Shown one piece after another: positions 1-64,000 of a stretch of 64,000 nucleotides of DNA; position 1 is the stretch's first letter; every line of letters begins with the position of its first letter. The stretch covers positions 2,108,001-2,172,000 of the forward strand of contig NZ_FNLM01000034.1 of NCBI RefSeq assembly GCF_900105725.1, given 5' to 3'. This DNA is from Gordonia westfalica (GTDB lineage: Bacteria; Actinomycetota; Actinomycetes; Mycobacteriales; Mycobacteriaceae). Both the position numbers and the translations under genes were made by a program. The notes under the pieces are model-generated. The model was not told the origin of the DNA. It did no database searches and saw nothing but the letters and a program-made list of their open reading frames with translations.

Positions 1-1708
<1,708 letters not shown>

Positions 1709-1763
1709 TCGCCGGCCCCATACCCGAGGACCTTCGGCAGCAAACGTGCCCTTGGTCCTCAGG

Positions 1764-1783
1764 CTCGGGACTCTTTACCCGGT
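1764..1783 (+). promoter_or_regulatory. Candidate DosR box upstream of the universal stress gene
   Basis: CTCGGGACTCTTTACCCGGT matches the DosR consensus TTSGGGACTWWAGTCCCSAA at 13 of 20 positions, including all of GGGACT in the left half and CCCG in the right half. It sits 95 bp before the start at 1878 and just after the devR stop. Confidence 0.6.
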
Positions 1784-1877
1784 GACTCACCCCCCGGCGT
1801 GGCCTGTACTTGAGCGAGGGCAGAGCCGATGCCGGACAATCCGGTACCCGGTGCGTGACCTCCAGGGGGACAGCCGT

Positions 1878-2768
1878 GTGACCGCGTCCAGGACCACCGA
1901 CCGGCCCGTCGTCGTGGGTGTCGACGGATCCGCCACCGCACGTTCCGCGGCTCGCTGGGCCGCGCGCGACGCCGCCCTGCACAGGTCCGAGATCGAGATG
2001 ATCGCCTCGGCGAACCTCTCCGCCGACGATCCACACGTTCTGGAGCAGCACGGCATCGATCCACTCCTGGCCCGGTGCGAACGCGCGCTGGCCGAAACCC
2101 GTCGCGTCGTGGAGGACTCCACCGACGCCCCCGAACCGTTGAAGATCACGACCCGGGTGGTCGACGACGCGCCGATCGCCGCCCTCCTCGAGGCATCGGA
2201 GCACGCCCGGATGCTCGTCCTCGGCAATCGCGGACACATGGCGGGCCACCGCGTGGCCCTCGGATCGGTGACCACCGCCGTGGCCGAACACTGCAGGTGC
2301 CCGCTGACGGTGGTCCGGGACCCGGCATCGCGCTGGCCTCGGGCGAGCGTCGTGGTCGGTACCGACGGTTCCCCGGGTGGACGCCGGGCGGTCGACGCCG
2401 CATTCGCCGCGGCAGCCGTCCGCGAGGTACCTGTCACGGTCGTGCATGCCTGGTGCGACACCGAGGTCGTCGACATGCCGGTGCCGTGCACGATGTCCGA
2501 ATGGCCGAGCCACCGGGGCCGGGCCGACGCCTGGCTCGACGACGAACTGGCCGGCGTTCGCCGGGTGTACCCGCAGGTGGCCGTCCGCCATGCCGTGACC
2601 AGGGACCGTCCTGCCCGCGCACTGCTCGACCACGCCCAGGCGGCCCAACTGCTCGTCGTGGGCGCCCGTGGCCGTGGCGGATTCGCCGACTTGAGACTCG
2701 GCTCGACGACCCTGGCGGTCCTGCGAGCGGCGCGGTGCCCGGTGATGGTCGTGCCCCACGACCGCTGA
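1878..2768 (+). CDS. Tandem-domain universal stress protein
   Basis: A 296-residue protein with two UspA domains. The first begins at PVVVGVDGS and the second at SVVVGTDGS. Each ends with an ATP-loop-like segment (GNRGHMAGHRVALGSVT and GARGRGGFADLRLGSTT) of the G-x2-G-x9-G-S/T type seen in ATP-binding mycobacterial Usps such as Rv2623. The GTG at 1878 is chosen because the domain starts 10 residues later and the frame upstream is devR-overlapping noise. Cytosolic. The gene follows devR in the same direction with a 169-bp gap that holds a DosR-like box, so hypoxic control by DevR is likely (inference). DosR regulons of mycobacteria contain several such tandem Usps. Confidence 0.9.
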   Translation: MTASRTTDRPVVVGVDGSATARSAARWAARDAALHRSEIEMIASANLSADDPHVLEQHGIDPLLARCERALAETRRVVEDSTDAPEPLKITTRVVDDAPIAALLEASEHARMLVLGNRGHMAGHRVALGSVTTAVAEHCRCPLTVVRDPASRWPRASVVVGTDGSPGGRRAVDAAFAAAAVREVPVTVVHAWCDTEVVDMPVPCTMSEWPSHRGRADAWLDDELAGVRRVYPQVAVRHAVTRDRPARALLDHAQAAQLLVVGARGRGGFADLRLGSTTLAVLRAARCPVMVVPHDR

Positions 2769-2809
2769 GCCGGACCCGGTCGCGCAAGCAAGTGCCATTC
2801 GGCCCTATG

Positions 2810-2826
2810 AGATGTACATCACATCT
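2810..2826. promoter_or_regulatory. Short inverted repeat AGATGT-N5-ACATCT
   Basis: A perfect 6-5-6 inverted repeat lies 90 bp upstream of the zinc-ribbon gene. It may be an operator. No known consensus is matched closely. Confidence 0.25.
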
Positions 2827-2915
2827 GATGACACTGGAGTGGTCGCTCATCCGAGCTCGGGGCGAAGCAGCGACAGGACCCGAGTCGACACAGCCAGCAT
2901 CTGAGGTCCACCGAC

Positions 2916-3122
2916 ATGACAGCCATATCGCCGTTGTCCGCCGAAACCGAGGGTTCGGCCGACCGGTACTGCGACAGCTGCGGGCGTAGCTTCATCCCGC
3001 GATCACCCGTCGCCGACCAGGCCCGGGACGACCTGGCCAGGGGCAACGGCTGGCACATCGGCGCCGAGGAGACCTTCTGCCCGGCCTGCCGGCACGCGCG
3101 TCTCGAGATCAGCGACCCGTGA
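2916..3122 (+). CDS. Small zinc-ribbon-like protein (68 aa)
   Basis: Cys19-x2-Cys22 (YCDSCGR) and a second CxxC (FCPACRHA, about residues 54-57) bracket a roughly 30-residue spacer, the spacing of a treble-clef or zinc-ribbon fold. There is no signal peptide or membrane segment. I do not recognise the family. It may be a nucleic-acid or protein adaptor. Its position two genes after devR in the same direction leaves room for membership of the dormancy cluster, but nothing in the protein shows that. The 3' end overlaps the convergent L,D-transpeptidase gene by 14 bp. Confidence 0.6.
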   Translation: MTAISPLSAETEGSADRYCDSCGRSFIPRSPVADQARDDLARGNGWHIGAEETFCPACRHARLEISDP

Positions 3123-4107
3123 GACCCGCGCCGAGACCGAACAGCGCAGGCACCACACCGACCAACTGCGACAGCAGACCGGTGAGCATGTCACCGCCGG
3201 GAAGGTCGGGAGTCGACGGCGTGGCACCCGGAGTTGTTTGAGGGGTTGCTCCGGGCGCCTCGTCGGTCGGCGCACCCTGGTTGACGCCGATCGTGATCTT
3301 CGGGCTCTTCGCCGGGTCGAGCCAGACGAGGACCTTCTTCATCAGCTCGCGTTCGATGGCGACGCAGCCCATCGTGGGTTCGTTGTTGGTCACGTGCAGG
3401 AACATGGCCGACGCCTTGCCGGGCGTGCGTTCCGGGTTGTGGGCGATGTTGACGGCGTAGTCGTACACGGGACCCGAGTTGTACAGGTTCTCGCTGTCGC
3501 CGCCGGGGCTCTGCGGCTGACGCACGTGGGTGTTGTACGTCGGCGACTTGGTGTCGGAATCCCACCAGTCCTGCTGGTCGACCTTGATGTACGGCATCTT
3601 GGTGCCCGGGTTCGCCTGGCGGCCGAACGCCTGGTCGAGCGGGAACGTGCCCTCCGGCGTGCGATACACGTTGTCCTGGGGTTCCCCCATACCCAGGGAA
3701 CCGAGGAATGCCTTGGTCGGCCCGATGACGGGCTTCCAGCTGCCGTCCGCCCCCTTCTCGAAGGCCGTGAGGGTGGCGGTCGTGTCCGATGCCTTGGGTG
3801 CGGTCACGACGATCATCTGGCTGGTCTCGGCTCCGGCGCGCCCGACGCCGCCGGGTGCATCCGCGGAACCGTTGTCGCCGGCGAGTTGGTTGAGCACCTC
3901 GTCGAGCAGCGGGATACCGAGGCCCGGACCCGTCCCCGGAAGCGACGGACTCCCCGGCGTGGTGGGCGTCCCGGGTGTGGTCGTCCCGGGGGTGGTCGGC
4001 TCCGGCTCGGCGAACGCCTGACCCGCACCACCGGCACAAGCGGCGAGCACCACAATCACCAATAGTCCCAGCAGTCTCATTCGCCTCATCAGTAACTTCT
4101 GCACCAC
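3109..4107 (-). CDS. YkuD-type L,D-transpeptidase, secreted or lipoprotein
   Basis: 332 residues. The N-terminus is a basic stretch and a hydrophobic core ending in LAAC, a plausible lipobox. A signal peptidase I site after AFA is the alternative. A Pro/Thr/Gly linker (about 35-65) follows, then a catalytic domain (about 95-285) with MFLHVTNN and TMGCVAI, the His and Cys of the YkuD active site. A second Pro/Thr-rich linker and a hydrophobic C-terminus close the protein. The family makes 3-3 cross-links in peptidoglycan or attaches proteins to it, outside the membrane. The hydrophobic C-terminal segment (about 310-330) could add a second anchor. A later Met at residue 7 is an equally good start. 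Family call is firm, substrate unknown. Confidence 0.8.
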   Translation of the reverse strand: MVQKLLMRRMRLLGLLVIVVLAACAGGAGQAFAEPEPTTPGTTTPGTPTTPGSPSLPGTGPGLGIPLLDEVLNQLAGDNGSADAPGGVGRAGAETSQMIVVTAPKASDTTATLTAFEKGADGSWKPVIGPTKAFLGSLGMGEPQDNVYRTPEGTFPLDQAFGRQANPGTKMPYIKVDQQDWWDSDTKSPTYNTHVRQPQSPGGDSENLYNSGPVYDYAVNIAHNPERTPGKASAMFLHVTNNEPTMGCVAIERELMKKVLVWLDPAKSPKITIGVNQGAPTDEAPGATPQTTPGATPSTPDLPGGDMLTGLLSQLVGVVPALFGLGAGLTGR

Positions 4108-4419
4108 AACAGTGTGACAGCGCGCAAGTCCCCGTGAGTCACGTGATGGTCACGGTGCAATGAGGATCGGATCAAGGGCGACCATGCGCCGCAATGGCGC
4201 GACATGCCGAGGACTGCGGCGAATCATCGAAGGAAAATTCACGATTTTCTATTGCTCGCGACGCTGGGCAATGCAGCCCAAATCAATTCCCCCGTCCACA
4301 CCCCACCAATTTTTTCGATTTCCCCTTTGCACGAACGAAATATGATCGTTAGCGTCGGCAATGGCTTGAGTCGAACAACGGCCTCGCCGATCGGATTATC
4401 CACCGACGAAGGAGAGACA
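4108..4419. other. Intergenic promoter region, transpeptidase / small peptide
   Basis: No convincing gene. AT-richer than its surroundings, as promoters here are. A TATGAT hexamer at 4341-4346 is a fair -10 for the peptide gene starting at 4420; no good -35 was seen. The left part should hold the transpeptidase promoter. Confidence 0.4.
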
Positions 4420-4500
4420 ATGGGTTCCCTCGAGAACATCGAATTCCTGACGGCCATCATCGACCTGCTCAACAGCCTCGGCGGCGGCGGCGAAGCCTGA
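4420..4500 (+). CDS. 26-residue acidic, glycine-tailed peptide
   Basis: ATG 4420 follows a strong Shine-Dalgarno (GAAGGAGAG, 4408-4416). The 26-residue product begins MGSLENIEFL, continues as an amphipathic leucine/isoleucine segment (TAIIDLLNSL) and ends in four Gly, Glu and Ala. A strong intrinsic terminator starts 77 bp after the stop, so this looks like a monocistronic unit and not the end of a larger gene. It has no signal peptide. Size, acidity and amphipathicity recall the PorA/PorH cell-wall peptides of corynebacteria, which also lack signal sequences, but I see no sequence match and make no functional claim. Confidence 0.6.
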   Translation: MGSLENIEFLTAIIDLLNSLGGGGEA

Positions 4501-4576
4501 TCGCCCACTGAGACCGGTCCGCCATCGAGAACCCCTGCGACACAGTAGAACTCGGTGCTGGGCCACCGTGACGGAA

Positions 4577-4616
4577 GGCCGCGGTGATTCACTCCCCTCA
4601 GCGAATCGCCGCGGCC
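4577..4616 (+). terminator. Intrinsic terminator after the small peptide gene
   Basis: Arms 4577-4590 and 4603-4616 pair over 14 bp (one G-U) with a 12-nt loop. A short T-run at 4625-4628 follows. It could also end the convergent phoH2 transcript. Confidence 0.8.
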
Positions 4617-4676
4617 CTCCTCCGTTTTCCTACGATTGTTAACCGTCAGTACACAGACAAGCCCGACTCGCCACAC

Positions 4677-5978
4677 TCACGGCGCGGAGGGGCCGAACTC
4701 CTCGAGCATCTCCGTCACCAGCGCCGCGATCGGCGACCGCTCACTACGGGTCAGGGTGATGTGCGCGAAGAGCGGATGCCCCTTCAGCTTCTCGATCACC
4801 GCGGCGACGCCGTCGTGCCGGCCCACACGGAGGTTGTCGCGCTGGGCGACGTCGTGGGTCAGGACGACGCGCGAACCCGAACCCAACCGGGAGAGCACCG
4901 TCAGCAGGACGTTGCGTTCCAGTGACTGCGCCTCGTCGACGATCACGAACGAATCGTGCAGCGACCGGCCACGGATGTGAGTCAGCGGCAACACCTCCAG
5001 CATCCCGCGGCTCAGCACCTCCTCGATGACCTCCGGCGACGCGAGACCTTCGAGGGTGTCGAACACCGCCTGCGCCCACGGGCCCATCTTCTCGGCCTCG
5101 CCACCCGGCAGGTAGCCGAGCTGCTGACCACCGACCGCGTACAGCGGCCGGAACACCACGACCTTCCGCTGCGTCCGGCGCTCCAGGACCGCCTCGAGAC
5201 CCGCGCACAGCGCCAGCGCCGACTTGCCGGTGCCCGCCTTTCCGCCAAGCGAGACGATGCCGACGCTGTCGTCGAGGAGCAGGTCGAGGGCGACCCGCTG
5301 TTCCGCGGAACGCCCGTGCAGACCGAAAGCCTCACGATCACCCCGCACCAGCTGCACGCGCTTCTCCGCGTTGACGCGGCCGAGCGCGCTCGACGACGGG
5401 CTGAGAAGACGGATGCCGGTGTGGCACGGCAGCTCCCTGGCCTCGTCGAGGTCGACGACGCCGTCGGCGAACAACGCGTCGATCGTCGAGGTGGGGACGT
5501 CGAGCTCGGTCATCCCCGACCACCCGGACACCACCACGTCCTGCGCGTGGTACTCGTCGGCGGCCAGGCCGACCGCACCGGCCTTCACACGCAGCGGGGT
5601 GTCCTTGGACACCAGGGTGACGTCCTTGCCCTCGGCGCGCAGGTTCAGCGCACAGGCAAGAATCCGGGAATCGTTGCTGTCGGTGCGGAAACCCGCCGGC
5701 AGAACAGCCGGATCGGTGTGGTTGAGCTCCACCTGGAGGGTTCCGCCCTCCTCACCGATCTCGATCGGCAGGTCGAGCCGACCGTGCGCCAACCGCAGGT
5801 CGTCGAGCATGCGCAACGCCTCACGTGCAAACCAGCCGAGCTCGTGGTGGTGACGTTTGCCCTCGAGTTCGCTGATGACCACCAGTGGTAACACCACTGA
5901 GTGCTCCGCGAAGCGCATGGCCGCCCAGGGATCGGACAGCAGGACGGAAGTATCGAGGACGTAGGTGCGTGTGGTCAC
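4677..5978 (-). CDS. phoH2: PhoH2: PIN ribonuclease fused to PhoH ATPase
   Basis: 433 residues. An N-terminal PIN domain (about 1-150) begins [11 protein letters not shown], with further acidic residues in VISELEGKR and DSNDSRIL. The PhoH domain (about 220-433) has Walker [12 protein letters not shown] (about 245-255) and Walker [12 protein letters not shown] (about 343). Mycobacterial PhoH2 (Rv1095) is an ATP-dependent RNA helicase/ribonuclease and this protein has the same architecture and length. GTG 5978 is preceded by AGGAG six bases away. Gene order next to desA2, glyA and coaA matches the M. tuberculosis locus. A 347-bp gap separates it from desA2, so it probably has its own promoter and a long leader. 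Confidence 0.92.
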
Positions 5979-6325
5979 GTGGGGCTCCTACGTTCGTGCG
6001 GCGCCCGCACAAACCAGTTCTCGCAGTTGACCGGCTGATCGAAGTCCGTTGCCCCCGGCGTCAGCCGAGGTGGACGAGGACCGGGGCCGGCCCCCTCGTG
6101 ATGCTGTTGCAATCCACGAATCGAACCTCCCGGACGAACCGCTTCCCCGCGGCCCGTCACTCGCCAACGTACGCGCAGACCTCGCCTGCGGCGCGCCGGA
6201 ATCGGGTGTGTCGGCGTGAATTTCGCGTTAACCGCAGTATCGTCTGACGCAGGGACGCAAACGGCGCCACCAGGGCTTTTGCCGTCCTGATGGCGCCGTG
6301 AGCGCGTTCTGGGGGTGTCGCAGGG
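5979..6325. other. 347-bp gap between desA2-like gene and phoH2
   Basis: It holds the hairpin at 6261-6299 and presumably the phoH2 promoter. A GATACTGC segment on the minus strand near 6235-6242 is a possible -10, which would give a leader of about 250 nt. No small ORF stood out. Confidence 0.4.
6261..6299 (-). terminator. Hairpin after the desA2-like gene
   Basis: ACGGCGCCA (6261-6269) pairs with TGGCGCCGT (6291-6299). A further CAGG/CCTG pairing inside extends the stem past one mismatch. It begins 27 nt beyond the desA2 stop. No clear U-tract. Confidence 0.55.
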
Positions 6326-7198
6326 TTAACTGCGCGCGTGGGAGAGGATGCGCCGGCGCGCCGCCTCGGCCTCCTCGCCCAGGCCTTCCACACTGTCGAG
6401 CTTGACCGCGTCGGCGAGGGTCGCCGCGATCTCCTTCCAGGTGTCGGCGTTCTCGTAGTCGGCGATGAGAGCGCGCTCGGCCTCGAAGTCGTCGATGTCG
6501 TGACCGATGGCCTCGGCCCGACCCAGCGCCAGCGCGGAGTCGATCGCGATGACGGTGGCGTCCTGGTCGGCGATGACGCCGGCGTTGAGGAACGCCGCGA
6601 ACGTGTTGGCCTGCTGCTGGTCGTCGGCGGAGATCTTGGTGAGGATCTGCTCCAGGACCTCGTCGTCGGCGACTGCGGACATCCGCTTGATGAAGCTGAC
6701 GCACTGGTTCTCGTGCACGGCCATCAGTGCGAGCACGTCGAGCGGTCCGAGAGCATCGACCTGTTCCGGGGTCTGCCGGTAGCCCTTGGTCACGTGGACG
6801 AGTCGACGGTCCTCGGCGTCCACCGGGTCGATCGCGCGGCGGACGACGAGGTAGTCGCGCAGGACGATCGAGTGACGGTTGTCCTCCGCGGTCCACACGC
6901 CGATCAGCTGACGCCACTCGGAGAAGGCCGGGAAGTGCTTCGCCAGCACACGATGGTACGACGGCAGGTTGTCCTTGGTGAGGAGCAGCGCCAGCAGCCC
7001 GGCACGTGCCTCGTCGGACAGCGTCGCCTGCGACGGATCGAAGTCGTCGCCGCCGAGGAACGCGAAGTTGCGTCCGTCGTCCCACGGCACCCAGTCGTGC
7101 GGATTCCACGGAGTGGCGGCCGACTGGTGGTCTTCGGCGATCTCGGGAAGAGCCTTCTCGAGCGCGATGATCAGGTCGTCTTCAGTGAGTGCGTTCAT
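6326..7198 (-). CDS. desA2: DesA2-like acyl-ACP desaturase family protein with altered metal ligands
   Basis: 290 residues, ferritin-like fold of the soluble stearoyl-ACP desaturase family; position between glyA and phoH2 matches Rv1094. The first helix-pair motif reads WTAEDNRHS (Glu105, His109; plants have EENRH). The second Glu is present in VHENQCVSF (Glu163). However the second E-x2-H motif is replaced: ADDQQQ stands where ADEKRH is expected, so Glu becomes Asp193 and His becomes Gln196. The usual Glu of TEEALPTY is Asp76. A normal di-iron site is therefore doubtful, and the protein may be a weak or non-desaturating paralogue. A Met start is supported by synteny and length. Confidence 0.85.
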   Translation of the reverse strand: MNALTEDDLIIALEKALPEIAEDHQSAATPWNPHDWVPWDDGRNFAFLGGDDFDPSQATLSDEARAGLLALLLTKDNLPSYHRVLAKHFPAFSEWRQLIGVWTAEDNRHSIVLRDYLVVRRAIDPVDAEDRRLVHVTKGYRQTPEQVDALGPLDVLALMAVHENQCVSFIKRMSAVADDEVLEQILTKISADDQQQANTFAAFLNAGVIADQDATVIAIDSALALGRAEAIGHDIDDFEAERALIADYENADTWKEIAATLADAVKLDSVEGLGEEAEAARRRILSHARS

Positions 7199-7258
7199 CG
7201 CTGCAAGGATACGGACGCCGAGGGACGGCGGGCAATTCAGGTCACACCTTCGCTCCGC

Positions 7259-8566
7259 TCAGATGCGGCTCATCAGCCCCCACTCCTCGAGTCCCTCGTA
7301 GAGCGGGAAGTCGAGGGCGAGCTTCGAGACCCGGCCGCGCAGCGCCGAGACGTCGGCGGACGAACCGTTGGCGAGCGCGGTGGCGATGATGTCGGCGACC
7401 TCGGTGAACTGCTCGTCGCCGAAGCCGCGGGTGGCCAGCGCGGGCGTGCCGATACGCAGACCCGACGTCACCATCGGCGGGCGCGGGTCGAACGGCACGG
7501 CGTTGCGGTTGACCGTGATGCCGACTTGGTGCAGCAGATCTTCGGCCTGCTGACCGTCGAGGTCACTGTTGCGCAGGTCGACGAGCACGAGGTGGACGTC
7601 GGTGCCGCCGGTGAGCACCGAGACACCGGCCTTGGCGACATCGGCGCCGTTGAGGCGCTCGGCCAGGAGCTTCGCGCCCGACAGGGTTCGGCGCTGACGC
7701 TCGGCGAACTCCTCGGTGCCGGCGATCTTGAGGGCGACGGCCTTACCGGCGATCGCGTGCATGAGCGGCCCGCCCTGCTGTCCGGGGAACACCGCCGAGT
7801 TGAGTTTCTTGGCCCACTCCTGCTTGGCGAGGATGATGCCCGAGCGGGGTCCGCCGAGGGTCTTGTGCACGGTCGAGCTGACGACGTCGGCGTGCGGCAC
7901 CGGCGACGGGTGCAGTCCGGCGGCGACGAGTCCGGCGAAATGCGCCATGTCGACCCACAGGTGGGCGCCGACCTCGTCGGCGATGGACCGGAACGCCTCG
8001 AAGTCGAGGGTGCGCGGGTAGGCCGACCAGCCGGCCACGATGACCTTCGGCTTGACGTCGAGGGCGATCTTGCGCACCTCGTCCATGTCGATCCGGAAGT
8101 CTTCCTTGCTCACGCCGTAGAAGGCGTTCTCGTAGAGCTTGCCGGAGAAGTTGAGGCGCATGCCGTGGGTGAGGTGACCGCCGTGGGCCAGGTCGAGACC
8201 GAGCATGGTCTCCCCCGGCTCCATCAGGGCCTGCAGCACGGCCGCGTTCGCCTGCGCTCCCGAATGCGGCTGGACGTTGGCGAAGTCGGCGCCGAACAGT
8301 TCCTTGGCACGGTTGCGGGCGATGTCCTCGACCACGTCGACGTACTCGCATCCGCCGTAGTAGCGGCGGCCCGGGTAACCCTCGGCGTACTTGTTGGTGA
8401 GCACGCTGCCCTGTGCCTGCAGCACGGCGCGGGGCACGAAGTTCTCCGAGGCGATCATCTCGAGGGTGTCACGCTGACGGCTGAGTTCGCCGTTCATGGC
8501 GGCGGCGACATCGGGGTCGAGCTCGGCCAGGGACATCGAGTTCACGGATGACGAGTTCGCGGTCAT
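7259..8566 (-). CDS. glyA: Serine hydroxymethyltransferase
   Basis: 435 residues. It converts serine and tetrahydrofolate to glycine and 5,10-methylene-THF using PLP. Seen are the N-terminal [17 protein letters not shown], the [14 protein letters not shown] segment, the PLP-lysine motif [13 protein letters not shown] and the C-terminal [15 protein letters not shown] 8566 is chosen over the 60 codons of open frame upstream, which do not resemble the family. It lies 34 bp after the metallopeptidase gene and 60 bp before desA2, likely one transcription unit. Confidence 0.97.
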
Positions 8567-8600
8567 GCCGACAAGTCTAGGGAGCCCCCCGGCATATCCC

Positions 8601-9821
8601 CTAACCAGGCACCAGTTCCCGCCGGAGGCTCGCCGGGATGAGCGGCTCGTCGAGCAGCCGGCCGAAGGCCGCGGCACGGTCATCGGCGGCGTCGAGCCAG
8701 CTGTCGAGCAATTGGTACCCCTCGACATAGGTGCTGATGTACGCACGCCACAGCGGTGAGGTGAGGAAGCGGAGCATCTGGCGGGCGCGTTCGGGCGGCG
8801 CGAGCAACCACGTCTCGAGGAACTCGACGACGTCGTCGGACTCGGCGTGCTGGTCGTGCAGCATCAGGGCCGCGTCCTGGCGGACGGTCAGGAGTCCGGA
8901 GGTGGCGCTTCCGACGCGCATCGCCCGGTCGGCGTCGAAGCGCAGGCCGAGGTCGGCGTAGATCTCCTGCGCCCAGGCTCCCCACTCTTTGCCCATGACC
9001 GCGGTGAGGGCGTGGTCGGCGAGTCCCTCGGCCATCAGACACTGCGGGGTGTTGACGAGGAAGATCGACTGCTCGTGCTGGCCTGCGCCGACGAGCAGCT
9101 GCTCCTTGCGGCAGTGCTCGGTGTGGTGACCGGGGTACGCCTCGTGGGCGATCAGATGCGGGAGCGACGACATGTACTGCGTGAGGTCGGCATTGATCGC
9201 CACCCGGGACCGGAAGTTCCCGAGGTAGTAGTTGAACCCCGACCACGGCTTGTCGGTGACGACCTCGAACTCGACGATCTCGTTGTCCGGCAAGGGGTAT
9301 TGCGCGCGGACGCGTTCCCGGAGGGCGCCGCTGAACGCCCGCACGCACTCGTCGACCCGGTCGGCGGGGATCTCGTCGGCCCGACGGTGCGCGGCGTAGG
9401 CGTCGCGCAGTTCGCCGCCGGTGGCGTCGGCGATGCCGAGCGCCTCCGCCAGGTCGGTGTGCGCCTGCCGGTAGCGATCGGCGTCGGCGAGTGCTATGTC
9501 GACGTCGAAATAGGCGTTGACCTCGTCGACGAAGGAGATGTCGTCGCCGGCGAACTTGCGGGCCGAACACTCGAGTGCCCGAAGGTGGGACCCGATGAAC
9601 TCCGCGCGCGCCGCGGGCAGTTCACCGGGGAGATCGGCACGCAGCGCACGGGCGCGCTCCGCGAGCTGCGCCGGGTCGGGTGCGGGTCCGTTGGCGATCT
9701 CGGCGCGCATTCCCGGGTCACCGGTGAAGGCGTCGACGAAACCCTCTTCGAGCCGATCGAATGCCAGCCCCAGCCGCAGGTAATCGGTGACGAGGTCGGG
9801 GTTCGTGTGGTCGGTCGGCAT
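8601..9821 (-). CDS. DUF885-type putative metallopeptidase
   Basis: 406 residues. The zinc motif [16 protein letters not shown] (about 210-225) is the HExxPGHH signature of DUF885 proteins. A downstream [11 protein letters not shown] with Glu is a candidate third ligand. No signal peptide, so cytosolic. At about 400 residues it is shorter than the usual 550-600-residue DUF885 lipoproteins and lacks their N-terminal part. ATG 9821 is chosen because the upstream open frame overlaps the divergent coaA promoter. Substrate unknown. Confidence 0.75.
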
Positions 9822-9887
9822 ACCGGGCACGTTACCGCGGGTCGACGCACCGCGTGGACCCACCGCGTCGTGACGAGAGGTCGGCCC

Positions 9888-9893
9888 TAAGCT
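9888..9893 (+). promoter_or_regulatory. -10 hexamer TAAGCT before coaA upstream ORF
   Basis: TAAGCT lies 7 nt before ATG 9901, the leaderless arrangement. It is also the only good -10 for coaA. Confidence 0.5.
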
Positions 9894-9900
9894 GTTACGC

Positions 9901-9948
9901 ATGACGACCCGGGCAGCCGCGCGTACCACTACCCCGGAGCTGCGCTGA
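9901..9948 (+). CDS. Leaderless 15-codon upstream ORF overlapping coaA
   Basis: ATG 9901 opens a 15-residue peptide ([15 protein letters not shown]) whose TGA at 9946-9948 overlaps the coaA ATG at 9948 by one base (TGATG). The ORF starts 7 nt after a TAAGCT hexamer and so would be translated from the very 5' end. Such an overlap usually couples translation of the second gene to the first. The peptide is rich in Thr and Arg. Whether it has a regulatory role is inference. Confidence 0.5.
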
Positions 9949-10889
9949 TGGCTCGCAATGCCAGTGATCGGGACCCCAGTCTGTACCTGGAACTCGACCG
10001 CCGGCAGTGGCGCGAACTTCGTGAGTCGATGCCGCTCGTGCTGAACGAGTCCGAGCTCGCCGAACTCGTGGGTCTCGGTGAGCAGATCGACCTCGACGAG
10101 GTCGCCGACGTCTACCTCCCGCTGTCGCGTCTCATCCACCTGCAAGTCGCTGCGCGCCAACGACTGTTCGCCGCGACCTCGACCTTCCTCGGCGAGCGTC
10201 AGGTCAACCGGCAGGTGCCGTTCGTCATCGGCATCGCGGGCAGTGTCGCGGTGGGGAAGTCGACGACGGCCCGCGTGCTCGCGGCGCTGCTCGCCCGCTG
10301 GGAATCACACCCGAAGGTCGACCTCATCACCACGGACGGCTTCCTGCTGCCGACGGCGGAGATGCAGCGTCGAGGCATTCTGCATCGCAAGGGTTTTCCC
10401 GAGTCGTACGACCGCCGCGCCCTGCTCCGGTTCGTGACCGAGGTGAAATCCGGGGCGCGCGAGGTGGCCGCTCCGGTCTACTCCCACCTGGCCTACGACA
10501 TCGTGCCGAACGTCTATCACTATGTGCGACAGCCCGACATCCTGATCCTGGAGGGACTCAACGTCCTGCAGACCGGCGAGACGCTGATGGTGTCGGATCT
10601 CTTCGACTTCTCCATCTACGTCGACGCCAAGGTGGAGGACATCGAGGAGTGGTACATCTCCCGATTCCTGCAGATGCGGACCACCTCGTTCGCCAACCCG
10701 GACTCCCACTTCCACGCGTACGCCTCGCTCACCGACGATCAGGCCACGGCCGCGGCGCGGGACCTGTGGACCTCGATCAACCGGCCGAACCTCATCGAGA
10801 ACATCCTGCCCACGCGGCCGCGGGCGTCGCTGGTCCTCCGTAAGGACGTCGACCACTCGATCAACCGGGTGCGCCTGCGGAAGCTGTGA
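9948..10889 (+). CDS. coaA: Pantothenate kinase type I
   Basis: 313 residues. It phosphorylates pantothenate with ATP, the first committed step of coenzyme A synthesis. Walker [15 protein letters not shown] (about 103-116) follows [23 protein letters not shown] and [13 protein letters not shown] are hallmark CoaA segments. The start overlaps an upstream ORF; GGAG at 9936-9939 can serve as its ribosome site. The 3' end overlaps the convergent TetR gene by 29 bp. Divergent from the glyA group, as in M. tuberculosis Rv1092c. Confidence 0.97.
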
Positions 10890-11448
10890 GCATCAGATCC
10901 ACCAGTTCGACGCTGTGGCGGCCGGCGGCCGCCCGGTCCTCTTCGGAGTAGGACAGGTGCAGGGCACCGATACCCATCGCGAAGATCCAGGCGGCGCGGA
11001 CAGATGCGGTCTTCGGGTCCAGCCCGTGGTCGACGAGGCACTGCCGCACCGCTTCTCGGGCCCGACGATCGGATGCGCGGATACTGGCCTCCGCATCCGG
11101 ATCCGAACGGGCCCATTCCCGCATCGCCCGTTCGATCATCCAGTGCCGCGGACTCGTGAGCTGGGCGATCAGCCCCATCAGGCGGTCGCGCGGCGGTAGG
11201 TCGTCCAGAGCAGCGAAGTTCTGGTGCTCCTCGTCGCTCCACTCACCCCACCGGGCTACGAGCGCCCTCCGGTAGGCCGCGATGTCCTTGAAATGCCAGT
11301 AGAAACTGCCCTTGGTGACGCCCATGCGGGTACATACGGTGTCGATCTTGATCTGCTTGAACCCGTCCTCGGCCAGGATGGCGTACCCGAGCTCGATCCA
11401 GTCGTCGGCGGATAGGTGACCGCCGCCGCGCTCGTGCCCTCGGACCAT
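10861..11448 (-). CDS. TetR-family regulator
   Basis: 195 residues. N-terminal helix-turn-helix (about 15-60) with [21 protein letters not shown]; the rest is a helical ligand-binding domain. It is divergent from a flavin-dependent monooxygenase-like gene. The inverted repeat CATAC-T6-GTATG in the shared promoter is a likely operator, so it probably represses that gene and itself. Ligand unknown. Confidence 0.85.
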
Positions 11449-11490
11449 TCCCTCAGCCTAACGTCGCGTTCTACCCGGAACTGCCCAGAC

Positions 11491-11506
11491 CATACTTTTT
11501 TGTATG
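11491..11506. promoter_or_regulatory. Operator CATAC-N6-GTATG
   Basis: A perfect 5-6-5 inverted repeat between the divergent TetR and monooxygenase genes. It lies directly before the -10 hexamer TACGTT (11508-11513), where a bound TetR dimer would block transcription. Confidence 0.6.
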
Positions 11507-11507
11507 T

Positions 11508-11513
11508 TACGTT
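11508..11513 (+). promoter_or_regulatory. -10 hexamer TACGTT, leaderless GTG 11521
   Basis: TACGTT is followed by 7 nt and then GTG 11521, the start of the monooxygenase-like gene. Confidence 0.5.
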
Positions 11514-11520
11514 CCGCTCC

Positions 11521-12684
11521 GTGGACACCCCGACATCCGGAACGGTGCGCATCACCGACGAATTCATCGCCGCCCTGGCCGAGCGCGCCGGCCGGGCGGA
11601 AGAACTGCGGAGGCTGCCGGCCGAGACCATCCGGGACGCGACCGACTCCGGCCTCCTGGATCTGTTGATCCCCAGGAGATTCGGCGGACTCGAAGCCCCC
11701 TTCCCCGAGATCCTCGACCACGTCCGACGCCTCGCCCACGGATGCACGTCGAGCGCCTGGACCCTGGGGTTCTACACGCTGCACGGCTGGATCACCGCCC
11801 TGTTCGGCGAGGAGGCGCAGCAGGAGGCGTTCGCCGACCGCCCGTACCTCGCACCGGCACCGTTGGCGCCGACCGGCACCGCGGAGCCCCGGGGTGACGG
11901 TTACTCGGTGTCCGGACGCTGGTCATGGGCCACCGGGATCATGGAGGCCAACTGGGTGATGGTGGGCGCCGTCGTCACCGGCGACCGGCCCGACGCGATC
12001 CTCGCATTGCTGCCGGTCGACGACGCGCGGGTGGAAGATGTCTGGCACACCGACGGCATGCGGGCGACCGGCTCCAACGACGTGGTGATCGAGAACGCCT
12101 TCGTACCCGCCCACCGCACCGTCCGGGTCCGAGATCTCTACGGAGGCAGGACACCCGGCGCATCACTGCACGACAACCACTCGTATCGGTGGCCGATGGT
12201 TCCCGCACTCGCCCTGCTGGCCGCGATGCCGGCCCTCGGCACGGCCGAGCGGGTCGCCGACATGTACGCGGCGCGGCTCTCCGAACGGGTCCTCGCCTAT
12301 CAGATGGTCAAGCAGAAGGACAAGCCCGCATCGCGTATTCGGTTGGGCGACGCACGAATCCGGCTTCAGGCCCTGCGCGGTCTTCTCGCCGGGACCACCA
12401 CTACCATCGACGCAATCCTCGCCGCCGGAGGGACGGTCGACATCCGCACGCGTGCGCAGGCACGCCTCGCCGCGGCCCGCATCGTGAACGAATCGCGAGC
12501 GGTGATCGGTACTCTGCTCGAGGCATCGGGTGCCAGTGTGCACTTCGTCGACCACCCCATGCAGCGTGCACGCCGAGACGTGGACGTCCTGTCCGGCCAC
12601 GTCGTCTTCGACTACGACGAGATCCGGGAGATCGCCGGATCTCTCGAGATCGGCATGGAGGTCTCCCCGTTCGCGATGGTCTGA
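11521..12684 (+). CDS. Flavin-dependent monooxygenase of the acyl-CoA dehydrogenase fold (HsaA-like)
   Basis: 387 residues. The fold is acyl-CoA dehydrogenase, with N-terminal helices (LLDLLIPRRFGGLEAPFPE), middle beta domain (SVSGRWSWATGI, GMRATGSNDVVIENAFVP) and C-terminal helical bundle. The catalytic Glu region of true dehydrogenases is not evident. The pattern fits the 'Acyl-CoA_dh_2' C-terminal family of two-component aromatic or steroid hydroxylases such as HsaA and of sulfur monooxygenases. GTG 11521 is chosen because it follows a leaderless -10 and begins at the conserved domain. No reductase partner is adjacent. Probably controlled by the divergent TetR. Substrate cannot be read. 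Confidence 0.8.
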   Translation: MDTPTSGTVRITDEFIAALAERAGRAEELRRLPAETIRDATDSGLLDLLIPRRFGGLEAPFPEILDHVRRLAHGCTSSAWTLGFYTLHGWITALFGEEAQQEAFADRPYLAPAPLAPTGTAEPRGDGYSVSGRWSWATGIMEANWVMVGAVVTGDRPDAILALLPVDDARVEDVWHTDGMRATGSNDVVIENAFVPAHRTVRVRDLYGGRTPGASLHDNHSYRWPMVPALALLAAMPALGTAERVADMYAARLSERVLAYQMVKQKDKPASRIRLGDARIRLQALRGLLAGTTTTIDAILAAGGTVDIRTRAQARLAAARIVNESRAVIGTLLEASGASVHFVDHPMQRARRDVDVLSGHVVFDYDEIREIAGSLEIGMEVSPFAMV

Positions 12685-12744
12685 CGTCAGCCGGCGGTCA
12701 CGGACGCACGCCGCTCGTCGAAATGTGGGCGCCGGGATGAACAC

Positions 12745-13539
12745 TCATCGCGCACTGCCCGCGGAAGCGTCGACGTGGCGGGCCAGCCACTGTTCGAGTG
12801 TGGTCGGGGTGACCACGTCGGGGTTCGCCGGCACCAGTCCCCCGCCGCGGATCGCCGGCCCACCGACGGGCGCCCTGAGAACCCAGCGTGGCGATCCCCG
12901 CCTTCCCGCAACGGCTTTCGCCACCTCGACGAGACTCATCTCGGCGGGCCCGGCGACCTCGATCTTGCGGACCCCGCCCCCGTTCGCGGGGACAGGCGCC
13001 GCGGTTGCCGTGTCCGCGACCACCTTCGCCACATCCCCCGCGGCCGCTGGACGGCACCACATCTTCGGTACGACCGCGACGGGACCGAAAGCCATTCTCC
13101 CCATCATCTGTTCGGCGAGTTCGAACCACTGCACCGAGGCCAGGATGGTCAGCGACGCCGGGTCGACGACATCGCGGTAGGCGGCCTCCTGGGCCGCTTT
13201 GCCTTGGTAGTAACCGAATTTCGCGTTCACCGACGGATCGTCGGCGTTGACGATGGAGACGACGACGACCTGCCCGACCGCGGCTGCGGTGGCGGCCCTG
13301 CCGATGTTGTGCGCCGTCGTCCGGAAGAAGTCGACGGCCTTCTTCGCACTCAGCGTCTCGAGGCTGAGGCAGTCGACCACCGTGTCGGCCCCGGACAGCG
13401 CCTGAGCCAGACCATCACCGGTGTAGGCATCGACCCCGGTCCCCCGGTTCGCCCGCACCACCTCGTGGCCGCGCTCGGCGAGGATGTCCGCAACTTGATT
13501 GCCCAGTTCTCCGCTCGCTCCGACCACCACGATCTTCAT
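12745..13539 (-). CDS. NmrA-like atypical short-chain dehydrogenase
   Basis: 264 residues. A Rossmann start with GASGELGNQVADIL (7-20) is the NAD(P)-binding motif of the NmrA/atypical SDR group. YYQGKAAQEAAYRD carries a YxxxK-like pair. Such proteins act as oxidoreductases or as redox-sensing regulators. Head-to-head with a MocR regulator, 95 bp apart, so the pair may be co-regulated. Substrate unknown. Confidence 0.8.
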   Translation of the reverse strand: MKIVVVGASGELGNQVADILAERGHEVVRANRGTGVDAYTGDGLAQALSGADTVVDCLSLETLSAKKAVDFFRTTAHNIGRAATAAAVGQVVVVSIVNADDPSVNAKFGYYQGKAAQEAAYRDVVDPASLTILASVQWFELAEQMMGRMAFGPVAVVPKMWCRPAAAGDVAKVVADTATAAPVPANGGGVRKIEVAGPAEMSLVEVAKAVAGRRGSPRWVLRAPVGGPAIRGGGLVPANPDVVTPTTLEQWLARHVDASAGSAR

Positions 13540-13618
13540 CTCGCCCTCCTCGCCGACATCGCGGCCTCTGTGTCAGTTCACCTGTTCAGGACTTACGCTA
13601 GTTCGGGATTAGCACAAG

Positions 13619-13630
13619 AAAGTGGTCCAA
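13619..13630 (+). promoter_or_regulatory. Candidate MocR/PdxR-like operator AAAGTGGTCCAA
   Basis: The site resembles the AAAGTGGWCTA-type boxes bound by PdxR-like MocR proteins. It ends 4 nt before the MocR start codon. Only one copy is clear; MocR sites are usually paired. Confidence 0.35.
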
Positions 13631-13634
13631 TCCG

Positions 13635-15158
13635 ATGGAAGAAAACAGGGTCAATCCGGCTACCCCGGACGCCACCACTCCCGATCCCTGGGCCGAGGTG
13701 GCCGCACGTCTGGGCGCCGATCTGTTCCTCGACCTGCAGCCCGACCCCGAGGCGAGCGCCCGCGGACGCGGCGCGACGCTGCGCCGAACCCTCACCGAGG
13801 CGTTGCGTTCGGCCATCCTCGACGGGCGCCTCCCCGCCGGCACCGCGCTGCCGCCGTATCGCTCCCTGGCCGCCGACCTCGGTCTGGCCCGCGGCACGGT
13901 GTCGACCGTGTATCAGGAATTGATCGCGGAGGGCTGGCTGACCGCTCGCCAGGGTTCGGCCACGCGCGTGGCCGACGGCGCGGCACATCCCGACACCGCC
14001 ACGAAAACCACCGACACCCAGATCGCCGGCGAGGAACCCGCGCCGCCCACCACTTTCCGATTCCCGCACGACTTCTCGCTCGGTCAGCCGTGCGCGAGCA
14101 TGTTCCCGCGGACCGACTGGATCCGCGCCACCCGTCGGGTACTCACCGATGTCGGCGACGAGGCCTTCGCCCCGTCACACCCGCAGGGCCGACCGGAACT
14201 CCGCCGTGCCCTGAGTGGATACCTCAGCCGCACTCGCGGCGTGCGTGCGAGCGCCGATCGAATCGTGCTCGGCACCGCGGTACAGGCCGCGCTGGAGTTG
14301 TTGTCGCGCACGGTGTTCGGAGACGTGATCGCGGTCGAGAGCCGCGGCCTGCCCTTCCACTGGCAGGCAGTCGAGCGCGGCGGCACCCGGGTGATCCCGA
14401 TCCCTGTCGACGCCGAGGGCATGGTGATCGACGACCTCGAGCGCAGCGACGCCTCCGCGGTCCTGCTGTCCCCGAGTCACCAGTTCCCCACCGGGGTCGC
14501 CCTGTCCCCGGCGCGACGCATGCAGGTCATCGAGTGGGCCCGTCGCACGGGCGCGATCATCGTCGAGGACGACTACGACGGCGAGTTCCGCTACGACCGC
14601 GATCCCGTCGGTGCACTGCAGTCACTCGGTCCCGACGTCGTCATCCACGCGGGGTCGATGAGCAAGAGCCTCTCCCCCGCCGTCCGCGCCGGGTGGCTCG
14701 CCCTGCCACCGACGCTGGTGGACATCGTGGTGGGCGCCAAGGGAATGCGTGAGCCGGATGCGAGCATCGTCGATCAGCTGATCCTCGCGGACCTGATCCA
14801 CTCCGGCGCCTACGACCGGCACATCCGTCGGAGCCGGCAGTTCTATCGACAGCGCCGCGACGCACTCGTCGACGCGGTCAGCGCGAGCGGATTCGAAGTA
14901 CCCGGGATCGCCGCCGGACTGCACGCGGTCGTCCCAGTCGGCCACGCGGACGAGCACACCCTGATCCACCAGGCATTCGAACGCGGGATCGGCGTCGTCG
15001 GACTGTCGTTGTTCCGCCATCCCGACGCCGACCCGCTGCCCAACGGCGGTCTGGTCGTCGGATTCGGAGCTCCCGCGGCATCGACCTTCACGACCGACCT
15101 TCAGGCGCTGCGCGACCTACTCGCCGTATCGCCTGCTGCGCGCCGAGTGGTCCCGTAG
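13635..15158 (+). CDS. MocR-type regulator (GntR HTH + aminotransferase domain)
   Basis: 507 residues. The GntR-type winged helix (about 50-115) has LPPYRSLAADLGLARGTVSTVYQEL. The fold type I aminotransferase domain (about 140-500) has VEDDYDGEFRYDR and SMSKSLSPAVRAGWL, whose Lys is the PLP-binding residue. MocR proteins sense PLP or a PLP adduct; PdxR activates pyridoxal synthase genes, but no pdxS/pdxT is nearby. Divergent from an NmrA-like gene, its probable target along with itself. No Shine-Dalgarno precedes ATG 13635. Its 3' end is duplicated at 17409-17510. Confidence 0.9.
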   Translation: MEENRVNPATPDATTPDPWAEVAARLGADLFLDLQPDPEASARGRGATLRRTLTEALRSAILDGRLPAGTALPPYRSLAADLGLARGTVSTVYQELIAEGWLTARQGSATRVADGAAHPDTATKTTDTQIAGEEPAPPTTFRFPHDFSLGQPCASMFPRTDWIRATRRVLTDVGDEAFAPSHPQGRPELRRALSGYLSRTRGVRASADRIVLGTAVQAALELLSRTVFGDVIAVESRGLPFHWQAVERGGTRVIPIPVDAEGMVIDDLERSDASAVLLSPSHQFPTGVALSPARRMQVIEWARRTGAIIVEDDYDGEFRYDRDPVGALQSLGPDVVIHAGSMSKSLSPAVRAGWLALPPTLVDIVVGAKGMREPDASIVDQLILADLIHSGAYDRHIRRSRQFYRQRRDALVDAVSASGFEVPGIAAGLHAVVPVGHADEHTLIHQAFERGIGVVGLSLFRHPDADPLPNGGLVVGFGAPAASTFTTDLQALRDLLAVSPAARRVVP

Positions 15159-15212
15159 CGGACGGAGGAAATCGACGCGGCGGAACTCGGGCCAGTATGC
15201 GTCGGTGAACCA
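15055..15212. repeat. Diverged direct repeat, copy A
   Basis: About 158 bp aligns almost without gaps to 17407-17565. Copy A holds the true 3' end of the mocR gene plus a remnant of the uppS 3' end. The two copies bracket the membrane protein/PepSY gene pair. Confidence 0.85.
15117..15212 (-). pseudogene. Remnant of the uppS 3' end
   Basis: Read on the minus strand this codes for about 31 residues ending in a stop at 15117-15119. FTDAYWPEFRRVDFLRPLRD is nearly the same as the C-terminus of the intact Z-prenyl synthase at 17469 (FTDAYWPEFRRVDFLRALRD). Homology stops just upstream of this segment, near 15213. Confidence 0.8.
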
Positions 15213-15266
15213 TAGCGATCATTGACTGCTGGCCTGGCTGGTCGTCTCGGGATGAGAACCTCCGGA

Positions 15267-15272
15267 TACGAT
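15267..15272 (+). promoter_or_regulatory. -10 hexamer TACGAT, leaderless GTG 15279
   Basis: TACGAT followed by 6 nt and GTG 15279. This fixes the start of the membrane protein in the absence of a Shine-Dalgarno. Confidence 0.5.
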
Positions 15273-15278
15273 GCGGCG

Positions 15279-15821
15279 GTGAACCCGGCCCAGCAGACCG
15301 TGAACAGATTGCGCGGATGCGCAGTCGGCGCGCTGTCGGCGAGCACGGGCATCGCCGCGCACGGAATGGCCGGCGGCGCAGTTCCCGGCACCTCGTCGCT
15401 GCTGATGATGGTCGCCGCATGCGCAGTTCTCGGCGGGACCATCGGCACCACACTCCGTCGCCCGGCGGGTTGGTTCACGACCCTCGCGCTACTCGGCATC
15501 GGCCAGCTGATCGCCCACCTCTCCTCGACCACGCTCGCCGACGCATCCGCTCACGGACACCATGGCGTCGCAGCCGTGACACCGACGATGGCCGCCGTGC
15601 ACCTCGGCGCCACCGTCGTGGGCGCCGTCGCCATCCGCGTCGGGGAAGCCGCCATCCCCGCCCTCCTGACCGCGATCGTCGCCGCTCTCCGGCCGGTTCT
15701 CGACCCGCCGACCAGCAAGGCCCCGAGGCTCGATCGTCTCTTCCCCGTCCCCGACGCGCGCCGGAGTATCCGTGCCGTTGCCGCCCTGGACACGCGGGGC
15801 CCGCCACTGATGGTTCGCTGA
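15279..15821 (+). CDS. Four-helix membrane protein with His-rich loop
   Basis: 180 residues with about four hydrophobic segments (near 12-32, 36-52, 62-80, 105-150). A loop reading SAHGHHGVAA lies between the third and fourth. The C-terminal 45 residues are polar and Arg/Pro-rich. I do not recognise a named family. The His-rich loop, and the His-rich PepSY protein 121 bp downstream, suggest metal (copper or heme/iron) handling; this is inference. Both genes sit inside the 15055/17407 direct repeats and look like an inserted module. The GTG start is chosen from the leaderless -10. Confidence 0.65.
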   Translation: MNPAQQTVNRLRGCAVGALSASTGIAAHGMAGGAVPGTSSLLMMVAACAVLGGTIGTTLRRPAGWFTTLALLGIGQLIAHLSSTTLADASAHGHHGVAAVTPTMAAVHLGATVVGAVAIRVGEAAIPALLTAIVAALRPVLDPPTSKAPRLDRLFPVPDARRSIRAVAALDTRGPPLMVR

Positions 15822-15942
15822 CCATCCATTTCTCACCGACCCGCTGATCCAGCGGGCCGGTCGGCGCGTGTGATCCTGCGGTCGTCGACGGACCGATCAT
15901 CGTCGTGGCTGCCGCGCGCCGTCATCATCGAAAGGCGGGCCC

Positions 15943-17361
15943 GTGCCCCACTCTTCTTCTCCGGTCATGTCCGATCCACCCGACACTCCCGAGGCAGCCG
16001 GCTCACCACCGGCCCGTCCATCGGGCTTACAACCGCTCTTACGGCGACTGCACTTCTACGCCGGTGTGTTCGTCGCACCCCTCCTCGTCGTCGCCGCGAT
16101 CACCGGTGGCCTGTACGCGATCGCCCCGTCCCTCGAACAGGTCGTCTACCGCGATCAGTTGCACACATCCAGCTCCGGTGACGCCCGACCGGTCGCCGAA
16201 CAGGTCGGCGCCGCGGTTCGGCTCCGTCCCGACCTGACGCTCTCCGCGGTGCGGCCCGCGGCCTCCCCCGGCGACACCACCCGCGTGCTGTTCGACGACC
16301 CGACGCTCGGCGAATCCGAACGGCAGGCCGTCTTCATCGACCCGGTCACCCTGGAGTCGACAGGGCAGCTCGTCTCCTACGGCAGTAGTGCCGCCCTACC
16401 GTTGCGCGCTTGGTTGAGCGGCCTGCATCGCAACCTGCATCTCGGTGAGCCCGGCCGGATCTACAGCGAGCTCGCCGCCTCCTGGCTGTGGGTGGTCGCT
16501 CTTGGCGGTCTGGCACTGTGGATCTCACAGGCGAGACGTCGCCGTTCCGCGGAACACTTCGCGACGTTCGACGCCCAGGCGACCGGACGGAACCGGACCC
16601 GCAACCGCCATGGGGTGATCGGAGTGTGGCTCGTCGTCGGACTGGTGTTCTTGTCCGCCACCGGGCTCACCTGGTCGAAGTACGCCGGCGACAACGTGGC
16701 CGAACTCCGGACGGCGCTGAAGTGGACGACGCCCACGGTCGTCACCGCGGTGGGCGATCACGGTGATCACCATGCCGACCATGGTGCCGAACCACAACCA
16801 GACGCCTCGTCGATGATCGGCGAACTCGACCGCGTTCTCGATGCGGCGCGGGCCGCGGGTGTCGACGAGGCCGTCGAGGTGACCGTGCCGTCCGGCGCCG
16901 GCACCGCGTTCACGGTGACCGAGACGCGTCAGCCGTGGCAGTTCAGCCCGGACAGTGTCGCCGTCGACGGCGCGACCGGGCACATCGTGGACGAATCCCG
17001 GTTCGGCGACTGGCCATTGGCGGCGCAGCTGACGAACTGGGGCATCGCCCTGCACATGGGCATCCTGTTCGGCTGGATCAACCAGCTGGTGCTTCTGCTG
17101 TTGTCGATCGCCTTGCTGGCCTTGATCATCCGCGGCTACCAGATGTGGTGGCAACGCCGTCCACGGCGGTCGGGACGTCTTACGGTCGGCCGTCCGCCGG
17201 TCCGTGGCGCGTTACTTCGGCTGCCGGCGCCATCCGCGACGGCAGTCATCGTCATCGCGGTCGCCATCGGTTGGTTCCTGCCACTCCTCGGGCTCAGCCT
17301 GGCCGTGTTCGTACTCGTCGATGCCGTGATCTCGAGGTGGCCACGCCGCAGAGCGGACTGA
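15943..17361 (+). CDS. PepSY-associated transmembrane protein with His-rich insert
   Basis: 472 residues of the PepSY-TM (PiuB-like) family. TM1 (about 32-55) follows RRLHFYAGVFVAPLL; the HRNLHLGEPGR motif precedes TM2 (about 180-200); TM3 (about 225-245) and a C-terminal TM group (about 360-465) follow. A stretch GDHGDHHADHGAE (about 270-282) after TM3 is strongly His/Asp rich and probably metal-binding on the outside. Family members take part in iron-siderophore reduction or copper uptake. GTG 15943 has GAAAGGCGG upstream. It lies in the module flanked by direct repeats. Confidence 0.8.
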   Translation: MPHSSSPVMSDPPDTPEAAGSPPARPSGLQPLLRRLHFYAGVFVAPLLVVAAITGGLYAIAPSLEQVVYRDQLHTSSSGDARPVAEQVGAAVRLRPDLTLSAVRPAASPGDTTRVLFDDPTLGESERQAVFIDPVTLESTGQLVSYGSSAALPLRAWLSGLHRNLHLGEPGRIYSELAASWLWVVALGGLALWISQARRRRSAEHFATFDAQATGRNRTRNRHGVIGVWLVVGLVFLSATGLTWSKYAGDNVAELRTALKWTTPTVVTAVGDHGDHHADHGAEPQPDASSMIGELDRVLDAARAAGVDEAVEVTVPSGAGTAFTVTETRQPWQFSPDSVAVDGATGHIVDESRFGDWPLAAQLTNWGIALHMGILFGWINQLVLLLLSIALLALIIRGYQMWWQRRPRRSGRLTVGRPPVRGALLRLPAPSATAVIVIAVAIGWFLPLLGLSLAVFVLVDAVISRWPRRRAD

Positions 17362-17406
17362 CTGCGCCGGAGTACCGAACCCGACAACCGCGCACGCACC
17401 GGATCT

Positions 17407-17565
17407 GCGTCGGGTTCGGCACCCCCGCGGTGTCGACCTTCGCCACCGACCTGCAGGCGCTACGCGGCCTACTTGCCGAAGCGACGGCTCCGCGCGGAGT
17501 AATCCCGTAGCGCGCGAAGGAAATCGACCCGGCGGAACTCGGGCCAGTACGCGTCGGTGAACCAG
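17407..17565. repeat. Diverged direct repeat, copy B
   Basis: Partner of 15055-15212. Copy B contains the true 3' end of uppS plus a remnant of the mocR 3' end. Confidence 0.85.
17409..17510 (+). pseudogene. Remnant of the mocR 3' end
   Basis: The plus strand codes VGFGTPAVSTFATDLQALRG and on to a TAG at 17508-17510, against VGFGAPAASTFTTDLQALRD in the intact MocR C-terminus. No upstream MocR sequence is attached. It overlaps the intact uppS 3' end antisense. Confidence 0.8.
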
Positions 17566-18251
17566 ATCTCCGAATATGCGCTCTGCCACAACAGGAATCC
17601 CGACAGCCGCTGCTCTCCGGAGGTCCGGATCACGAGGTCGGGATCGGGCTGCCCCTTGGTGTAGAGATTCGCGTCGATCGCCTCGACGGTGACCGCCTCG
17701 ATCATCTCCTCGGGCGTCGCCCCGGCGGCACGCTGCTCGTCGAGCAACGCTCGCACCGCGTCGACGATCTCCTGGCGCCCGCCGTACCCGACGGCGACGT
17801 TGACGTTCATGCCGTTCCGCTCGGAAGTGCGCTCGGCGGCGGCCCGCAACCGCTGCGCGACGGCGTCGGGCAGGGCATCGAGCGTGCCGACGATGCGGAT
17901 GCACCAGTCCCCCTCCGGCGACGAGATCTCGTCGACGATGTCGGGCACGATCTCGAGCAGGGCCTCGAGCTCGTCCGACGACCGGTTCAGGTTCTCGGTG
18001 GAGAGCAGATAGATGGTTACGGCCTCGATACCCAGACCCGCACACCAGCCGAGCATGTCGGCGATGCGCTGCGCCCCCACGCGGTGGCCATGGGCGACGT
18101 CGTCGAACCCGGCTTCGCGAGCCCAGCGCCGGTTGCCGTCGCAGATGATCGCGACATGCCGCGGCAGGCGTTGGGTGTCGAGAAGCTGAATGAGTCGACG
18201 TTCGTAGATGGTCAGAACTGGACGGCGTACCCGGTCCGGCAGCAGCTTCAT
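17469..18251 (-). CDS. uppS: Short-chain Z-isoprenyl diphosphate synthase (Rv1086-like)
   Basis: 260 residues of the cis-prenyltransferase family. HVAIICDGNRRWA (32-44, catalytic Asp38), YLLSTENLNR and PDPDLVIRTSGEQRLSGFLLWQ are family motifs. Synteny with a hemolysin III gene points to M. tuberculosis Rv1086, a membrane-associated omega,E,Z-farnesyl diphosphate synthase that feeds decaprenyl phosphate synthesis for the cell wall. Chain length cannot be decided from sequence here, so a full undecaprenyl/decaprenyl synthase remains possible. Its last 31 codons are duplicated at 15117-15212. Confidence 0.92.
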   Translation of the reverse strand: MKLLPDRVRRPVLTIYERRLIQLLDTQRLPRHVAIICDGNRRWAREAGFDDVAHGHRVGAQRIADMLGWCAGLGIEAVTIYLLSTENLNRSSDELEALLEIVPDIVDEISSPEGDWCIRIVGTLDALPDAVAQRLRAAAERTSERNGMNVNVAVGYGGRQEIVDAVRALLDEQRAAGATPEEMIEAVTVEAIDANLYTKGQPDPDLVIRTSGEQRLSGFLLWQSAYSEIWFTDAYWPEFRRVDFLRALRDYSARSRRFGK

Positions 18252-18349
18252 CCTTCGCGGCCTCGTGTCACGTGGGACACCTTACGCGTCGGGGTGCGAG
18301 GAGGATGACCCCCGCCGACTTCCGGCGCTGTCCCTACAGGCGAGTAAGT

Positions 18350-18361
18350 TACGGTACCGTA
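18350..18361. promoter_or_regulatory. Palindrome TACGGTACCGTA over the trhA -10
   Basis: A perfect 12-bp palindrome. Its right half TACCGT (18355-18360) is also a -10 hexamer 7 nt before GTG 18368, so a bound factor would sit on the promoter. Confidence 0.45.
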
Positions 18362-18367
18362 GGTTTC

Positions 18368-19042
18368 GTGAACACCCTGTCGAGCCCGCCCCCGGGGGTG
18401 GCCGATCGCCCCCGTCTTCGCGGCGTCATCCACCACTACTCCGCCTATGTGGCAGCGGTCGCCGGTCTCGCGCTGGTCATCGGGGCCGCGATCCTCGACG
18501 GCGCCGTCGCCGCGCTGACGTGCGCGATCTATGCGGTCACCGTGGTCGGGCTGTTCACCGTCAGTGCGACCTATCACCGGGTCCCGTGGAAGACCGCGCG
18601 TGCGCGCATCCGGATGAAGCGCGCCGACCACGCGATGATCTTCCTGTTCATCGCCGGCACCTACACGCCGTTCTGTGCCCTCGGACTGCCGTCGCCGGCG
18701 AGCTGGTGGGTTCTCGGCATCGTCTGGGCCGGCGCGCTCGGCGGGTCTCTGCTCAAGATCCTCTGGCCCGGAGCTCCCCGCTGGCTGGGCGTCACGCTCT
18801 ACATCCTGCTCGGCTGGGTCATCGTCGCGGTGGCTCCCGCCCTCGTCGCCCAGACCGGCTACCTGATCATGATCCTGCTGGCCCTCGGCGGCGTCCTGTA
18901 CAGCGTCGGCGGGGTCCTCTACGCGGCCCGCTGGCCAAACCCGTGGCCTCGGACCTTCGGTCATCATGAGGTCTTCCACCTATGCACCGCGGTGGCCGCA
19001 CTGCTCCACTACGCCGCCGCCTGGCTGGTCGTCGCGACGTAG
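18368..19042 (+). CDS. trhA: TrhA/hemolysin III family membrane protein
   Basis: 224 residues with seven predicted membrane helices. Family motifs: SATYHRVPW (Ser/His), HAMIFLFIAGTYTPFCAL, and the C-terminal GHHEVFHLCTAVAALLHY with the metal-type His cluster. Related to PAQR receptors; bacterial members affect membrane fatty-acid balance, and a hydrolase activity is suspected. GTG 18368 follows a leaderless -10. Divergent from uppS, the same arrangement as Rv1085c-Rv1086. Confidence 0.9.
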   Translation: MNTLSSPPPGVADRPRLRGVIHHYSAYVAAVAGLALVIGAAILDGAVAALTCAIYAVTVVGLFTVSATYHRVPWKTARARIRMKRADHAMIFLFIAGTYTPFCALGLPSPASWWVLGIVWAGALGGSLLKILWPGAPRWLGVTLYILLGWVIVAVAPALVAQTGYLIMILLALGGVLYSVGGVLYAARWPNPWPRTFGHHEVFHLCTAVAALLHYAAAWLVVAT

Positions 19043-19051
19043 TGTCCGCAT

Positions 19052-19070
19052 GCCGGCCGGCACCGCCGGC
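19052..19070. terminator. GC hairpin between convergent trhA and the Met/His peptide gene
   Basis: GCCGGC (19052-19057) and GCCGGC (19065-19070) can pair across a 7-nt loop. It lies 10 bp past the trhA stop and directly beyond the peptide stop, so it could serve both. No U-tract. Confidence 0.35.
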
Positions 19071-19160
19071 TCACATGTGCATGTGCATCGGCGGCATCAT
19101 CCCCATGCCGTGCATCCACATCATCAGGTGGTGACAGATGTGCATCATCTGATCGAGCAT
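19071..19160 (-). CDS. 29-residue Met/His-rich peptide, putative metal-binding
   Basis: ATG 19160 is preceded by an excellent Shine-Dalgarno (GGGGGAGGTGAGG) with GGAGGT eight bases away. The 29-residue product has 12 Met, 6 His and one Cys (residue 9), no Lys, Arg or Glu and one Asp (residue 3). It opens MLDQMMHICHH, has a central MMWMHGMGMMPP and ends in MHMHM. Met- and His-rich clusters of this kind bind Cu(I)/Cu(II) in known copper proteins. The composition is far outside that of its neighbours. It lies on the same strand as hsp20, 155 bp beyond its stop. A GTGACC-N17-TACCAT promoter-like pair lies in the gap. Coding status rests on ribosome site and composition; function is inference. Confidence 0.65.
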   Translation of the reverse strand: MLDQMMHICHHLMMWMHGMGMMPPMHMHM

Positions 19161-19315
19161 TCTTCCTCACCTCCCCCGGTTCGACGACGACACCGGACCG
19201 GTTCAGGAAGATGGTAGGTACCGCCCTGTGCCAGGTCACCCGCCGTCATCGTCGACGGGTCACGTCCGGCGGCAACACAATTCACGACAATGTCGCGTTC
19301 GGTGCCGTTACCTCG

Positions 19316-19771
19316 TCACTTGTCCTTGCCGCCCTCGGCTGGCGTCCGCTTGATCTCGATCCGCTTCTCGGGAGACGGCGCTTCGCTCACCGGCATCGTC
19401 ACGGTCAGGATGCCGTCGGTGTAGGTCGCGTCGATGTCGCCCGCCTTCGCGCCCTCGGGCAGCGGCACGGAGCGATAGAAACTCCCGTAGTGGAACTCCG
19501 TCCGGGTGCCTTCTTCGCTGCGCTCCTCGCGTTCTGCCTTGATCGTCAATCGCCCGTCACGGACGCTGATGTCGAAGTCCTTGTCCGGGTCCATGCCAGG
19601 CAGTTCGGCTCGCACGGTGTACTTGCCCTCATCGAGGTGTTCCTCGACGCGGATCAGACGTCCCGCCCCGGAGCTCCATGGCGGCATGGACTCGAATCGG
19701 GACATCAGATCGGACCAATCCGGCAGCGCCGGCCACGACGGGTTGGGACGGCGGGCTGATCGGATACTCAT
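19316..19771 (-). CDS. Hsp20/alpha-crystallin small heat-shock protein
   Basis: 151 residues. The alpha-crystallin domain (about 40-140) runs from IRVEEHLDEGKYTVRAELPG through VRDGRLTIKAER to YTDGILTVTMPVSE, with the C-terminal IEIKR as the I-x-I anchor. ATP-independent holdase in the cytosol. ATG 19771 has GGAGGT four bases upstream. In M. tuberculosis the DosR-controlled HspX belongs to this family, but no convincing DosR box was found here, so heat or redox control is as likely. Confidence 0.92.
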   Translation of the reverse strand: MSIRSARRPNPSWPALPDWSDLMSRFESMPPWSSGAGRLIRVEEHLDEGKYTVRAELPGMDPDKDFDISVRDGRLTIKAEREERSEEGTRTEFHYGSFYRSVPLPEGAKAGDIDATYTDGILTVTMPVSEAPSPEKRIEIKRTPAEGGKDK

Positions 19772-20002
19772 GACTACCTCCGAAAACAGGGGAATCTCGC
19801 GATGACTGACCTCGTGATTGCGTGCCGAATCAGCACGTCGCGGTAGGGCCAACCGTCATCCATCGAAGGACTGCGGACTCAGTCCCACCCCTCGGCTTCT
19901 CGTCACCAAGCCCTCTCCACCACGCCTCCTCTTCACGCGAACATCACCTTGCCGCCGCTTCGCGGTGACGTCCGCGTCAGGTGATCCTGGTCGGCTGAGG
20001 CC

Positions 20003-21637
20003 ATGCCGGGAACTCCGGCCGGTACACCGCCGGCGATAGTCCACTGCGACCCCGACCCCACCCTTCGAGCAAGCACCTCCCGACGCCGGTTTCTCTCCTG
20101 GGCCGGACTCGTGACGGGACTGGCCTTCACCCCGGGACTGCTGGGCGGCGCTCCTCCTGCTGCGACCTCCCCGGCGAATTCGGCCGGCGTGTTCTCCCTC
20201 GGTGTCGCCTCCGGCGATCCACTGCCGGACGGCGTCGTGTTGTGGACGAGACTGGCGCGCAACCCATTCGCCCCCGGAGGCGGGATGGGTTCGCGTCCGG
20301 TCCGCGTCGAGTGGGAGATCGCGACGGACGAATCGATGACGCGCGTCGTGCGCCGCGGGACCGCACACGCGACGCCGGAATGGGCCCACAGCGTCCACGT
20401 CGACGTGCGCGGGCTCGCCCCGGCGGCCGATCACTTCTACCGTTTCCGGGCGCTCGGTGAGATCTCGCCGATCGGCCGGACCCGCACCGCGCCGGCTCCG
20501 AACGCGCGGCCGGGTGCGCTGTCGATCGCAGTGGCGTCGTGCCAGAACTGGGCCGACGGCTACTACCACGCTTTCGGCGACATGGCCGCGCACGCACCGG
20601 ATCTGGTGCTGCACCTCGGTGACTACATCTACGAGAAGCCGATCCCCCTCGACGCCCGCCGCGGCGCGATCCGGCCCGCATCGGCGACCCACGAGGCTGT
20701 CGGCCTCGACGACTATCGGGAGCGGTACGCGCTCTACAAGTCCGACCCCGACCTGCAACAGGCCCACGCGATGTCGCCGTTCTCGATCTCCTTCGACGAT
20801 CACGAGATCGACAACAACTGGGCCGCAAAGGTTCCCGAGGACGAGACACCCCTGTCGCGGTTCGCCGTACGGCGCGCCTGTGCGTTGCGGGCGTGGTGGG
20901 AGAACACCCCGGTGCGAATCACCGCGCGACCCGACGGCACCGTCATCCGCGCGCATCGGCGCCTCGCCTTCGGCGATCTCGCGGAGATCAACCTCCTCGA
21001 CACGCGCAGCCACCGCGACGATCAGGTCAACGGGGACAACGACTCCCCGCAGAACGCCCGCACCGCGGATCCGTCACGGACGATCCTCGGTGCGGCGCAG
21101 GAACGCTGGCTCCTCGACGGCCTGGCGTCGAGCCGTGCTCGATGGGATGTCCTCGCCCAGCAGGTCCCGATGGCCGACCTCGCCCGCGGCAGGTCCCGGG
21201 CGGTCAGCATGGACGGGTGGAGCGGCTACGAGTCATCGCGACGGCGCGTCCTCGACGGGGCGGCGCACCGCCGCGTACGGAACCTCGTGTCCCTCGCCGG
21301 CGACATCCACCGGAGTGTCGTCGCCGACCTGCGGACCGACTATGCCGACGACTCCCCCACTCGCGGAGTCGAACTCGCCACGACGTCGATCACCTCGGGC
21401 GGCGACGGCGAGGACAGCGACGACGGCGACCGCGAGTTGAAGGCCGCGTCGCCGCATGTGCGGTTCGGCAACTCCCAGCGCGGCTATCTGCTCAATCGCG
21501 TGTACCGCGACCGTTGGGAGGCCGAGTTCCGCGTGGCACCGTCGGTGCGATCACCACGCGGCTCGCTGCGACGACGCGCCACCGTCACGATTCCCGACGC
21601 CGCTGGCGAGGTCGACGTAGGCCAATCCGCTCCCTGA
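20003..21637 (+). CDS. phoD: PhoD-like alkaline phosphatase/phosphodiesterase, Tat-exported
   Basis: 544 residues. A twin-arginine signal (STSRRRFLSWAGL, about 25-37) is followed by a hydrophobic stretch. The PhoD N-terminal beta domain (FSLGVASGDPLPDGVVLWTRL) precedes the metallophosphatase core with HLGDYIYE, SFDDHEIDNNW and SLAGDIHRS, the metal-binding Asp, His and Asn residues. Such enzymes hydrolyse phosphate mono- and diesters outside the membrane with Ca/Fe. The last ten codons run into a 47-bp repeat unit, and the stop codon is supplied by it. A shorter C-terminus in the ancestor is likely. Confidence 0.88.
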   Translation: MPGTPAGTPPAIVHCDPDPTLRASTSRRRFLSWAGLVTGLAFTPGLLGGAPPAATSPANSAGVFSLGVASGDPLPDGVVLWTRLARNPFAPGGGMGSRPVRVEWEIATDESMTRVVRRGTAHATPEWAHSVHVDVRGLAPAADHFYRFRALGEISPIGRTRTAPAPNARPGALSIAVASCQNWADGYYHAFGDMAAHAPDLVLHLGDYIYEKPIPLDARRGAIRPASATHEAVGLDDYRERYALYKSDPDLQQAHAMSPFSISFDDHEIDNNWAAKVPEDETPLSRFAVRRACALRAWWENTPVRITARPDGTVIRAHRRLAFGDLAEINLLDTRSHRDDQVNGDNDSPQNARTADPSRTILGAAQERWLLDGLASSRARWDVLAQQVPMADLARGRSRAVSMDGWSGYESSRRRVLDGAAHRRVRNLVSLAGDIHRSVVADLRTDYADDSPTRGVELATTSITSGGDGEDSDDGDRELKAASPHVRFGNSQRGYLLNRVYRDRWEAEFRVAPSVRSPRGSLRRRATVTIPDAAGEVDVGQSAP

Positions 21638-21695
21638 GTAGCCCCGGAGCTGGCGAGGTCGACGTAGGCCAATCCGCTCCCTGAGTAGCCCCGGA
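21602..21695. repeat. Two tandem 47-bp units at the phoD 3' end
   Basis: GCTGGCGAGGTCGACGTAGG starts at 21602 and again at 21649; each unit ends in the left half of the extragenic palindrome. The first unit supplies the phoD stop. Confidence 0.85.
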
Positions 21696-21720
21696 GCTTG
21701 CGGAGGGGCGTATCGAAGGG
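21678..21720. repeat. REP-like extragenic palindrome, abutting the aroG stop
   Basis: TCCCTGAGTAGCCCCGGAGC begins an imperfect palindrome that ends GGGGCGTATCGAAGGG. CCCT/AGGG and GCCCC/GGGGC arms pair around a short loop. I recall the same kind of sequence recurring between genes in related actinobacteria. It can form a terminator for both convergent genes. Confidence 0.55.
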
Positions 21721-22809
21721 TCAGGCGCGCGCGAGCGCGTCGAGAACGGTGGCGCTGGCCTCCCAGCCCATGCACTTGTCGGTGACCGACTTGCCGTAGA
21801 TCAGCGGGGTGGCATCGGTGGACTGGGCGCCCGGCTCGAGGAAGCTCTCCAGCATCACCCCGCTGATGTTCGACGCCTCGCCGGCCTCGCGCGCGGCGCG
21901 CAGGGTCGCGGCGATCTCGGTGGCGACCTCCGCCTGGCGGATGTGGTCCTTACCGGAGTTGGCGTGCGAGCAGTCGATCATCACGCGTGCGGGCAGACCG
22001 GCCTTCTCCAGGGCCGTCGCAGCCGACGCGATGGACTCGGCGTCGAAGTTGGGTCCGCGGGTGCCGCCGCGCAGGATGATGTGGCAGTCCTCGTTGCCGG
22101 CGGTCTCGACGACCGCGCCGTTGCCGAAGTCGTCGACTCCGAAGAAGACATGTTCGGCCGCAGCGGCATTCACGCCGTCGATGGCGACCTGGACGTTGCC
22201 GTCGGTGCCGTTCTTGAAGCCGATCGGCATCGACAGACCCGATGCGAGCTGGCGGTGCACCTGTGATTCGGTGGTGCGGGCGCCGATCGCACCCCACGCG
22301 ACGGCGTCGGCGATGTACTGCGGGCTGGTCGGCTCGAGGAACTCACAGCCGACCGGCAGGCCCAGGTCGATGATGTCGAGAAGCAGCGACCGCGCGGTCC
22401 GCAGCCCGCGTTCGACGTCGAAGGTGTTGTCCATGCCGGGGTCGTTGATGAGACCCTTCCAGCCCACCGTGGTGCGCGGCTTCTCGAAGTAGACCCGCAT
22501 GACGATCTTCAGACGATCGGCGTAGGCCTCGGCCAGCGGCGCCAGCCGACGCGCGTAGTCGAGGGCGGCGATCGGATCGTGCACCGAGCACGGCCCGACG
22601 ATGACGAGCAGACGATCGTCGCGGCCGGCGAGGATGTCGGCGATCTCGTCGCGGTCGCGCGCAACCGCCAGCGCTCGGCGCGCGGTCAGGGGCAGCTCGC
22701 TGCGGACGGTGTCGGGCGACGGGATCGGGCGGAAGGACTTGATCCGGCGATCAGAGGTCGACTCGGCCGCCTCGGCCGTGCGCGTCGGGAGGTCCGGGAG
22801 AGTGGTCAC
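21721..22809 (-). CDS. aroG: Type I DAHP synthase (3-deoxy-7-phosphoheptulonate synthase)
   Basis: 362 residues. It condenses phosphoenolpyruvate and erythrose 4-phosphate, the entry step of the shikimate pathway. Motifs of the AroF/G/H class: LLVIVGPCSVHDP, MRVYFEKPRTTVGWKGLINDP, GARTTESQVHR, IGFKNGTDG, IILRGG and MIDCSHANS (metal and substrate residues). Most mycobacteria rely on a type II enzyme, so this is the other class. The upstream region on the same strand carries an aromatic-rich leader peptide and a terminator, pointing to attenuation by aromatic aminoacyl-tRNA levels. Confidence 0.95.
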   Translation of the reverse strand: MTTLPDLPTRTAEAAESTSDRRIKSFRPIPSPDTVRSELPLTARRALAVARDRDEIADILAGRDDRLLVIVGPCSVHDPIAALDYARRLAPLAEAYADRLKIVMRVYFEKPRTTVGWKGLINDPGMDNTFDVERGLRTARSLLLDIIDLGLPVGCEFLEPTSPQYIADAVAWGAIGARTTESQVHRQLASGLSMPIGFKNGTDGNVQVAIDGVNAAAAEHVFFGVDDFGNGAVVETAGNEDCHIILRGGTRGPNFDAESIASAATALEKAGLPARVMIDCSHANSGKDHIRQAEVATEIAATLRAAREAGEASNISGVMLESFLEPGAQSTDATPLIYGKSVTDKCMGWEASATVLDALARA

Positions 22810-22893
22810 TGTGTGTGCCTTTCGAGGTCATGCCCTGTCGGTGGTCCGGTCGGGGCACGCCTTCTCAGTGGTGGAGCCCCGCTCAAACGACAA

Positions 22894-22919
22894 GAGCAGC
22901 GACCGTATGGTCGCTGCTC
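22894..22919 (-). terminator. Attenuator terminator of the aroG leader
   Basis: GAGCAGCGACC (22894-22904) pairs perfectly with GGTCGCTGCTC (22909-22919), 4-nt loop. On the minus strand it is followed by TTGTCGTTTG. It lies between the leader peptide and the aroG start, the place expected for an attenuator. Confidence 0.75.
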
Positions 22920-22920
22920 G

Positions 22921-22980
22921 GGCTCCGGGTGTTACGTGCGCGCGCTTGGTCAGCGCTTCATCGTGGCCCCACCCGGAGCC
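22921..22980 (-). promoter_or_regulatory. Alternative hairpin (segments 1:2) of the aroG leader
   Basis: GGCTCCGGGTG (22921-22931) and CACCCGGAGCC (22970-22980) are perfect 11-bp complements. The second lies inside the leader peptide codons 13-17, just downstream of the aromatic codons, so a stalled ribosome would mask it. The freed segment can alternatively pair (GGAGCCC with GGGCTCC) with sequence beyond the terminator. Confidence 0.65.
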
Positions 22981-23018
22981 TCGATAAAGCGCCAATAGGC
23001 GCGCACGGTGCTGATCAC
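22950..23018 (-). CDS. aroG leader peptide with Tyr-Trp-Arg-Phe
   Basis: GTG 23018 opens a 22-residue peptide: MISTVRAYWRFIEAPGGA, then Thr-Met-Lys-Arg and TGA. Three aromatic residues (Tyr8, Trp9, Phe11) fall within four codons. A TAATGT hexamer (23026-23031 on the minus strand) lies 7 nt before the GTG, so the mRNA would be leaderless. It is followed by mutually exclusive hairpins and the DAHP synthase gene. This is the layout of a transcription attenuator in which ribosome stalling at scarce aromatic tRNAs permits aroG expression. Confidence 0.75.
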   Translation of the reverse strand: MISTVRAYWRFIEAPGGATMKR

Positions 23019-23040
23019 GGCGACAACATTAGCACAGGGC

Positions 23041-23505
23041 TCACGGGTGGCCGCGGTCGATCAGTTCGCTGAGCACGATGATCGACTCCGACCTGTCCAC
23101 CGGACCGGCTGCGCGGATCCGTTCGAGCGCTTGCTCGAGGTGGCGGACATCTCGTGCTCGTACCCGGAGGATGGCGTCGGCCTGACCGGAGATGGTCGCC
23201 GCGCTGACGACCTCGGGGATCGGCTCCCAAGACGCCTTCAGTTCGTCGGGTGAGATGTTGCCGCGGCAGTAGACCTGCACGTAGGCCTCGGTGGTCCACT
23301 GCATGGCGTGCGGATCGACGAGGGCGGTGAATCCGCGGATCACGCCGTCGTCGAGAAGCCGGTCGACGCGCCGCTTGACCGCGGGCGCCGAGAGTCCCAC
23401 CTCGTCGCCGATCTGGGCGTAGGTCGCACGTGCGTCGCGGGTGAGGCAGGCGATCACCTTCTCGTCGAGATCGTCGAGCGTTCGCAACAGAAGCCCACCT
23501 TTCAC
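23041..23505 (-). CDS. Lrp/AsnC-family regulator
   Basis: 154 residues. N-terminal helix-turn-helix (about 10-60: DEKVIACLTRDARATYAQIG, then LSAPAVKRRVDRL), C-terminal RAM/AsnC effector domain (about 70-150). Divergent from the DDAH-ornithine aminotransferase gene, the same arrangement I recall for Rv2324 beside Rv2323c-rocD in M. tuberculosis. It therefore probably controls arginine/ornithine catabolism in response to an amino acid. The start may be a few codons later (TTG at residue 8). Confidence 0.88.
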   Translation of the reverse strand: MKGGLLLRTLDDLDEKVIACLTRDARATYAQIGDEVGLSAPAVKRRVDRLLDDGVIRGFTALVDPHAMQWTTEAYVQVYCRGNISPDELKASWEPIPEVVSAATISGQADAILRVRARDVRHLEQALERIRAAGPVDRSESIIVLSELIDRGHP

Positions 23506-23572
23506 AGTTGTCGTGGCGATTCATTGCACCGATGCGCAAGCAACGGCGATTGTTTGCATCTTCCACCGAAGA

Positions 23573-23578
23573 TACGCT
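23573..23578 (+). promoter_or_regulatory. -10 hexamer TACGCT, leaderless ATG 23585
   Basis: TACGCT followed by 6 nt and ATG 23585. The same hexamer and spacing occur before the SARP gene at 39558. Confidence 0.5.
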
Positions 23579-23584
23579 CGATCC

Positions 23585-25669
23585 ATGACTCTGACGAGCC
23601 CGGGAGTCGGTGTGCCTCCGCTGCGTGAGGCGCGGCCACGGACGTACGCGATGACACCACCGGTGCACTTCACGGTGTCCTACGCGATCAACCCGTGGAT
23701 GGACACCTCGGTACCGGTCGACACCGAGCGCGCGCTCACCCAGTGGCACACACTCCGCGCCGCCTACGAATCCCTCGGCCACACCGTGCATCTGGTGGAC
23801 CCGGCGCCCGGCCTTCCCGACATGGTCTACGCCGCCAACGGCGGACTCAGCGTCGGCGACACCGTCGTCGCGGCGCGCTTCGCCTTTCCGGAGCGAGCCG
23901 CGGAAGGCGACCTCTACGCGGAATGGTTCGCCCGCAACGGTTTCGGGACCGTCCACCGCACCGCGGCCGTCCAGGAAGGCGAAGGGGACTTCCTGGTCGT
24001 CGGCGACCGGATCCTGGCCGGCACCGGCTTCCGCACCCAACGCACCGCCCACGACGAGGTCGCCGCGCTCACCGGTCGGGCCGTCGTCACCCTCGAACTC
24101 GTCGATCCGCGGTTCTATCACCTCGACACCGCACTGGGCGTCCTCGACGACCGGACCGTCGCCTACTATCCCGCCGCGTTCTCCGAGCGTTCGCGTCGAC
24201 AGCTCGACGAGATGTTCCCCGACGCCATCATCGCCACCGCCGCCGACGCCGCAGTTCTCGGCCTCAACCTGGTCTCCGACGGACGCAACGTCGTGATGAC
24301 CGATCGCGCACCGCATCTCGAGGCATCACTGCGCGACGCCGGGTTCCGGCCGGTGACCGTCGATCTCTCCGAACTGCTCAAGGGCGGCGGCGGGGTCAAG
24401 TGCTGCACATTGGAACTCAGGAGACACGACACCATGTCCGACACACTCATCCCCCACGAGGTGGAACCTCCCGCATCTCCCACACCTGACGCCGAACCGC
24501 ATGTGGCGCACAACTACTCGCCGATCCCGGTGACCGCCGCCACCGCCGAGGGCGCCTGGATCACCGACGTCGACGGCAAGCGTCACCTCGACTGCCTGGG
24601 CGCCTACTCGGCCGTCAATTTCGGGCATCGACATCCGCGGATCGTCGCCGCGGCACTCGAACAGATCCAGCGCGTCACCCTCACCAGTCGGGCGTTCCGC
24701 TCGGACCGACTCGAACCGTTCTGCGCGGCACTCGCCGAGCTGTGCGGCAAGGAGATGGTGCTGCCGATGAACACCGGCGCCGAGGCCGTCGAGTCGGCGA
24801 TCAAGGTCGCCCGTAAATGGGGATACGACGTCAAGGGCGTCCCGGACGGTCGCGCGACGATCATCGTCGCCGGCGGCAACTTCCACGGCCGCACGACGAC
24901 CATCATCTCCTTCAGCGACGATCCGGAGGCGCGTGCCGGGTTCGGGCCGTACACACCGGGTTTCGTACGCGTCCCGTACGGGGATGTGGAAGCAATGGCC
25001 GCCGCGATCGACGAGACGACGGTCGGCGTCCTGGTCGAACCGGTCCAGGGTGAGGCCGGGATCATCGTGCCGCCCGCCGACTATCTACCGCGTGTGCGCG
25101 CACTGTGCACTGCCAACGACGTGCTGCTGATCGCCGACGAGATCCAGTCGGGCCTCGGTCGAACGGGTCGGACCTTCGCCGTCGAGCACTGGGGCGTCGA
25201 ACCCGATGTCTACCTGCTCGGCAAGGCGCTGGGCGGCGGGATCGTGCCGGTGAGCGCAGTGGTCGCCGACACCGACGTCCTCGGTGTCCTTCACCCCGGG
25301 CAACACGGCTCGACGTTCGGCGGCAATCCCCTGGCCGCGGCGATCGGCCACACCGTCGTCGACATGCTCACCGAGGGAACCTGGCAACAGCGCGCGACCG
25401 ATCTCGGCGACCACCTGCATTCGCGCCTACGCGAATTCATCGGCCACGGTGTCGTCGCGACCCGCGGTCTCGGACTCTGGGCGGGAATCGATCTCGATCC
25501 GTCACTCGGCACCGGCAAGGACTTCTGTCTCCGGCTCGCCGAGCACGGCGTGCTGGCCAAGGACACCCACGGTTCGACGCTGCGGCTGGCGCCGCCGCTC
25601 GTCATCACCGTGGGTGAGATCGACTGGGCCATGGACCGGTTCGCCGAGACGCTGCGCGATCACGGTTGA
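23585..25669 (+). CDS. rocD: Fused DDAH-family amidinohydrolase and ornithine aminotransferase
   Basis: One uninterrupted 694-residue frame. Residues 1-278 are a guanidine-modifying (DDAH/arginine deiminase superfamily) domain: NGGLSV, EGEGDFLVVGDRI, FYHLDTALGVL with catalytic His, and the C-terminal GGGGVKCCTLELR with the nucleophilic Cys (273 or 274). Residues 284-694 are a complete class III ornithine aminotransferase: NTGAEAVESAIKVARKWGY, IADEIQSGLGRTGR and LLGKALGGG with PLP-Lys547. The two are normally separate genes. Met284 (24434) is preceded by AGGAG (24419-24423, 10-nt spacing), so RocD alone may also be made. Together the domains would turn arginine or methylarginine into ornithine/citrulline products and glutamate semialdehyde. 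Divergent from an Lrp regulator. Confidence 0.88.
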   Translation: MTLTSPGVGVPPLREARPRTYAMTPPVHFTVSYAINPWMDTSVPVDTERALTQWHTLRAAYESLGHTVHLVDPAPGLPDMVYAANGGLSVGDTVVAARFAFPERAAEGDLYAEWFARNGFGTVHRTAAVQEGEGDFLVVGDRILAGTGFRTQRTAHDEVAALTGRAVVTLELVDPRFYHLDTALGVLDDRTVAYYPAAFSERSRRQLDEMFPDAIIATAADAAVLGLNLVSDGRNVVMTDRAPHLEASLRDAGFRPVTVDLSELLKGGGGVKCCTLELRRHDTMSDTLIPHEVEPPASPTPDAEPHVAHNYSPIPVTAATAEGAWITDVDGKRHLDCLGAYSAVNFGHRHPRIVAAALEQIQRVTLTSRAFRSDRLEPFCAALAELCGKEMVLPMNTGAEAVESAIKVARKWGYDVKGVPDGRATIIVAGGNFHGRTTTIISFSDDPEARAGFGPYTPGFVRVPYGDVEAMAAAIDETTVGVLVEPVQGEAGIIVPPADYLPRVRALCTANDVLLIADEIQSGLGRTGRTFAVEHWGVEPDVYLLGKALGGGIVPVSAVVADTDVLGVLHPGQHGSTFGGNPLAAAIGHTVVDMLTEGTWQQRATDLGDHLHSRLREFIGHGVVATRGLGLWAGIDLDPSLGTGKDFCLRLAEHGVLAKDTHGSTLRLAPPLVITVGEIDWAMDRFAETLRDHG

Positions 25670-25847
25670 GCCACCACGTCGACGTCGACAGGACCGTGGC
25701 GAAGGCGCACCAGGCGGGGTAGGCGGCCAGCGCGGCCCCGGCCGGCGTGTTCACGGCTCCGGTACGCCGGGCGAGGTCTGCACTGCTGACCGTGAGAATC
25801 CCGGCCGCCACCGACGCGGTGCCGAGCGCCCCCTTGCCAATGCGCAT
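25605..25847 (-). CDS. Short TspO/MBR-like membrane protein (80 aa)
   Basis: ATG 25847 follows a strong AGGAGAGG. The product has one hydrophobic segment near the N-terminus and a second reading GAALAAYPAWCAFATVLSTS, which resembles the last helix of TspO proteins (PYLAWVxFA). Full TspO proteins have five helices and about 160 residues, so this is a stub or a distinct small protein. The C-terminus overlaps the 3' end of the RocD fusion gene on the other strand by 65 bp and is Arg/Ser rich. Moderate confidence that it is expressed. Confidence 0.45.
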   Translation of the reverse strand: MRIGKGALGTASVAAGILTVSSADLARRTGAVNTPAGAALAAYPAWCAFATVLSTSTWWLNRDRAASRRTGPWPSRSHPR

Positions 25848-25862
25848 GCCTCTCCTGGTACC

Positions 25863-25896
25863 CACCTTCCGCCATCCGACACCTTCCGCCATCCGG
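25863..25896. repeat. Tandem 17-bp repeat, two units
   Basis: CACCTTCCGCCATCCGA (25863-25879) is followed directly by the same 17-mer ending in G. It lies in the gap between the DUF255 stop and the TspO-like start. Confidence 0.8.
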
Positions 25897-25918
25897 CACC
25901 TGCGCCGCCTCGCGCGGG

Positions 25919-27946
25919 TCAGCGGAACTGCGCAGCGAGGGATTCCGCATCGGTGACCGGAAGCCCGCACACCGTTCCCCGGCAGACATAGGCCGCATCC
26001 CGTCCGTCGACCGGTCCGCGGGCGACCAGCAGCGGGTGCGAATCCTGTTCGCCGGCAACGACGACCGCGCCGCCAGGCACATGCGTCCACGCCGCGTGGG
26101 CCATCGCATGCTCCGATGCCGCGGTCTCTGCGACCGCGATCTGCACCGGGCCGGCGACCCGCGCCGACATCACCGACATCCAGTGCCCCGCCGAACGGGG
26201 CAGTTTGGCGACGAGGACCGACGCACGGGACAGGCTGTGCTCCAACAATTCTGCGTAGCCGACCGCCTTGCCCGTATCGGCCAGCATCGATGCGGTGAGC
26301 AGCGCCTCGGCCATCAGCGACGCACCCGACGGGGTGGCGCCGTCGATCGGGTCGCGTGGCCGGGCGATGAGTCCTTCGCCGGTGGCGTCGAACCAGGCGC
26401 CCGGCGCCTCGGGATCGGCGAAGATCTCGATCGCGGTGTCGAGCAGTCCCAATCCGGCCCCGAGCCAACGGGTTTCGCCGGTGACCTGGAACAGGGTCAG
26501 CAGAGCCGTACTCATCGCCGCGTGGTCGTCGAGGCCGCCGTCGGAGTCCCCGACAACACCACCCAGCGACGACCGCCGAAGGCGACCCCCGACGAGATGG
26601 CCGGCCAACAACTCGTCGGCGCAGCGGACCGCCTCCTCGACATGGCCGGTCTCGCCCAGCCCGGCGCCCGCCTCCGCCAGGGCGGTGATCGTCATGGCAT
26701 TCCACGCGGTGACGATCTTGTCGTCGCGGCTGGGCTGGACACGTCTCCCCCGGGCTTCGAGGAGAGCCGCGCGCACCGCGTCGAAACGGTCGCGATCGTC
26801 CGGATCCGCCGGGAGCTGCAGCGTCGACCGACCGTGCTCGAAGGTGCCCTGATCTGTCACGACGAACAACTCGGCCGCCCAGCGGCCGGCTTCCGGTCCG
26901 AGCTTCTCGACGAGTTCGTCCGGCGTCCACACATACGTGGAGCCCTCCACTCCGTCGGCATCGGCGTCGAGCGACGAGGCGAACCCGCCCGACACCCGGA
27001 GATCCCGTCGAAGAAACGTCACGGTCTCCTCGACGATGCGGTGCGCCAACGGATCTCCGGTGCGGCGAGCGAGATGCGCGTAGACGCGCAGGAGCTGAGC
27101 ATTGTCGTTGAGCATCTTCTCGAAGTGCGGTACCACCCAGGCGGCGTCGACCGAGTACCGGGCGAAGCCGCCGGCGAGCTGGTCGTAGATGCCCCCACGA
27201 CCCATCGCGTGCATGGTCCGGCCGGCGGCGTCGAGCGCTGCGGTGTCGCCGGTGCGTTCGGTGTGTCTGATCAGCGCCTCGAGAAGGGCCGACGGCGGGA
27301 ACTTCGGTGCGCCACCGAACCCCCCGAGTTCACGGTCCTCCTCGTCGAGCACGGTGCGGACGCCGTGCGCGAGCAACCGGTCATCGACCGAAACGGTGCC
27401 CGCCGGGAGCGGCGAGGTGTTCACCACGATGTGTTCGCGCACCTTGGCGGCGGTGTCGTCGAGGTCGGCGCGACGCTGCGTCCACGCCTCGGTGACCGCG
27501 GACAGGACCTGCCGGAACGAGGGGATCTGCCCGCGCGGTCTGGGCGGGTAGTAGGTGCCGGCGTAGAACGGGGCGCCGTCGGGGGTGAGGAAGCAGGTCA
27601 TGGGCCACCCGCCCTGCCCGGTCATCGCGACGGTCGCACTCATGTAGATGGCATCGATGTCGGGACGTTCCTCCCGGTCGACCTTGATACAGACGAAGTC
27701 GCGGTTCATCTGCGCGGCGGTGGCGTCGTCCTCGAAGGACTCGTGCGCCATCACATGACACCAGTGACAGGCCGCGTAGCCGACCGACAACAGCACCGGC
27801 ACATCGCGGTCGCGCGCCCGGTTCAGCGCAGTGTCGGACCACTCCTGCCAGTGCACAGGATTGTCGGCATGCTGCCGGAGATAGGGGCTCGTCGCCGAGC
27901 CCAGCATGTTCGACGAACCGTCAGGTGTCCGCCGGGCGTCGCTCAT
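25919..27946 (-). CDS. DUF255 thioredoxin-domain protein (YyaL/SSP411 family, Rv1084-like)
   Basis: 675 residues. The N-terminal thioredoxin-like domain (about 15-180) has SVGYAACHWCHVMAHESF with the redox motif CHWCH and DREERPDID. The remainder is an alpha/alpha six-barrel resembling N-acylglucosamine 2-epimerases (GGIYDQLAGGFARYSVD, FEKMLNDNAQLL, DDKIVTAWNAM). The physiological substrate of the family is unknown. ATG 27946 overlaps the upstream gene by 26 bp; Met14 (27907) is the alternative. Last gene of the mca operon, as in M. tuberculosis. Confidence 0.9.
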   Translation of the reverse strand: MSDARRTPDGSSNMLGSATSPYLRQHADNPVHWQEWSDTALNRARDRDVPVLLSVGYAACHWCHVMAHESFEDDATAAQMNRDFVCIKVDREERPDIDAIYMSATVAMTGQGGWPMTCFLTPDGAPFYAGTYYPPRPRGQIPSFRQVLSAVTEAWTQRRADLDDTAAKVREHIVVNTSPLPAGTVSVDDRLLAHGVRTVLDEEDRELGGFGGAPKFPPSALLEALIRHTERTGDTAALDAAGRTMHAMGRGGIYDQLAGGFARYSVDAAWVVPHFEKMLNDNAQLLRVYAHLARRTGDPLAHRIVEETVTFLRRDLRVSGGFASSLDADADGVEGSTYVWTPDELVEKLGPEAGRWAAELFVVTDQGTFEHGRSTLQLPADPDDRDRFDAVRAALLEARGRRVQPSRDDKIVTAWNAMTITALAEAGAGLGETGHVEEAVRCADELLAGHLVGGRLRRSSLGGVVGDSDGGLDDHAAMSTALLTLFQVTGETRWLGAGLGLLDTAIEIFADPEAPGAWFDATGEGLIARPRDPIDGATPSGASLMAEALLTASMLADTGKAVGYAELLEHSLSRASVLVAKLPRSAGHWMSVMSARVAGPVQIAVAETAASEHAMAHAAWTHVPGGAVVVAGEQDSHPLLVARGPVDGRDAAYVCRGTVCGLPVTDAESLAAQFR

Positions 27947-28253
27947 CGGTCCCAGCCGAGCTCGTCGGATCCTGATCGCCGACGGGAGCGTCGGTGCTGG
28001 TGACCGGCCCGGAGGGGTCGGTCCCCTCGTCGAATGCCTGATCGGCTTCGGGATGTTCGGTGTCGAACGACTCGGGCAGCTTCTTGAGCTGTCGGCTCAT
28101 CGACCAGATCAGGAACGCCGTACCGACCAGCAGCAACAGGATGACCAGCAGGCCGAGCGGCGACGACTTGCCGAACTCCGGTCCCTGCGGCTCCTCGGCC
28201 GCGACGACCATCACGGTGTTCACGAAGTCCACATTGTTCATGATGTTCATCAC
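27921..28253 (-). CDS. Small single-pass membrane protein (Rv1083-like)
   Basis: 110 residues. One transmembrane helix (about 32-52, [20 protein letters not shown]) followed by an acidic, disordered cytosolic or external tail. Located between mca and the DUF255 gene, overlapping mca by 4 bp (translational coupling). No known function. Confidence 0.8.
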
Positions 28254-29146
28254 GCCTCGATTCCGGCGAACAGATCGGTTTCGGGCAGGGCCGTCTTAAC
28301 CCGCGTCTTGGCGAGCTCGAACTCCTCCGTCGGCCACAGTCGCTGCTGCCACTCCAGCGGGACGGCGAAGAACATGCCGTTGGGATCGATCTGCGTCGCA
28401 TGCGCCCGCAAGGCGTCGTCACGCTGGGGGAAGTACTTGGCGCACTCGACCTGGGTGGTCACCCGGCCCATCAGGTCACCCCGGCTGGGGTCCCACTTGC
28501 TGAGCCACTCGGCGAACGGGCTCTCCTGGCCGTGGCGCTCGAACTCGTCGGAGAAGAGCACCATCCGATCGCGGATGAAGCCGTGCGTGTAGTAGAGCTT
28601 CGACACCGTCCACGGCTCACCGGTACCCGGGAACGCGTCGGGATCGCCGGACTGCTCGTAGGCCGCCACCGACACCTCGTGGCAGCGGATGTGATCCGGG
28701 TGCGGATATCCACCGTGCTCGTCGTAGGTGATGATCACATGCGGCCGGAACTCGCGTACCACCCGGACGAGTGCCTCGGTGGCCTCGTCCAGCGGGACCG
28801 TCGCGAAGGAGCCCTCCGGCAGCGGGGGCAACGGGTCGCCCTCGGGAAGTCCCGAGTCGACGAAGCCCAGCCAGGTCTGCTGGACGCCGAGAGCCTCGGC
28901 GGCCTTCGCCATCTCCTCGCGGCGAACCTCGGTCATACGTTCCTTGATGCCCGGACGGTCCATCGCCGGATTCAGGATGTCGCCGCGCTCGCCACCTGTC
29001 AGTGTGACGACGAGCACCTCGTTGCCCTCGGCCGCATACTTGGCGGTCGTGGCAGCACCCTTGCTCGACTCATCGTCGGGGTGCGCGTGGACCGCCATCA
29101 GACGGAACACACCCGACTGCGGGGCGTCGGCATGGGATTCGGTCAC
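28250..29146 (-). CDS. mca: Mycothiol S-conjugate amidase
   Basis: 298 residues of the MshB/Mca zinc amidase family. [20 protein letters not shown] carries the zinc-binding His-Pro-Asp-Asp, and [17 protein letters not shown] carries the third ligand. It cleaves mycothiol-toxin conjugates to a mercapturic acid and GlcN-inositol in the cytosol, thus detoxifying electrophiles. Mca rather than MshB is supported by [14 protein letters not shown] and by synteny with Rv1082. First gene of a three-gene operon. Confidence 0.95.
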
Positions 29147-29194
29147 AGTTCCTCACCTTCGGATCGCTACTCGTCCCATGGTAGGTATTGACGC

Positions 29195-29653
29195 GTGAAC
29201 AGTTCGGATGGGGGCGCCGCGCAGCGCCCTCGCAGTGGCCCGCGCGCGACGTACCCGGAGCATTCCGCGACCGCACAGACCCGTCGACGCTGGTTCGTCG
29301 CACTGTCCATACTCGTCGTCGTGGCCGGCGTCACGCTGGCGGCGATCGGATACAGCAAGTTCGGGACCGCCGATGTGTCCGGCGAGGCGACCGGCTACGA
29401 GATCCTCGACGACAGCACCGTCGCCGTGCAGTTCACCGTGGACCGCTCCGACCCGAGCAAGCCCGCGGCGTGCGTGGTCCGGGGCCGATCGAGGGACGGC
29501 AGCGAGACCGGCCGCCGCGAGATCCTGATCCCGGCCGGCACCGCCGAACGCATCGGCTTCCGCACCGAGATCACCACCTCGAAGCCGCCGGTCATCGGCG
29601 AGGTCTTCGGTTGCACCGTTGACGTCCCCGCCTACCTGCAGCCCGAGTCGTGA
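29195..29653 (+). CDS. DUF4307 membrane-anchored protein (Rv1081c-like)
   Basis: 152 residues: a 31-residue polar N-terminus, one transmembrane helix (about 34-52), then an external domain with two Cys (about 89 and 143). Family of unknown function in mycolate-containing bacteria. GTG 29195 is the likely start; a TAGGTA segment 7 nt before it suggests another leaderless mRNA. Overlaps the next gene by 4 bp and is divergent from mca. Confidence 0.85.
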   Translation: MNSSDGGAAQRPRSGPRATYPEHSATAQTRRRWFVALSILVVVAGVTLAAIGYSKFGTADVSGEATGYEILDDSTVAVQFTVDRSDPSKPAACVVRGRSRDGSETGRREILIPAGTAERIGFRTEITTSKPPVIGEVFGCTVDVPAYLQPES

Positions 29654-30426
29654 GCACGCGGCAGATCGAGCCGGGCGACGCTCACGCATCCCGCGCCGCG
29701 TTCGCCTCCATCGGTAGCCGCTATTTCCCGCTGCTCGTCGCGCTCTTCGTCGGCGTGATGCTGATCAGTAACGTCACCGGCACCAAGGGTGTCGTGCTGT
29801 TCGACGACTGGCTCAACATCGACATCGGTCCCATCCACATGGAGGGTCTGGTCACCGACGGCGCATTCTTCCTGTTCCCGCTCGCCTACGTCCTGGGCGA
29901 CGTGATCAGCGAGGTGTACGGCTTCCGCGCGATGCGCCGAACCATTCTGGCCGGTTTCGCGGTGCTCATCCTCGCCTCGCTGTGTTTCTGGCTCACCATC
30001 CATCTCCCCGCCGCCGATTTCTACGAGGGCCAGGATTCGTTCGAGACGGTCGCCGGCGTCGTTCCGCAATTCCTACTAGCCGGACTTGCCGGATATGTCG
30101 TAGGCGAGTTCCTGAATTCATTCGTGTTGGTGAAGATGAAGGAACGCGCCGGCGAGCGACATCTCTGGGCGCGTCTTCTCGGCTCGACCGTTGTCGGTGA
30201 ATTCGCCGACACCCTCGTCTTCTGCTCGATCGCCGCAACTGCGCTCGGCATCTCCGACTGGGGCGATTTCGTCAACTACACGATTGTCGGATTTGTCTGG
30301 AAAACTCTGGTCGAGATCATCATCATGCCGGTGACGTATTTCGTTGTGGGATGGCTGAAACGGGCCGAACCCACCTATCAGGAAGCACTCGAGGTCGCGA
30401 CGGCCGGCACGAGGGATGTGCGATAG
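29650..30426 (+). CDS. Queuosine-precursor transporter, YhhQ/VUT family
   Basis: 258 residues, about six membrane helices. Family features: LLVALFVGVMLISNVTGTKG, PLAYVLGDVISEVYGFR, and a C-terminal FVWKTLVEIIIMPVTYFVVGW. The E. coli homologue imports 7-deazaguanine precursors (preQ0/preQ1). GTG start overlaps the DUF4307 stop (GTGA), so the two are translationally coupled. No preQ1 riboswitch or queuosine gene was seen here. Confidence 0.88.
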   Translation: MSTRQIEPGDAHASRAAFASIGSRYFPLLVALFVGVMLISNVTGTKGVVLFDDWLNIDIGPIHMEGLVTDGAFFLFPLAYVLGDVISEVYGFRAMRRTILAGFAVLILASLCFWLTIHLPAADFYEGQDSFETVAGVVPQFLLAGLAGYVVGEFLNSFVLVKMKERAGERHLWARLLGSTVVGEFADTLVFCSIAATALGISDWGDFVNYTIVGFVWKTLVEIIIMPVTYFVVGWLKRAEPTYQEALEVATAGTRDVR

Positions 30427-30441
30427 GTCTCACCGGCTGGT

Positions 30442-30447
30442 AAGATG
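30442..30447 (+). promoter_or_regulatory. -10 hexamer TAAGAT, greA promoter
   Basis: TAAGAT with GTGCGA 17 nt upstream as a weak -35. It gives greA a leader of about 100 nt with the ribosome site AAGGAG. Confidence 0.35.
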
Positions 30448-30555
30448 GTCCAATACACGGCTCCGAGAGGGGTCGTGTTGCTGCATTTATAGCTGTCCAT
30501 ATGTCGCGCGGTGAAAGAGTCGCGGCGCGACGCGGACAACACGAAGGAGTGACCG

Positions 30556-31041
30556 ATGACCGACACCCAGGTGACCTGGTTGACCCAAGAGTCGCATGAT
30601 CGCCTCAAGAGCGAGCTCGATTCATTGATCGCCAATCGTCCGGTCATTGCCGCCGAGATCAATGAGCGACGTGAAGAGGGCGACCTCAAGGAGAACGGCG
30701 GCTACCACGCTGCGCGCGAGGAGCAGGGCCAGCAGGAGGCGCGTATCCGCCAGCTGCAGGAACTGCTGAACAACGCCAAGGTCGGCGAGGCGCCGACGCA
30801 GTCCGGCGTCGCCCTGCCCGGTTCCGTCGTCACCGTCTACTACGACGGCGACGAGAAGGACACCGAGACCTTCCTGATCGCGACCCGCGAAGAGGGCGGC
30901 AAGCTCGAGACCTACTCCCCCAGCTCGCCCCTGGGTGCCGCACTCATCGACACCAAGGTCGGCGAGACGCGCGAGTACTCCGTGCCCAGCGGCGCGACGA
31001 TCAAGGTGACCCTCGTCAGCGCGGAGCCGTACCACGGCTGA
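30556..31041 (+). CDS. greA: Transcription elongation factor GreA
   Basis: 161 residues. N-terminal coiled coil (about 1-80) with the tip acidic residues in [20 protein letters not shown], then the FKBP-like C-terminal domain. It binds the RNA polymerase secondary channel and stimulates transcript cleavage in backtracked complexes. AAGGAG precedes ATG 30556. A very strong hairpin follows the stop. Neighbourhood matches Rv1080c. Confidence 0.96.
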
Positions 31042-31050
31042 TCACAAACC

Positions 31051-31092
31051 ACGAAGCGAGCCCGGGACGATATCGTCCCGGGCTCGCTTCGT
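31051..31092 (+). terminator. Perfect 42-bp palindrome after greA
   Basis: ACGAAGCGAGCCCGGGACGA begins arms of 21 nt that are perfect complements with GATATC at the centre. It starts 10 bp after the greA stop. There is no T-run, as is common in GC-rich actinobacteria. Confidence 0.8.
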
Positions 31093-31098
31093 CTGATG

Positions 31099-31153
31099 AA
31101 CCTCGTTTCGACGTGCAGACGTCGATCGACGTCTGCACGTCCGGACCGAGGTT
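31099..31153. repeat. Palindromic element R1
   Basis: A perfect palindrome (31111-31140) with centre TCGATCGA is enclosed by AACCTCG (31099-31105) and CGAGGTT (31147-31153). It shares CGTTTCGACG on the left and ACCGAGGTTCGCC on the right with R2. Confidence 0.8.
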
Positions 31154-31172
31154 CGCCTGTCCGCAGGTGTGG

Positions 31173-31931
31173 TCAGCCGAGGTTGACCTTCACCCCGCCG
31201 GAGAACATCGAATCGTGGAGCTCGATGCTGGCCGGCTTGGCGTCGACGGGCATGTCGAAGACGACCTTGACCTCGACTGTGTTACCCGGATTGATGTTGT
31301 CCCAGACGGGAATGTCGCTGCCGCCGAGGTAGATCTGCGCGGTGGTATCGGGCTCGAAGCTGCGGCCCTCGGTGTCGAAGAGCTTCTGGTTGGTGGGCGA
31401 GAAGTCCTTCGGCTCCTTGCTGGTGTTGTTCACCGTCATGGTGACGACCACGAACTGCCCCTGGGCCTCCGCCGTGAGGAACTCGTTCTCGCCGACCGAC
31501 GACAACCCCGACTCGACGTTGGTGATGACGAACTCGAACTTGCCGTCGCGCACCGGCGTGTTCAGGCCGGCGGCCTGCTCGTCGGTCTTCTTGTCGCCCT
31601 TGTCGTCTCCAGCGTCGCCGTTACCCGAACCCGCCTGCTCGGCCGAGTTCGAGTTGCCCGACGAGGCGGTGTTGTCGGTCCCCTCGTCCCCACCGCCGGA
31701 CACGGCGGCGATGATGACGATGAGCACGACCAGGATGCCGACGATCCACGGCCATTTCTTTTTCTTCTTCGGCGGCTGGATCGGAGCCTGATACGCCGGC
31801 GGCGCACCGTACGGTCCGGGGGCACCGTACTGAGGCTGCTGCCCGTAGGGCTGTCCCGGATAAGGGGCCTGTCCGGGCTGGGGCTGGCCCGGGTACGGCT
31901 GCCCGGGCTGGGGATTCTGGGGGTCGGTCAT
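31173..31931 (-). CDS. DUF4352 membrane-anchored protein with Pro/Gln/Gly-rich N-terminus
   Basis: 252 residues. Residues 1-54 are a PGQP-type low-complexity cytosolic tail, followed by KKKKK, one transmembrane helix (about 60-78) and a Ser/Asn/Gly/Asp linker. The external domain (about 120-252) is of the DUF4352 (Telokin-like, Mpr-type immunoglobulin fold) family: [36 protein letters not shown]. Family members are extracellular and of unknown function. No neighbour suggests a pathway. Confidence 0.85.
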
Positions 31932-32110
31932 TTGGTTCCTTCTTCAGATGCGTGCCCAGGGAACGGGCGCTCAAATGTCATTGTGCACAACGGGTCTGAC
32001 AGCTTCCGCATGTCGTTTATGTGAAGGAATCTCGTGTGAATGCGCGACGATCACACTCAATTCCGAGACATTTCCGTAACGGGCGTCGCCGACAGAACAG
32101 ATGCGTCGTC
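31932..32110. other. Intergenic gap, nothing identified
   Basis: 179 bp upstream of the DUF4352 gene and downstream of the Ltp gene. AT-richer; should contain the DUF4352 promoter. No gene or strong hairpin was seen. Confidence 0.4.
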
Positions 32111-32545
32111 CTAGCTGTGATCGGCGCCGTAGACGGCCTGCTGGGAGGTGAAACCCTCGAACTCCAGCTGCTCGATCAGGCCCTGTCGCGAGAACGGGGA
32201 GTACTCGCGGTACTGACGGGCCGACTTTGCTGCCTGTACATACCAATTCACCTCGCGATCAGCCTCGAGTTGATCGACGGCGGCGGACGAGTCCGAGTAT
32301 GAGAAGCCCTCGAACTCGAGTTGGCCGATCAGCCCCGACTTCGAAAAACTGCTGTACGCGAGGTACTCCCTCGCCATGGCGACCGCATTCGACTTCTCGG
32401 ACACGAGCTTGATCACGGGAGCCGGCACACCACGCGCCGCCTGCGGAGAGGTGCTGGTGCCGAAGCCTGCCGCGACTCCGATCATCATCACGAATACTGC
32501 CAGGACGCCTGCCGCCCACGACCTCTTCTTCTGGGTGTTGATCAT
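32111..32545 (-). CDS. Ltp-domain secreted protein with two Ltp repeats
   Basis: 144 residues. A signal-like N-terminus (basic, hydrophobic 11-27) is followed by two copies of the Ltp helix-turn-helix repeat: AYSSFSKSGLIGQLEFEGFS and EYSPFSRQGLIEQLEFEGFT. The domain is known from phage superinfection-exclusion lipoproteins and from many Gram-positive surface proteins. There is no lipobox Cys, so secretion rather than lipidation is likely. ATG 32545 has GAAGGA upstream. A role in phage exclusion is possible but unproven. Confidence 0.82.
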   Translation of the reverse strand: MINTQKKRSWAAGVLAVFVMMIGVAAGFGTSTSPQAARGVPAPVIKLVSEKSNAVAMAREYLAYSSFSKSGLIGQLEFEGFSYSDSSAAVDQLEADREVNWYVQAAKSARQYREYSPFSRQGLIEQLEFEGFTSQQAVYGADHS

Positions 32546-32683
32546 CGTTCTTCCTTCTTCAAAAGCAGCTCTGGGAAGCGGAGCCGCATCTGAGAGCAAG
32601 GTGTCACGAGGGTCCGACAAAAACGTTGCCCCGCAGTGTCATCCGATCAGATGATTCCGGTCCGACCTGCAATCACGTCGACG

Positions 32684-32743
32684 TCGTTTCGACGCTTAGA
32701 CGTCGATCGACGTCTACATGTCGGGACCGAGGTTCGCCGGTCA
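32684..32743. repeat. Palindromic element R2
   Basis: The core TAGACGTCGATCGACGTCTA (32697-32716) is a perfect 20-bp palindrome. It is flanked by CGTTTCGACG on the left and GACCGAGGTTCGCCGGTC on the right. The right edge overlaps the stop codon of the DUF559 gene. Confidence 0.8.
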
Positions 32744-33670
32744 CGCGGCCGCGAGCGAAGTCAGCCACGGACGAAGCAGACCCACCAGCTCGCCACGTTC
32801 GAGCGTCGCCCACGTCCAGCGGACCACCATGATTCCCTGCGCGCGTAGCGCATCCTCGCGTCTCTTCTCGCGGATCAGCGCATCGCGGGCGGTCTCTCCC
32901 GGACGCAACAACCGTCCGTACTTCTGCAGGCCGTCGAACTCGCCGACAAGTTTTCCCTCCCAATCGAAATCGGCACGCGCAGGCCCATCGCTCGTCTGAA
33001 ACGTATGCTGCAGACGGGGAATCGGCAGCCCGGCGGCGATCATCTGGGCCCGACTCCAAGATTCACCAACGCTCTCCGACGCGGCGTCGGCAAGCAAGAG
33101 TGCCCGGCGTGCGGTACCCACTCCCCGCCAGCGACCCCGCGAGTCGAGGATCGTCGTCATCTCCGCGAGGTCGGCTTGGAGTGCTAGTGCGCGGTCGAAG
33201 ACGACCAGGGCTCGTTCGAAGTCGCCGGCCATCGCGACATCGACGGCGGTGCGCTCGAGAGCGGTGACCGGAACACCGTCGATGTCGGTGATGTCGTCCG
33301 GCGACAACGGGCCTGCGTGGACGATGCGATGGCCGCGCACGAAACCGCCGCGCACATGCGTCTTCGTGAGATGGATGAACTCGCGCTCCGGATGGAGCAG
33401 CGACAGTCCGAGGACGGCTGCCGCCGAGTCATGACTGAGCGTCGACGTGTCTCCGTCGCGTGCCGAGGTCGCGACGGCGATCGACTTCAGGCGGTACAAC
33501 TCGTCGTCGGCGGTGTCGGTTTCCGGCACCGGCACCGCACATACGCCGGGAGCAAGCCGGACGAGTTCACCTCGGCGGACAGCACCTGCGACGACATCGT
33601 CGGAAATACCAAGCCTGAGGGTCGCCTCTCGTCGGATGAGTCCGTGTGAGTCGGTGGGAAAGACAGTCAT
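32741..33670 (-). CDS. AbiEi-like winged helix + DUF559 (Vsr-fold) endonuclease-like protein
   Basis: 309 residues. The N-terminal part (about 10-60: GLIRREATLRLGISDDVVAG, RGELVRLAPGVC) matches the AbiEi antitoxin winged-helix motif. A middle region has VTALERTAVDVA. The C-terminal part has ADFDWEGKLVGEFDGLQKYG, the D-x(n)-E-x-D-G signature of DUF559/Vsr-like nucleases, followed by REKRREDALRAQG and RWTW. There is no AbiEii toxin gene beside it. The gene is bracketed by palindromes R2 and R3. Such proteins are frequent in actinobacteria but their role is not established; DNA cleavage is inferred from the motif. Confidence 0.8.
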   Translation of the reverse strand: MTVFPTDSHGLIRREATLRLGISDDVVAGAVRRGELVRLAPGVCAVPVPETDTADDELYRLKSIAVATSARDGDTSTLSHDSAAAVLGLSLLHPEREFIHLTKTHVRGGFVRGHRIVHAGPLSPDDITDIDGVPVTALERTAVDVAMAGDFERALVVFDRALALQADLAEMTTILDSRGRWRGVGTARRALLLADAASESVGESWSRAQMIAAGLPIPRLQHTFQTSDGPARADFDWEGKLVGEFDGLQKYGRLLRPGETARDALIREKRREDALRAQGIMVVRWTWATLERGELVGLLRPWLTSLAAA

Positions 33671-33731
33671 AGGTCTTAGACGCAGCGCACCGACGATCGG
33701 TTCACTGTCGTGATCGATTGACCGGGCGCCC

Positions 33732-33803
33732 CGACCGGCGAACCTCAACCCGACTCACAGACCTCGATCGAAGTCTGTGAGTCGGGTTGAGGTTCGCCGG
33801 TCG
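33732..33803. repeat. Palindromic element R3
   Basis: Arms of 31 nt starting CGACCGGCGAACCTCAACCC are perfect complements, then one mismatch and a central TCGATCGA. The right arm ends GAGGTTCGCCGGTCG, the block shared with R1 and R2. It lies between the divergent DUF559 and SRPBCC genes. Confidence 0.9.
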
Positions 33804-33842
33804 ATGACGAAGCGCATGTGGGACCGACTCGTCGATGCTTGA

Positions 33843-34370
33843 ATGGGCCGCATGGGACGTTCCTATTCGCTGGAGACCTTCGACCTCGACTTCTTCGACG
33901 ACGCACCCGTGCGCCACGTGATCGACGTCCGCCTGCCGGTGACGCCGCAGCGGGCGTGGGCCGAGTTCACCCGCCAGAACACCCTCGACTGGTGTCGGGC
34001 GATCAAGAAGATCGAATTCACCTCTCCCCCGCCCTACGGCGCGGGAGCCACCCGCAAAGCGGTTCTGGGACCTGGCTATGTGACGCTCGAAGAGGACTTC
34101 TTCCACTGGACCGAGGAACCTGAGGCAGGCAAATACCACAACGCATTCCGGGTCAAGAGCGCCAACGTCCCGGGGATTCGACGCTTCGGTGAGGCCACAC
34201 AGATCGATCCCGCCGAGGTCGGCTGTCGCCTCCGCTGGACCTTCGCACTCGAACTGCCCACCACATCCAAGGCCGTCACGGCGTTCTCCGGGCCGGCGTC
34301 GTCGACGGTGTACAAGACCATCGAGGCGGACACTCTCAAGTACTTCGCGCATCTGCCTTCGGCGACTTAA
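33843..34370 (+). CDS. SRPBCC (START-like) domain protein
   Basis: 175 residues. The segment VIDVRLPVTPQRAWAEFTR starts a polyketide cyclase/dehydrase-like lipid-binding fold, and the C-terminal TSKAVTAFSGPASSTVYKTI fits its long helix. Cytosolic. ATG 33852 is an alternative start three codons later; neither has a good ribosome site. Ligand and role unknown. Confidence 0.75.
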   Translation: MGRMGRSYSLETFDLDFFDDAPVRHVIDVRLPVTPQRAWAEFTRQNTLDWCRAIKKIEFTSPPPYGAGATRKAVLGPGYVTLEEDFFHWTEEPEAGKYHNAFRVKSANVPGIRRFGEATQIDPAEVGCRLRWTFALELPTTSKAVTAFSGPASSTVYKTIEADTLKYFAHLPSAT

Positions 34371-34386
34371 GGCGAGAACAGCTGGT

Positions 34387-35298
34387 TCAGGCGGCCGACA
34401 CGATCGTGACGGCCGGGAAGCCGTTCGCCCCGGCTGACGCCAAGTGCTCAACAGGTTGCAGTTCGATAGCAGAGAACGGACTGAGGCAGGCCTCAAAATG
34501 CAGCGCTCCCAACAGTCGGGCAGGCAGCAGGTCGGATTCGCTCAACACCCTGTCTCCAGGCGGGAGTCTGACTGCGCCTGCTGGGACGACCAACGGCCGA
34601 CGCTTCGCCGATGACCGCACGCGTCGCACGGCCCGGTTCCTGGTGAGCACCTGAATAGTGAGCGGTCGAGCGGGATGGCCGATTTCGTCTTCATCGTCAT
34701 CCGCTTCGTCCCAATCCTCACCGTCCGGTGCACCGGCGTCCCAGTCGTTCTCATAGAAGACTGCATCCTCGGCAGAACGACGTCGACTCCAGAAGAGCCC
34801 GTCGATCGAAACCGTGCGCGTAGAGATCTCACCGATCTCCCTGCGCGCGTGAAACGAGCCCGCGGACTGCTCGAACATGACGAGTCCGGAGTCACCGAAC
34901 ATGGTCGAATCGATATAGCCGAACGCTCCTCGGTTCCGCCACCACTCGCACGCCTCGGCCAACGGAAGCATCGCAGACTCACTGACCCATGTGAACGGAC
35001 AACTGGGCAATTCGCGTTGAGCCAGTGCAACGTTCGAAACACCTGACATCAAGTGCCCCGCGAAGCCCCGGGTCTTCATCCAAAACTCGATCCGATCGAG
35101 TAGTTGATCGTCGGAGAGCCGAGCGGGAGTCACCGTCCTGGCGTTGTCGAGCACGGTCTTCATCGATGAGGCCCACTCGTTGCCCACGGCGCTGATCACC
35201 CGGTGCTGGGCACGGTACTCTTCCAGCAGATCCTCCCGAATCCGCTCCGCGTGCTCAGGTCCCCAGGCCGACTCGGATGAGTGTGAACGTCTACCCAT
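34387..35298 (-). CDS. Hypothetical protein (about 303 aa)
   Basis: I do not recognise this protein. It is soluble, without signal peptide or membrane helix. A helical N-terminal third (EHAERIREDLLEEYRAQHRV) is followed by an alpha/beta region with several Trp, a very acidic stretch (DGEDWDEADDDEDEIG, about 215-230) and a C-terminal domain ending HLASAGANGFPAVTIVSAA. An upstream ATG at 35325 would add nine residues. It lies in the accessory stretch between an SRPBCC gene and ilvA; codon use is GC-rich but slightly less so than its neighbours. Confidence 0.6.
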   Translation of the reverse strand: MGRRSHSSESAWGPEHAERIREDLLEEYRAQHRVISAVGNEWASSMKTVLDNARTVTPARLSDDQLLDRIEFWMKTRGFAGHLMSGVSNVALAQRELPSCPFTWVSESAMLPLAEACEWWRNRGAFGYIDSTMFGDSGLVMFEQSAGSFHARREIGEISTRTVSIDGLFWSRRRSAEDAVFYENDWDAGAPDGEDWDEADDDEDEIGHPARPLTIQVLTRNRAVRRVRSSAKRRPLVVPAGAVRLPPGDRVLSESDLLPARLLGALHFEACLSPFSAIELQPVEHLASAGANGFPAVTIVSAA

Positions 35299-35378
35299 GC
35301 ACGGCAAGGTAAGTGCGCCCCGCACCCCGGCGACGGGAAGACTCCACAGGCAACGGCCCCATCCACAACCTCGCCGAG

Positions 35379-36578
35379 CTATCCCCGCAGGAACCCCGCC
35401 TCACTCAGCGCGCCACGCACATCCCGCTGGTGGTCGGGTCCACGCGTCTCGACGCTGACCGTCACCTGCACCTCGCCGAGATACAGGTCGTCGGCGACCC
35501 GTGAGTGCACGATGTCGATGACGCTCGCACCCTGCTGACGAAGCAGTTCGAGCAGCGCGAGGAGACCGCCCGGCCGATCGGAGACGGTGGCGGTGAACGT
35601 CAGGAACCGACCGGCCGCGGTGAGACCGTGGGTGGTGACGTGGCGCAGCAGCAACGGGTCGATGTTCCCGCCGGACAACACCACACACACCCGTCCCGAC
35701 AGGTCGAGTGTTCCGCCCACCGCGGCGGCGACGCCTGCGGCACCGGCGGGCTCGACGACCATCTTCGCCCGTTCCAGCATCAGCAGCAGCGCCGTACTCA
35801 GTTCCTCTTCGCTGACCGTGACGACGTCGTCCACGTACTCGGTGACGTGCTCGAACGGGACGTCGCCGGGCGTGGCCACGGCGATGCCGTCGGCCATGGT
35901 GTTCATCGACGCCGCGGGCACCGGTCGCGTCGCCGCGAGCGACGTCGGCCACGCCGCTGCCTGCGCCGCCTGCACGCCGATGACCTTGACCTCGGGTCGC
36001 GCGGTCCGTACCGCCGCGGCGACACCCGCGAGCAGACCGCCGCCACCGAGCGGTACGACGATGACCGTGACGTCGGGCATCTGCTCGAGAATCTCGACCC
36101 CGACCGTTGCCTGACCGGCGACGATGTCGAGGTGATCGAACGGATGGATCAGCACCGCACCGGTCTGGTCCGCATACCGCTGCGCCTCGACGAGCGCCTC
36201 GTCGACCGTCTCACCGGCCAGAACCACCTCGGCGCCATAGGCTTTCGTCGCCGCGATCTTCGGCAGCGACGCGCCGGTGGGCATGTACACACGTGAGGTG
36301 ATCCCCAGTTCGGTCGCCGACCACGCGACCCCCTGTGCGTGGTTCCCCGCGCTCGCCGCGACGACCCCGCGCGCCCGCTCCTCGGCGGACAACCGGGAGA
36401 TCCGCAGGTAGGCACCCCGCGGCTTGAACGAGCCGGTGCGCTGCAGGTTCTCGCACTTCAGCCAGACGTCGGCGCCGCTCCGCTCGGAGAGCACGCGGGA
36501 CGCGATCAGCGGCGTCCGCCGGACCACGTCGGACAGCTCGGCGGTCGCCTTCTCGATGTCGGCAGATGTCAGCAGCAT
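35379..36578 (-). CDS. ilvA: Threonine ammonia-lyase (dehydratase) with ACT-like domain
   Basis: 399 residues, fold type II PLP enzyme. CENLQRTGSFKPRGAYLRI has PLP-Lys52; SAGNHAQGVA and PLGGGGLLAGVA bind the phosphate. The C-terminal 80 residues (TFTATVSDRPGGLLALLELL) form an ACT-type regulatory domain. It deaminates threonine to 2-oxobutanoate; length and single ACT-like domain resemble the TdcB/biodegradative or IlvA-short type. It starts 4 bp after the SARP regulator stop and is likely cotranscribed with it. Confidence 0.92.
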   Translation of the reverse strand: MLLTSADIEKATAELSDVVRRTPLIASRVLSERSGADVWLKCENLQRTGSFKPRGAYLRISRLSAEERARGVVAASAGNHAQGVAWSATELGITSRVYMPTGASLPKIAATKAYGAEVVLAGETVDEALVEAQRYADQTGAVLIHPFDHLDIVAGQATVGVEILEQMPDVTVIVVPLGGGGLLAGVAAAVRTARPEVKVIGVQAAQAAAWPTSLAATRPVPAASMNTMADGIAVATPGDVPFEHVTEYVDDVVTVSEEELSTALLLMLERAKMVVEPAGAAGVAAAVGGTLDLSGRVCVVLSGGNIDPLLLRHVTTHGLTAAGRFLTFTATVSDRPGGLLALLELLRQQGASVIDIVHSRVADDLYLGEVQVTVSVETRGPDHQRDVRGALSEAGFLRG

Positions 36579-36582
36579 GACC

Positions 36583-39558
36583 TCAGTATCCGGGTTCCAG
36601 CTCGTCCACGGTCTCACCCAGCTCGCGCAAAGCCCGGTCGATCACGTCATCGGCGCTCACGAATGCCGCCATGCCGCCGCCCGTCGACGCTGCGTCGTCA
36701 CCGTTTCGAGGTCCGTCGAGGGACGCCGCCGGGTCGAGTTCCGCGCAGCTCAGGAGCAGATCGGCGATCTCGCGACGGCCCACCGCACGCAGCAACGACG
36801 CCGCGTTCCGGGCGGTGGTCCACAGCTGAGTGGGTTGACCGCTGTCGCGCCAGAACCGGAGGAGGAATCGATAGGCCTGCGCGGCCGACGCCCGGTCCCC
36901 CACCTGGGCAAGGCACGACGCGGCGCCGACGCGCGCGACACCGAGGACGAACGTCGCGCCCACCGCCTCGGCCCGTGCCTCTGCCCGCTGGTACAGGGCG
37001 AGCGCCGTGGCCGGGTCGCGAGAGGCGACGAGTTCACCCTGCACGTAGTCCAGGAACGCGTGCTGCGACCCTCCGGCATCAGCGGCAACGCGGTCCCCTG
37101 CTTCCGCGAGCACCCTCGCCGCGCGCCGGCGGTCACCTCCGTACGCGATCGCCAGCGCCGATGATGCGAGATATGCGGCGCCGACCCGAGAGTCGAGATC
37201 GGCGGCCGCCGACCATCGTTGCGCCGCCACCGCGTAGTCGCCGCGGAAATGCGCGACCGCGGCGCTCGCGCCATATGCTGCGCCGTTCGGATCGCGTCCG
37301 GCCGAGGTACTCGCGTCGACGGCACGGCCGGCGAGGTTCAGCGCCAGGTCGAAGCGCCCGGTCAGTCGGGCCGCCTCTGCTGCGGCCGCCAGCACCTCGT
37401 CCTCCCTCACATGGCCGTCGATCTCCGGCGACTCCGCCAATTCGATTGCCCACATCCACAACTCGTGGATGTTCCGCCAGATGCTCACCAGGCTCAGCGA
37501 CGTCGTGATCGACACCAGTTCGTCGATCCGGCCGCACGCGAGCGCCACGTCCCGGGCGGCCCTGAAGTTGTCCAGCTCGGCGTGCAATCGCCGATTCGCC
37601 TGCGGCTCTTCCGGTCCCAGCCAGTCCTCGTCGATTTCCCGTGCGGTCAGAACGCACTGCGTCAGGAGCAGATCCTCGGCCGCGTCGAGGCCACCCGATT
37701 CGCGAAGTCGGTCCAGCAGGAACTGCCGCACGAGATACAGCAGACGGTAACGCCCTGCCAGGGGGTCTGCGACAAGCAACGAGCTGTCGACGAGCCGGTG
37801 CAACGGCTCCATCGCCGGATCGACCGCGCGCCCGTCGCCGCTCACGTGGCGCGCCAGCGAGCCGAACGTTCGCAGCGTGACCCCACCGGGGAAGATCGCC
37901 AGGGACGTGAGTAGCTCCCGATCGGGCGCAGACAGCAGGTGGAACGACATGTCGAGGCTGACACGGAGCGTCTGCTGCCGGCGATCGTCGTGGCCACGTC
38001 CCGTCGCCAGATCCAGCGCGGTGTCCAGCACTCGCGCCACATCGTCCAGCGGCATCGTGGCCGCTTGTCGCGCGGCGAGTTCGATGCCGAGCGGCAACCC
38101 GTCAACGCGGTGCACGATGTCGCCGACCGTGGCCAGATCATGCTCTGCCGGCACGAAGTCCGGCACACGTCGACGCGCATGCTCGATGAACGCGCGCACC
38201 GCGGGCTGGCGCATCGCCTGCTCTCCCACGCAGGCCTCGCGCGGTGTCGGCAGCGGCTGCAGTCGTACCACGTACTCGGCCGAGAGTTGCAGCACGACAC
38301 GCGATGTCGCAAGGATCCGCACCTCGGGTGCACCCCGAAGGAGCGCGACGACCACCTCGCGGCAGGCCGCGAGGACGTGTTCGCAGTTGTCGAGGACAAG
38401 CAACATGGGTCCACCCGGGATCGCGTGCGCCAGCACCTCGGGCGACCCGGACGCCGCCGAGGGGTTGCCACCGGGGTCGAGTCCCAGCGTCGACGCCACA
38501 GCCGGCCCGACCCCTTCGGGTTCCACGACGGCCGCGAGGTCGATGATGTGCACGGTATGGCCGGTCAACACGGTCGGATCGCCGGCGATCTCGAGGGCGA
38601 GTCGTGTCTTGCCGACACCCCCGGTCCCGGTCAGTGTGAGGAGACGGTGTTCCGTGAGAAGTCGTGTCAGTTCGGCCCGTTCGCGTTCGCGCCCCACGAA
38701 CGGGCCGTCCGGGCGAGGAGGGCGACGCGGACCGGACGCAGCGCTCATCGGACCCGACGCCCGGCCTGCCGAGACCTGAACCGCCGGCAGGCCACCGGCC
38801 GCGACCTGTTCCTCCAAGACGGCCAGCGCGGGGCTCGGGTCCAGACCGGTTTCCTCCGCGAGACGCACACGGAAGCCGGCAGCGGCGGCCATCGCCTCCG
38901 CCGTGTTCCCTTCGGCCGCCAATGCCCGGATCAGGATTCGGGCCGTGCTCTCGCGCAGTGGTGCTGCCGCCAGTGCGTCTTTCGCGGCCGCCGCTGCGCC
39001 CGGACCACCCGTCTCGAGCATGGCGTCGAGATGGACGTCGTCGAGCCGGCTTCGTAGTTCTTCCAGCGCAACACGTTCCGCGTCGAGGTCGGCGACGCCG
39101 CTGAATTCTCCCAGCGGCTGCCCCCGCCACAACCCGAGTGCGCGGCGCGTGAGCCGTAGCCGGATCTCCGGATCAGAAGCGGTGGTGGCGGTCGTGACGA
39201 GTTCGCGGACAACTGCCGCATCGATCGCGTCGTCGGGTACGACGAGCCGGTAGCCGGCCGGGCGTCGTTCGACCACGTCCGAGTACCGGCCGAAGTGCCG
39301 TCGCAGCCGCGACACGAGATTGTGCAACGCCGCGGTCGGATCGGCCGGGAGCTGCTCGTCCCACAGCGAGTCGACGAGCCGCATCGTGGTGACCCCGTGT
39401 GGTCCCGCCATCGCCAGCACTGCGAGAAGCGCACGACGCCGAGCGCCGGTTACCGCGGTGTCCACCCCGTCGATGCGCAGCGTCAACGGCCCCAGCACTC
39501 CGATCTCGACCGCCGGGGTCTGCGGCTCTCCGCGGTCCGACTCCTGGGGGTCGGTCAC
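36583..39558 (-). CDS. AfsR/SARP-type regulator with NB-ARC ATPase and TPR-like region
   Basis: 991 residues. OmpR-like DNA-binding domain (about 15-105: LGPLTLRIDGVDTAVTGARR, LVSRLRRHFG), bacterial transcriptional activation domain (about 110-260), NB-ARC STAND ATPase (about 285-590) with Walker A GTGGVGKTRLALE and LLVLDNCEHVL, winged helix and a helical repeat C-terminus. The architecture is that of AfsR and of M. tuberculosis STAND SARPs. GTG 39558 is chosen because it follows TACGCT by 6 nt and opens the conserved region. Divergent from a methyltransferase, with paired heptamers between, so that gene is the likely target. Confidence 0.9.
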   Translation of the reverse strand: MTDPQESDRGEPQTPAVEIGVLGPLTLRIDGVDTAVTGARRRALLAVLAMAGPHGVTTMRLVDSLWDEQLPADPTAALHNLVSRLRRHFGRYSDVVERRPAGYRLVVPDDAIDAAVVRELVTTATTASDPEIRLRLTRRALGLWRGQPLGEFSGVADLDAERVALEELRSRLDDVHLDAMLETGGPGAAAAAKDALAAAPLRESTARILIRALAAEGNTAEAMAAAAGFRVRLAEETGLDPSPALAVLEEQVAAGGLPAVQVSAGRASGPMSAASGPRRPPRPDGPFVGRERERAELTRLLTEHRLLTLTGTGGVGKTRLALEIAGDPTVLTGHTVHIIDLAAVVEPEGVGPAVASTLGLDPGGNPSAASGSPEVLAHAIPGGPMLLVLDNCEHVLAACREVVVALLRGAPEVRILATSRVVLQLSAEYVVRLQPLPTPREACVGEQAMRQPAVRAFIEHARRRVPDFVPAEHDLATVGDIVHRVDGLPLGIELAARQAATMPLDDVARVLDTALDLATGRGHDDRRQQTLRVSLDMSFHLLSAPDRELLTSLAIFPGGVTLRTFGSLARHVSGDGRAVDPAMEPLHRLVDSSLLVADPLAGRYRLLYLVRQFLLDRLRESGGLDAAEDLLLTQCVLTAREIDEDWLGPEEPQANRRLHAELDNFRAARDVALACGRIDELVSITTSLSLVSIWRNIHELWMWAIELAESPEIDGHVREDEVLAAAAEAARLTGRFDLALNLAGRAVDASTSAGRDPNGAAYGASAAVAHFRGDYAVAAQRWSAAADLDSRVGAAYLASSALAIAYGGDRRRAARVLAEAGDRVAADAGGSQHAFLDYVQGELVASRDPATALALYQRAEARAEAVGATFVLGVARVGAASCLAQVGDRASAAQAYRFLLRFWRDSGQPTQLWTTARNAASLLRAVGRREIADLLLSCAELDPAASLDGPRNGDDAASTGGGMAAFVSADDVIDRALRELGETVDELEPGY

Positions 39559-39564
39559 AGGAGA

Positions 39565-39570
39565 AGCGTA
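39565..39570 (-). promoter_or_regulatory. -10 hexamer TACGCT, leaderless SARP gene
   Basis: On the minus strand TACGCT is followed by 6 nt and GTG 39558. Confidence 0.5.
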
Positions 39571-39587
39571 AGTCCCCGCGGCGTCCG

Positions 39588-39605
39588 TGACAGCGGCATG
39601 ACAGC
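39588..39605 (+). promoter_or_regulatory. Direct heptamer repeat TGACAGC at 11-bp spacing, candidate SARP box
   Basis: TGACAGC occurs at 39588-39594 and 39599-39605, exactly one helical turn apart. SARP activators typically bind heptameric direct repeats at 11-bp periodicity just upstream of the -10 of target promoters. Confidence 0.55.
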
Positions 39606-39668
39606 GACCGGGCGCACTCTCACTGTCACCCCACGGAGAAGTCCGTCGAACACAGGAAGGCTGAATCC

Positions 39669-40748
39669 ATGACAAACACGACATCCACCATCGACCTCGC
39701 CCGGGTCGAGGCGTTCGCCGGCCAGGTGAGCGCCGATCTGACGCACGCCTACCACAGCATCAGCGTCCACCTCGGCGACCGACTCGGCCTGTGGCGGTCC
39801 CTCGCCGACCTCGGCTCGGCGACCAGCGCCGAACTGGCCGAACGATCGGGGCTGGCACCTCGCTACGTGCACGAATGGCTCTGCGTCCAGGCGGCCGCGG
39901 GTTACGTGGTCCTCGATGCGAGTTCCGACGGTGGCATCGACACGTTCACGCTGCCTGCCGAACACGCGATGGTGCTCGCCGACGACGACAGCCCCGCCGC
40001 GATCGTGGCGGGGTTCGAAGTCGCCGCCGCGGTCTGGGCCTCGGTCGATCAACTCGCCCACGCCTACACCACCGGCGACGGAATCCCCTGGCACGCCCAC
40101 GATTCGCGGCTGTTCACCGGCGTGGAGCGCTTCTACGGCACCATCTACCGCACATCGCTTCTGGCGGAGTGGGTTCCGGCCGTCGACGGACTCTCCGAAC
40201 GCCTCACCGCCGGCATCGACGTCCTCGACGTCGGGTGCGGTCTCGGGGTTCCGACGATCCTTCTCGCCGAAGCCTTCCCGAAGTCGAGGTTCGTGGGCGT
40301 CGACACCCATGCGGAATCGGTCGAACGCGCCACCGCGGCAGCAATCGCCGCCGGGGTGTCCGATCGTGTCGAGTTCCGTGTCGCGTCCGCCGACGACTAC
40401 GACGGCAGTCACGACGCCATCGTGTTCTTCGACGCACTGCACGACTTCGGCGACCCGGTGGCCGCACTTGCTCATGCGCGCGCGTCACTGCGGCCGGGAG
40501 GCCAGGTGATCGCGGTGGAACCGTTCGCACACGACACCCTCGCCGATAATCTGACGAATCCCGTTGCGCTGCTGTTCTACTCGGGGAGCTCGTACCTCTG
40601 CGTCCCCCACAGCATCGCCGACGGCGAGACGTCGCTCGGCGCGCAGGCCGGACCCGGCCGACTGCTCGATGCATTCCGGGCAGCCGGCCTGCCGACAGCC
40701 AGGGTCGCCGCCACGGCGGCGAACCTGCTGCTGGAAGCCGGTGTGTGA
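39669..40748 (+). CDS. SAM-dependent methyltransferase with N-terminal winged helix
   Basis: 359 residues. The N-terminal part (LGLWRSLADLGSATSAELAE, PRYVHEWLCVQAAAGYV) is a winged-helix dimerisation domain as in O-methyltransferases. The Rossmann core has DVLDVGCGLGVPTILLA (SAM motif I, about residue 178-195), FVGVDTHAESVERA and DAIVFFDALHDFGD. The substrate is a small molecule, not identifiable. Divergent from the SARP regulator. Confidence 0.85.
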   Translation: MTNTTSTIDLARVEAFAGQVSADLTHAYHSISVHLGDRLGLWRSLADLGSATSAELAERSGLAPRYVHEWLCVQAAAGYVVLDASSDGGIDTFTLPAEHAMVLADDDSPAAIVAGFEVAAAVWASVDQLAHAYTTGDGIPWHAHDSRLFTGVERFYGTIYRTSLLAEWVPAVDGLSERLTAGIDVLDVGCGLGVPTILLAEAFPKSRFVGVDTHAESVERATAAAIAAGVSDRVEFRVASADDYDGSHDAIVFFDALHDFGDPVAALAHARASLRPGGQVIAVEPFAHDTLADNLTNPVALLFYSGSSYLCVPHSIADGETSLGAQAGPGRLLDAFRAAGLPTARVAATAANLLLEAGV

Positions 40749-40753
40749 GCCGC

Positions 40754-41926
40754 TCAGCGCAGCGCGTTCTCCAGGTCGCCCAGGATGTCGTCGATGTCCT
40801 CGATACCCACCGACAGGCGGACGAGGTTCGCGGGAACCTCCAGCAGAGAACCGGCCGTCGACGCGTGGGTCATCGCGCCGGGATGTTCGATCAGCGACTC
40901 GATGCCGCCCAGCGACTCGGCGAGCGTGAACACCTCGGTGCGGGCGCAGAACTGCTTGGCCTCTTCGATGCCGCCCTTGACCAGCACCGACACCATGCCG
41001 CCGTAACGCTTCATCTGCTTCGCGGCGACCTCGTGCCCGGGGTGGTTCTCGAGTCCCGGGTACAGGACGGCGTCGATCTTGTCGTGCGAGTTCAGGAACT
41101 CGACGACCTTCTCGGCGTTGTCGCAGTGACGGTCCATGCGGACGGCGAGCGTCTTGACGCCGCGCATCGTCAGGTAGCCGTCGAACGGGCCGGGAACCGC
41201 ACCCGCTCCGTTCTGCAGGAAGGCGAAGGCCTCGTCGAGTACCTCGCTGTCGGTGACCAGCGCACCGCCGACCACGTCGGAGTGACCGCCGAGGTACTTG
41301 GTCGTCGAGTGCAGGACGACGTCGGCGCCCAGCGTCAGCGGCTGCTGCAGGTAGGGCGAGGCAAAGGTGTTGTCCACCACCAGCTTCGCGCCGGCCTCGT
41401 GCGCGATGGTGGCGAGCGTCTCGATGTCGCCGACGTTGAGCAGCGGGTTGGTGGGTGTCTCGGTCCAGACGAGCTTGGTCTCCGGACGGATCGCGGCGCG
41501 CACCGCGGCGACGTCGGACACCGGTGCCACCGAGTAGGTGATGCCCCACTGGGTGAACACCTTGTCGATGAGACGGAAGGTGCCGCCGTAGGCGTCGTTG
41601 GGGATCACCAGGTGGTCGCCGGGCCGCAGCGCCGAGCGCAGCAGGCAGTCGGTGGCGGCCATGCCGGACGCGAAGGCGCGCCCGTAGGTTCCGTGTTCGA
41701 GTGCGGCGAGGTTGGCCTCCAGCGCTCGTCGCGTCGGATTGCCGGTGCGGGCGTACTCGAATCCGTCGCGCAGACCGCCGACGCCGTCCTGGGCGAAGGT
41801 CGAGCTGGCGTAGATCGGCACGTTCACCGCGCCGGTCTGGGGATCCGGGTCGTATCCGGCGTGGATGGCGCGGGTCGAGAAACCTTGCCAGCGAACCGAA
41901 TCCGCGGCGCTGCGTCGTTCACTCAC
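40754..41926 (-). CDS. metB: Cystathionine gamma-synthase
   Basis: 390 residues, PLP-dependent Cys/Met metabolism family. YARTGNPTRRALE, GMAATDCLL, DNTFASPYLQQPL and STTKYLGGHSDVVGG (Schiff-base Lys about 210). It joins O-acyl-homoserine and cysteine; some members also act as gamma-lyases. Lies 12 bp after cbs on the same strand, the pairing found in M. tuberculosis Rv1077-Rv1079. Convergent with the methyltransferase 5 bp away. Confidence 0.93.
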   Translation of the reverse strand: MSERRSAADSVRWQGFSTRAIHAGYDPDPQTGAVNVPIYASSTFAQDGVGGLRDGFEYARTGNPTRRALEANLAALEHGTYGRAFASGMAATDCLLRSALRPGDHLVIPNDAYGGTFRLIDKVFTQWGITYSVAPVSDVAAVRAAIRPETKLVWTETPTNPLLNVGDIETLATIAHEAGAKLVVDNTFASPYLQQPLTLGADVVLHSTTKYLGGHSDVVGGALVTDSEVLDEAFAFLQNGAGAVPGPFDGYLTMRGVKTLAVRMDRHCDNAEKVVEFLNSHDKIDAVLYPGLENHPGHEVAAKQMKRYGGMVSVLVKGGIEEAKQFCARTEVFTLAESLGGIESLIEHPGAMTHASTAGSLLEVPANLVRLSVGIEDIDDILGDLENALR

Positions 41927-41938
41927 AGTGGTGTGCTC

Positions 41939-43333
<1,395 letters not shown>

Positions 43334-43417
43334 GTGTCCATGGTCCCAGAACCGTCGTCGTCCCCGACACCCGGCCGTCGTCACGCACCGTTCGCTCTGA
43401 CACCTGACCGTTCCCTC

Positions 43418-43423
43418 TAGACT
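43418..43423 (+). promoter_or_regulatory. -10 hexamer TAGACT, leaderless GTG 43431
   Basis: TAGACT, 7 nt, GTG 43431. No Shine-Dalgarno is present. Confidence 0.5.
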
Positions 43424-43430
43424 GGCGGCC

Positions 43431-44378
43431 GTGTCCGGGTGGAGTCGCAAGGTCGGTGCCGACCGTCGGGTCTGGGGTCGGGTCTGCCGCGACGTCGGGG
43501 CCACGGCAGCGGCCACCGCAGCCGGAGCGGGTGCCGGATGGGCGGTCTGGAACTACCTCAACGGCCAGGCCGCGACAGCCCGCACCGTGATCCCCCACCG
43601 CACCGACAACGCCCCCGACGGCGACGGCGTCTATCACCCCGACGGCCGGGTGACCCGCTACACGCGCGACACCCCGATCGATCTGTTCCTGACCGTCTTC
43701 GGCGATTCCACCGCGGCCGGACTCGGCGTCGACACCGCCGACGAGACGCCCGGTGTGCAGGTGGCCCGTCGGGTCGCGGCGGAGACCGGCAAGACGATCC
43801 GCTACGCCAACAAGGCCATCGTCGGCGCGACCTCCAAGGGTTTGGCCGCCCAGATCGACGCGATGTTCATCGCCCATGAACGGCCGGATGTCGCGATCAT
43901 CCTCATCGGCGCGAACGACGTGACGTCCCGCAACGGCATCCGCGCGTCGGCCCGCCGGGTCGGCGACGCCGTGCGGTTGCTCATCGGCGGCGGCGCGAAG
44001 GTCGTCGTCGGCACGTGTCCCGACTTCGGCGTCATCACGGCGATCCCGCAGCCGTTGCGAACGGTGTTGCGGCAGTGGGGTCTACGCCTGGCCGCAGCCC
44101 AGCGCGCGGCGGTCAGGGCCGCGGGTGGGCAGTCGGTCCCACTCGCCGACCTGATGGCCAAGGAGTTCCGCGCCCAGCGCGATTACATGCTGTCGCCGGA
44201 TCAGTACCATCCCTCGGCGGCGGGGTACGCGCTCGCCGCCGACATCCTGATGCCGCCGGTCCTCGACGCCATCGGCGAATGGGGTTCGGCGCCCCTGCCC
44301 GAACCTCCCGAGGAATCACCGGCGGTCGAGGAGTCACGTGTGGCCACCGGACTACGCCGCCTGCTCAAGCAGGTCTGA
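43431..44378 (+). CDS. GDSL/SGNH hydrolase (Rv1075c-like)
   Basis: 315 residues. A hydrophobic N-terminus (about 22-42) could anchor or export the protein. SGNH blocks: VFGDSTAAGLG (catalytic Ser), a Gly within GATSKGL, ILIGANDVTS (Asn), and SPDQYHPSAAGY (Asp/His). A lipase/esterase of the cell envelope. The GTG start is given by the leaderless promoter. Neighbours cbs and fadA3 match the Rv1074c-Rv1077 order. Confidence 0.9.
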   Translation: MSGWSRKVGADRRVWGRVCRDVGATAAATAAGAGAGWAVWNYLNGQAATARTVIPHRTDNAPDGDGVYHPDGRVTRYTRDTPIDLFLTVFGDSTAAGLGVDTADETPGVQVARRVAAETGKTIRYANKAIVGATSKGLAAQIDAMFIAHERPDVAIILIGANDVTSRNGIRASARRVGDAVRLLIGGGAKVVVGTCPDFGVITAIPQPLRTVLRQWGLRLAAAQRAAVRAAGGQSVPLADLMAKEFRAQRDYMLSPDQYHPSAAGYALAADILMPPVLDAIGEWGSAPLPEPPEESPAVEESRVATGLRRLLKQV

Positions 44379-44415
44379 GCGGACTCCGGCGAAGTGTGAT
44401 CACGCCCCCACTGCG

Positions 44416-44433
44416 ACCAAGCATCTGCTTGGT
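44416..44433. promoter_or_regulatory. Operator palindrome ACCAAGCATCTGCTTGGT
   Basis: A perfect 8-2-8 palindrome immediately upstream of the fadA3 -10 hexamer TAGCGT (44439-44444). It resembles TetR operators of lipid genes (compare the KstR2 motif AnCAAGnnCTTGnT) but the half-sites are spaced differently. Confidence 0.6.
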
Positions 44434-44438
44434 TGGGG

Positions 44439-44444
44439 TAGCGT
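44439..44444 (+). promoter_or_regulatory. -10 hexamer TAGCGT, leaderless fadA3
   Basis: TAGCGT, 6 nt, ATG 44451. Confidence 0.5.
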
Positions 44445-44450
44445 GAGCGC

Positions 44451-45674
44451 ATGGCTGAAGCAGTGATCGTTTCCACCGCCCGCTCCCCGATCGGCCGCGC
44501 CGCCAAGGGATCCCTCAAAGACGTTCGTCCCGACGAACTGTCCCGCCAGATGGTCGAGGCCGCCCTCGCGAAGGTGCCCGAACTCGACCCGGCCGACATC
44601 GAGGACATCCACTGGGGTATCGGCCAGCCGGGCGGTCAGGGCGGTTACAACATCGCCCGCGTGATCGCCGTCGAACTCGGTTACGACCACATCCCCGGCG
44701 TGACCGTCAACCGCTACTGCTCGTCGTCGCTGCAGACCACCCGGATGGCGTTGCACGCGATCAAGGCCGGCGAGGCCGACGTCATCATCTCCGGCGGCGT
44801 CGAGAGCGTGTCGAGCTTCGGGATCTCCGGTGGCGCCGACGGCGCACCGAATTCCAAGAACCCGCTGTTCGACGACGCGATGGCGCGCACCGAACTCGCT
44901 GCCGCGGGTGACGCCGGCATCTGGCACGACCCCCGCCAGGACGGACTCGTCCCGGACGTCTACATCGCGATGGGCCAGACCGCCGAGAACGTCGCCTCCT
45001 TCACCGGCATCTCGCGCGAGGACCAGGACCGCTGGGGTGTCCTCAGCCAGAACCGCGCCGAGGAGGCCATCAAGTCCGGCTTCTTCGAGCGCGAGATCGA
45101 CCCCGTGACCCTGCCCGACGGCACACAGGTCACCACCGACGACGGCCCGCGCGCGGGTACGACGTACGAGAAGATCTCGCAGCTGAAGCCGGTCTTCCGT
45201 CCCGACGGCACCATCACCGCGGGCAACGCCTGCCCGCTCAACGACGGTGCGGCCGCACTGGTCATCATGAGCGACACCAAGGCCAAGGCACTGGGATTGA
45301 CGCCGCTCGCCCGGGTCGTGGCCACCGCCGCCACCGGCCTGTCCCCGGAGATCATGGGCCTCGGCCCGATCGAGGCGATCCGCAAGGTGCTCAAGATCTC
45401 CGGCATGTCGCTGTCCGACATCGACCTCGTGGAGATCAACGAGGCCTTCGCGGTCCAGGTGCTCGGCTCGGCGAACGAGCTCGGTATCGACCACGACAAG
45501 CTGAACGTGTCGGGCGGCGCCATCGCTCTCGGCCACCCGTTCGGCATGACCGGTGCCCGGATCACCACCACCCTGCTCAACAACCTCCGCACGCAGGACA
45601 AGACCTTCGGCATCGAGTCGATGTGTGTGGGTGGCGGTCAGGGTATGGCCATGGTTCTCGAGCGCCTCAGCTGA
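44451..45674 (+). CDS. fadA3: Acetyl-CoA C-acyltransferase (thiolase), FadA3-like
   Basis: 407 residues. Nucleophile Cys in NRYCSSSLQTTRMAL (about 88), catalytic His in ALGHPFGMTGAR, and second Cys in MCVGGGQGMAMVLE; NEAFAVQ is also present. It cleaves 3-ketoacyl-CoA in beta-oxidation or condenses acyl-CoAs. Length and gene order fit Rv1074c. An operator palindrome and leaderless promoter precede it, suggesting control by an unlinked TetR regulator of lipid catabolism. The stop overlaps the convergent membrane gene by 8 bp. Confidence 0.94.
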   Translation: MAEAVIVSTARSPIGRAAKGSLKDVRPDELSRQMVEAALAKVPELDPADIEDIHWGIGQPGGQGGYNIARVIAVELGYDHIPGVTVNRYCSSSLQTTRMALHAIKAGEADVIISGGVESVSSFGISGGADGAPNSKNPLFDDAMARTELAAAGDAGIWHDPRQDGLVPDVYIAMGQTAENVASFTGISREDQDRWGVLSQNRAEEAIKSGFFEREIDPVTLPDGTQVTTDDGPRAGTTYEKISQLKPVFRPDGTITAGNACPLNDGAAALVIMSDTKAKALGLTPLARVVATAATGLSPEIMGLGPIEAIRKVLKISGMSLSDIDLVEINEAFAVQVLGSANELGIDHDKLNVSGGAIALGHPFGMTGARITTTLLNNLRTQDKTFGIESMCVGGGQGMAMVLERLS

Positions 45675-46227
45675 CGGGAGTCCCCACCGCTTCTTCGACG
45701 CCCCTCGCCGCGTTCGGTCCCAGGATCGCGACGCTGCGGGGGGTTGTTCGTCGGTAGACGGCCCACGCGATCACGGCGACGCCGACGATGTAGATCTCCG
45801 CGGGGATGGCCCACACGTTGTTGGTCGCAGTGTTGTCGTGGATGTAGTACTGCGAGATGTGCCCGGCGAGGTCACCGCCGTAACTGATCGCCAGCGCCCA
45901 GACCGCGGCGTCGAGCCATCCGCCGCGGTTGCGGACACGGAAGGTCAGGACGCACAGCAGTCCCACGGCGATGTCGTTCCAGCCGAGTTCCCACTGGAAC
46001 ATGGAGGGGATGAAGTCGGGACCGATGTCCTTGGCGATCTCGGGCGCGTCGGGGCCGATGTGGCCGACGCCGGCGAAGATGCCGAACACTCCGGCGGGTA
46101 CGAGAATCCAGAGCAGCACGAGTTCAGCTGCGCGGCCGGTGGTGCGTCGCGACGCCGACCGGTCCACCACGATGTGCACGATCGCGCCGAGGATCATCAG
46201 CGCCAGTTGGATCATGAAGAACACCAT
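45667..46227 (-). CDS. Five-helix integral membrane protein (DUF6790-like)
   Basis: 186 residues with membrane segments near 4-20, 30-50, 75-95, 105-120 and 140-160. GHIGPDAPEIAKDIG and FQWELGWNDIAVGLL are conserved-looking loops I associate with a small family of unannotated membrane proteins. Met5 is an alternative start. No function can be assigned. Confidence 0.65.
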   Translation of the reverse strand: MVFFMIQLALMILGAIVHIVVDRSASRRTTGRAAELVLLWILVPAGVFGIFAGVGHIGPDAPEIAKDIGPDFIPSMFQWELGWNDIAVGLLCVLTFRVRNRGGWLDAAVWALAISYGGDLAGHISQYYIHDNTATNNVWAIPAEIYIVGVAVIAWAVYRRTTPRSVAILGPNAARGVEEAVGTPVS

Positions 46228-46295
46228 TCTCGATGGTCGGCACAGTCCTGTTCCGCCATCGCCCGCTTGGTGTGGATTCCTCCGGACAGACGACA

Positions 46296-46330
46296 ACGAA
46301 CCCCGCACTCACGCGAAGTGCGGGGTTCGT
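46296..46330 (-). terminator. Hairpin terminator after the BI-1 gene
   Basis: ACGAACCCCGCACT (46296-46309) pairs perfectly with AGTGCGGGGTTCGT (46317-46330), 7-nt loop. It begins 34 nt beyond the stop at 46365. On the minus strand TTGTCGTCTG follows. Confidence 0.75.
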
Positions 46331-46364
46331 CTCGGGTCGGCGTCGCGGTTCTACCGCGTCGGGA

Positions 46365-47231
46365 CTAGTCCGAGTTGAAGTAGCTCAGCAGGCGCAGGAT
46401 CTCGACGTACAGCCAGACCAGGGTGACGGTCAGGCCGAGGGCGACGCCCCATGCGGCGCGATCGGGTGCGCCGGCACGGATGAGACGGTCCGCCGAGTCG
46501 AAGTCGAGCAGGAAGCTGAACGCTGCCAGCGCGATGCAGACCAGCGAGAAGATGATCGCGATCGGGCCGCCGTCGCGCAGGATGCCTGCCTCGCCGGTGA
46601 ACAGGCCGATCACCAGGTTGCCGAGCATCAGCACGAGAACACCGATCATGCCGGCGAACAGCATGCGGGTGAAGCGCGGCGTAACGCGGATGGCGCCGAT
46701 CTTGTACACGAACAGCATGCCGAAGAACACGCCGAACGTACCGAGAACGGCCTGTCCGATCAGGGCTCCGGCCGAGATGTCACCGCCGACGACCAGGTTC
46801 GCGAAGACGAACGAGATCGAACCGACGAACAGACCCTCGAACGCCGCGTAGGCGAGCACGATGGCCGGGTTGTCCTGCTTACGACCGAAGCTCGCCACCA
46901 GGACGAGGACGAGGCCGCCGATCGCGCCGACCATCATCAGCGGCAGCGCGAGGCTCGTCTGTGCGGACTCGGTGGCCCGGCTGGCGATGCCGAAGTAGGT
47001 CGCGATCGCGACGATCGTCAGGACACCCAGGGTGATCGCGGTCTTGGTGACCACGTCGTCGATCGTGAGCTGCCGGGTGGTGGGAGGTGCCGGCTGCGTG
47101 TACGGGTCGGTTGCCTGACCGTATTTGTTCATCGCGACGCCGGTGCCGGCCATGCCGGCCCCGAACCCCGCGTACCCGGTCTGATTGTCGCGGACCACGC
47201 CGCGCATCACCGGATTGCTGCTCTCTCGCAC
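46365..47231 (-). CDS. Bax inhibitor-1/YccA family membrane protein
   Basis: 288 residues. A 75-residue soluble N-terminus rich in Gly precedes seven membrane helices (from ITLGVLTIVAIATYFGI to LGLTVTLVWLYVEILRLL). The C-terminal conserved Asp residues (LLDFDSADRLI) match BI-1 family pH-sensor positions. Family members leak Ca2+ or protons; bacterial role is unclear. GTG 47231 has AAGGAG seven bases upstream. Confidence 0.9.
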   Translation of the reverse strand: MRESSNPVMRGVVRDNQTGYAGFGAGMAGTGVAMNKYGQATDPYTQPAPPTTRQLTIDDVVTKTAITLGVLTIVAIATYFGIASRATESAQTSLALPLMMVGAIGGLVLVLVASFGRKQDNPAIVLAYAAFEGLFVGSISFVFANLVVGGDISAGALIGQAVLGTFGVFFGMLFVYKIGAIRVTPRFTRMLFAGMIGVLVLMLGNLVIGLFTGEAGILRDGGPIAIIFSLVCIALAAFSFLLDFDSADRLIRAGAPDRAAWGVALGLTVTLVWLYVEILRLLSYFNSD

Positions 47232-47375
47232 GAAGCGCTCCTTACTAGGTACGGATGTATACCGTCTCAACGTCGGGTCGTTCCTGTGAGTTCCCTGACG
47301 GATTCTCGAGAATGACCGTGTCGGATTCGACTTTACCGACCCTTGACCATCTTGTCGTTCATCGCTTCTCCCGGA

Positions 47376-48058
47376 CTATCGCGAGCGCAGTGTCTCCAGC
47401 CAGGTCCGCGCGGTCGCCGGGTCCCGGAAGTCCGCATGTCCGGACATCAGCGCACGTCCGAGGCACACGGCCTTGAGCATGGACTCGGCGCGTACGAACT
47501 CGTCCCCCAGCCGAGTCCCGGCTTCGCGAGCATCAACGACGCGACGCCGTGCGCGGCGGCCCACAGTTCGAGAACGACCTCGTTCACCTCGTCGTGCCCG
47601 AACATGCCCTCGTCGGCGAGTTCGGCGACCGTGTCCACGAACCGGGTGTAGGCGCTGGCGGCCAGCACCTGGTCGACCTTGGAGGGATGCGCGGCGTCGG
47701 CGGGTTTGCCGAACGCGACGCGGTAGAGCACCGGGGTCGCGACGGCGAACCGGATATAGGCGAGGCCGAGCTTCAGCGCCCGGTCCAGCGGGTCGTCGAT
47801 GCCCTCTGTGGCGGCGGCCAGTTGATCATCGAGGCGCGCGAAGTACCGGGCGCACACAGCGTCGAGCAGTGCGTCCTTGTCGGCGAAATGCAGGTAGATC
47901 GACGGCGGGGTGACGCCGACCCGGTTGGCAACGGCACGGATGGACATCGCGGTGTCGTCGCCGTGCTCGACCAGGAGTTCTCCCGCGGCCTCGATGATCT
48001 CCTCGGCGAGGATCTCACCGGCGCCGCGAGGCGACCTCGCCCGTCTCCGTGTCGTCAC
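47376..48058 (-). pseudogene. TetR-family regulator with a frameshift near its 3' end
   Basis: GTG 48058 starts a normal TetR protein: helix-turn-helix with MSIRAVANRVGVTPPSIYLH and a TetR_C_33-like effector domain (LWAAAHGVASLMLAKPGLGW). As the sequence stands, the frame shifts after that point and ends at 47447 with an Arg/Pro/Ser-rich tail. The expected C-terminus (GDEFVRAESMLKAVCLGRAL, then WLETLRSR and stop at 47376) continues in the next frame. One base is missing at a run of five C on the plus strand (47504-47508). This is either a true mutation or a homopolymer error. The start overlaps the mmpL stop by 44 bp, so it would be the second gene of the operon and probable repressor of it. 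Confidence 0.8.
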
Positions 48059-50300
48059 TGTTCTCCTGCGCTCGATGAACTTCCTCCGGGACCTCCTCGG
48101 CCAGCCCGAAGCGGTCGTGGAATCTCCGCAACGGAGCCGGCGCCCACCAGTTGGCACGCCCGGCGAGACGCATGAACGCGGGCACCAGGAACATCCTGAT
48201 CAGGGTCGCGTCCATCAGGACCGCGAGCGCCAACCCCACCCCGAACATACGCATGAACGAGACCTCCGACGCCGCGATCGCGGCGAACACGATGCTCATC
48301 AGCAGGGCCGCTGCGGTGATCACCCGACCGGTGCGCGCGAGGCCCAGGGCCACCGCGTGATCGCTGGCCTCGCGGGTGCGATCGGACTTCAGCCATTCCT
48401 CGCGCACGCGGCCGAGCAGGAACACCTCGTAGTCCATGGAGAGACCGAACGCCACGCAGAACAGCAGCACCGGCATGGTCGCGTTGAGGGTTCCGGTGGC
48501 GGTCGTTCCCAGGCCGTCGAGGTGGCCTTCCTGGAAGAACCACACCATCGCGCCGAATGTCGCCGACAGCGACAGGATGTTCAGGACCAGTGCCTTCAAC
48601 GGCAGCACCACGCTGCCGGTGAACAGGAACAACAGGACGAACGTGGCGATCGCGATGATTGCCAGCACCCAGGGCAGGTGGGCGTAGATGGAGCCCACGG
48701 TGTCGTCTGTGGTCGCCGCCAGCCCGGTGAACAGGGTTTCCGTCCCGTCGGGCGCCGGCACAGCGCGCAGGTCGTCGAGTTGGGCGAGCCCGGCATCGCT
48801 CATCGGATCCCGATCGGTGGACACGTTGAGGACGTGGATGTCGTCGCGGCTGTCCTCCGGACTGCCGGGCGCGACCGCCTCACCCCGGACGAAGGTCCCG
48901 GCCGAGGAGCCGGCCGAATTGACGTGGTCGACCTGCGACAGCGCGCGCGTGTACGCCGCGAGCGACTGCTGCCCCACCGGTCCCCGCACCACGACGGTGA
49001 CCGCCGAGGAGAGGTCGTCCTCGTAGTCGTCGCGGATCTCCTGCTGGATGGCATGCGAACTCGCGGACTCGGGCAGGACGCGGTCGTCGGGGAAGCCCAT
49101 CTTGAGCGACAGGAACGGCGCGCCCAGGACGAGCAGGAAGATCGTGACCACCGCCGCGACGGGCGCCGCGTGCCGGAGGACCCACTGCACGAGGCGGTAC
49201 CACCACGTCTCCTCCGGCTCGCGCGGACGCGACGGGGGCAGCCGCAGCAACCGGCGCACGGGTTTGCGCGCGTCGAGTGCATCGATCCGGTCGCCCAGGA
49301 GCATCAGCACGGCCGGTGTCACGATGAGCGCGGAGAGGGCCGCGACCGCCACGACCCCCAGGCCGGCGAACGCGAAGGACCGCAGGAAGTACTGCGGGAA
49401 CAGGACCAGCGCACTCAGCGAGAGCGCGACCGTCACCGCCGAGAACGCGACCGTCCGGCCCGCGGTGGCGAGCGTCCGGACGATCGCCTCAGGACGTTCG
49501 AGCCCGCGGGCGACCTCCTCCCGATAGCGCGTGAGCAGGAGCAGCGTGTAGTCGATCGCCAACGCCAAACCCATTGCGGTCGTGAGGTTCAACGCGAACA
49601 CCGAGACGTCGGTGACCGATCCGATGGCACGCAGCAGCGCGAAGGTCAGGATGATCGACACGATCCCGATCCCGACGGGTATCGCCGCCGCGATCAGCCC
49701 GCCGAAGATGAAGATCAGCACGACGAAGGTGATGGGGATGGCGATCGCCTCGGCGATCAGCAGATCGGATGCCGTCTGCTCGTTGACCTGGGAATACACC
49801 AGCGCCTGGCCACCGACCCGGATCGCGATCCCGTCGCGCTCACCGGTGAACTCCTCCTCGATCTCCGCGGCCCGCGCCGGGGCGAGGTCCTCGCCGCCTT
49901 CGAGCGCGACGATGATCAGCGCCGACGTCCGGTCGCGGCTGACCAGTGCCGAGTCGAGCGCCGGGTTGGCCCAGACGGACAGGATCTGGTCCTGCACATG
50001 ATCGTTGGCGTCGAGTTCACGGATGACGTTGTCGGCCACGGATTTCGCGGTCGGGTCGCGCGAGATGTCGACGCCGGCCGGGCCGTCGAGTTTGAGGACG
50101 ACCTGGATGCCGCCTCGGTTGAAGGTCTCGTCGAGCACCTTGTCGGCTCGTGCGGATTCGGCGTTCGGAGCGCTGTAGCCGCCCGCCAGCAGATGCTCGG
50201 CGGCCGTCGCGCCGTACGCGCCGCACACCACGATCAGGATGCCCGCGCCGAGCAGCACCCTTTTCGGCATCGAAATGATCCACCGTGTCAATCGAACCAC
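48015..50300 (-). CDS. MmpL/RND-family membrane transporter
   Basis: 761 residues with two repeats of membrane helices and two large external loops. Proton-relay Asp-Tyr pairs appear in LAIDYTLLLLTRYREE and LSMDYEVFLLGRVREE. N-terminal TM1 (about 14-34). Family members export lipids, siderophores or drugs. It lacks the long extra domains of MmpL3, so substrate is open. GTG start. Followed by the overlapping tetR, likely its own repressor. Confidence 0.9.
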   Translation of the reverse strand: MVRLTRWIISMPKRVLLGAGILIVVCGAYGATAAEHLLAGGYSAPNAESARADKVLDETFNRGGIQVVLKLDGPAGVDISRDPTAKSVADNVIRELDANDHVQDQILSVWANPALDSALVSRDRTSALIIVALEGGEDLAPARAAEIEEEFTGERDGIAIRVGGQALVYSQVNEQTASDLLIAEAIAIPITFVVLIFIFGGLIAAAIPVGIGIVSIILTFALLRAIGSVTDVSVFALNLTTAMGLALAIDYTLLLLTRYREEVARGLERPEAIVRTLATAGRTVAFSAVTVALSLSALVLFPQYFLRSFAFAGLGVVAVAALSALIVTPAVLMLLGDRIDALDARKPVRRLLRLPPSRPREPEETWWYRLVQWVLRHAAPVAAVVTIFLLVLGAPFLSLKMGFPDDRVLPESASSHAIQQEIRDDYEDDLSSAVTVVVRGPVGQQSLAAYTRALSQVDHVNSAGSSAGTFVRGEAVAPGSPEDSRDDIHVLNVSTDRDPMSDAGLAQLDDLRAVPAPDGTETLFTGLAATTDDTVGSIYAHLPWVLAIIAIATFVLLFLFTGSVVLPLKALVLNILSLSATFGAMVWFFQEGHLDGLGTTATGTLNATMPVLLFCVAFGLSMDYEVFLLGRVREEWLKSDRTREASDHAVALGLARTGRVITAAALLMSIVFAAIAASEVSFMRMFGVGLALAVLMDATLIRMFLVPAFMRLAGRANWWAPAPLRRFHDRFGLAEEVPEEVHRAQENSDDTETGEVASRRR

Positions 50301-50327
50301 CGTGCGGCCCCCTCGCCTCGGTTGTCT

Positions 50328-50353
50328 TTACGGCGTTAAGTTATCAGCAGTAA
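50328..50353. promoter_or_regulatory. Possible operator TTACGGC-N12-GCAGTAA
   Basis: An inverted repeat with 6 of 7 matching positions, 28 bp upstream of the mmpL GTG, in the AT-richest part of the gap. Possible binding site of the downstream TetR. Confidence 0.3.
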
Positions 50354-50369
50354 CCCAGCAGATCAACGG

Positions 50370-51593
50370 TCACCGACCTGGGTGGACCTCCATGCCCAGT
50401 CCGCGGCGTACCGTTCGGAGCTCACGTTCGATGACGGCCGATTCCGAGCCGAGGAGTCCGGTGGTCCGGATGATCTCCCGCAACCGGATCGCCGGACGCG
50501 CGACGTCGACCAGATGGTGGAGCGGCGAACGCCGCAGACCCATGCGTCGTGCCACCGGACGCTCCACCCACCGGGTGGAGATCGCGGAGAAGGACGACCG
50601 GAGGATCGGCCCGGTCACCGCGTCGAGCGCGGACACCAGCACCGTGGGCACCGGGATCGGCGCCGCACCCTGCACGACACCGGGCAGGACGTAGCCCTCG
50701 CGGAGCAACGCCTTGATGAGCACCTTCGACGAATCGTCCGGTTCGAGTTGGAATTCGGCGGCGACCCGGAAGAGGTCGGCCGCCTCGGCGTGACTGGCCG
50801 GGAGCAGGTCGTCGTCGACGCCGATGACCCAGCCGATCCACCGCCAGAGATGGGTGATCGCCTCACGTTCGGCACTGCTGTAGTGGATGCCGAAGTCGCG
50901 CGCGACCAGCAGCGGCAGCGCCAGGAACCCGCATGAGATGGTCATGAGCGAGTAGGTCTGGTTGATCGGCACACCCCACTCCGCCTCGTCCCAGCCCGGC
51001 GCCTCCTCCCCGTCGACGCCGCGGGGGTGGCACAGGATGTCCCGGATATAGGCATGGAGGAGCCGAATACGCAGTGTCGCAATCCATCCGGGGTTTCCCG
51101 GCAGCATCGCACCGGGCGTGGTCGCCTCGGCGACCCAGCGCGCGGTGGACTGCACCCGATCGCGTGTCCCCAATCCCAGGCGCCCCGTGGCGACCAATGG
51201 TCGTACGAAACCCTGCGCCTTGTACCCGTAGATCAGAGACTGATAGAGCGTCGACGACTGCAGCGTGCCGAATCGCCACCACGCACGCGCCCCCGAGGCC
51301 GCGAACGCCGCATCGAACCACGTCGGCGGGGTACTCGTGGCCCGCAGCAGGCGACGCATCGACGCCGGCATGTCGATCCGGTCGGGATCATGCGCCGCCT
51401 CCGGATCCGCATGCGCCTCCAGCAGATCGACGAGAGTCGCGAACGACATCCCTTGTTCGCGGGCCTCGACGACCACCGCGTCGGCGAGCGGGTCCCCCTG
51501 CAGCAGACCGACCTCCAGACGGTCGACGAGTTCGGGATGCCGCGTTCGGACAGCCTCCCAGTTGCGGGCCCCGGTCACCGTTGACGCGTCCAT
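50370..51593 (-). CDS. DUF2236 (MpaB/latex-clearing-like) oxygenase-family protein
   Basis: 407 residues. RFGTLQSSTLYQSLIYGYKA, RDRVQSTARWVAEATTPG and IRLLHAYIRDI follow the DUF2236 pattern; the His in the last is at the position of the axial heme ligand of latex-clearing proteins. The second half has HLWRWIGWVIGVDDDLLP. Unlike secreted Lcp there is no Tat signal, so an intracellular haem oxygenase-like enzyme is more probable than rubber cleavage. ATG 51593 is chosen at the first conserved region. Substrate unknown. Confidence 0.75.
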   Translation of the reverse strand: MDASTVTGARNWEAVRTRHPELVDRLEVGLLQGDPLADAVVVEAREQGMSFATLVDLLEAHADPEAAHDPDRIDMPASMRRLLRATSTPPTWFDAAFAASGARAWWRFGTLQSSTLYQSLIYGYKAQGFVRPLVATGRLGLGTRDRVQSTARWVAEATTPGAMLPGNPGWIATLRIRLLHAYIRDILCHPRGVDGEEAPGWDEAEWGVPINQTYSLMTISCGFLALPLLVARDFGIHYSSAEREAITHLWRWIGWVIGVDDDLLPASHAEAADLFRVAAEFQLEPDDSSKVLIKALLREGYVLPGVVQGAAPIPVPTVLVSALDAVTGPILRSSFSAISTRWVERPVARRMGLRRSPLHHLVDVARPAIRLREIIRTTGLLGSESAVIERELRTVRRGLGMEVHPGR

Positions 51594-51670
51594 GTCTCCG
51601 ATGATCACCCGCCGCGGTGGGCGGGTCAAGGAAGGGGCAGGTCACCGAGCCTGACTATGCTCACTCCGAA

Positions 51671-51744
51671 GCCCCCATAGCCCAATTGGCAGAGGCAGCC
51701 GACTTAAAATCGGCACAGTGTCGGTTCGAGTCCGACTGGGGGCA
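51671..51744 (+). tRNA. Class I tRNA with UAA anticodon (nominal tRNA-Leu)
   Basis: A complete cloverleaf of 74 nt: acceptor GCCCCCA/TGGGGGC, D arm with TTGGC, anticodon stem GCCGA/TCGGC around CTTAAAA (anticodon TAA at 51705-51707), variable region of only five bases (ACAGT), T arm GTCGG-TTCGAGT-CCGAC, discriminator A. The 3' CCA is not fully encoded (CCG follows). Bacterial leucine tRNAs are class II with a long variable arm, so the short arm conflicts with the anticodon. It lies alone between two genes. Confidence 0.9.
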
Positions 51745-51764
51745 CCGCACGGGACGCCCAGGGC

Positions 51765-52598
51765 TCAGCGACCTTTCGACCGATATACGAATCGCCCCAC
51801 CTGCGCGTACGCCATCCGCTCACTCAACCGGGAACTCAGCCTGCGCGCACCGTTGAACGCATGCGCGTCCTTTCCGACCACCGCACGGACCCGGCCGTCG
51901 AGGGCCGCGTCGATGATCAGACGCGCGGCCTTCTCCGGCGCCATCGCGAAACCCTTCGCCAGCGCCTCGGGCGTGCCGAGGGCCTGCGAGGTCTTGCGTA
52001 CGAGGTCGGTCCAGATGGTGCCCGGGATGACCGTGGTGACGGTGACTTTCGACTTCTTCCCGCGCAGGTCCTGAGCCAGGCCGTAGCCGAAGAACGCGAC
52101 CGCGGCCTTGCTGGCCCCGTAGAACGCGGCCCCCGGGAAGGGAGCGAGCCCGGACAGGCTCGAGGTGATGAGGATCAGTCCACCGTCGGGGCGCTGTTCG
52201 AGGTGTGGGAGGAACGCCCGGGTGAGCCAGACGGTGCCGAAGTAGTTGACGCGCATCAGCAGATCGATGCGATCGTCGTCGACCTCCGCGATCGGCTGCG
52301 TGTCCTGCGGGATGCCCGCGATGTTGAACAGGCCGTCGACGTGCTCGAGGTCCGCGCGGACCCGTCCGGGAAAGCCTTGCACCGCTTGCTGATCGCCGAT
52401 GTCGAGGACGTACGGCCGGAAGCGGGAGGCGTCGCTCGTGAGATGTCCGGTCTCGGCCAGTCCGATCTCGTTGATGTCGACACCGGCCACCGTCGCACCC
52501 CGGGAGACGAGATCGAGTGCGACGCATCGCCCGATACCGTTCCCCGCACCCGTCACCACGAAGACCTTGTTTGACAGATCCCTGCCGTCGACGTCCAC
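51765..52598 (-). CDS. Short-chain dehydrogenase/reductase
   Basis: 277 residues, classical SDR. VTGAGNGIG binds NAD(P); NIAGI, the catalytic Ser in ITSSLSG, and YGASKAAVAFF (Tyr/Lys) complete the active site. GTG 52598 has GAGGAGGGT just upstream. C-terminal Arg-rich tail. Substrate unknown; likely a hydroxy-lipid, steroid or small alcohol. Confidence 0.88.
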   Translation of the reverse strand: MDVDGRDLSNKVFVVTGAGNGIGRCVALDLVSRGATVAGVDINEIGLAETGHLTSDASRFRPYVLDIGDQQAVQGFPGRVRADLEHVDGLFNIAGIPQDTQPIAEVDDDRIDLLMRVNYFGTVWLTRAFLPHLEQRPDGGLILITSSLSGLAPFPGAAFYGASKAAVAFFGYGLAQDLRGKKSKVTVTTVIPGTIWTDLVRKTSQALGTPEALAKGFAMAPEKAARLIIDAALDGRVRAVVGKDAHAFNGARRLSSRLSERMAYAQVGRFVYRSKGR

Positions 52599-52630
52599 GC
52601 ACCCTCCTCGACCTATCCGATGCGGGCACC

Positions 52631-52648
52631 CTAACAAGCGCTAGGTTG
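52631..52648. promoter_or_regulatory. Degenerate operator-like CTAACAAGCGCTAGGTTG
   Basis: An imperfect palindrome around AGCGCT in the SDR promoter. It resembles TetR operators of lipid genes but several pairs mismatch. Confidence 0.25.
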
Positions 52649-52709
52649 TCCCAGTCCCGCCGGGAGCCCTCGGCCGATTGGGCCGACCGGCACCCGTGGT
52701 GATGTACTC

Positions 52710-52931
52710 GTGGACATGTCCACTCGGGTCCTGGCCGCCGATTCGTCGGCCGCTCTCCTCACCCTCGGCATCTCGCTGTACTCGGTTGCGATCCTTGTAT
52801 GCCTCGGTATCGCGATCAACGCCGCCCGCTTCCGCCGCCGCCGTCTCGCGATCGCCATGGCCTGGGTGGTCGGCGTCCTCACGGTCGCCGGCGTGATCAT
52901 CGCGATCCTCAGCAGCGTGCACGGAGGCTAG
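52710..52931 (+). CDS. Small membrane protein with two helices (73 aa)
   Basis: Two transmembrane segments (about 14-37 and 46-66) joined by an Arg-rich turn (AARFRRRRLA). ATG 52716 two codons later is an alternative start. Not recognised. It stands between a divergent SDR and a tetR-mmpL pair. Confidence 0.55.
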   Translation: MDMSTRVLAADSSAALLTLGISLYSVAILVCLGIAINAARFRRRRLAIAMAWVVGVLTVAGVIIAILSSVHGG

Positions 52932-53008
52932 GCCACCACTCCGGCGAGCCGCTGACCGCGTGTGAGCCACGCCACCCCCGGCACCCGAGTGAGAGAACAC
53001 TTGCATTT

Positions 53009-53042
53009 TTGCATGCGTCTGCAAGTTTGCAGGTTTCTGCAA
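53009..53042. promoter_or_regulatory. Two tandem TetR operators TTGCA-N6-TGCAA
   Basis: TTGCATGCGTCTGCAA (53009-53024) and TTGCAGGTTTCTGCAA (53027-53042) have identical 5-6-5 geometry and centres 18 bp apart. A further TTGCA stands at 53001. They overlap the -35/-10 region of the tetR-mmpL unit. Confidence 0.75.
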
Positions 53043-53048
53043 CTTCCG

Positions 53049-53054
53049 TAGCGT
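53049..53054 (+). promoter_or_regulatory. -10 hexamer TAGCGT, tetR-mmpL unit
   Basis: TAGCGT, 6 nt (GGAGGA), ATG 53061. The spacing fits a leaderless mRNA; the GGAGGA could also act as a ribosome site from an upstream start. Confidence 0.45.
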
Positions 53055-53060
53055 GGAGGA

Positions 53061-53699
53061 ATGCACCCGTCAGGACTCCGTGAGGCCAAGAATGCCGCCA
53101 CGCGCAAGGCGCTCGCCCGCGCCGTGCTCCGCCTGTCGACGCGCGACGGTATCGACCACGTGACCATCGACGCGGTCGCCGCTGAGGCGAACGTCTCGGT
53201 CCGCACCTTCCACAACTACTTCGCCGGCAAAGAAGACGCACTGCTCCACTTCGTGGACACCCTGCTGGACTCGGTCATCGAACGAATCGAGGCACGGCCG
53301 GCCGGTGAGAGCTTCTGGTGTTCGGTGCGGGCCGCGCTGATCGAGACCGCCACCTCACCCGACGTCGGCGAGCCGGCCGAGATCGTCGCTTTGCTGCGAC
53401 TTCTCGACACCGATCCGGGACTGGCCGCCCGATCCCGCGACATGGACCTCGACCAGACGGTCGAGGCCCGGCTCACCCAGCTCTACGCCCGCCGCGGCCA
53501 GCGGGCCGACGCGATGTACCCCCACCTGGTCGTCCACACCGCGATCACCACCGCGCGAGTCGCCCTCGAGTACTTCGTGGCCCGCGGCCGACCCGACCTG
53601 TCCACGGTGCTCGAGTCCGCCTTCGACCAGATGTCGGCCGGTCTGGTGCATCCCGCCCCGCTCATGAACCCCGCCGACGCATCCCACAAGGAGCCCTGA
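53061..53699 (+). CDS. TetR-family repressor of the adjacent mmpL
   Basis: 212 residues. Helix-turn-helix with VTIDAVAAEANVSVRTFHNYFAGKEDALL (about 31-60), then a helical effector domain. First gene of a two-gene operon; the mmpL GTG follows the stop by one base. Two palindromes directly upstream are its likely autoregulatory operators, giving efflux induction by the transported compound. Confidence 0.9.
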   Translation: MHPSGLREAKNAATRKALARAVLRLSTRDGIDHVTIDAVAAEANVSVRTFHNYFAGKEDALLHFVDTLLDSVIERIEARPAGESFWCSVRAALIETATSPDVGEPAEIVALLRLLDTDPGLAARSRDMDLDQTVEARLTQLYARRGQRADAMYPHLVVHTAITTARVALEYFVARGRPDLSTVLESAFDQMSAGLVHPAPLMNPADASHKEP

Positions 53700-53700
53700 C

Positions 53701-56052
53701 GTGGCAACACACCTGTACCGACTCGGACGCTGGACGTACGAGAACCGACTCAAGACGATCGCGATCTGGGTTCTCGTCCTCATCGGACTGGGTGTCGGCG
53801 CGACCCTGCTGGCCAAACCCACGTCGGAATCGTTCTCGATCCCGGGCATCCCGTCGGAGAAGGCACAGGACCTCATGGTCGAGCGCTTCCCCGGCGAACC
53901 CTCGTTCGGCGCCGACGTCGGCGTCACCTATGTGGTTCGCGCACCGCAGAATTCGACGCTCACCGAGCCCCGGTATCAGCAGGCAATCGACGACATGGTC
54001 GCCGACCTCAAGAACGTCGACGGGGTCGCGAACCCCGACTCGATCGTCAATCCGTTCGTCTCGTACGGCACCGAACAGTCCCCCGGTCAACTCCGGGAAC
54101 TGTCCCAGGCCTTCCAGGAGCAGACCTTCGGCAAGAGTGCCGCCGAGGCCGCTGCCGACGCCCAGGCGACCTCGCCGATCAACTCCGCGGCCACCGTCGC
54201 GCAATTCGGTACGTCCTTCGCCGTGGAGGCGTCGTCGGACATCACCGAGAATACCCGCGAGCAGATGGACGCCGTCGCCGAGGACGGGCGGGCCGCGGGA
54301 CTCACCGTCGAGATGAAGGGCACTGCCACACAGCAATTCGAGCTCGGCATCACCTCGGAGCTGATCGGCATCGGCGTCGGCGCGCTGATCCTGATCCTCA
54401 CGTTCGCCTCTCTCGTCGCGTGGGGTATGCCCATCATCACCGCGATCGTGGGCGTGGCCATCGGCATGCTCGGCATCCAGCTGGGCACACACTTCTTCGA
54501 CCTCAGCAAAGAGACGCCGATCCTCGCGACGATGATCGGGCTCGCCGTCGGTATCGACTACGCGCTGTTCATCGTGTCGCGGTACCGGCACGAGATCCAT
54601 CGGTCGGCGAATCGCGCCGATGCGGCCGGCCGGGCCGTCGGCACCGCCGGATCGGCGGTCGTGTTCGCCGGCAGCACCGTCGTGATCGCACTCGCCGCAC
54701 TGGCGATCGTCAACATCCCGTTCCTCACCGCGATGGGCGTCGCGGCCGCGGCCACCGTGATCGTCGCGGTGCTGGTCGCCCTGACCCTGCTGCCGGCCAT
54801 CCTCGGCCTGTTCGGCGGCAAGGCCTTCGCCGGACGACTCCCCCGCCTCAACGCCCCCGACGTGGAACCGCACGAGGCCGAGCGCGTGCACAACGGTCAG
54901 CGCTGGGTTCAGCGCATCGTCGCCCATCCGCGTGCCGTGACCGCCGCGATCGTCGGCATCCTCGTCGTACTCGCGGTGCCGATGACCGGTCTCAAGCTGG
55001 CACTGCCCAACGACGGGACATCCGAGCCGTCGACGACGCAGCGGCAGGCGTACGACATGGTCGCCGACGGTTACGGGCCCGGATTCAACGGCCCGCTCGT
55101 CGTCGTCGCCGACGGGCGCAGCATCGAGGACACGGGCGATCGGCTTCGTACCTTCGACACCCTCGTCGACGACCTAGCCCAGGTCAAGGGTGTGGAGATC
55201 GCGCAGATCGGCGCCGGCGGGCTCAACGAGGCCCGCGACACCGCGAAGATCACCATCATTCCGTCGACCGCGCCGTCGGACGAGGCCACCCCGCAACTCG
55301 TTCAGACGCTGCGCGACATGGAGCCGCGCGTCGCCGCGACCACCGGTGTCTCGTATGGCGTGACCGGGCAGACCGCGATCGAACTCGACATCTCGGACCG
55401 ACTGTCGGATTCGCTGATCCCCTACCTGCTCGTCGTGGTCGGGCTGGCGTTCATCCTCTTGATCATCGTGTTCCGGTCGATCCTCGTGCCGCTGACCGCC
55501 GCGCTCGGATTCCTGCTCAGCGTCGCCGCCACGTTCGGTGTCACGGTCGCGCTGTTCACCGACGGGGCCCTGGGCATCGTCGGGAACCCCCAGCCGGTGG
55601 TGTCATTCCTGCCGATCATGCTGGTGGGCATCGTGTTCGGTCTCGCCATGGACTACCAGGTGTTCCTGGTGACGCGCATGCGGGAGGCCTACGTCCACGG
55701 CGCCGACGCGAAGACCGCCGTCGTCGAGGGCTATCGGCACAGTGCGCGCGTGGTGGCTGCCGCCGCGGCGATCATGATCTCGGTGTTCGCGGCGTTCATG
55801 TTGCAGGACATGGCTTTCATCAAGGTGATGGGCTTCGCGTTGGCCGCGGCGGTGTTCTTCGACGCCTTCGTGGTCCGCATGACACTCATGCCCGCGGTAC
55901 TCACGGTGCTCGGCGACAAGGCGTGGTGGCTGCCGCGCTGGCTCGACCGCATCCTGCCGAACGTCGACATCGAGGGCGAGAAGCTCCGGCTCGACGACTC
56001 GGGCCCGGCGGCCGGCACCGCTCCGGATGCGGAGGTCCGCGCCGGGCGGTGA
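53701..56052 (+). CDS. MmpL/RND-family membrane transporter
   Basis: 783 residues. TM1 (about 18-38), first external loop (about 45-215), five-helix bundle with AVGIDYALFIVSRYRHEI, second loop (about 450-555), second bundle with LAMDYQVFLVTRMREAYVHG; both carry the Asp-Tyr proton-relay pair. C-terminus is acidic and disordered. Likely drug or lipid exporter under the TetR gene immediately upstream. Distinct from the mmpL at 48015 in sequence and length. Confidence 0.92.
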   Translation: MATHLYRLGRWTYENRLKTIAIWVLVLIGLGVGATLLAKPTSESFSIPGIPSEKAQDLMVERFPGEPSFGADVGVTYVVRAPQNSTLTEPRYQQAIDDMVADLKNVDGVANPDSIVNPFVSYGTEQSPGQLRELSQAFQEQTFGKSAAEAAADAQATSPINSAATVAQFGTSFAVEASSDITENTREQMDAVAEDGRAAGLTVEMKGTATQQFELGITSELIGIGVGALILILTFASLVAWGMPIITAIVGVAIGMLGIQLGTHFFDLSKETPILATMIGLAVGIDYALFIVSRYRHEIHRSANRADAAGRAVGTAGSAVVFAGSTVVIALAALAIVNIPFLTAMGVAAAATVIVAVLVALTLLPAILGLFGGKAFAGRLPRLNAPDVEPHEAERVHNGQRWVQRIVAHPRAVTAAIVGILVVLAVPMTGLKLALPNDGTSEPSTTQRQAYDMVADGYGPGFNGPLVVVADGRSIEDTGDRLRTFDTLVDDLAQVKGVEIAQIGAGGLNEARDTAKITIIPSTAPSDEATPQLVQTLRDMEPRVAATTGVSYGVTGQTAIELDISDRLSDSLIPYLLVVVGLAFILLIIVFRSILVPLTAALGFLLSVAATFGVTVALFTDGALGIVGNPQPVVSFLPIMLVGIVFGLAMDYQVFLVTRMREAYVHGADAKTAVVEGYRHSARVVAAAAAIMISVFAAFMLQDMAFIKVMGFALAAAVFFDAFVVRMTLMPAVLTVLGDKAWWLPRWLDRILPNVDIEGEKLRLDDSGPAAGTAPDAEVRAGR

Positions 56053-56068
56053 CGCCGCGCCGCCTCGA

Positions 56069-56389
56069 TCACTCGACGCGGAACTCCCCGAGTTCCGACC
56101 AGGTGTCACCGTCGATGGTGGTGTTGATGACGTCCGGGGTTCGCTGCAGGTACTTGGGCAGTTCCTGCTGGGCCTGCTTGAAATGCGGACCGGTCACGTG
56201 CGCCTCGGCCGCATCGTCGTCGAAGGCCTCGACGAGCACGTAGGTGTTCGGATCGTCGAGCGAACGCGACCAGTCGAACCATTTGTTGCCCGGCTCGGCC
56301 CTGGTCGCCTCGGTGAACTCGCGCGAGAGTTCCGGCCATTCATCTGCATACTCGGGCTTGATCGGCCATTTCACGACGATGAGGATCAT
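56069..56389 (-). CDS. ABM-domain monooxygenase-like protein
   Basis: 106 residues. A ferredoxin-like dimeric fold of the antibiotic biosynthesis monooxygenase/YgiN family: MILIVVKWPIKPEYADEW, DDPNTYVLVEAFDDDAAEAH, HFKQAQQELPKYL. Family members oxidise quinols or act as heme-degrading or aldehyde-handling enzymes. Lies between convergent mmpL and an aldehyde dehydrogenase. Confidence 0.8.
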   Translation of the reverse strand: MILIVVKWPIKPEYADEWPELSREFTEATRAEPGNKWFDWSRSLDDPNTYVLVEAFDDDAAEAHVTGPHFKQAQQELPKYLQRTPDVINTTIDGDTWSELGEFRVE

Positions 56390-56575
56390 GCCTCGACCCT
56401 AGTCCCCCGGCCGAGGCCCGGGCGTCGCAAAATGCGACTGGGACGACAGTCCCAAAACATCTCGCCGCGTGACCGCCGGCGGCTCGGAGGATTCGCGAGA
56501 CCTCCGACGGCTCGCGGCATAGAGTGTGAAACCGACAACAAATGTCCTCACATCTTTTGCAGCAACGGAGGCGAT

Positions 56576-58000
56576 ATGCCGGACATCACCAAGTTCTACA
56601 TCGACGGCCAGTGGGTGGAGCCCGCCGAGCTCAACCTCATCGACGTGATCAACCCGGCCACGGAGAAGGCCGCCGGGCAGGTCGCCATCGGTAGCGCCGC
56701 CGACGTCGACGCCGCGGTGGACGCCGCCCGCCGCGCGTTCGACACCTGGGGCCAGACCACCGTCGAGGAGCGCCTCGAGGTCATCAACCGGATCATCGCC
56801 GAGTACCAGAACCGCATGGGCGATCTGGCCGCCGCGGTCACCGAGGAGATGGGTTCGCCGGTCGGCCTCACCAACGCGGCCCAGGTGCCGATCGGCCTCG
56901 GTCACCTGATGACCGCTGCCGCGCAGCTGCCCGGTTTCTCCTTCAGCGAGGACCGCGGCGGACACCGCATCGTCAAGGAACCGATCGGCGTGTGCGGCTT
57001 CATCACGCCGTGGAACTGGCCGCTCAACCAGGTCATGTGCAAGGTCGCCCCGGCACTGGCCATGGGCTGCACCATGGTGCTCAAGCCCTCCGAGGTGGCA
57101 CCGTTCAGCGCCGCCATCGTCGCCGAGATCTTCGACGCCGCAGGCGTTCCCGCAGGCGTGTTCAACCTGGTGAACGGTGACGGACCGGGCGTCGGCTCCG
57201 CGCTGGCCGCCCACCCCGACATCGACATGATCTCGTTCACCGGCTCCACCCGCGCTGGCATCGAGGTCGCCAAGACCGCGGCGCCGTCGGTCAAGCGCGT
57301 CGCCCAGGAACTCGGCGGCAAGAGCCCGAACATCATCCTCGACGACGAGGACTTCGCGAAGAACGTCGCCGGCGGCATCGCGGCGATGATGATGAACTCC
57401 GGCCAGTCGTGCAACGCCCCGAGCCGCATGCTCGTACCGTCCGCACGCCTCGACGAGGTCGCCGAGATCGCGAAGTCGGTCGCGCCGAACATCACCGTCG
57501 GCGACCCGACGACCGAGGTCCAGCTCGGCCCGGTGGTCTCCGAGGCGCAGTTCGAGAAGATCCAGGGACTCATCGAGCGGGCGATCGCCGACGGAGCGAC
57601 CCCCGTCATCGGTGGCGCGGGACGTCCGGAGGGCCTCGAGACCGGCTACTACGTCAAGCCGACGGTGTTCACCAACGTCACCAACGACATGGAGATCGCC
57701 CGCACCGAGGTGTTCGGTCCGGTCCTCGTCGTCATCGCCTACGACTCGATCGACGAGGCCATCAAGATCGGCAACGACACCGAGTACGGCCTCGCCGGTT
57801 ATGTCTCGGGAAAGGACCTCGACGAGGTCCGCCGCATCGGTTCGCGCATCCGCGCGGGTTCGATCGGACTCAACGGCGCCACCGTCGACCCGGTCGCACC
57901 GTTCGGCGGTTACAAGAAGAGCGGCAACGGCCGCGAATGGGGCGACTACGCCTTCGACGAGTTCCTCGAGGTCAAGTCGCTGCTCGGCTACGGCGCCTGA
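56576..58000 (+). CDS. NAD(P)-dependent aldehyde dehydrogenase
   Basis: 474 residues. PWNWPLNQVMCKVAPALAMG and KPSEVAPFSA bind cofactor; FTGSTRAG; catalytic Glu in QELGGKSPNIIL; catalytic Cys in NSGQSCNAPSRML; C-terminal EVFGPVLVV and PFGGYKKSGNGREWG. It oxidises an aldehyde to the acid in the cytosol. ATG 56576 has GGAGG five bases upstream. A strong terminator follows. Confidence 0.93.
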   Translation: MPDITKFYIDGQWVEPAELNLIDVINPATEKAAGQVAIGSAADVDAAVDAARRAFDTWGQTTVEERLEVINRIIAEYQNRMGDLAAAVTEEMGSPVGLTNAAQVPIGLGHLMTAAAQLPGFSFSEDRGGHRIVKEPIGVCGFITPWNWPLNQVMCKVAPALAMGCTMVLKPSEVAPFSAAIVAEIFDAAGVPAGVFNLVNGDGPGVGSALAAHPDIDMISFTGSTRAGIEVAKTAAPSVKRVAQELGGKSPNIILDDEDFAKNVAGGIAAMMMNSGQSCNAPSRMLVPSARLDEVAEIAKSVAPNITVGDPTTEVQLGPVVSEAQFEKIQGLIERAIADGATPVIGGAGRPEGLETGYYVKPTVFTNVTNDMEIARTEVFGPVLVVIAYDSIDEAIKIGNDTEYGLAGYVSGKDLDEVRRIGSRIRAGSIGLNGATVDPVAPFGGYKKSGNGREWGDYAFDEFLEVKSLLGYGA

Positions 58001-58025
58001 CGCCACACCGGCATTCTCTGACGAG

Positions 58026-58064
58026 GACCGGCGGGCGCATCCACTGCGGATGCGCCCGCCGGTC
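58026..58064. terminator. Strong hairpin between convergent ALDH and benE
   Basis: GACCGGCGGGCGCATCC (58026-58042) and its perfect complement at 58048-58064 form a 17-bp stem with a 5-nt loop, followed by TCTTCT. It lies 25 bp after the aldehyde dehydrogenase stop and 4 bp before the benE stop. Confidence 0.85.
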
Positions 58065-58068
58065 TCTT

Positions 58069-59304
58069 CTACCCCGAGTCCTGTGCACGGAAGTCGTCGC
58101 GCTCGGCGACCCACGACACCGCCATTCCGGCGACGAGCCCCCAGAAGGCCGACCCGATGTTCAGGACGGCCAGGTCCGACACCGAGACAAGGAACGTCAC
58201 CAGCGCTCCCAGCGTGAATCGGGAGCCGAATGCTCCGCGGAACGCTCCCTGCAGAGCCCCGAGCAGCGCGAGCCCGCCGACCGTGGCGATGAATGCCGAC
58301 GGCATCGCCTGCATGAACGAGACGAAGACCGGCGCGAAGACGCCGATCACGATCGCGAGGACACCGAAGGTCAGCGCCGCGATGTACTGACGGTCGCGCC
58401 GTCCGCCCGACACCAGCAGCGCGTTGGTGGGACCCGTCAGGCACGACGAGATGGCGCCGACCGATGCCGCGAGTGCCGACCACACCCCGCTCGCGACGGT
58501 GATCACGTTGACCGGCGGGTGATGCCCGGCGGCACGCAGCACCGCGACGCCCTGCCCGTTCTGCACCACGATCACGGTGATGGCCAGCGGCACCACCAGT
58601 TCCATGGCCGCACGGACGGTGAACTCCGGAACCGTGAACACCGGCACCGCCACGATCGACGACGCGGGCGCGTCGACGTGGAAGGACCCGGTCGCGACGA
58701 CCGCGATCGCGCCCACCACGAACGCCCCGATGATCGGCGGAACCCGCCGGCTCACCGTCTGATGGCAGTGGAGCGCGAAGAACGCGAAGACGATCGGTAC
58801 CGCCACCCACGGGTCGGCGCCGACCGCATTGACGATGTCCAGACCGAACTGCAGGAACACCCCCGCGACCATGCCCATCACGATGGGCATCGGTATCGCC
58901 GACATCGCTTGTCGCACACGTCCGGTCAGCCCGACCAGGAAGATCAGCAGGCCGGTCAGGAGAAACGCGCCGACGACCTCCGCCCACCTCAGGTGGCCCA
59001 CCGCGGAACCGACGAGCACGGTCCCGGGGATCGTCCACGCAAAACCCAGCGGCATCCGGTACACCCAGCTCGCGATCACCGTCAGGAGGCCGTTGAGGAC
59101 GAAGACGCCGAAGATCCACGACGTCAGCTGCGCGGTGGTGAGGTCGCCCGCCGCGCCCGCCGCCAGGATCACGGCCACCGGTCCCGACGCGGCGAAGATC
59201 AGACCGATCAGCCCGTTCGCGAGATAGGTGCCGCCCGCGTCGCGCAGCATCGACGACGGACCCGGCCGGGTATCGGACGGCCGCTCGAAGCTGGGTGCGT
59301 ACAT
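58069..59304 (-). CDS. benE: Benzoate/H+ symporter family transporter (BenE)
   Basis: 411 residues, about 12 membrane helices. The family motif region GLIFAASGPVAVILAAG near the N-terminus, VNVITVASGVWSALAASVGAI and SSCLTGPTNALLVSG fit the NCS2-like BenE fold. It probably imports an aromatic acid, but no benzoate catabolic gene is adjacent, so substrate is open. ATG 59304; upstream open frame is antisense to the hydrolase gene. Confidence 0.88.
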   Translation of the reverse strand: MYAPSFERPSDTRPGPSSMLRDAGGTYLANGLIGLIFAASGPVAVILAAGAAGDLTTAQLTSWIFGVFVLNGLLTVIASWVYRMPLGFAWTIPGTVLVGSAVGHLRWAEVVGAFLLTGLLIFLVGLTGRVRQAMSAIPMPIVMGMVAGVFLQFGLDIVNAVGADPWVAVPIVFAFFALHCHQTVSRRVPPIIGAFVVGAIAVVATGSFHVDAPASSIVAVPVFTVPEFTVRAAMELVVPLAITVIVVQNGQGVAVLRAAGHHPPVNVITVASGVWSALAASVGAISSCLTGPTNALLVSGGRRDRQYIAALTFGVLAIVIGVFAPVFVSFMQAMPSAFIATVGGLALLGALQGAFRGAFGSRFTLGALVTFLVSVSDLAVLNIGSAFWGLVAGMAVSWVAERDDFRAQDSG

Positions 59305-59407
59305 GGAGGCGAGGCTAGTGACGCATTCGGCAAGAACAAGGACAAAGTTTCCGGGGATTGATCGCGAGTGTTTATCGGCGATCGGCCCACGTCGCAGACG
59401 CCCTGGG

Positions 59408-59413
59408 TACGAT
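59408..59413 (+). promoter_or_regulatory. -10 hexamer TACGAT, near-leaderless ATG 59422
   Basis: TACGAT, 8 nt, ATG 59422. Confidence 0.45.
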
Positions 59414-59421
59414 CCACGTTC

Positions 59422-60225
59422 ATGCTGATCCCCACCCACCCCGATTCCACGACCGCCCTCGATGTCGAGGTGACCGGGGCAGGCGAACCGCTCCTGCTCA
59501 TCGCGGGCATGTCGGCGCATCGGCAGATGTGGACCGACGAACTCCTCGACGCCCTCACCCCGCACTTCGAGGTCGCCGTCTACGACCACCGCGGCATCGG
59601 CGGGAGCAGCCGCGCCGAAGCCGCGTTCACCACCGCCGACCTGGCCGACGACGCGCGTGGCGTTCTCGACGGACTCGGCTGGGGCGCCGCTCACGTCATG
59701 GGTACGTCGATGGGCGGCATGATCGCCCAGGAGCTGGTCCTCGCCCATCCCGATCGGGTGCGCAGTCTCGTCCTCGGCTGCACCACCGCGGGTGGACCGG
59801 GAGCGATCGGTTCGGACGGCGTCGTGCGCCTGGTGGAGGCCATCTCCTCCCGGGACGCCGCGCGGGTGGCCCGCGCCGCCTTCGAGGTCAACCTCTCCCC
59901 CGGTTTCCGCTCCGGTGACGGCGCCTTCGATCGATTCGCGCAATCCTCGACGCGGCGCAAGGTGCCGTCGGCGGTGGTCGCCCTCCAGGCTGCCGCCTGC
60001 GCCGGACACGACACCCGCGACCGGTTGGCCGGCATCAGCGTGCCGACCACGGTCGTCCACGGCGACATCGACGAGGTCATCGTCGTCGACGAGGGCGACC
60101 GGCTGGCAGCCGGCATCCCCGACGCCGCGCTCGAACGGTGGCCCGGCGTCGGGCACATGTTCTGGTGGGAACGCCCGGAGCGGTCCGCGGAGGTCATGCT
60201 CCGCACAGCCAAATCGGCGGGGTGA
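59422..60225 (+). CDS. Alpha/beta hydrolase
   Basis: 267 residues. Oxyanion region LLLIAGMSAH, nucleophile elbow GTSMGGMIAQE (Ser about 95), Asp in VVHGDIDEVIVV and His in GVGHMFWWERPE. Resembles 3-oxoadipate enol-lactonases and related esterases in size. Next to a BenE-type transporter, which might point to aromatic catabolism, but no other pathway gene is present. Confidence 0.88.
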   Translation: MLIPTHPDSTTALDVEVTGAGEPLLLIAGMSAHRQMWTDELLDALTPHFEVAVYDHRGIGGSSRAEAAFTTADLADDARGVLDGLGWGAAHVMGTSMGGMIAQELVLAHPDRVRSLVLGCTTAGGPGAIGSDGVVRLVEAISSRDAARVARAAFEVNLSPGFRSGDGAFDRFAQSSTRRKVPSAVVALQAAACAGHDTRDRLAGISVPTTVVHGDIDEVIVVDEGDRLAAGIPDAALERWPGVGHMFWWERPERSAEVMLRTAKSAG

Positions 60226-60319
60226 CCGGAGCCGGCGTAACGCCGGTCGGGTCCTCGAACGACATTCTTGACATCGGCACCGACGCGATCTTCGGGTGGC
60301 CGCGTACGTCAGGAGTTCT

Positions 60320-61807
60320 ATGTCGCACCCAACCGAGACCCGTCGCCTCACGACCCGTCGCCTCACGACCCGTCGCCTCTCGCCTCGTCAGCGCATCCTC
60401 ACCGGCATATCGGTCGTGGCGATCCTCACCCTCGGTCTGTTCGGGGCGAGCAGCCTGCTCAACTCGTCGAACACGGCCAGTGCCCTGCGCGGCCACCCGG
60501 AGATCCTGCGTCCGGGCTGCACCTGGGACTCCTCGGGCTACTACGTGCAGAACTGCAAGGTGTGGTCGGAGTCCCAGAAGCGCGAGGTGATCGTCCAGAT
60601 CCGCGCATCGAGCGGCAGCGACAGCGGCGTCTATCTGCTCGACGGCATGCGCGCCAGCGAGACCCGCTCGGCGTGGACCACCGACGTCCAGGCGGCCCGT
60701 GTCTACGACGCCAAGGCCAACACCACACTCGTCATGCCGGTGGGCGGCGCGTCGTCGTTCTACACCGACTGGGACGGCGGTGCGGGCGACAAGAACACCG
60801 TCATCAAGCAGGAGACCTTCCTGACCTCTGAGCTGCCGGCCTATCTCGAGCGCGAATTCGGCGTGGCCCGCAACAACAACGCGATCGTGGGTCTGTCGAT
60901 GTCGGGTGGTCCCGCGGTGACCCTCGCCGAACGGCACCCCGAACAGTTCAAGGTCGTCCAGGCGATGTCGGGCTACTACCAGACCGACAACCCGATCGGC
61001 GCCCTCGGCGTCTTCGCGACGCAGAGCCTCGTCTCGAACTACGTCAGCGGCATCGTCAACATGTGGGGCGCGCCGGGCGGAACCCGCTGGACCGACAACG
61101 ACCCGTCGAAGAACGTCGGCAAGCTCGCCGAGAACGGCCAGGTCCTGATCATCTCGTCGGGCAACGGATTCCTCACCCCCACCGAGCTCGCGAAGCTCGC
61201 ACCGCAGGACCAGATCTCGGCGATCGCACTCGAGATCCTGTCCGCGGTGTCGACCGTGCTGATGCAGCTGCAGGCCAAACAGTCCGGTGCATCGGTGATC
61301 TCGCTGCCCAACTACGGCGGCCACACCTGGGAGAACTGGGGCCGCGCCCTCGGCGACGGCAAGGGCCACGTCCTCGAGACGCTGCGCAACAACCCGCCGG
61401 TGACCGCGAAGACGACGGTAGTCTCGGCGTCGGGCAGCCCCGACCCCGAAGGCCCCGCAAAGGTCACGATGGCCGTGAAGAACGCCGCCGCGGCCTCCCC
61501 CGCGCTCGACGCCTCGGTCCTGGCCGCACTGGAGTCGACGGACGCGTCCAGCGCTTCCTCGGAGACGCCGGCCTCGTCCGAATCGGCTGCCTCGTCGGAG
61601 GCCTCTGACTCGGTCGATCCGTCGACCGACGTGTCGACGTCTGCCCCCGCTGCACCCGAGTCGGTAGCGGCCGAATCTGCCGCGCCTGCAGAGGAATCGG
61701 CCGCGGCGACGACGGAACCCACGGTGCCGCAGGTCGAGCCGTCCGCTCCGAGCGTCTCGGAACAGCCCGCCCCGTCGACGGCGACCACGACCACGCCGGT
61801 GCGGTGA
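60320..61807 (+). CDS. Mycolyltransferase (antigen 85 / esterase D family) with long C-terminal tail
   Basis: 495 residues. Three tandem pentapeptides (RRLTT, RRLTT, RRLSP) precede a signal-anchor helix (about 29-48). The catalytic domain (about 65-370) has VGLSMSGGPAVTLAERH with nucleophile Ser195 and GGHTWENWGRAL with the catalytic His; YLLDGMRASETRSAW and PVGGASSFYTDW are fbp/cmt-type. Such enzymes transfer mycolic acids to trehalose or arabinogalactan outside the membrane. Residues about 385-495 are a Ser/Ala/Pro/Glu/Thr-rich disordered tail not found in Ag85 proteins. AGGAG precedes ATG 60320 by four bases. Confidence 0.9.
   Translation: MSHPTETRRLTTRRLTTRRLSPRQRILTGISVVAILTLGLFGASSLLNSSNTASALRGHPEILRPGCTWDSSGYYVQNCKVWSESQKREVIVQIRASSGSDSGVYLLDGMRASETRSAWTTDVQAARVYDAKANTTLVMPVGGASSFYTDWDGGAGDKNTVIKQETFLTSELPAYLEREFGVARNNNAIVGLSMSGGPAVTLAERHPEQFKVVQAMSGYYQTDNPIGALGVFATQSLVSNYVSGIVNMWGAPGGTRWTDNDPSKNVGKLAENGQVLIISSGNGFLTPTELAKLAPQDQISAIALEILSAVSTVLMQLQAKQSGASVISLPNYGGHTWENWGRALGDGKGHVLETLRNNPPVTAKTTVVSASGSPDPEGPAKVTMAVKNAAAASPALDASVLAALESTDASSASSETPASSESAASSEASDSVDPSTDVSTSAPAAPESVAAESAAPAEESAAATTEPTVPQVEPSAPSVSEQPAPSTATTTTPVR
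60338..60382 (+). repeat. Three tandem 15-bp units in the signal region
   Basis: ACCCGTCGCCTCACG occurs at 60338 and 60353, with a third copy (ACCCGTCGCCTCTCG) at 60368. In frame, each adds five residues to the basic N-terminus. Confidence 0.9.
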
Positions 61808-61826
61808 GCCTGCTCAGTTGAGGCGT

Positions 61827-61863
61827 TCAGCAATAGGTATCGCTCATCGATACCTATTGCTGA
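61827..61863. terminator. AT-rich perfect hairpin after the mycolyltransferase
   Basis: TCAGCAATAGGTATCG (61827-61842) and its perfect complement (61848-61863) with a 5-nt loop. It begins 20 bp past the stop. Its low GC content is unusual for a terminator here, so an operator role for the downstream gene is an alternative. Confidence 0.6.
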
Positions 61864-61951
61864 CCCGTCGGTCAGGCCGCATCGATGGTGGAGACCCACT
61901 TCGCGGTCACTGTTCCGAATGCGCTAGATGTCCGAATTCACACGCAGCAGT

Positions 61952-61957
61952 TACGTT
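61952..61957 (+). promoter_or_regulatory. -10 hexamer TACGTT, leaderless GTG 61964
   Basis: TACGTT, 6 nt, GTG 61964. Confidence 0.45.
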
Positions 61958-61963
61958 TACAAC

Positions 61964-62406
61964 GTGAACTCCTCCGATCTCGCCGACCTGGTCGGCACCG
62001 ACACCATCGCCGTGGTGGTCGCCTCCGGACTGATCCTCGTCTGGGGCCTCGCGCTGGGCGTGTGGAAGTACCACGGGATTCGCACATCCCCGAGCACAGC
62101 GCGCACGTGTACGTCGACATCGCTCACCGAGCGGCACTGATGTATTCGTTCGCGACCCTCGTCCTTGCGGCGCTGGTCGAGCTGAGTGCGTTCTCGCCGG
62201 TTGTCAATGTGCTGGCCGCCGCGGTTCCGATCGTGTTCTTCGTCGCCGCGATCGGGGCGTACTGCATCCACGGCGCCTTACGCGACACCACCAATCAGTT
62301 CGTGAACCCGATGCCGGGGACGTATCTGTTCATGCTCGCGCTGATCGTCGGCGAGATCGGCGGAGTGCTGGTGTTGCTCGCCGGCGTCGTAGCGCGCGTG
62401 GCCTGA
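61964..62406 (+). pseudogene. Membrane protein gene split by a one-base frameshift
   Basis: GTG 61964 opens a frame coding VNSSDLADLVGTDTIAVVVA and a helix, up to KYHGIRTSP. The continuation HSAHVYVDIAHRAALMYSFA and three more helices, ending at TGA 62404-62406, is in the next frame. Joining them at the C4 run (62088-62091) with one base added gives a coherent protein of about 147 residues and four helices. The downstream half is clean coding sequence with an intrinsic terminator, so decay is recent or the base was lost in sequencing. Function unknown. Confidence 0.75.
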
Positions 62407-62423
62407 GCACTCCCTCACGACAG

Positions 62424-62474
62424 AGGGCACCTGGGTCGGCGGCGGAATACCACCACAGACCCAGGTGCCCTTTT
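62424..62474 (+). terminator. Intrinsic terminator with T-run
   Basis: GGGCACCTGGGTC (62425-62437) pairs perfectly with GACCCAGGTGCCC (62458-62470), followed by TTTT. Convergent genes on both sides can use it. Confidence 0.85.
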
Positions 62475-62498
62475 GACCACAGACAATCGGTGGACGCG

Positions 62499-64000
62499 TC
62501 AGGGAGCGTCGACGGCCCCCACGAGAACCTGACCTTCGTCGGTCTCCACCGCCTGGTCGTCGGCGGTTTCCTCTCCTGACCGGTCCGCCTTGCCCGCACG
62601 TCGCGATGCCCAGACGAGACAGATCACTGCCGCGGCCGCCCACGCACCCATGACCGCGAGACTGCTACCGACACCGGCGCCATCGAAGTAGATGACGTCA
62701 CGGATCGCACCGAGTCCCTGCGCTGTGGGCAGGATCGCGTGCAGCACCCCGTAGAACGACGGCGCCAAGTCGAGCTGGACTGCGATACCGCTCGCGGCCA
62801 CTCCGGGAATGATGAACACGAAGAGCGTGATGAGGAGCTGCGCGGGACCGATGAGCTTGAACCCGGCCAGCGTGATCAGGCCGATCGTGATCCCGAGTGC
62901 GGTGAGCATGCCGAACGCGGACAGCGCGCTGCCGTCGAAGATGTCGAACACCGTCCAGCCCCACAGCACCTGGATGGCCGCGCTGATCACGGCCACCGCG
63001 ACCACGACGAGCGCCTGAACCCGGGTTCGCAGGCCGCCACCGAAGACACTGACGATCACCGCAGCGAGGAACCCGCCGACGGCGGCACCGATGCCGAGGT
63101 AGAGCGAACTCGCACCGACCGAGTCCTCGGCGGGCAGCGGTGCGACGTCGGTGATCGTTGCCGTGCGCCCACCCGACTCGACCACGCCGGTGAGCAGCGA
63201 CTCGACCGCCGCAGCGGCCTGCATGCCCGCGGCGGAGGCGACGTAGACGTCGCCACTCATCGGTTCCACCGCGCCACGGAGTTCGAGATCTTCGAGCTGC
63301 TGACGGGCCACGCCGGCATCGGGCACGACGACGACATCGAGCGCGTCGCCGGCTGCGGCCTCGAGACCGGCGACCGTCTCCGTCACGGGCGCACCGGATC
63401 CGATCACCGCTATCGGCATGGAACGCGGTGCCGGGCTGTGGAAGAGCCCGACGAACACGAGAGGCATGACGATCGCGAACAACAGCGGCAGGGTCATCAC
63501 ACCTGCGGTCAACCGCCGGGTGAAGAGGCGCCGCTCGGCCGGCTCCGTGGGGACGGCGATCGGGAGGACTTCCTCCCCGCCCTTCCCCGGCCGCTTCAGC
63601 GTCGCCAGCGTGAACATCCCGATCGCGGCCACGGTCCAGATCGCCAGCGTGGTCAGGTCCGCCGCGATTCCCGCGCCGTCGAAGTAGATGATCCGCCGGA
63701 GGGCATCCAGACCAGACGAGGTCGTCAGGAAGTGTTGCAGCGATCCGAAGAACCCGGGCACCATGTCGGCCGGAACCCCGGCACCAGAGGCGGGTATCCC
63801 GAGGATGATGAACAGGATGACCGACACGACGGTCATCTCGGAACCGATCAGCCGGAGGCCTCCCAGATGGATCAACCCGGTCACGGCTGACAGCACTGTC
63901 AGCATCGCGCCCACCGCGAGCAGGTTGGTGCTCAACGCACCGTAGACGCCGTAGGCGATCCACGTCCCGATCACCGCGGTGATCACGCTCATCCCACCCA
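62499..64000 (-). CDS. Membrane protein with duplicated YhgE/ABC-2-permease-like halves (5' end outside window)
   Basis: The frame is open to the window edge; the ATG at 63992 is probably internal. The visible 497 residues contain a second half with one helix, an external domain of about 110 residues and five or six helices ending RDVIYFDGAGVGSSLAVMGA. The beginning repeats the last part of that unit (RRIIYFDGAGIAADLTTLAI), so a full first half should lie upstream of the window. The layout of helix-external domain-helices is that of YhgE/Pip and DUF3533 export-type permeases. C-terminus is acidic. Substrate unknown. Confidence 0.7.
   Translation of the reverse strand, partial: GGMSVITAVIGTWIAYGVYGALSTNLLAVGAMLTVLSAVTGLIHLGGLRLIGSEMTVVSVILFIILGIPASGAGVPADMVPGFFGSLQHFLTTSSGLDALRRIIYFDGAGIAADLTTLAIWTVAAIGMFTLATLKRPGKGGEEVLPIAVPTEPAERRLFTRRLTAGVMTLPLLFAIVMPLVFVGLFHSPAPRSMPIAVIGSGAPVTETVAGLEAAAGDALDVVVVPDAGVARQQLEDLELRGAVEPMSGDVYVASAAGMQAAAAVESLLTGVVESGGRTATITDVAPLPAEDSVGASSLYLGIGAAVGGFLAAVIVSVFGGGLRTRVQALVVVAVAVISAAIQVLWGWTVFDIFDGSALSAFGMLTALGITIGLITLAGFKLIGPAQLLITLFVFIIPGVAASGIAVQLDLAPSFYGVLHAILPTAQGLGAIRDVIYFDGAGVGSSLAVMGAWAAAAVICLVWASRRAGKADRSGEETADDQAVETDEGQVLVGAVDAP

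Follow-up and report, generated by a model that had tools for sequence, protein, structure and literature searches.

A conserved methionine- and histidine-rich micropeptide gene in Gordonia westfalica represents an apparently undescribed family with a possible role in Cu(I) handling

The 64 000-nucleotide stretch of Gordonia westfalica DNA analyzed here (the window) encodes, at 19071–19160 on the reverse strand (stop codon included), a peptide of 29 residues that is unusually rich in methionine and histidine. On the evidence of its homologs and of their substitution pattern, we regard this as a real gene for a micropeptide whose family has apparently not been described. The peptide of the window probably binds copper, and for the family as a whole we lean, with some reserve, towards a cytoplasmic Cu(I) buffer or donor that would serve under copper and low-oxygen stress. 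The result adds an overlooked gene family to the well-studied soil actinobacteria, illustrates that gene calling can overlook a conserved member of stress clusters, and suggests a possible link between copper control and low-oxygen survival. Moreover, 29 residues are short enough for synthesis and a direct Cu(I)-binding assay.

Translation from 19160 to 19071 gives 12 methionines and six histidines (together 62% of the residues), one cysteine and one aspartate, the single acidic residue, which agrees in every count with the preliminary description of this DNA. That description had also judged the Shine–Dalgarno sequence GGAGGT (19169–19174, reverse strand) to be well placed, and the distance between it and the ATG is indeed 8 nucleotides. 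An in-frame stop lies three codons upstream of the ATG and the open frame comprises 31 residues, so that the peptide frame is not much longer. A methionine plus histidine content of at least 40% occurs in this single case among the 707 ORFs (20 residues or more) of the window, in none of 4387 ORFs from 370 kb of control DNA, and in none of 31 954 ORFs from 30 dinucleotide-Markov simulations of 64 kb each, in line with the earlier view that random G+C-rich DNA does not yield such a composition. No second copy of the peptide was found in genome G000 at E≤10.

A pattern search allowing up to two mismatches detected the peptide in four of 59 Gordonia genomes (G000, G003, G005, which is G. amicalis, and G035); the pattern is missing from the other 55, and the gene is therefore dispensable. 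In G026, whose TrhA protein is 93% identical, the peptide gave no match at E≤10 and the stretch is absent, trhA being followed by the gene that corresponds to window position 21721. Three exact pattern matches in non-Gordonia genome contigs turned out to be out-of-frame readings of other genes, and 22-base matches in five Gordonia genomes lie inside another gene and were rejected as chance. A first profile, built from the four Gordonia peptides, picked up a single distant candidate (G269, E 0.069), which was admitted by judgement on its motif and ribosome site and whose later E-values include itself. Once G269 had been added, G414 matched at E 1.4e-4, and the profile including both matched 28 of the 401 genomes of the taxonomic family holding Gordonia and Rhodococcus at E≤0.01. 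The profile of an alignment of 29 members (A4) was used for two genera, and matched 11 of 28 genomes of genus g10 at E≤0.1 and 30 of 118 genomes of genus g3 at E≤0.05. We take genus g10 to be Rhodococcus on the strength of a neighboring stretch, 66% of which aligns with Rhodococcus plasmids at 84.5% identity. In a sample of the phylum, two of 396 genomes matched at E≤0.1, namely the window's own and one with an internal stop. The preliminary description had proposed looking for such short frames in Gordonia, Rhodococcus and Mycobacterium; the first and the Rhodococcus-type g10 do hold them, whereas the best match in genus g2, inferred to be Mycobacterium, was no better than E 0.07. Members were found in eight genera, and three plasmids of a plasmid collection encode members as well. 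Since a tblastn search of that same collection, queried with the window's own peptide and one from Rhodococcus, returned nothing at E≤10, that search is blind to such peptides.

The members share the core H-x2-M-M-[W/C/F]-[L/M]-H-x2-G. Those in A4 are 26–35 residues long and contain 38% methionine, 10% histidine, 10% proline and 2.1% cysteine; lysine or arginine is present in five of the 29 and cysteine in 17, the remaining 12 being cysteine-free. His10, Met14, His17, Gly20, Met25 and Met27 are invariant in A4, where conservation is partly by construction, as the extraction motif required Met14, His17 and Gly20 and favored starts with a ribosome site. Position 15 is tryptophan in 22 of the 29 members, cysteine in five and phenylalanine in two. 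Among 24 g3 peptides picked on profile score only (L241 left out; residues counted by eye), His10 is present in 22 and replaced by cysteine in the other two, Met13-Met14 is present in 23 and Gly20 in all 24, while His17 is found in 17 and is otherwise glutamine (4) or arginine (3). Ribosome sites recur among the family members. A 44-residue Rhodococcus-type form (L160, 9109–9240) carries the core in tandem duplicate and is 98% identical to a ‘hypothetical protein’ of a Rhodococcus record. The tail of another member (L222, 1471–1632, reverse strand) has seven Pro-Met repeats.

The ratio pN/pS is 0.10 over 16 close pairs and 0.18 over six independent pairs (nine synonymous changes at 68 sites and 10 non-synonymous changes at 430 sites). 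In the 16 close pairs the ORF is 91–98% identical, compared with 55–96% for the 120-bp flanks. The ORF is clearly more conserved than its flanks in most pairs, but in a few Rhodococcus pairs the flank comes near the ORF, and in L120/L155 it lies slightly above. Two Gordonia pairs show one synonymous and four non-synonymous changes, too few for a clear signal, so the argument for selection is drawn from the family as a whole. For the family, the codons look constrained, consistent with purifying selection. Conserved DNA with a non-conserved frame, which the preliminary description had named as a refutation of its reading, is the opposite of what the family exhibits.

The suspicion that the peptide had escaped description is borne out as far as our searches reached: no A4 member matches Pfam or NCBIfam at E≤0.01, the profile is without match among PDB sequences at E≤10, and no description was found in the literature searched by term, a scope that most subscription papers fall outside. 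It had likewise been said that the frame is too short for usual gene calling. On the Rhodococcus qingshengii plasmid NZ_CP077418, the peptide lies between the SHOCT gene and the next gene, which bear the consecutive locus tags RS30235 and RS30230, and no gene is recorded there; the plasmid gene table is incomplete, and the missing annotation was judged at this one site.

In the window, the gene hsp20 for a small heat shock protein (19316–19771, reverse strand; PF00011, E 2.6e-22), with its Shine–Dalgarno sequence GGAGGT at 19776–19781 (reverse strand), lies upstream of the peptide gene on the same strand, and trhA of the hemolysin-III family (18368–19042, forward strand; PF03006, E 8.1e-44) is the convergent neighbor. 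The 155 bp between hsp20 and the peptide gene enclose the remnant of an Hrp1/Rv2626c-like CBS-domain gene (19203–19304, reverse strand) with two deletions, which matches from 19304 to 19211 and from 19214 on. In G. amicalis the CBS gene is intact between hsp20 and the peptide gene, with E 3e-54 for its match to the Rv2626c structure; at E≤1e-25, G005 is the only one of the 59 Gordonia genomes with CBS matches, two in number. The peptide loci of G003 and G035 gave no match for hsp20 or CBS, and the peptide there has its own upstream region. A putative regulatory motif, GACGGTTGGCCCTA (19844–19857, reverse strand), precedes hsp20 in the window, and GACGGTCGGCCCTA, one base different from this 14-base motif, precedes the lone peptide gene in G003 and G035. 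The co-expression with hsp20 that had been proposed earlier is thus possible in two Gordonia species, as hsp20 adjoins the peptide gene in two of the four Gordonia loci, but it is not general, the wider association being with SHOCT, dormancy-type and copper genes. One terminator-like site between hsp20 and the peptide gene (one found, 0.4 expected) argues mildly against simple co-transcription of the two.

The window also contains, at 15222–17361 (forward strand), a block of a PepSY_TM protein and a neighboring membrane protein with a histidine-rich loop. This block is 95% identical to L027 5478–7603, which in G. amicalis stands between the peptide gene and trhA; in G003 and G035 it is not at the peptide's place. 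Direct repeats of 157 bp (84% identical; 15056–15212 and 17408–17564) flank the block in the window, and the second copy covers the end of a gene that we take to be uppS-like. The repeat pair suggests an insertion with duplication.

Gene neighborhoods were compared across 32 loci, that is, six earlier ones and 26 of 29 fetched regions; L170 and L172 (no peptide by motif) and L176 (unconvincing) were dropped. The 29 regions are part of the family-wide matches and include G522 and G512, which match at E>0.1 and cover most of the model. In the Rhodococcus-type loci, the peptide gene stands directly behind the gene for a SHOCT membrane protein, often before a WS/DGAT gene. Around it lie genes for universal stress proteins and for a flavodoxin, as well as a trehalose-phosphatase/GH65 fusion and an oxidoreductase of the Acg family that scores above the NF047509 cut-off; DUF1876 and NiFe hydrogenase genes join these on three annotated Rhodococcus plasmids. 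Relative to the peptide, the SHOCT gene is upstream in the Rhodococcus-type and downstream in the g3 loci, and a same-strand SHOCT gene is found within 600 bp in 15 of the 32 loci. In L158 and L164, the peptide gene is located between a multicopper oxidase gene and a gene for an ATPase above the copper-subfamily cut-off (TIGR01511); close relatives of these copper genes occur in L162, L166, L167 and L168, and a multicopper-oxidase fragment in L175. The ATPases of L158 (9433–11829) and L164 (9820–12309) have CPD where CPC is usual, and an HMA domain without CxxC.

Hsp20, Hrp1, USP, Acg, WS/DGAT and DUF1876 are grouped here as dormancy (DosR-type) genes. The dormancy class is present in 17 of the 32 loci compared with one of 20 controls from the same contigs (Fisher 0.0003), and the copper or heavy-metal class in 10 of 32 compared with zero of 20 (Fisher 0.008), values that overstate the association because L027, L029, L120, L158 and L164 had supplied the markers (without them, copper 8/27 and dormancy 14/27) and because 13 loci come from g10 and hence are not independent. 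For four of the 10 copper-class loci (L163, L171, L174 and L175), a heavy-metal type other than copper fits the ATPase more closely or at least equally well. At least one of the SHOCT, copper and dormancy markers is present in 26 of the 32 loci. Because the g10 loci are not independent, 25 new g3 loci among 34 listed places were tested: a marker lies within 1.5 kb in 20 of the 25 (19 of 24 without L241, an unconvincing member), compared with two of 100 control windows of mixed genera. The assignment of the protein at L120 7349–7804 as ‘HPF’ was withdrawn, Pfam giving a weak hydrogenase match below cut-off; this protein was outside the 32-locus count and never the only marker of a fresh g3 locus.

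A search for known types of regulatory site near the peptide genes turned up no demonstrable operator. A DosR consensus did not outscore shuffles across 33 upstream regions (lowest p 0.09), and the pattern GxCxxTxGGxCC occurs at 0.176 per kb in dormancy loci and 0.084 per kb in controls (reversed control pattern, 0.153 and 0.141 per kb). A CsoR-type palindrome, ACCCC...GGGGT, lies in L158 between the multicopper oxidase and peptide genes and is placed differently in L162, L175 and L155, at an overall density (0.042 per kb in copper loci against 0.027 per kb in controls) that shows no clear enrichment; a related copper-repressor pattern was found within 450 bp upstream in only two of 33 regions (L150 and L173).

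How might such a peptide work? An AlphaFold2 model of one 35-residue member gave a single helix at residues 3–18 and no strand (mean pLDDT 78.6, pTM 0.38; block pLDDT 84 and 88), and when residues are placed on an ideal helix, an arc of 100 degrees takes in His10, Met13, Met14 and His17. No signal sequence is seen by inspection, and the peptide would accordingly stay in the cytoplasm. Its N-terminal half may form a helix with these four residues on one face beside Trp/Cys15, and the Gly-Pro-Met-x-Met tail may contribute further ligands, so that Met and His together would form a soft site for Cu(I). A CusF-like holding of Cu(I) by methionine and histidine with a tryptophan is possible in view of the conserved His10, Met14 and His17 and the frequent Trp15 (22/29), residues that the extraction motif favored. 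The peptide would buffer Cu(I) or pass it to a copper ATPase, above all at low oxygen, when multicopper oxidase, an oxygen-dependent enzyme, cannot work. Such Cu(I) handling would explain its presence in both copper and dormancy-type clusters. The cusFCBA mutants of E. coli are sensitive to copper when oxygen is absent but hardly when it is present (PMC7558416), and by analogy this may offer a reason for one peptide in both kinds of cluster. The original idea of a minimal copper sponge or chaperone finds partial support, in that the composition and the conserved residues fit a set of soft-metal ligands and some relatives adjoin copper-type ATPases and multicopper oxidases, but queries with multicopper oxidase and copper ATPase gave no match within about 5 kb of the peptide in the four Gordonia loci. 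The CPD motif of the two reference ATPases and the replacement of His17 in seven of 24 g3 peptides also weigh against a Cu(I) role. Broader, and distinctly more doubtful, is the proposal of a class of cysteine-poor Met/His/Trp copper micropeptides that, together with the SHOCT membrane protein and P-type ATPases, would protect dormant or hypoxic actinobacteria from Cu(I) independently of oxygen.

The association with SHOCT genes could be read differently, with the peptide acting at the membrane as a small partner or regulator, either of the SHOCT protein or of a P-type ATPase, and methionine serving as a flexible hydrophobic residue rather than a metal ligand. The predicted helix, and the nearness of SHOCT genes on either side of the peptide gene according to lineage, agree with this. 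However, His10 and the Pro-Met tail are conserved equally with the hydrophobic residues, no clear membrane span is seen by inspection, and the SHOCT queries gave no match alongside the peptide in 17 of the 32 loci, including the four of Gordonia (a protein so short may escape the queries), and we consider this reading unlikely. A different ligand at low oxygen (heme, silver, mercury, or nickel for the neighboring NiFe hydrogenase), or a methionine redox buffer, would suit the universal stress protein, Acg-family, WS/DGAT and trehalose-phosphatase genes around the Rhodococcus-type peptides and the DUF1876 and hydrogenase genes on the three plasmids; but histidines and methionines at fixed positions speak against a redox buffer, and in several genera copper-type genes are repeatedly found close to the peptide, which makes these readings rather improbable.

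Being short and of odd composition, the peptide could also be a regulatory leader whose translation controls a downstream gene, and many relatives do have a same-strand gene downstream; in L158 and L162 it encodes a copper-type ATPase, elsewhere WS/DGAT or SHOCT. This is contradicted by the gene order in Gordonia, where the identified downstream gene is on the opposite strand in all four loci; moreover, both neighbors in L164 and the downstream neighbor in L167 are on the opposite strand, amino acids are more conserved than codons in the family, and Rfam has no match in window 18300–20100. We therefore find a leader very improbable. Scarcely credible, finally, is a spurious ORF within conserved non-coding DNA: the frame is shorter than usual gene calls and unannotated at the one place judged, but the family pN/pS is well below 1, the flanks are mostly less conserved, members occur in eight genera, and ribosome sites recur.

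Compared with known systems, the proposed Cu(I) micropeptide resembles the DosR-type dormancy genes in location, as it lies inside such clusters (in the window, beside hsp20 and the CBS remnant), and we know of no peptide of this kind in a DosR-type regulon. By sequence and predicted structure, the family lacks the defining features of cysteine metallothioneins, Csp proteins and CusF. The RicR regulon of Mycobacterium tuberculosis, with MymT, MmcO and socAB, likewise places small proteins among copper-response genes, with a multicopper oxidase as a regulon partner (PMC10470581 and PMC10961391). MymT, as described there, binds Cu(I) by cysteines, whereas the present peptides are Met/His-rich and lack its cysteine-rich metal-thiolate character, with one cysteine in the window peptide and 12 of 29 members having none. 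Csp1 and Csp3 are helical Cu(I) stores in which Met and His coordinate the metal at the entry end (PMC7558416), but they are cysteine-lined four-helix bundles, and peptides of 26–35 residues with few cysteines differ from them in size and in residues. CusF is a periplasmic five-stranded beta-barrel (same source), in contrast to a short predicted helix with neither signal sequence nor strand nor PDB match. In CusF/SilF, chaperones for Cu(I) and Ag(I), to go by the title of a paper cited in PMC10656224, Cu(I) is held by methionine with a cation–pi contact to tryptophan, and the tryptophan beside methionine and histidine in the family peptides may, by analogy, recall that contact.
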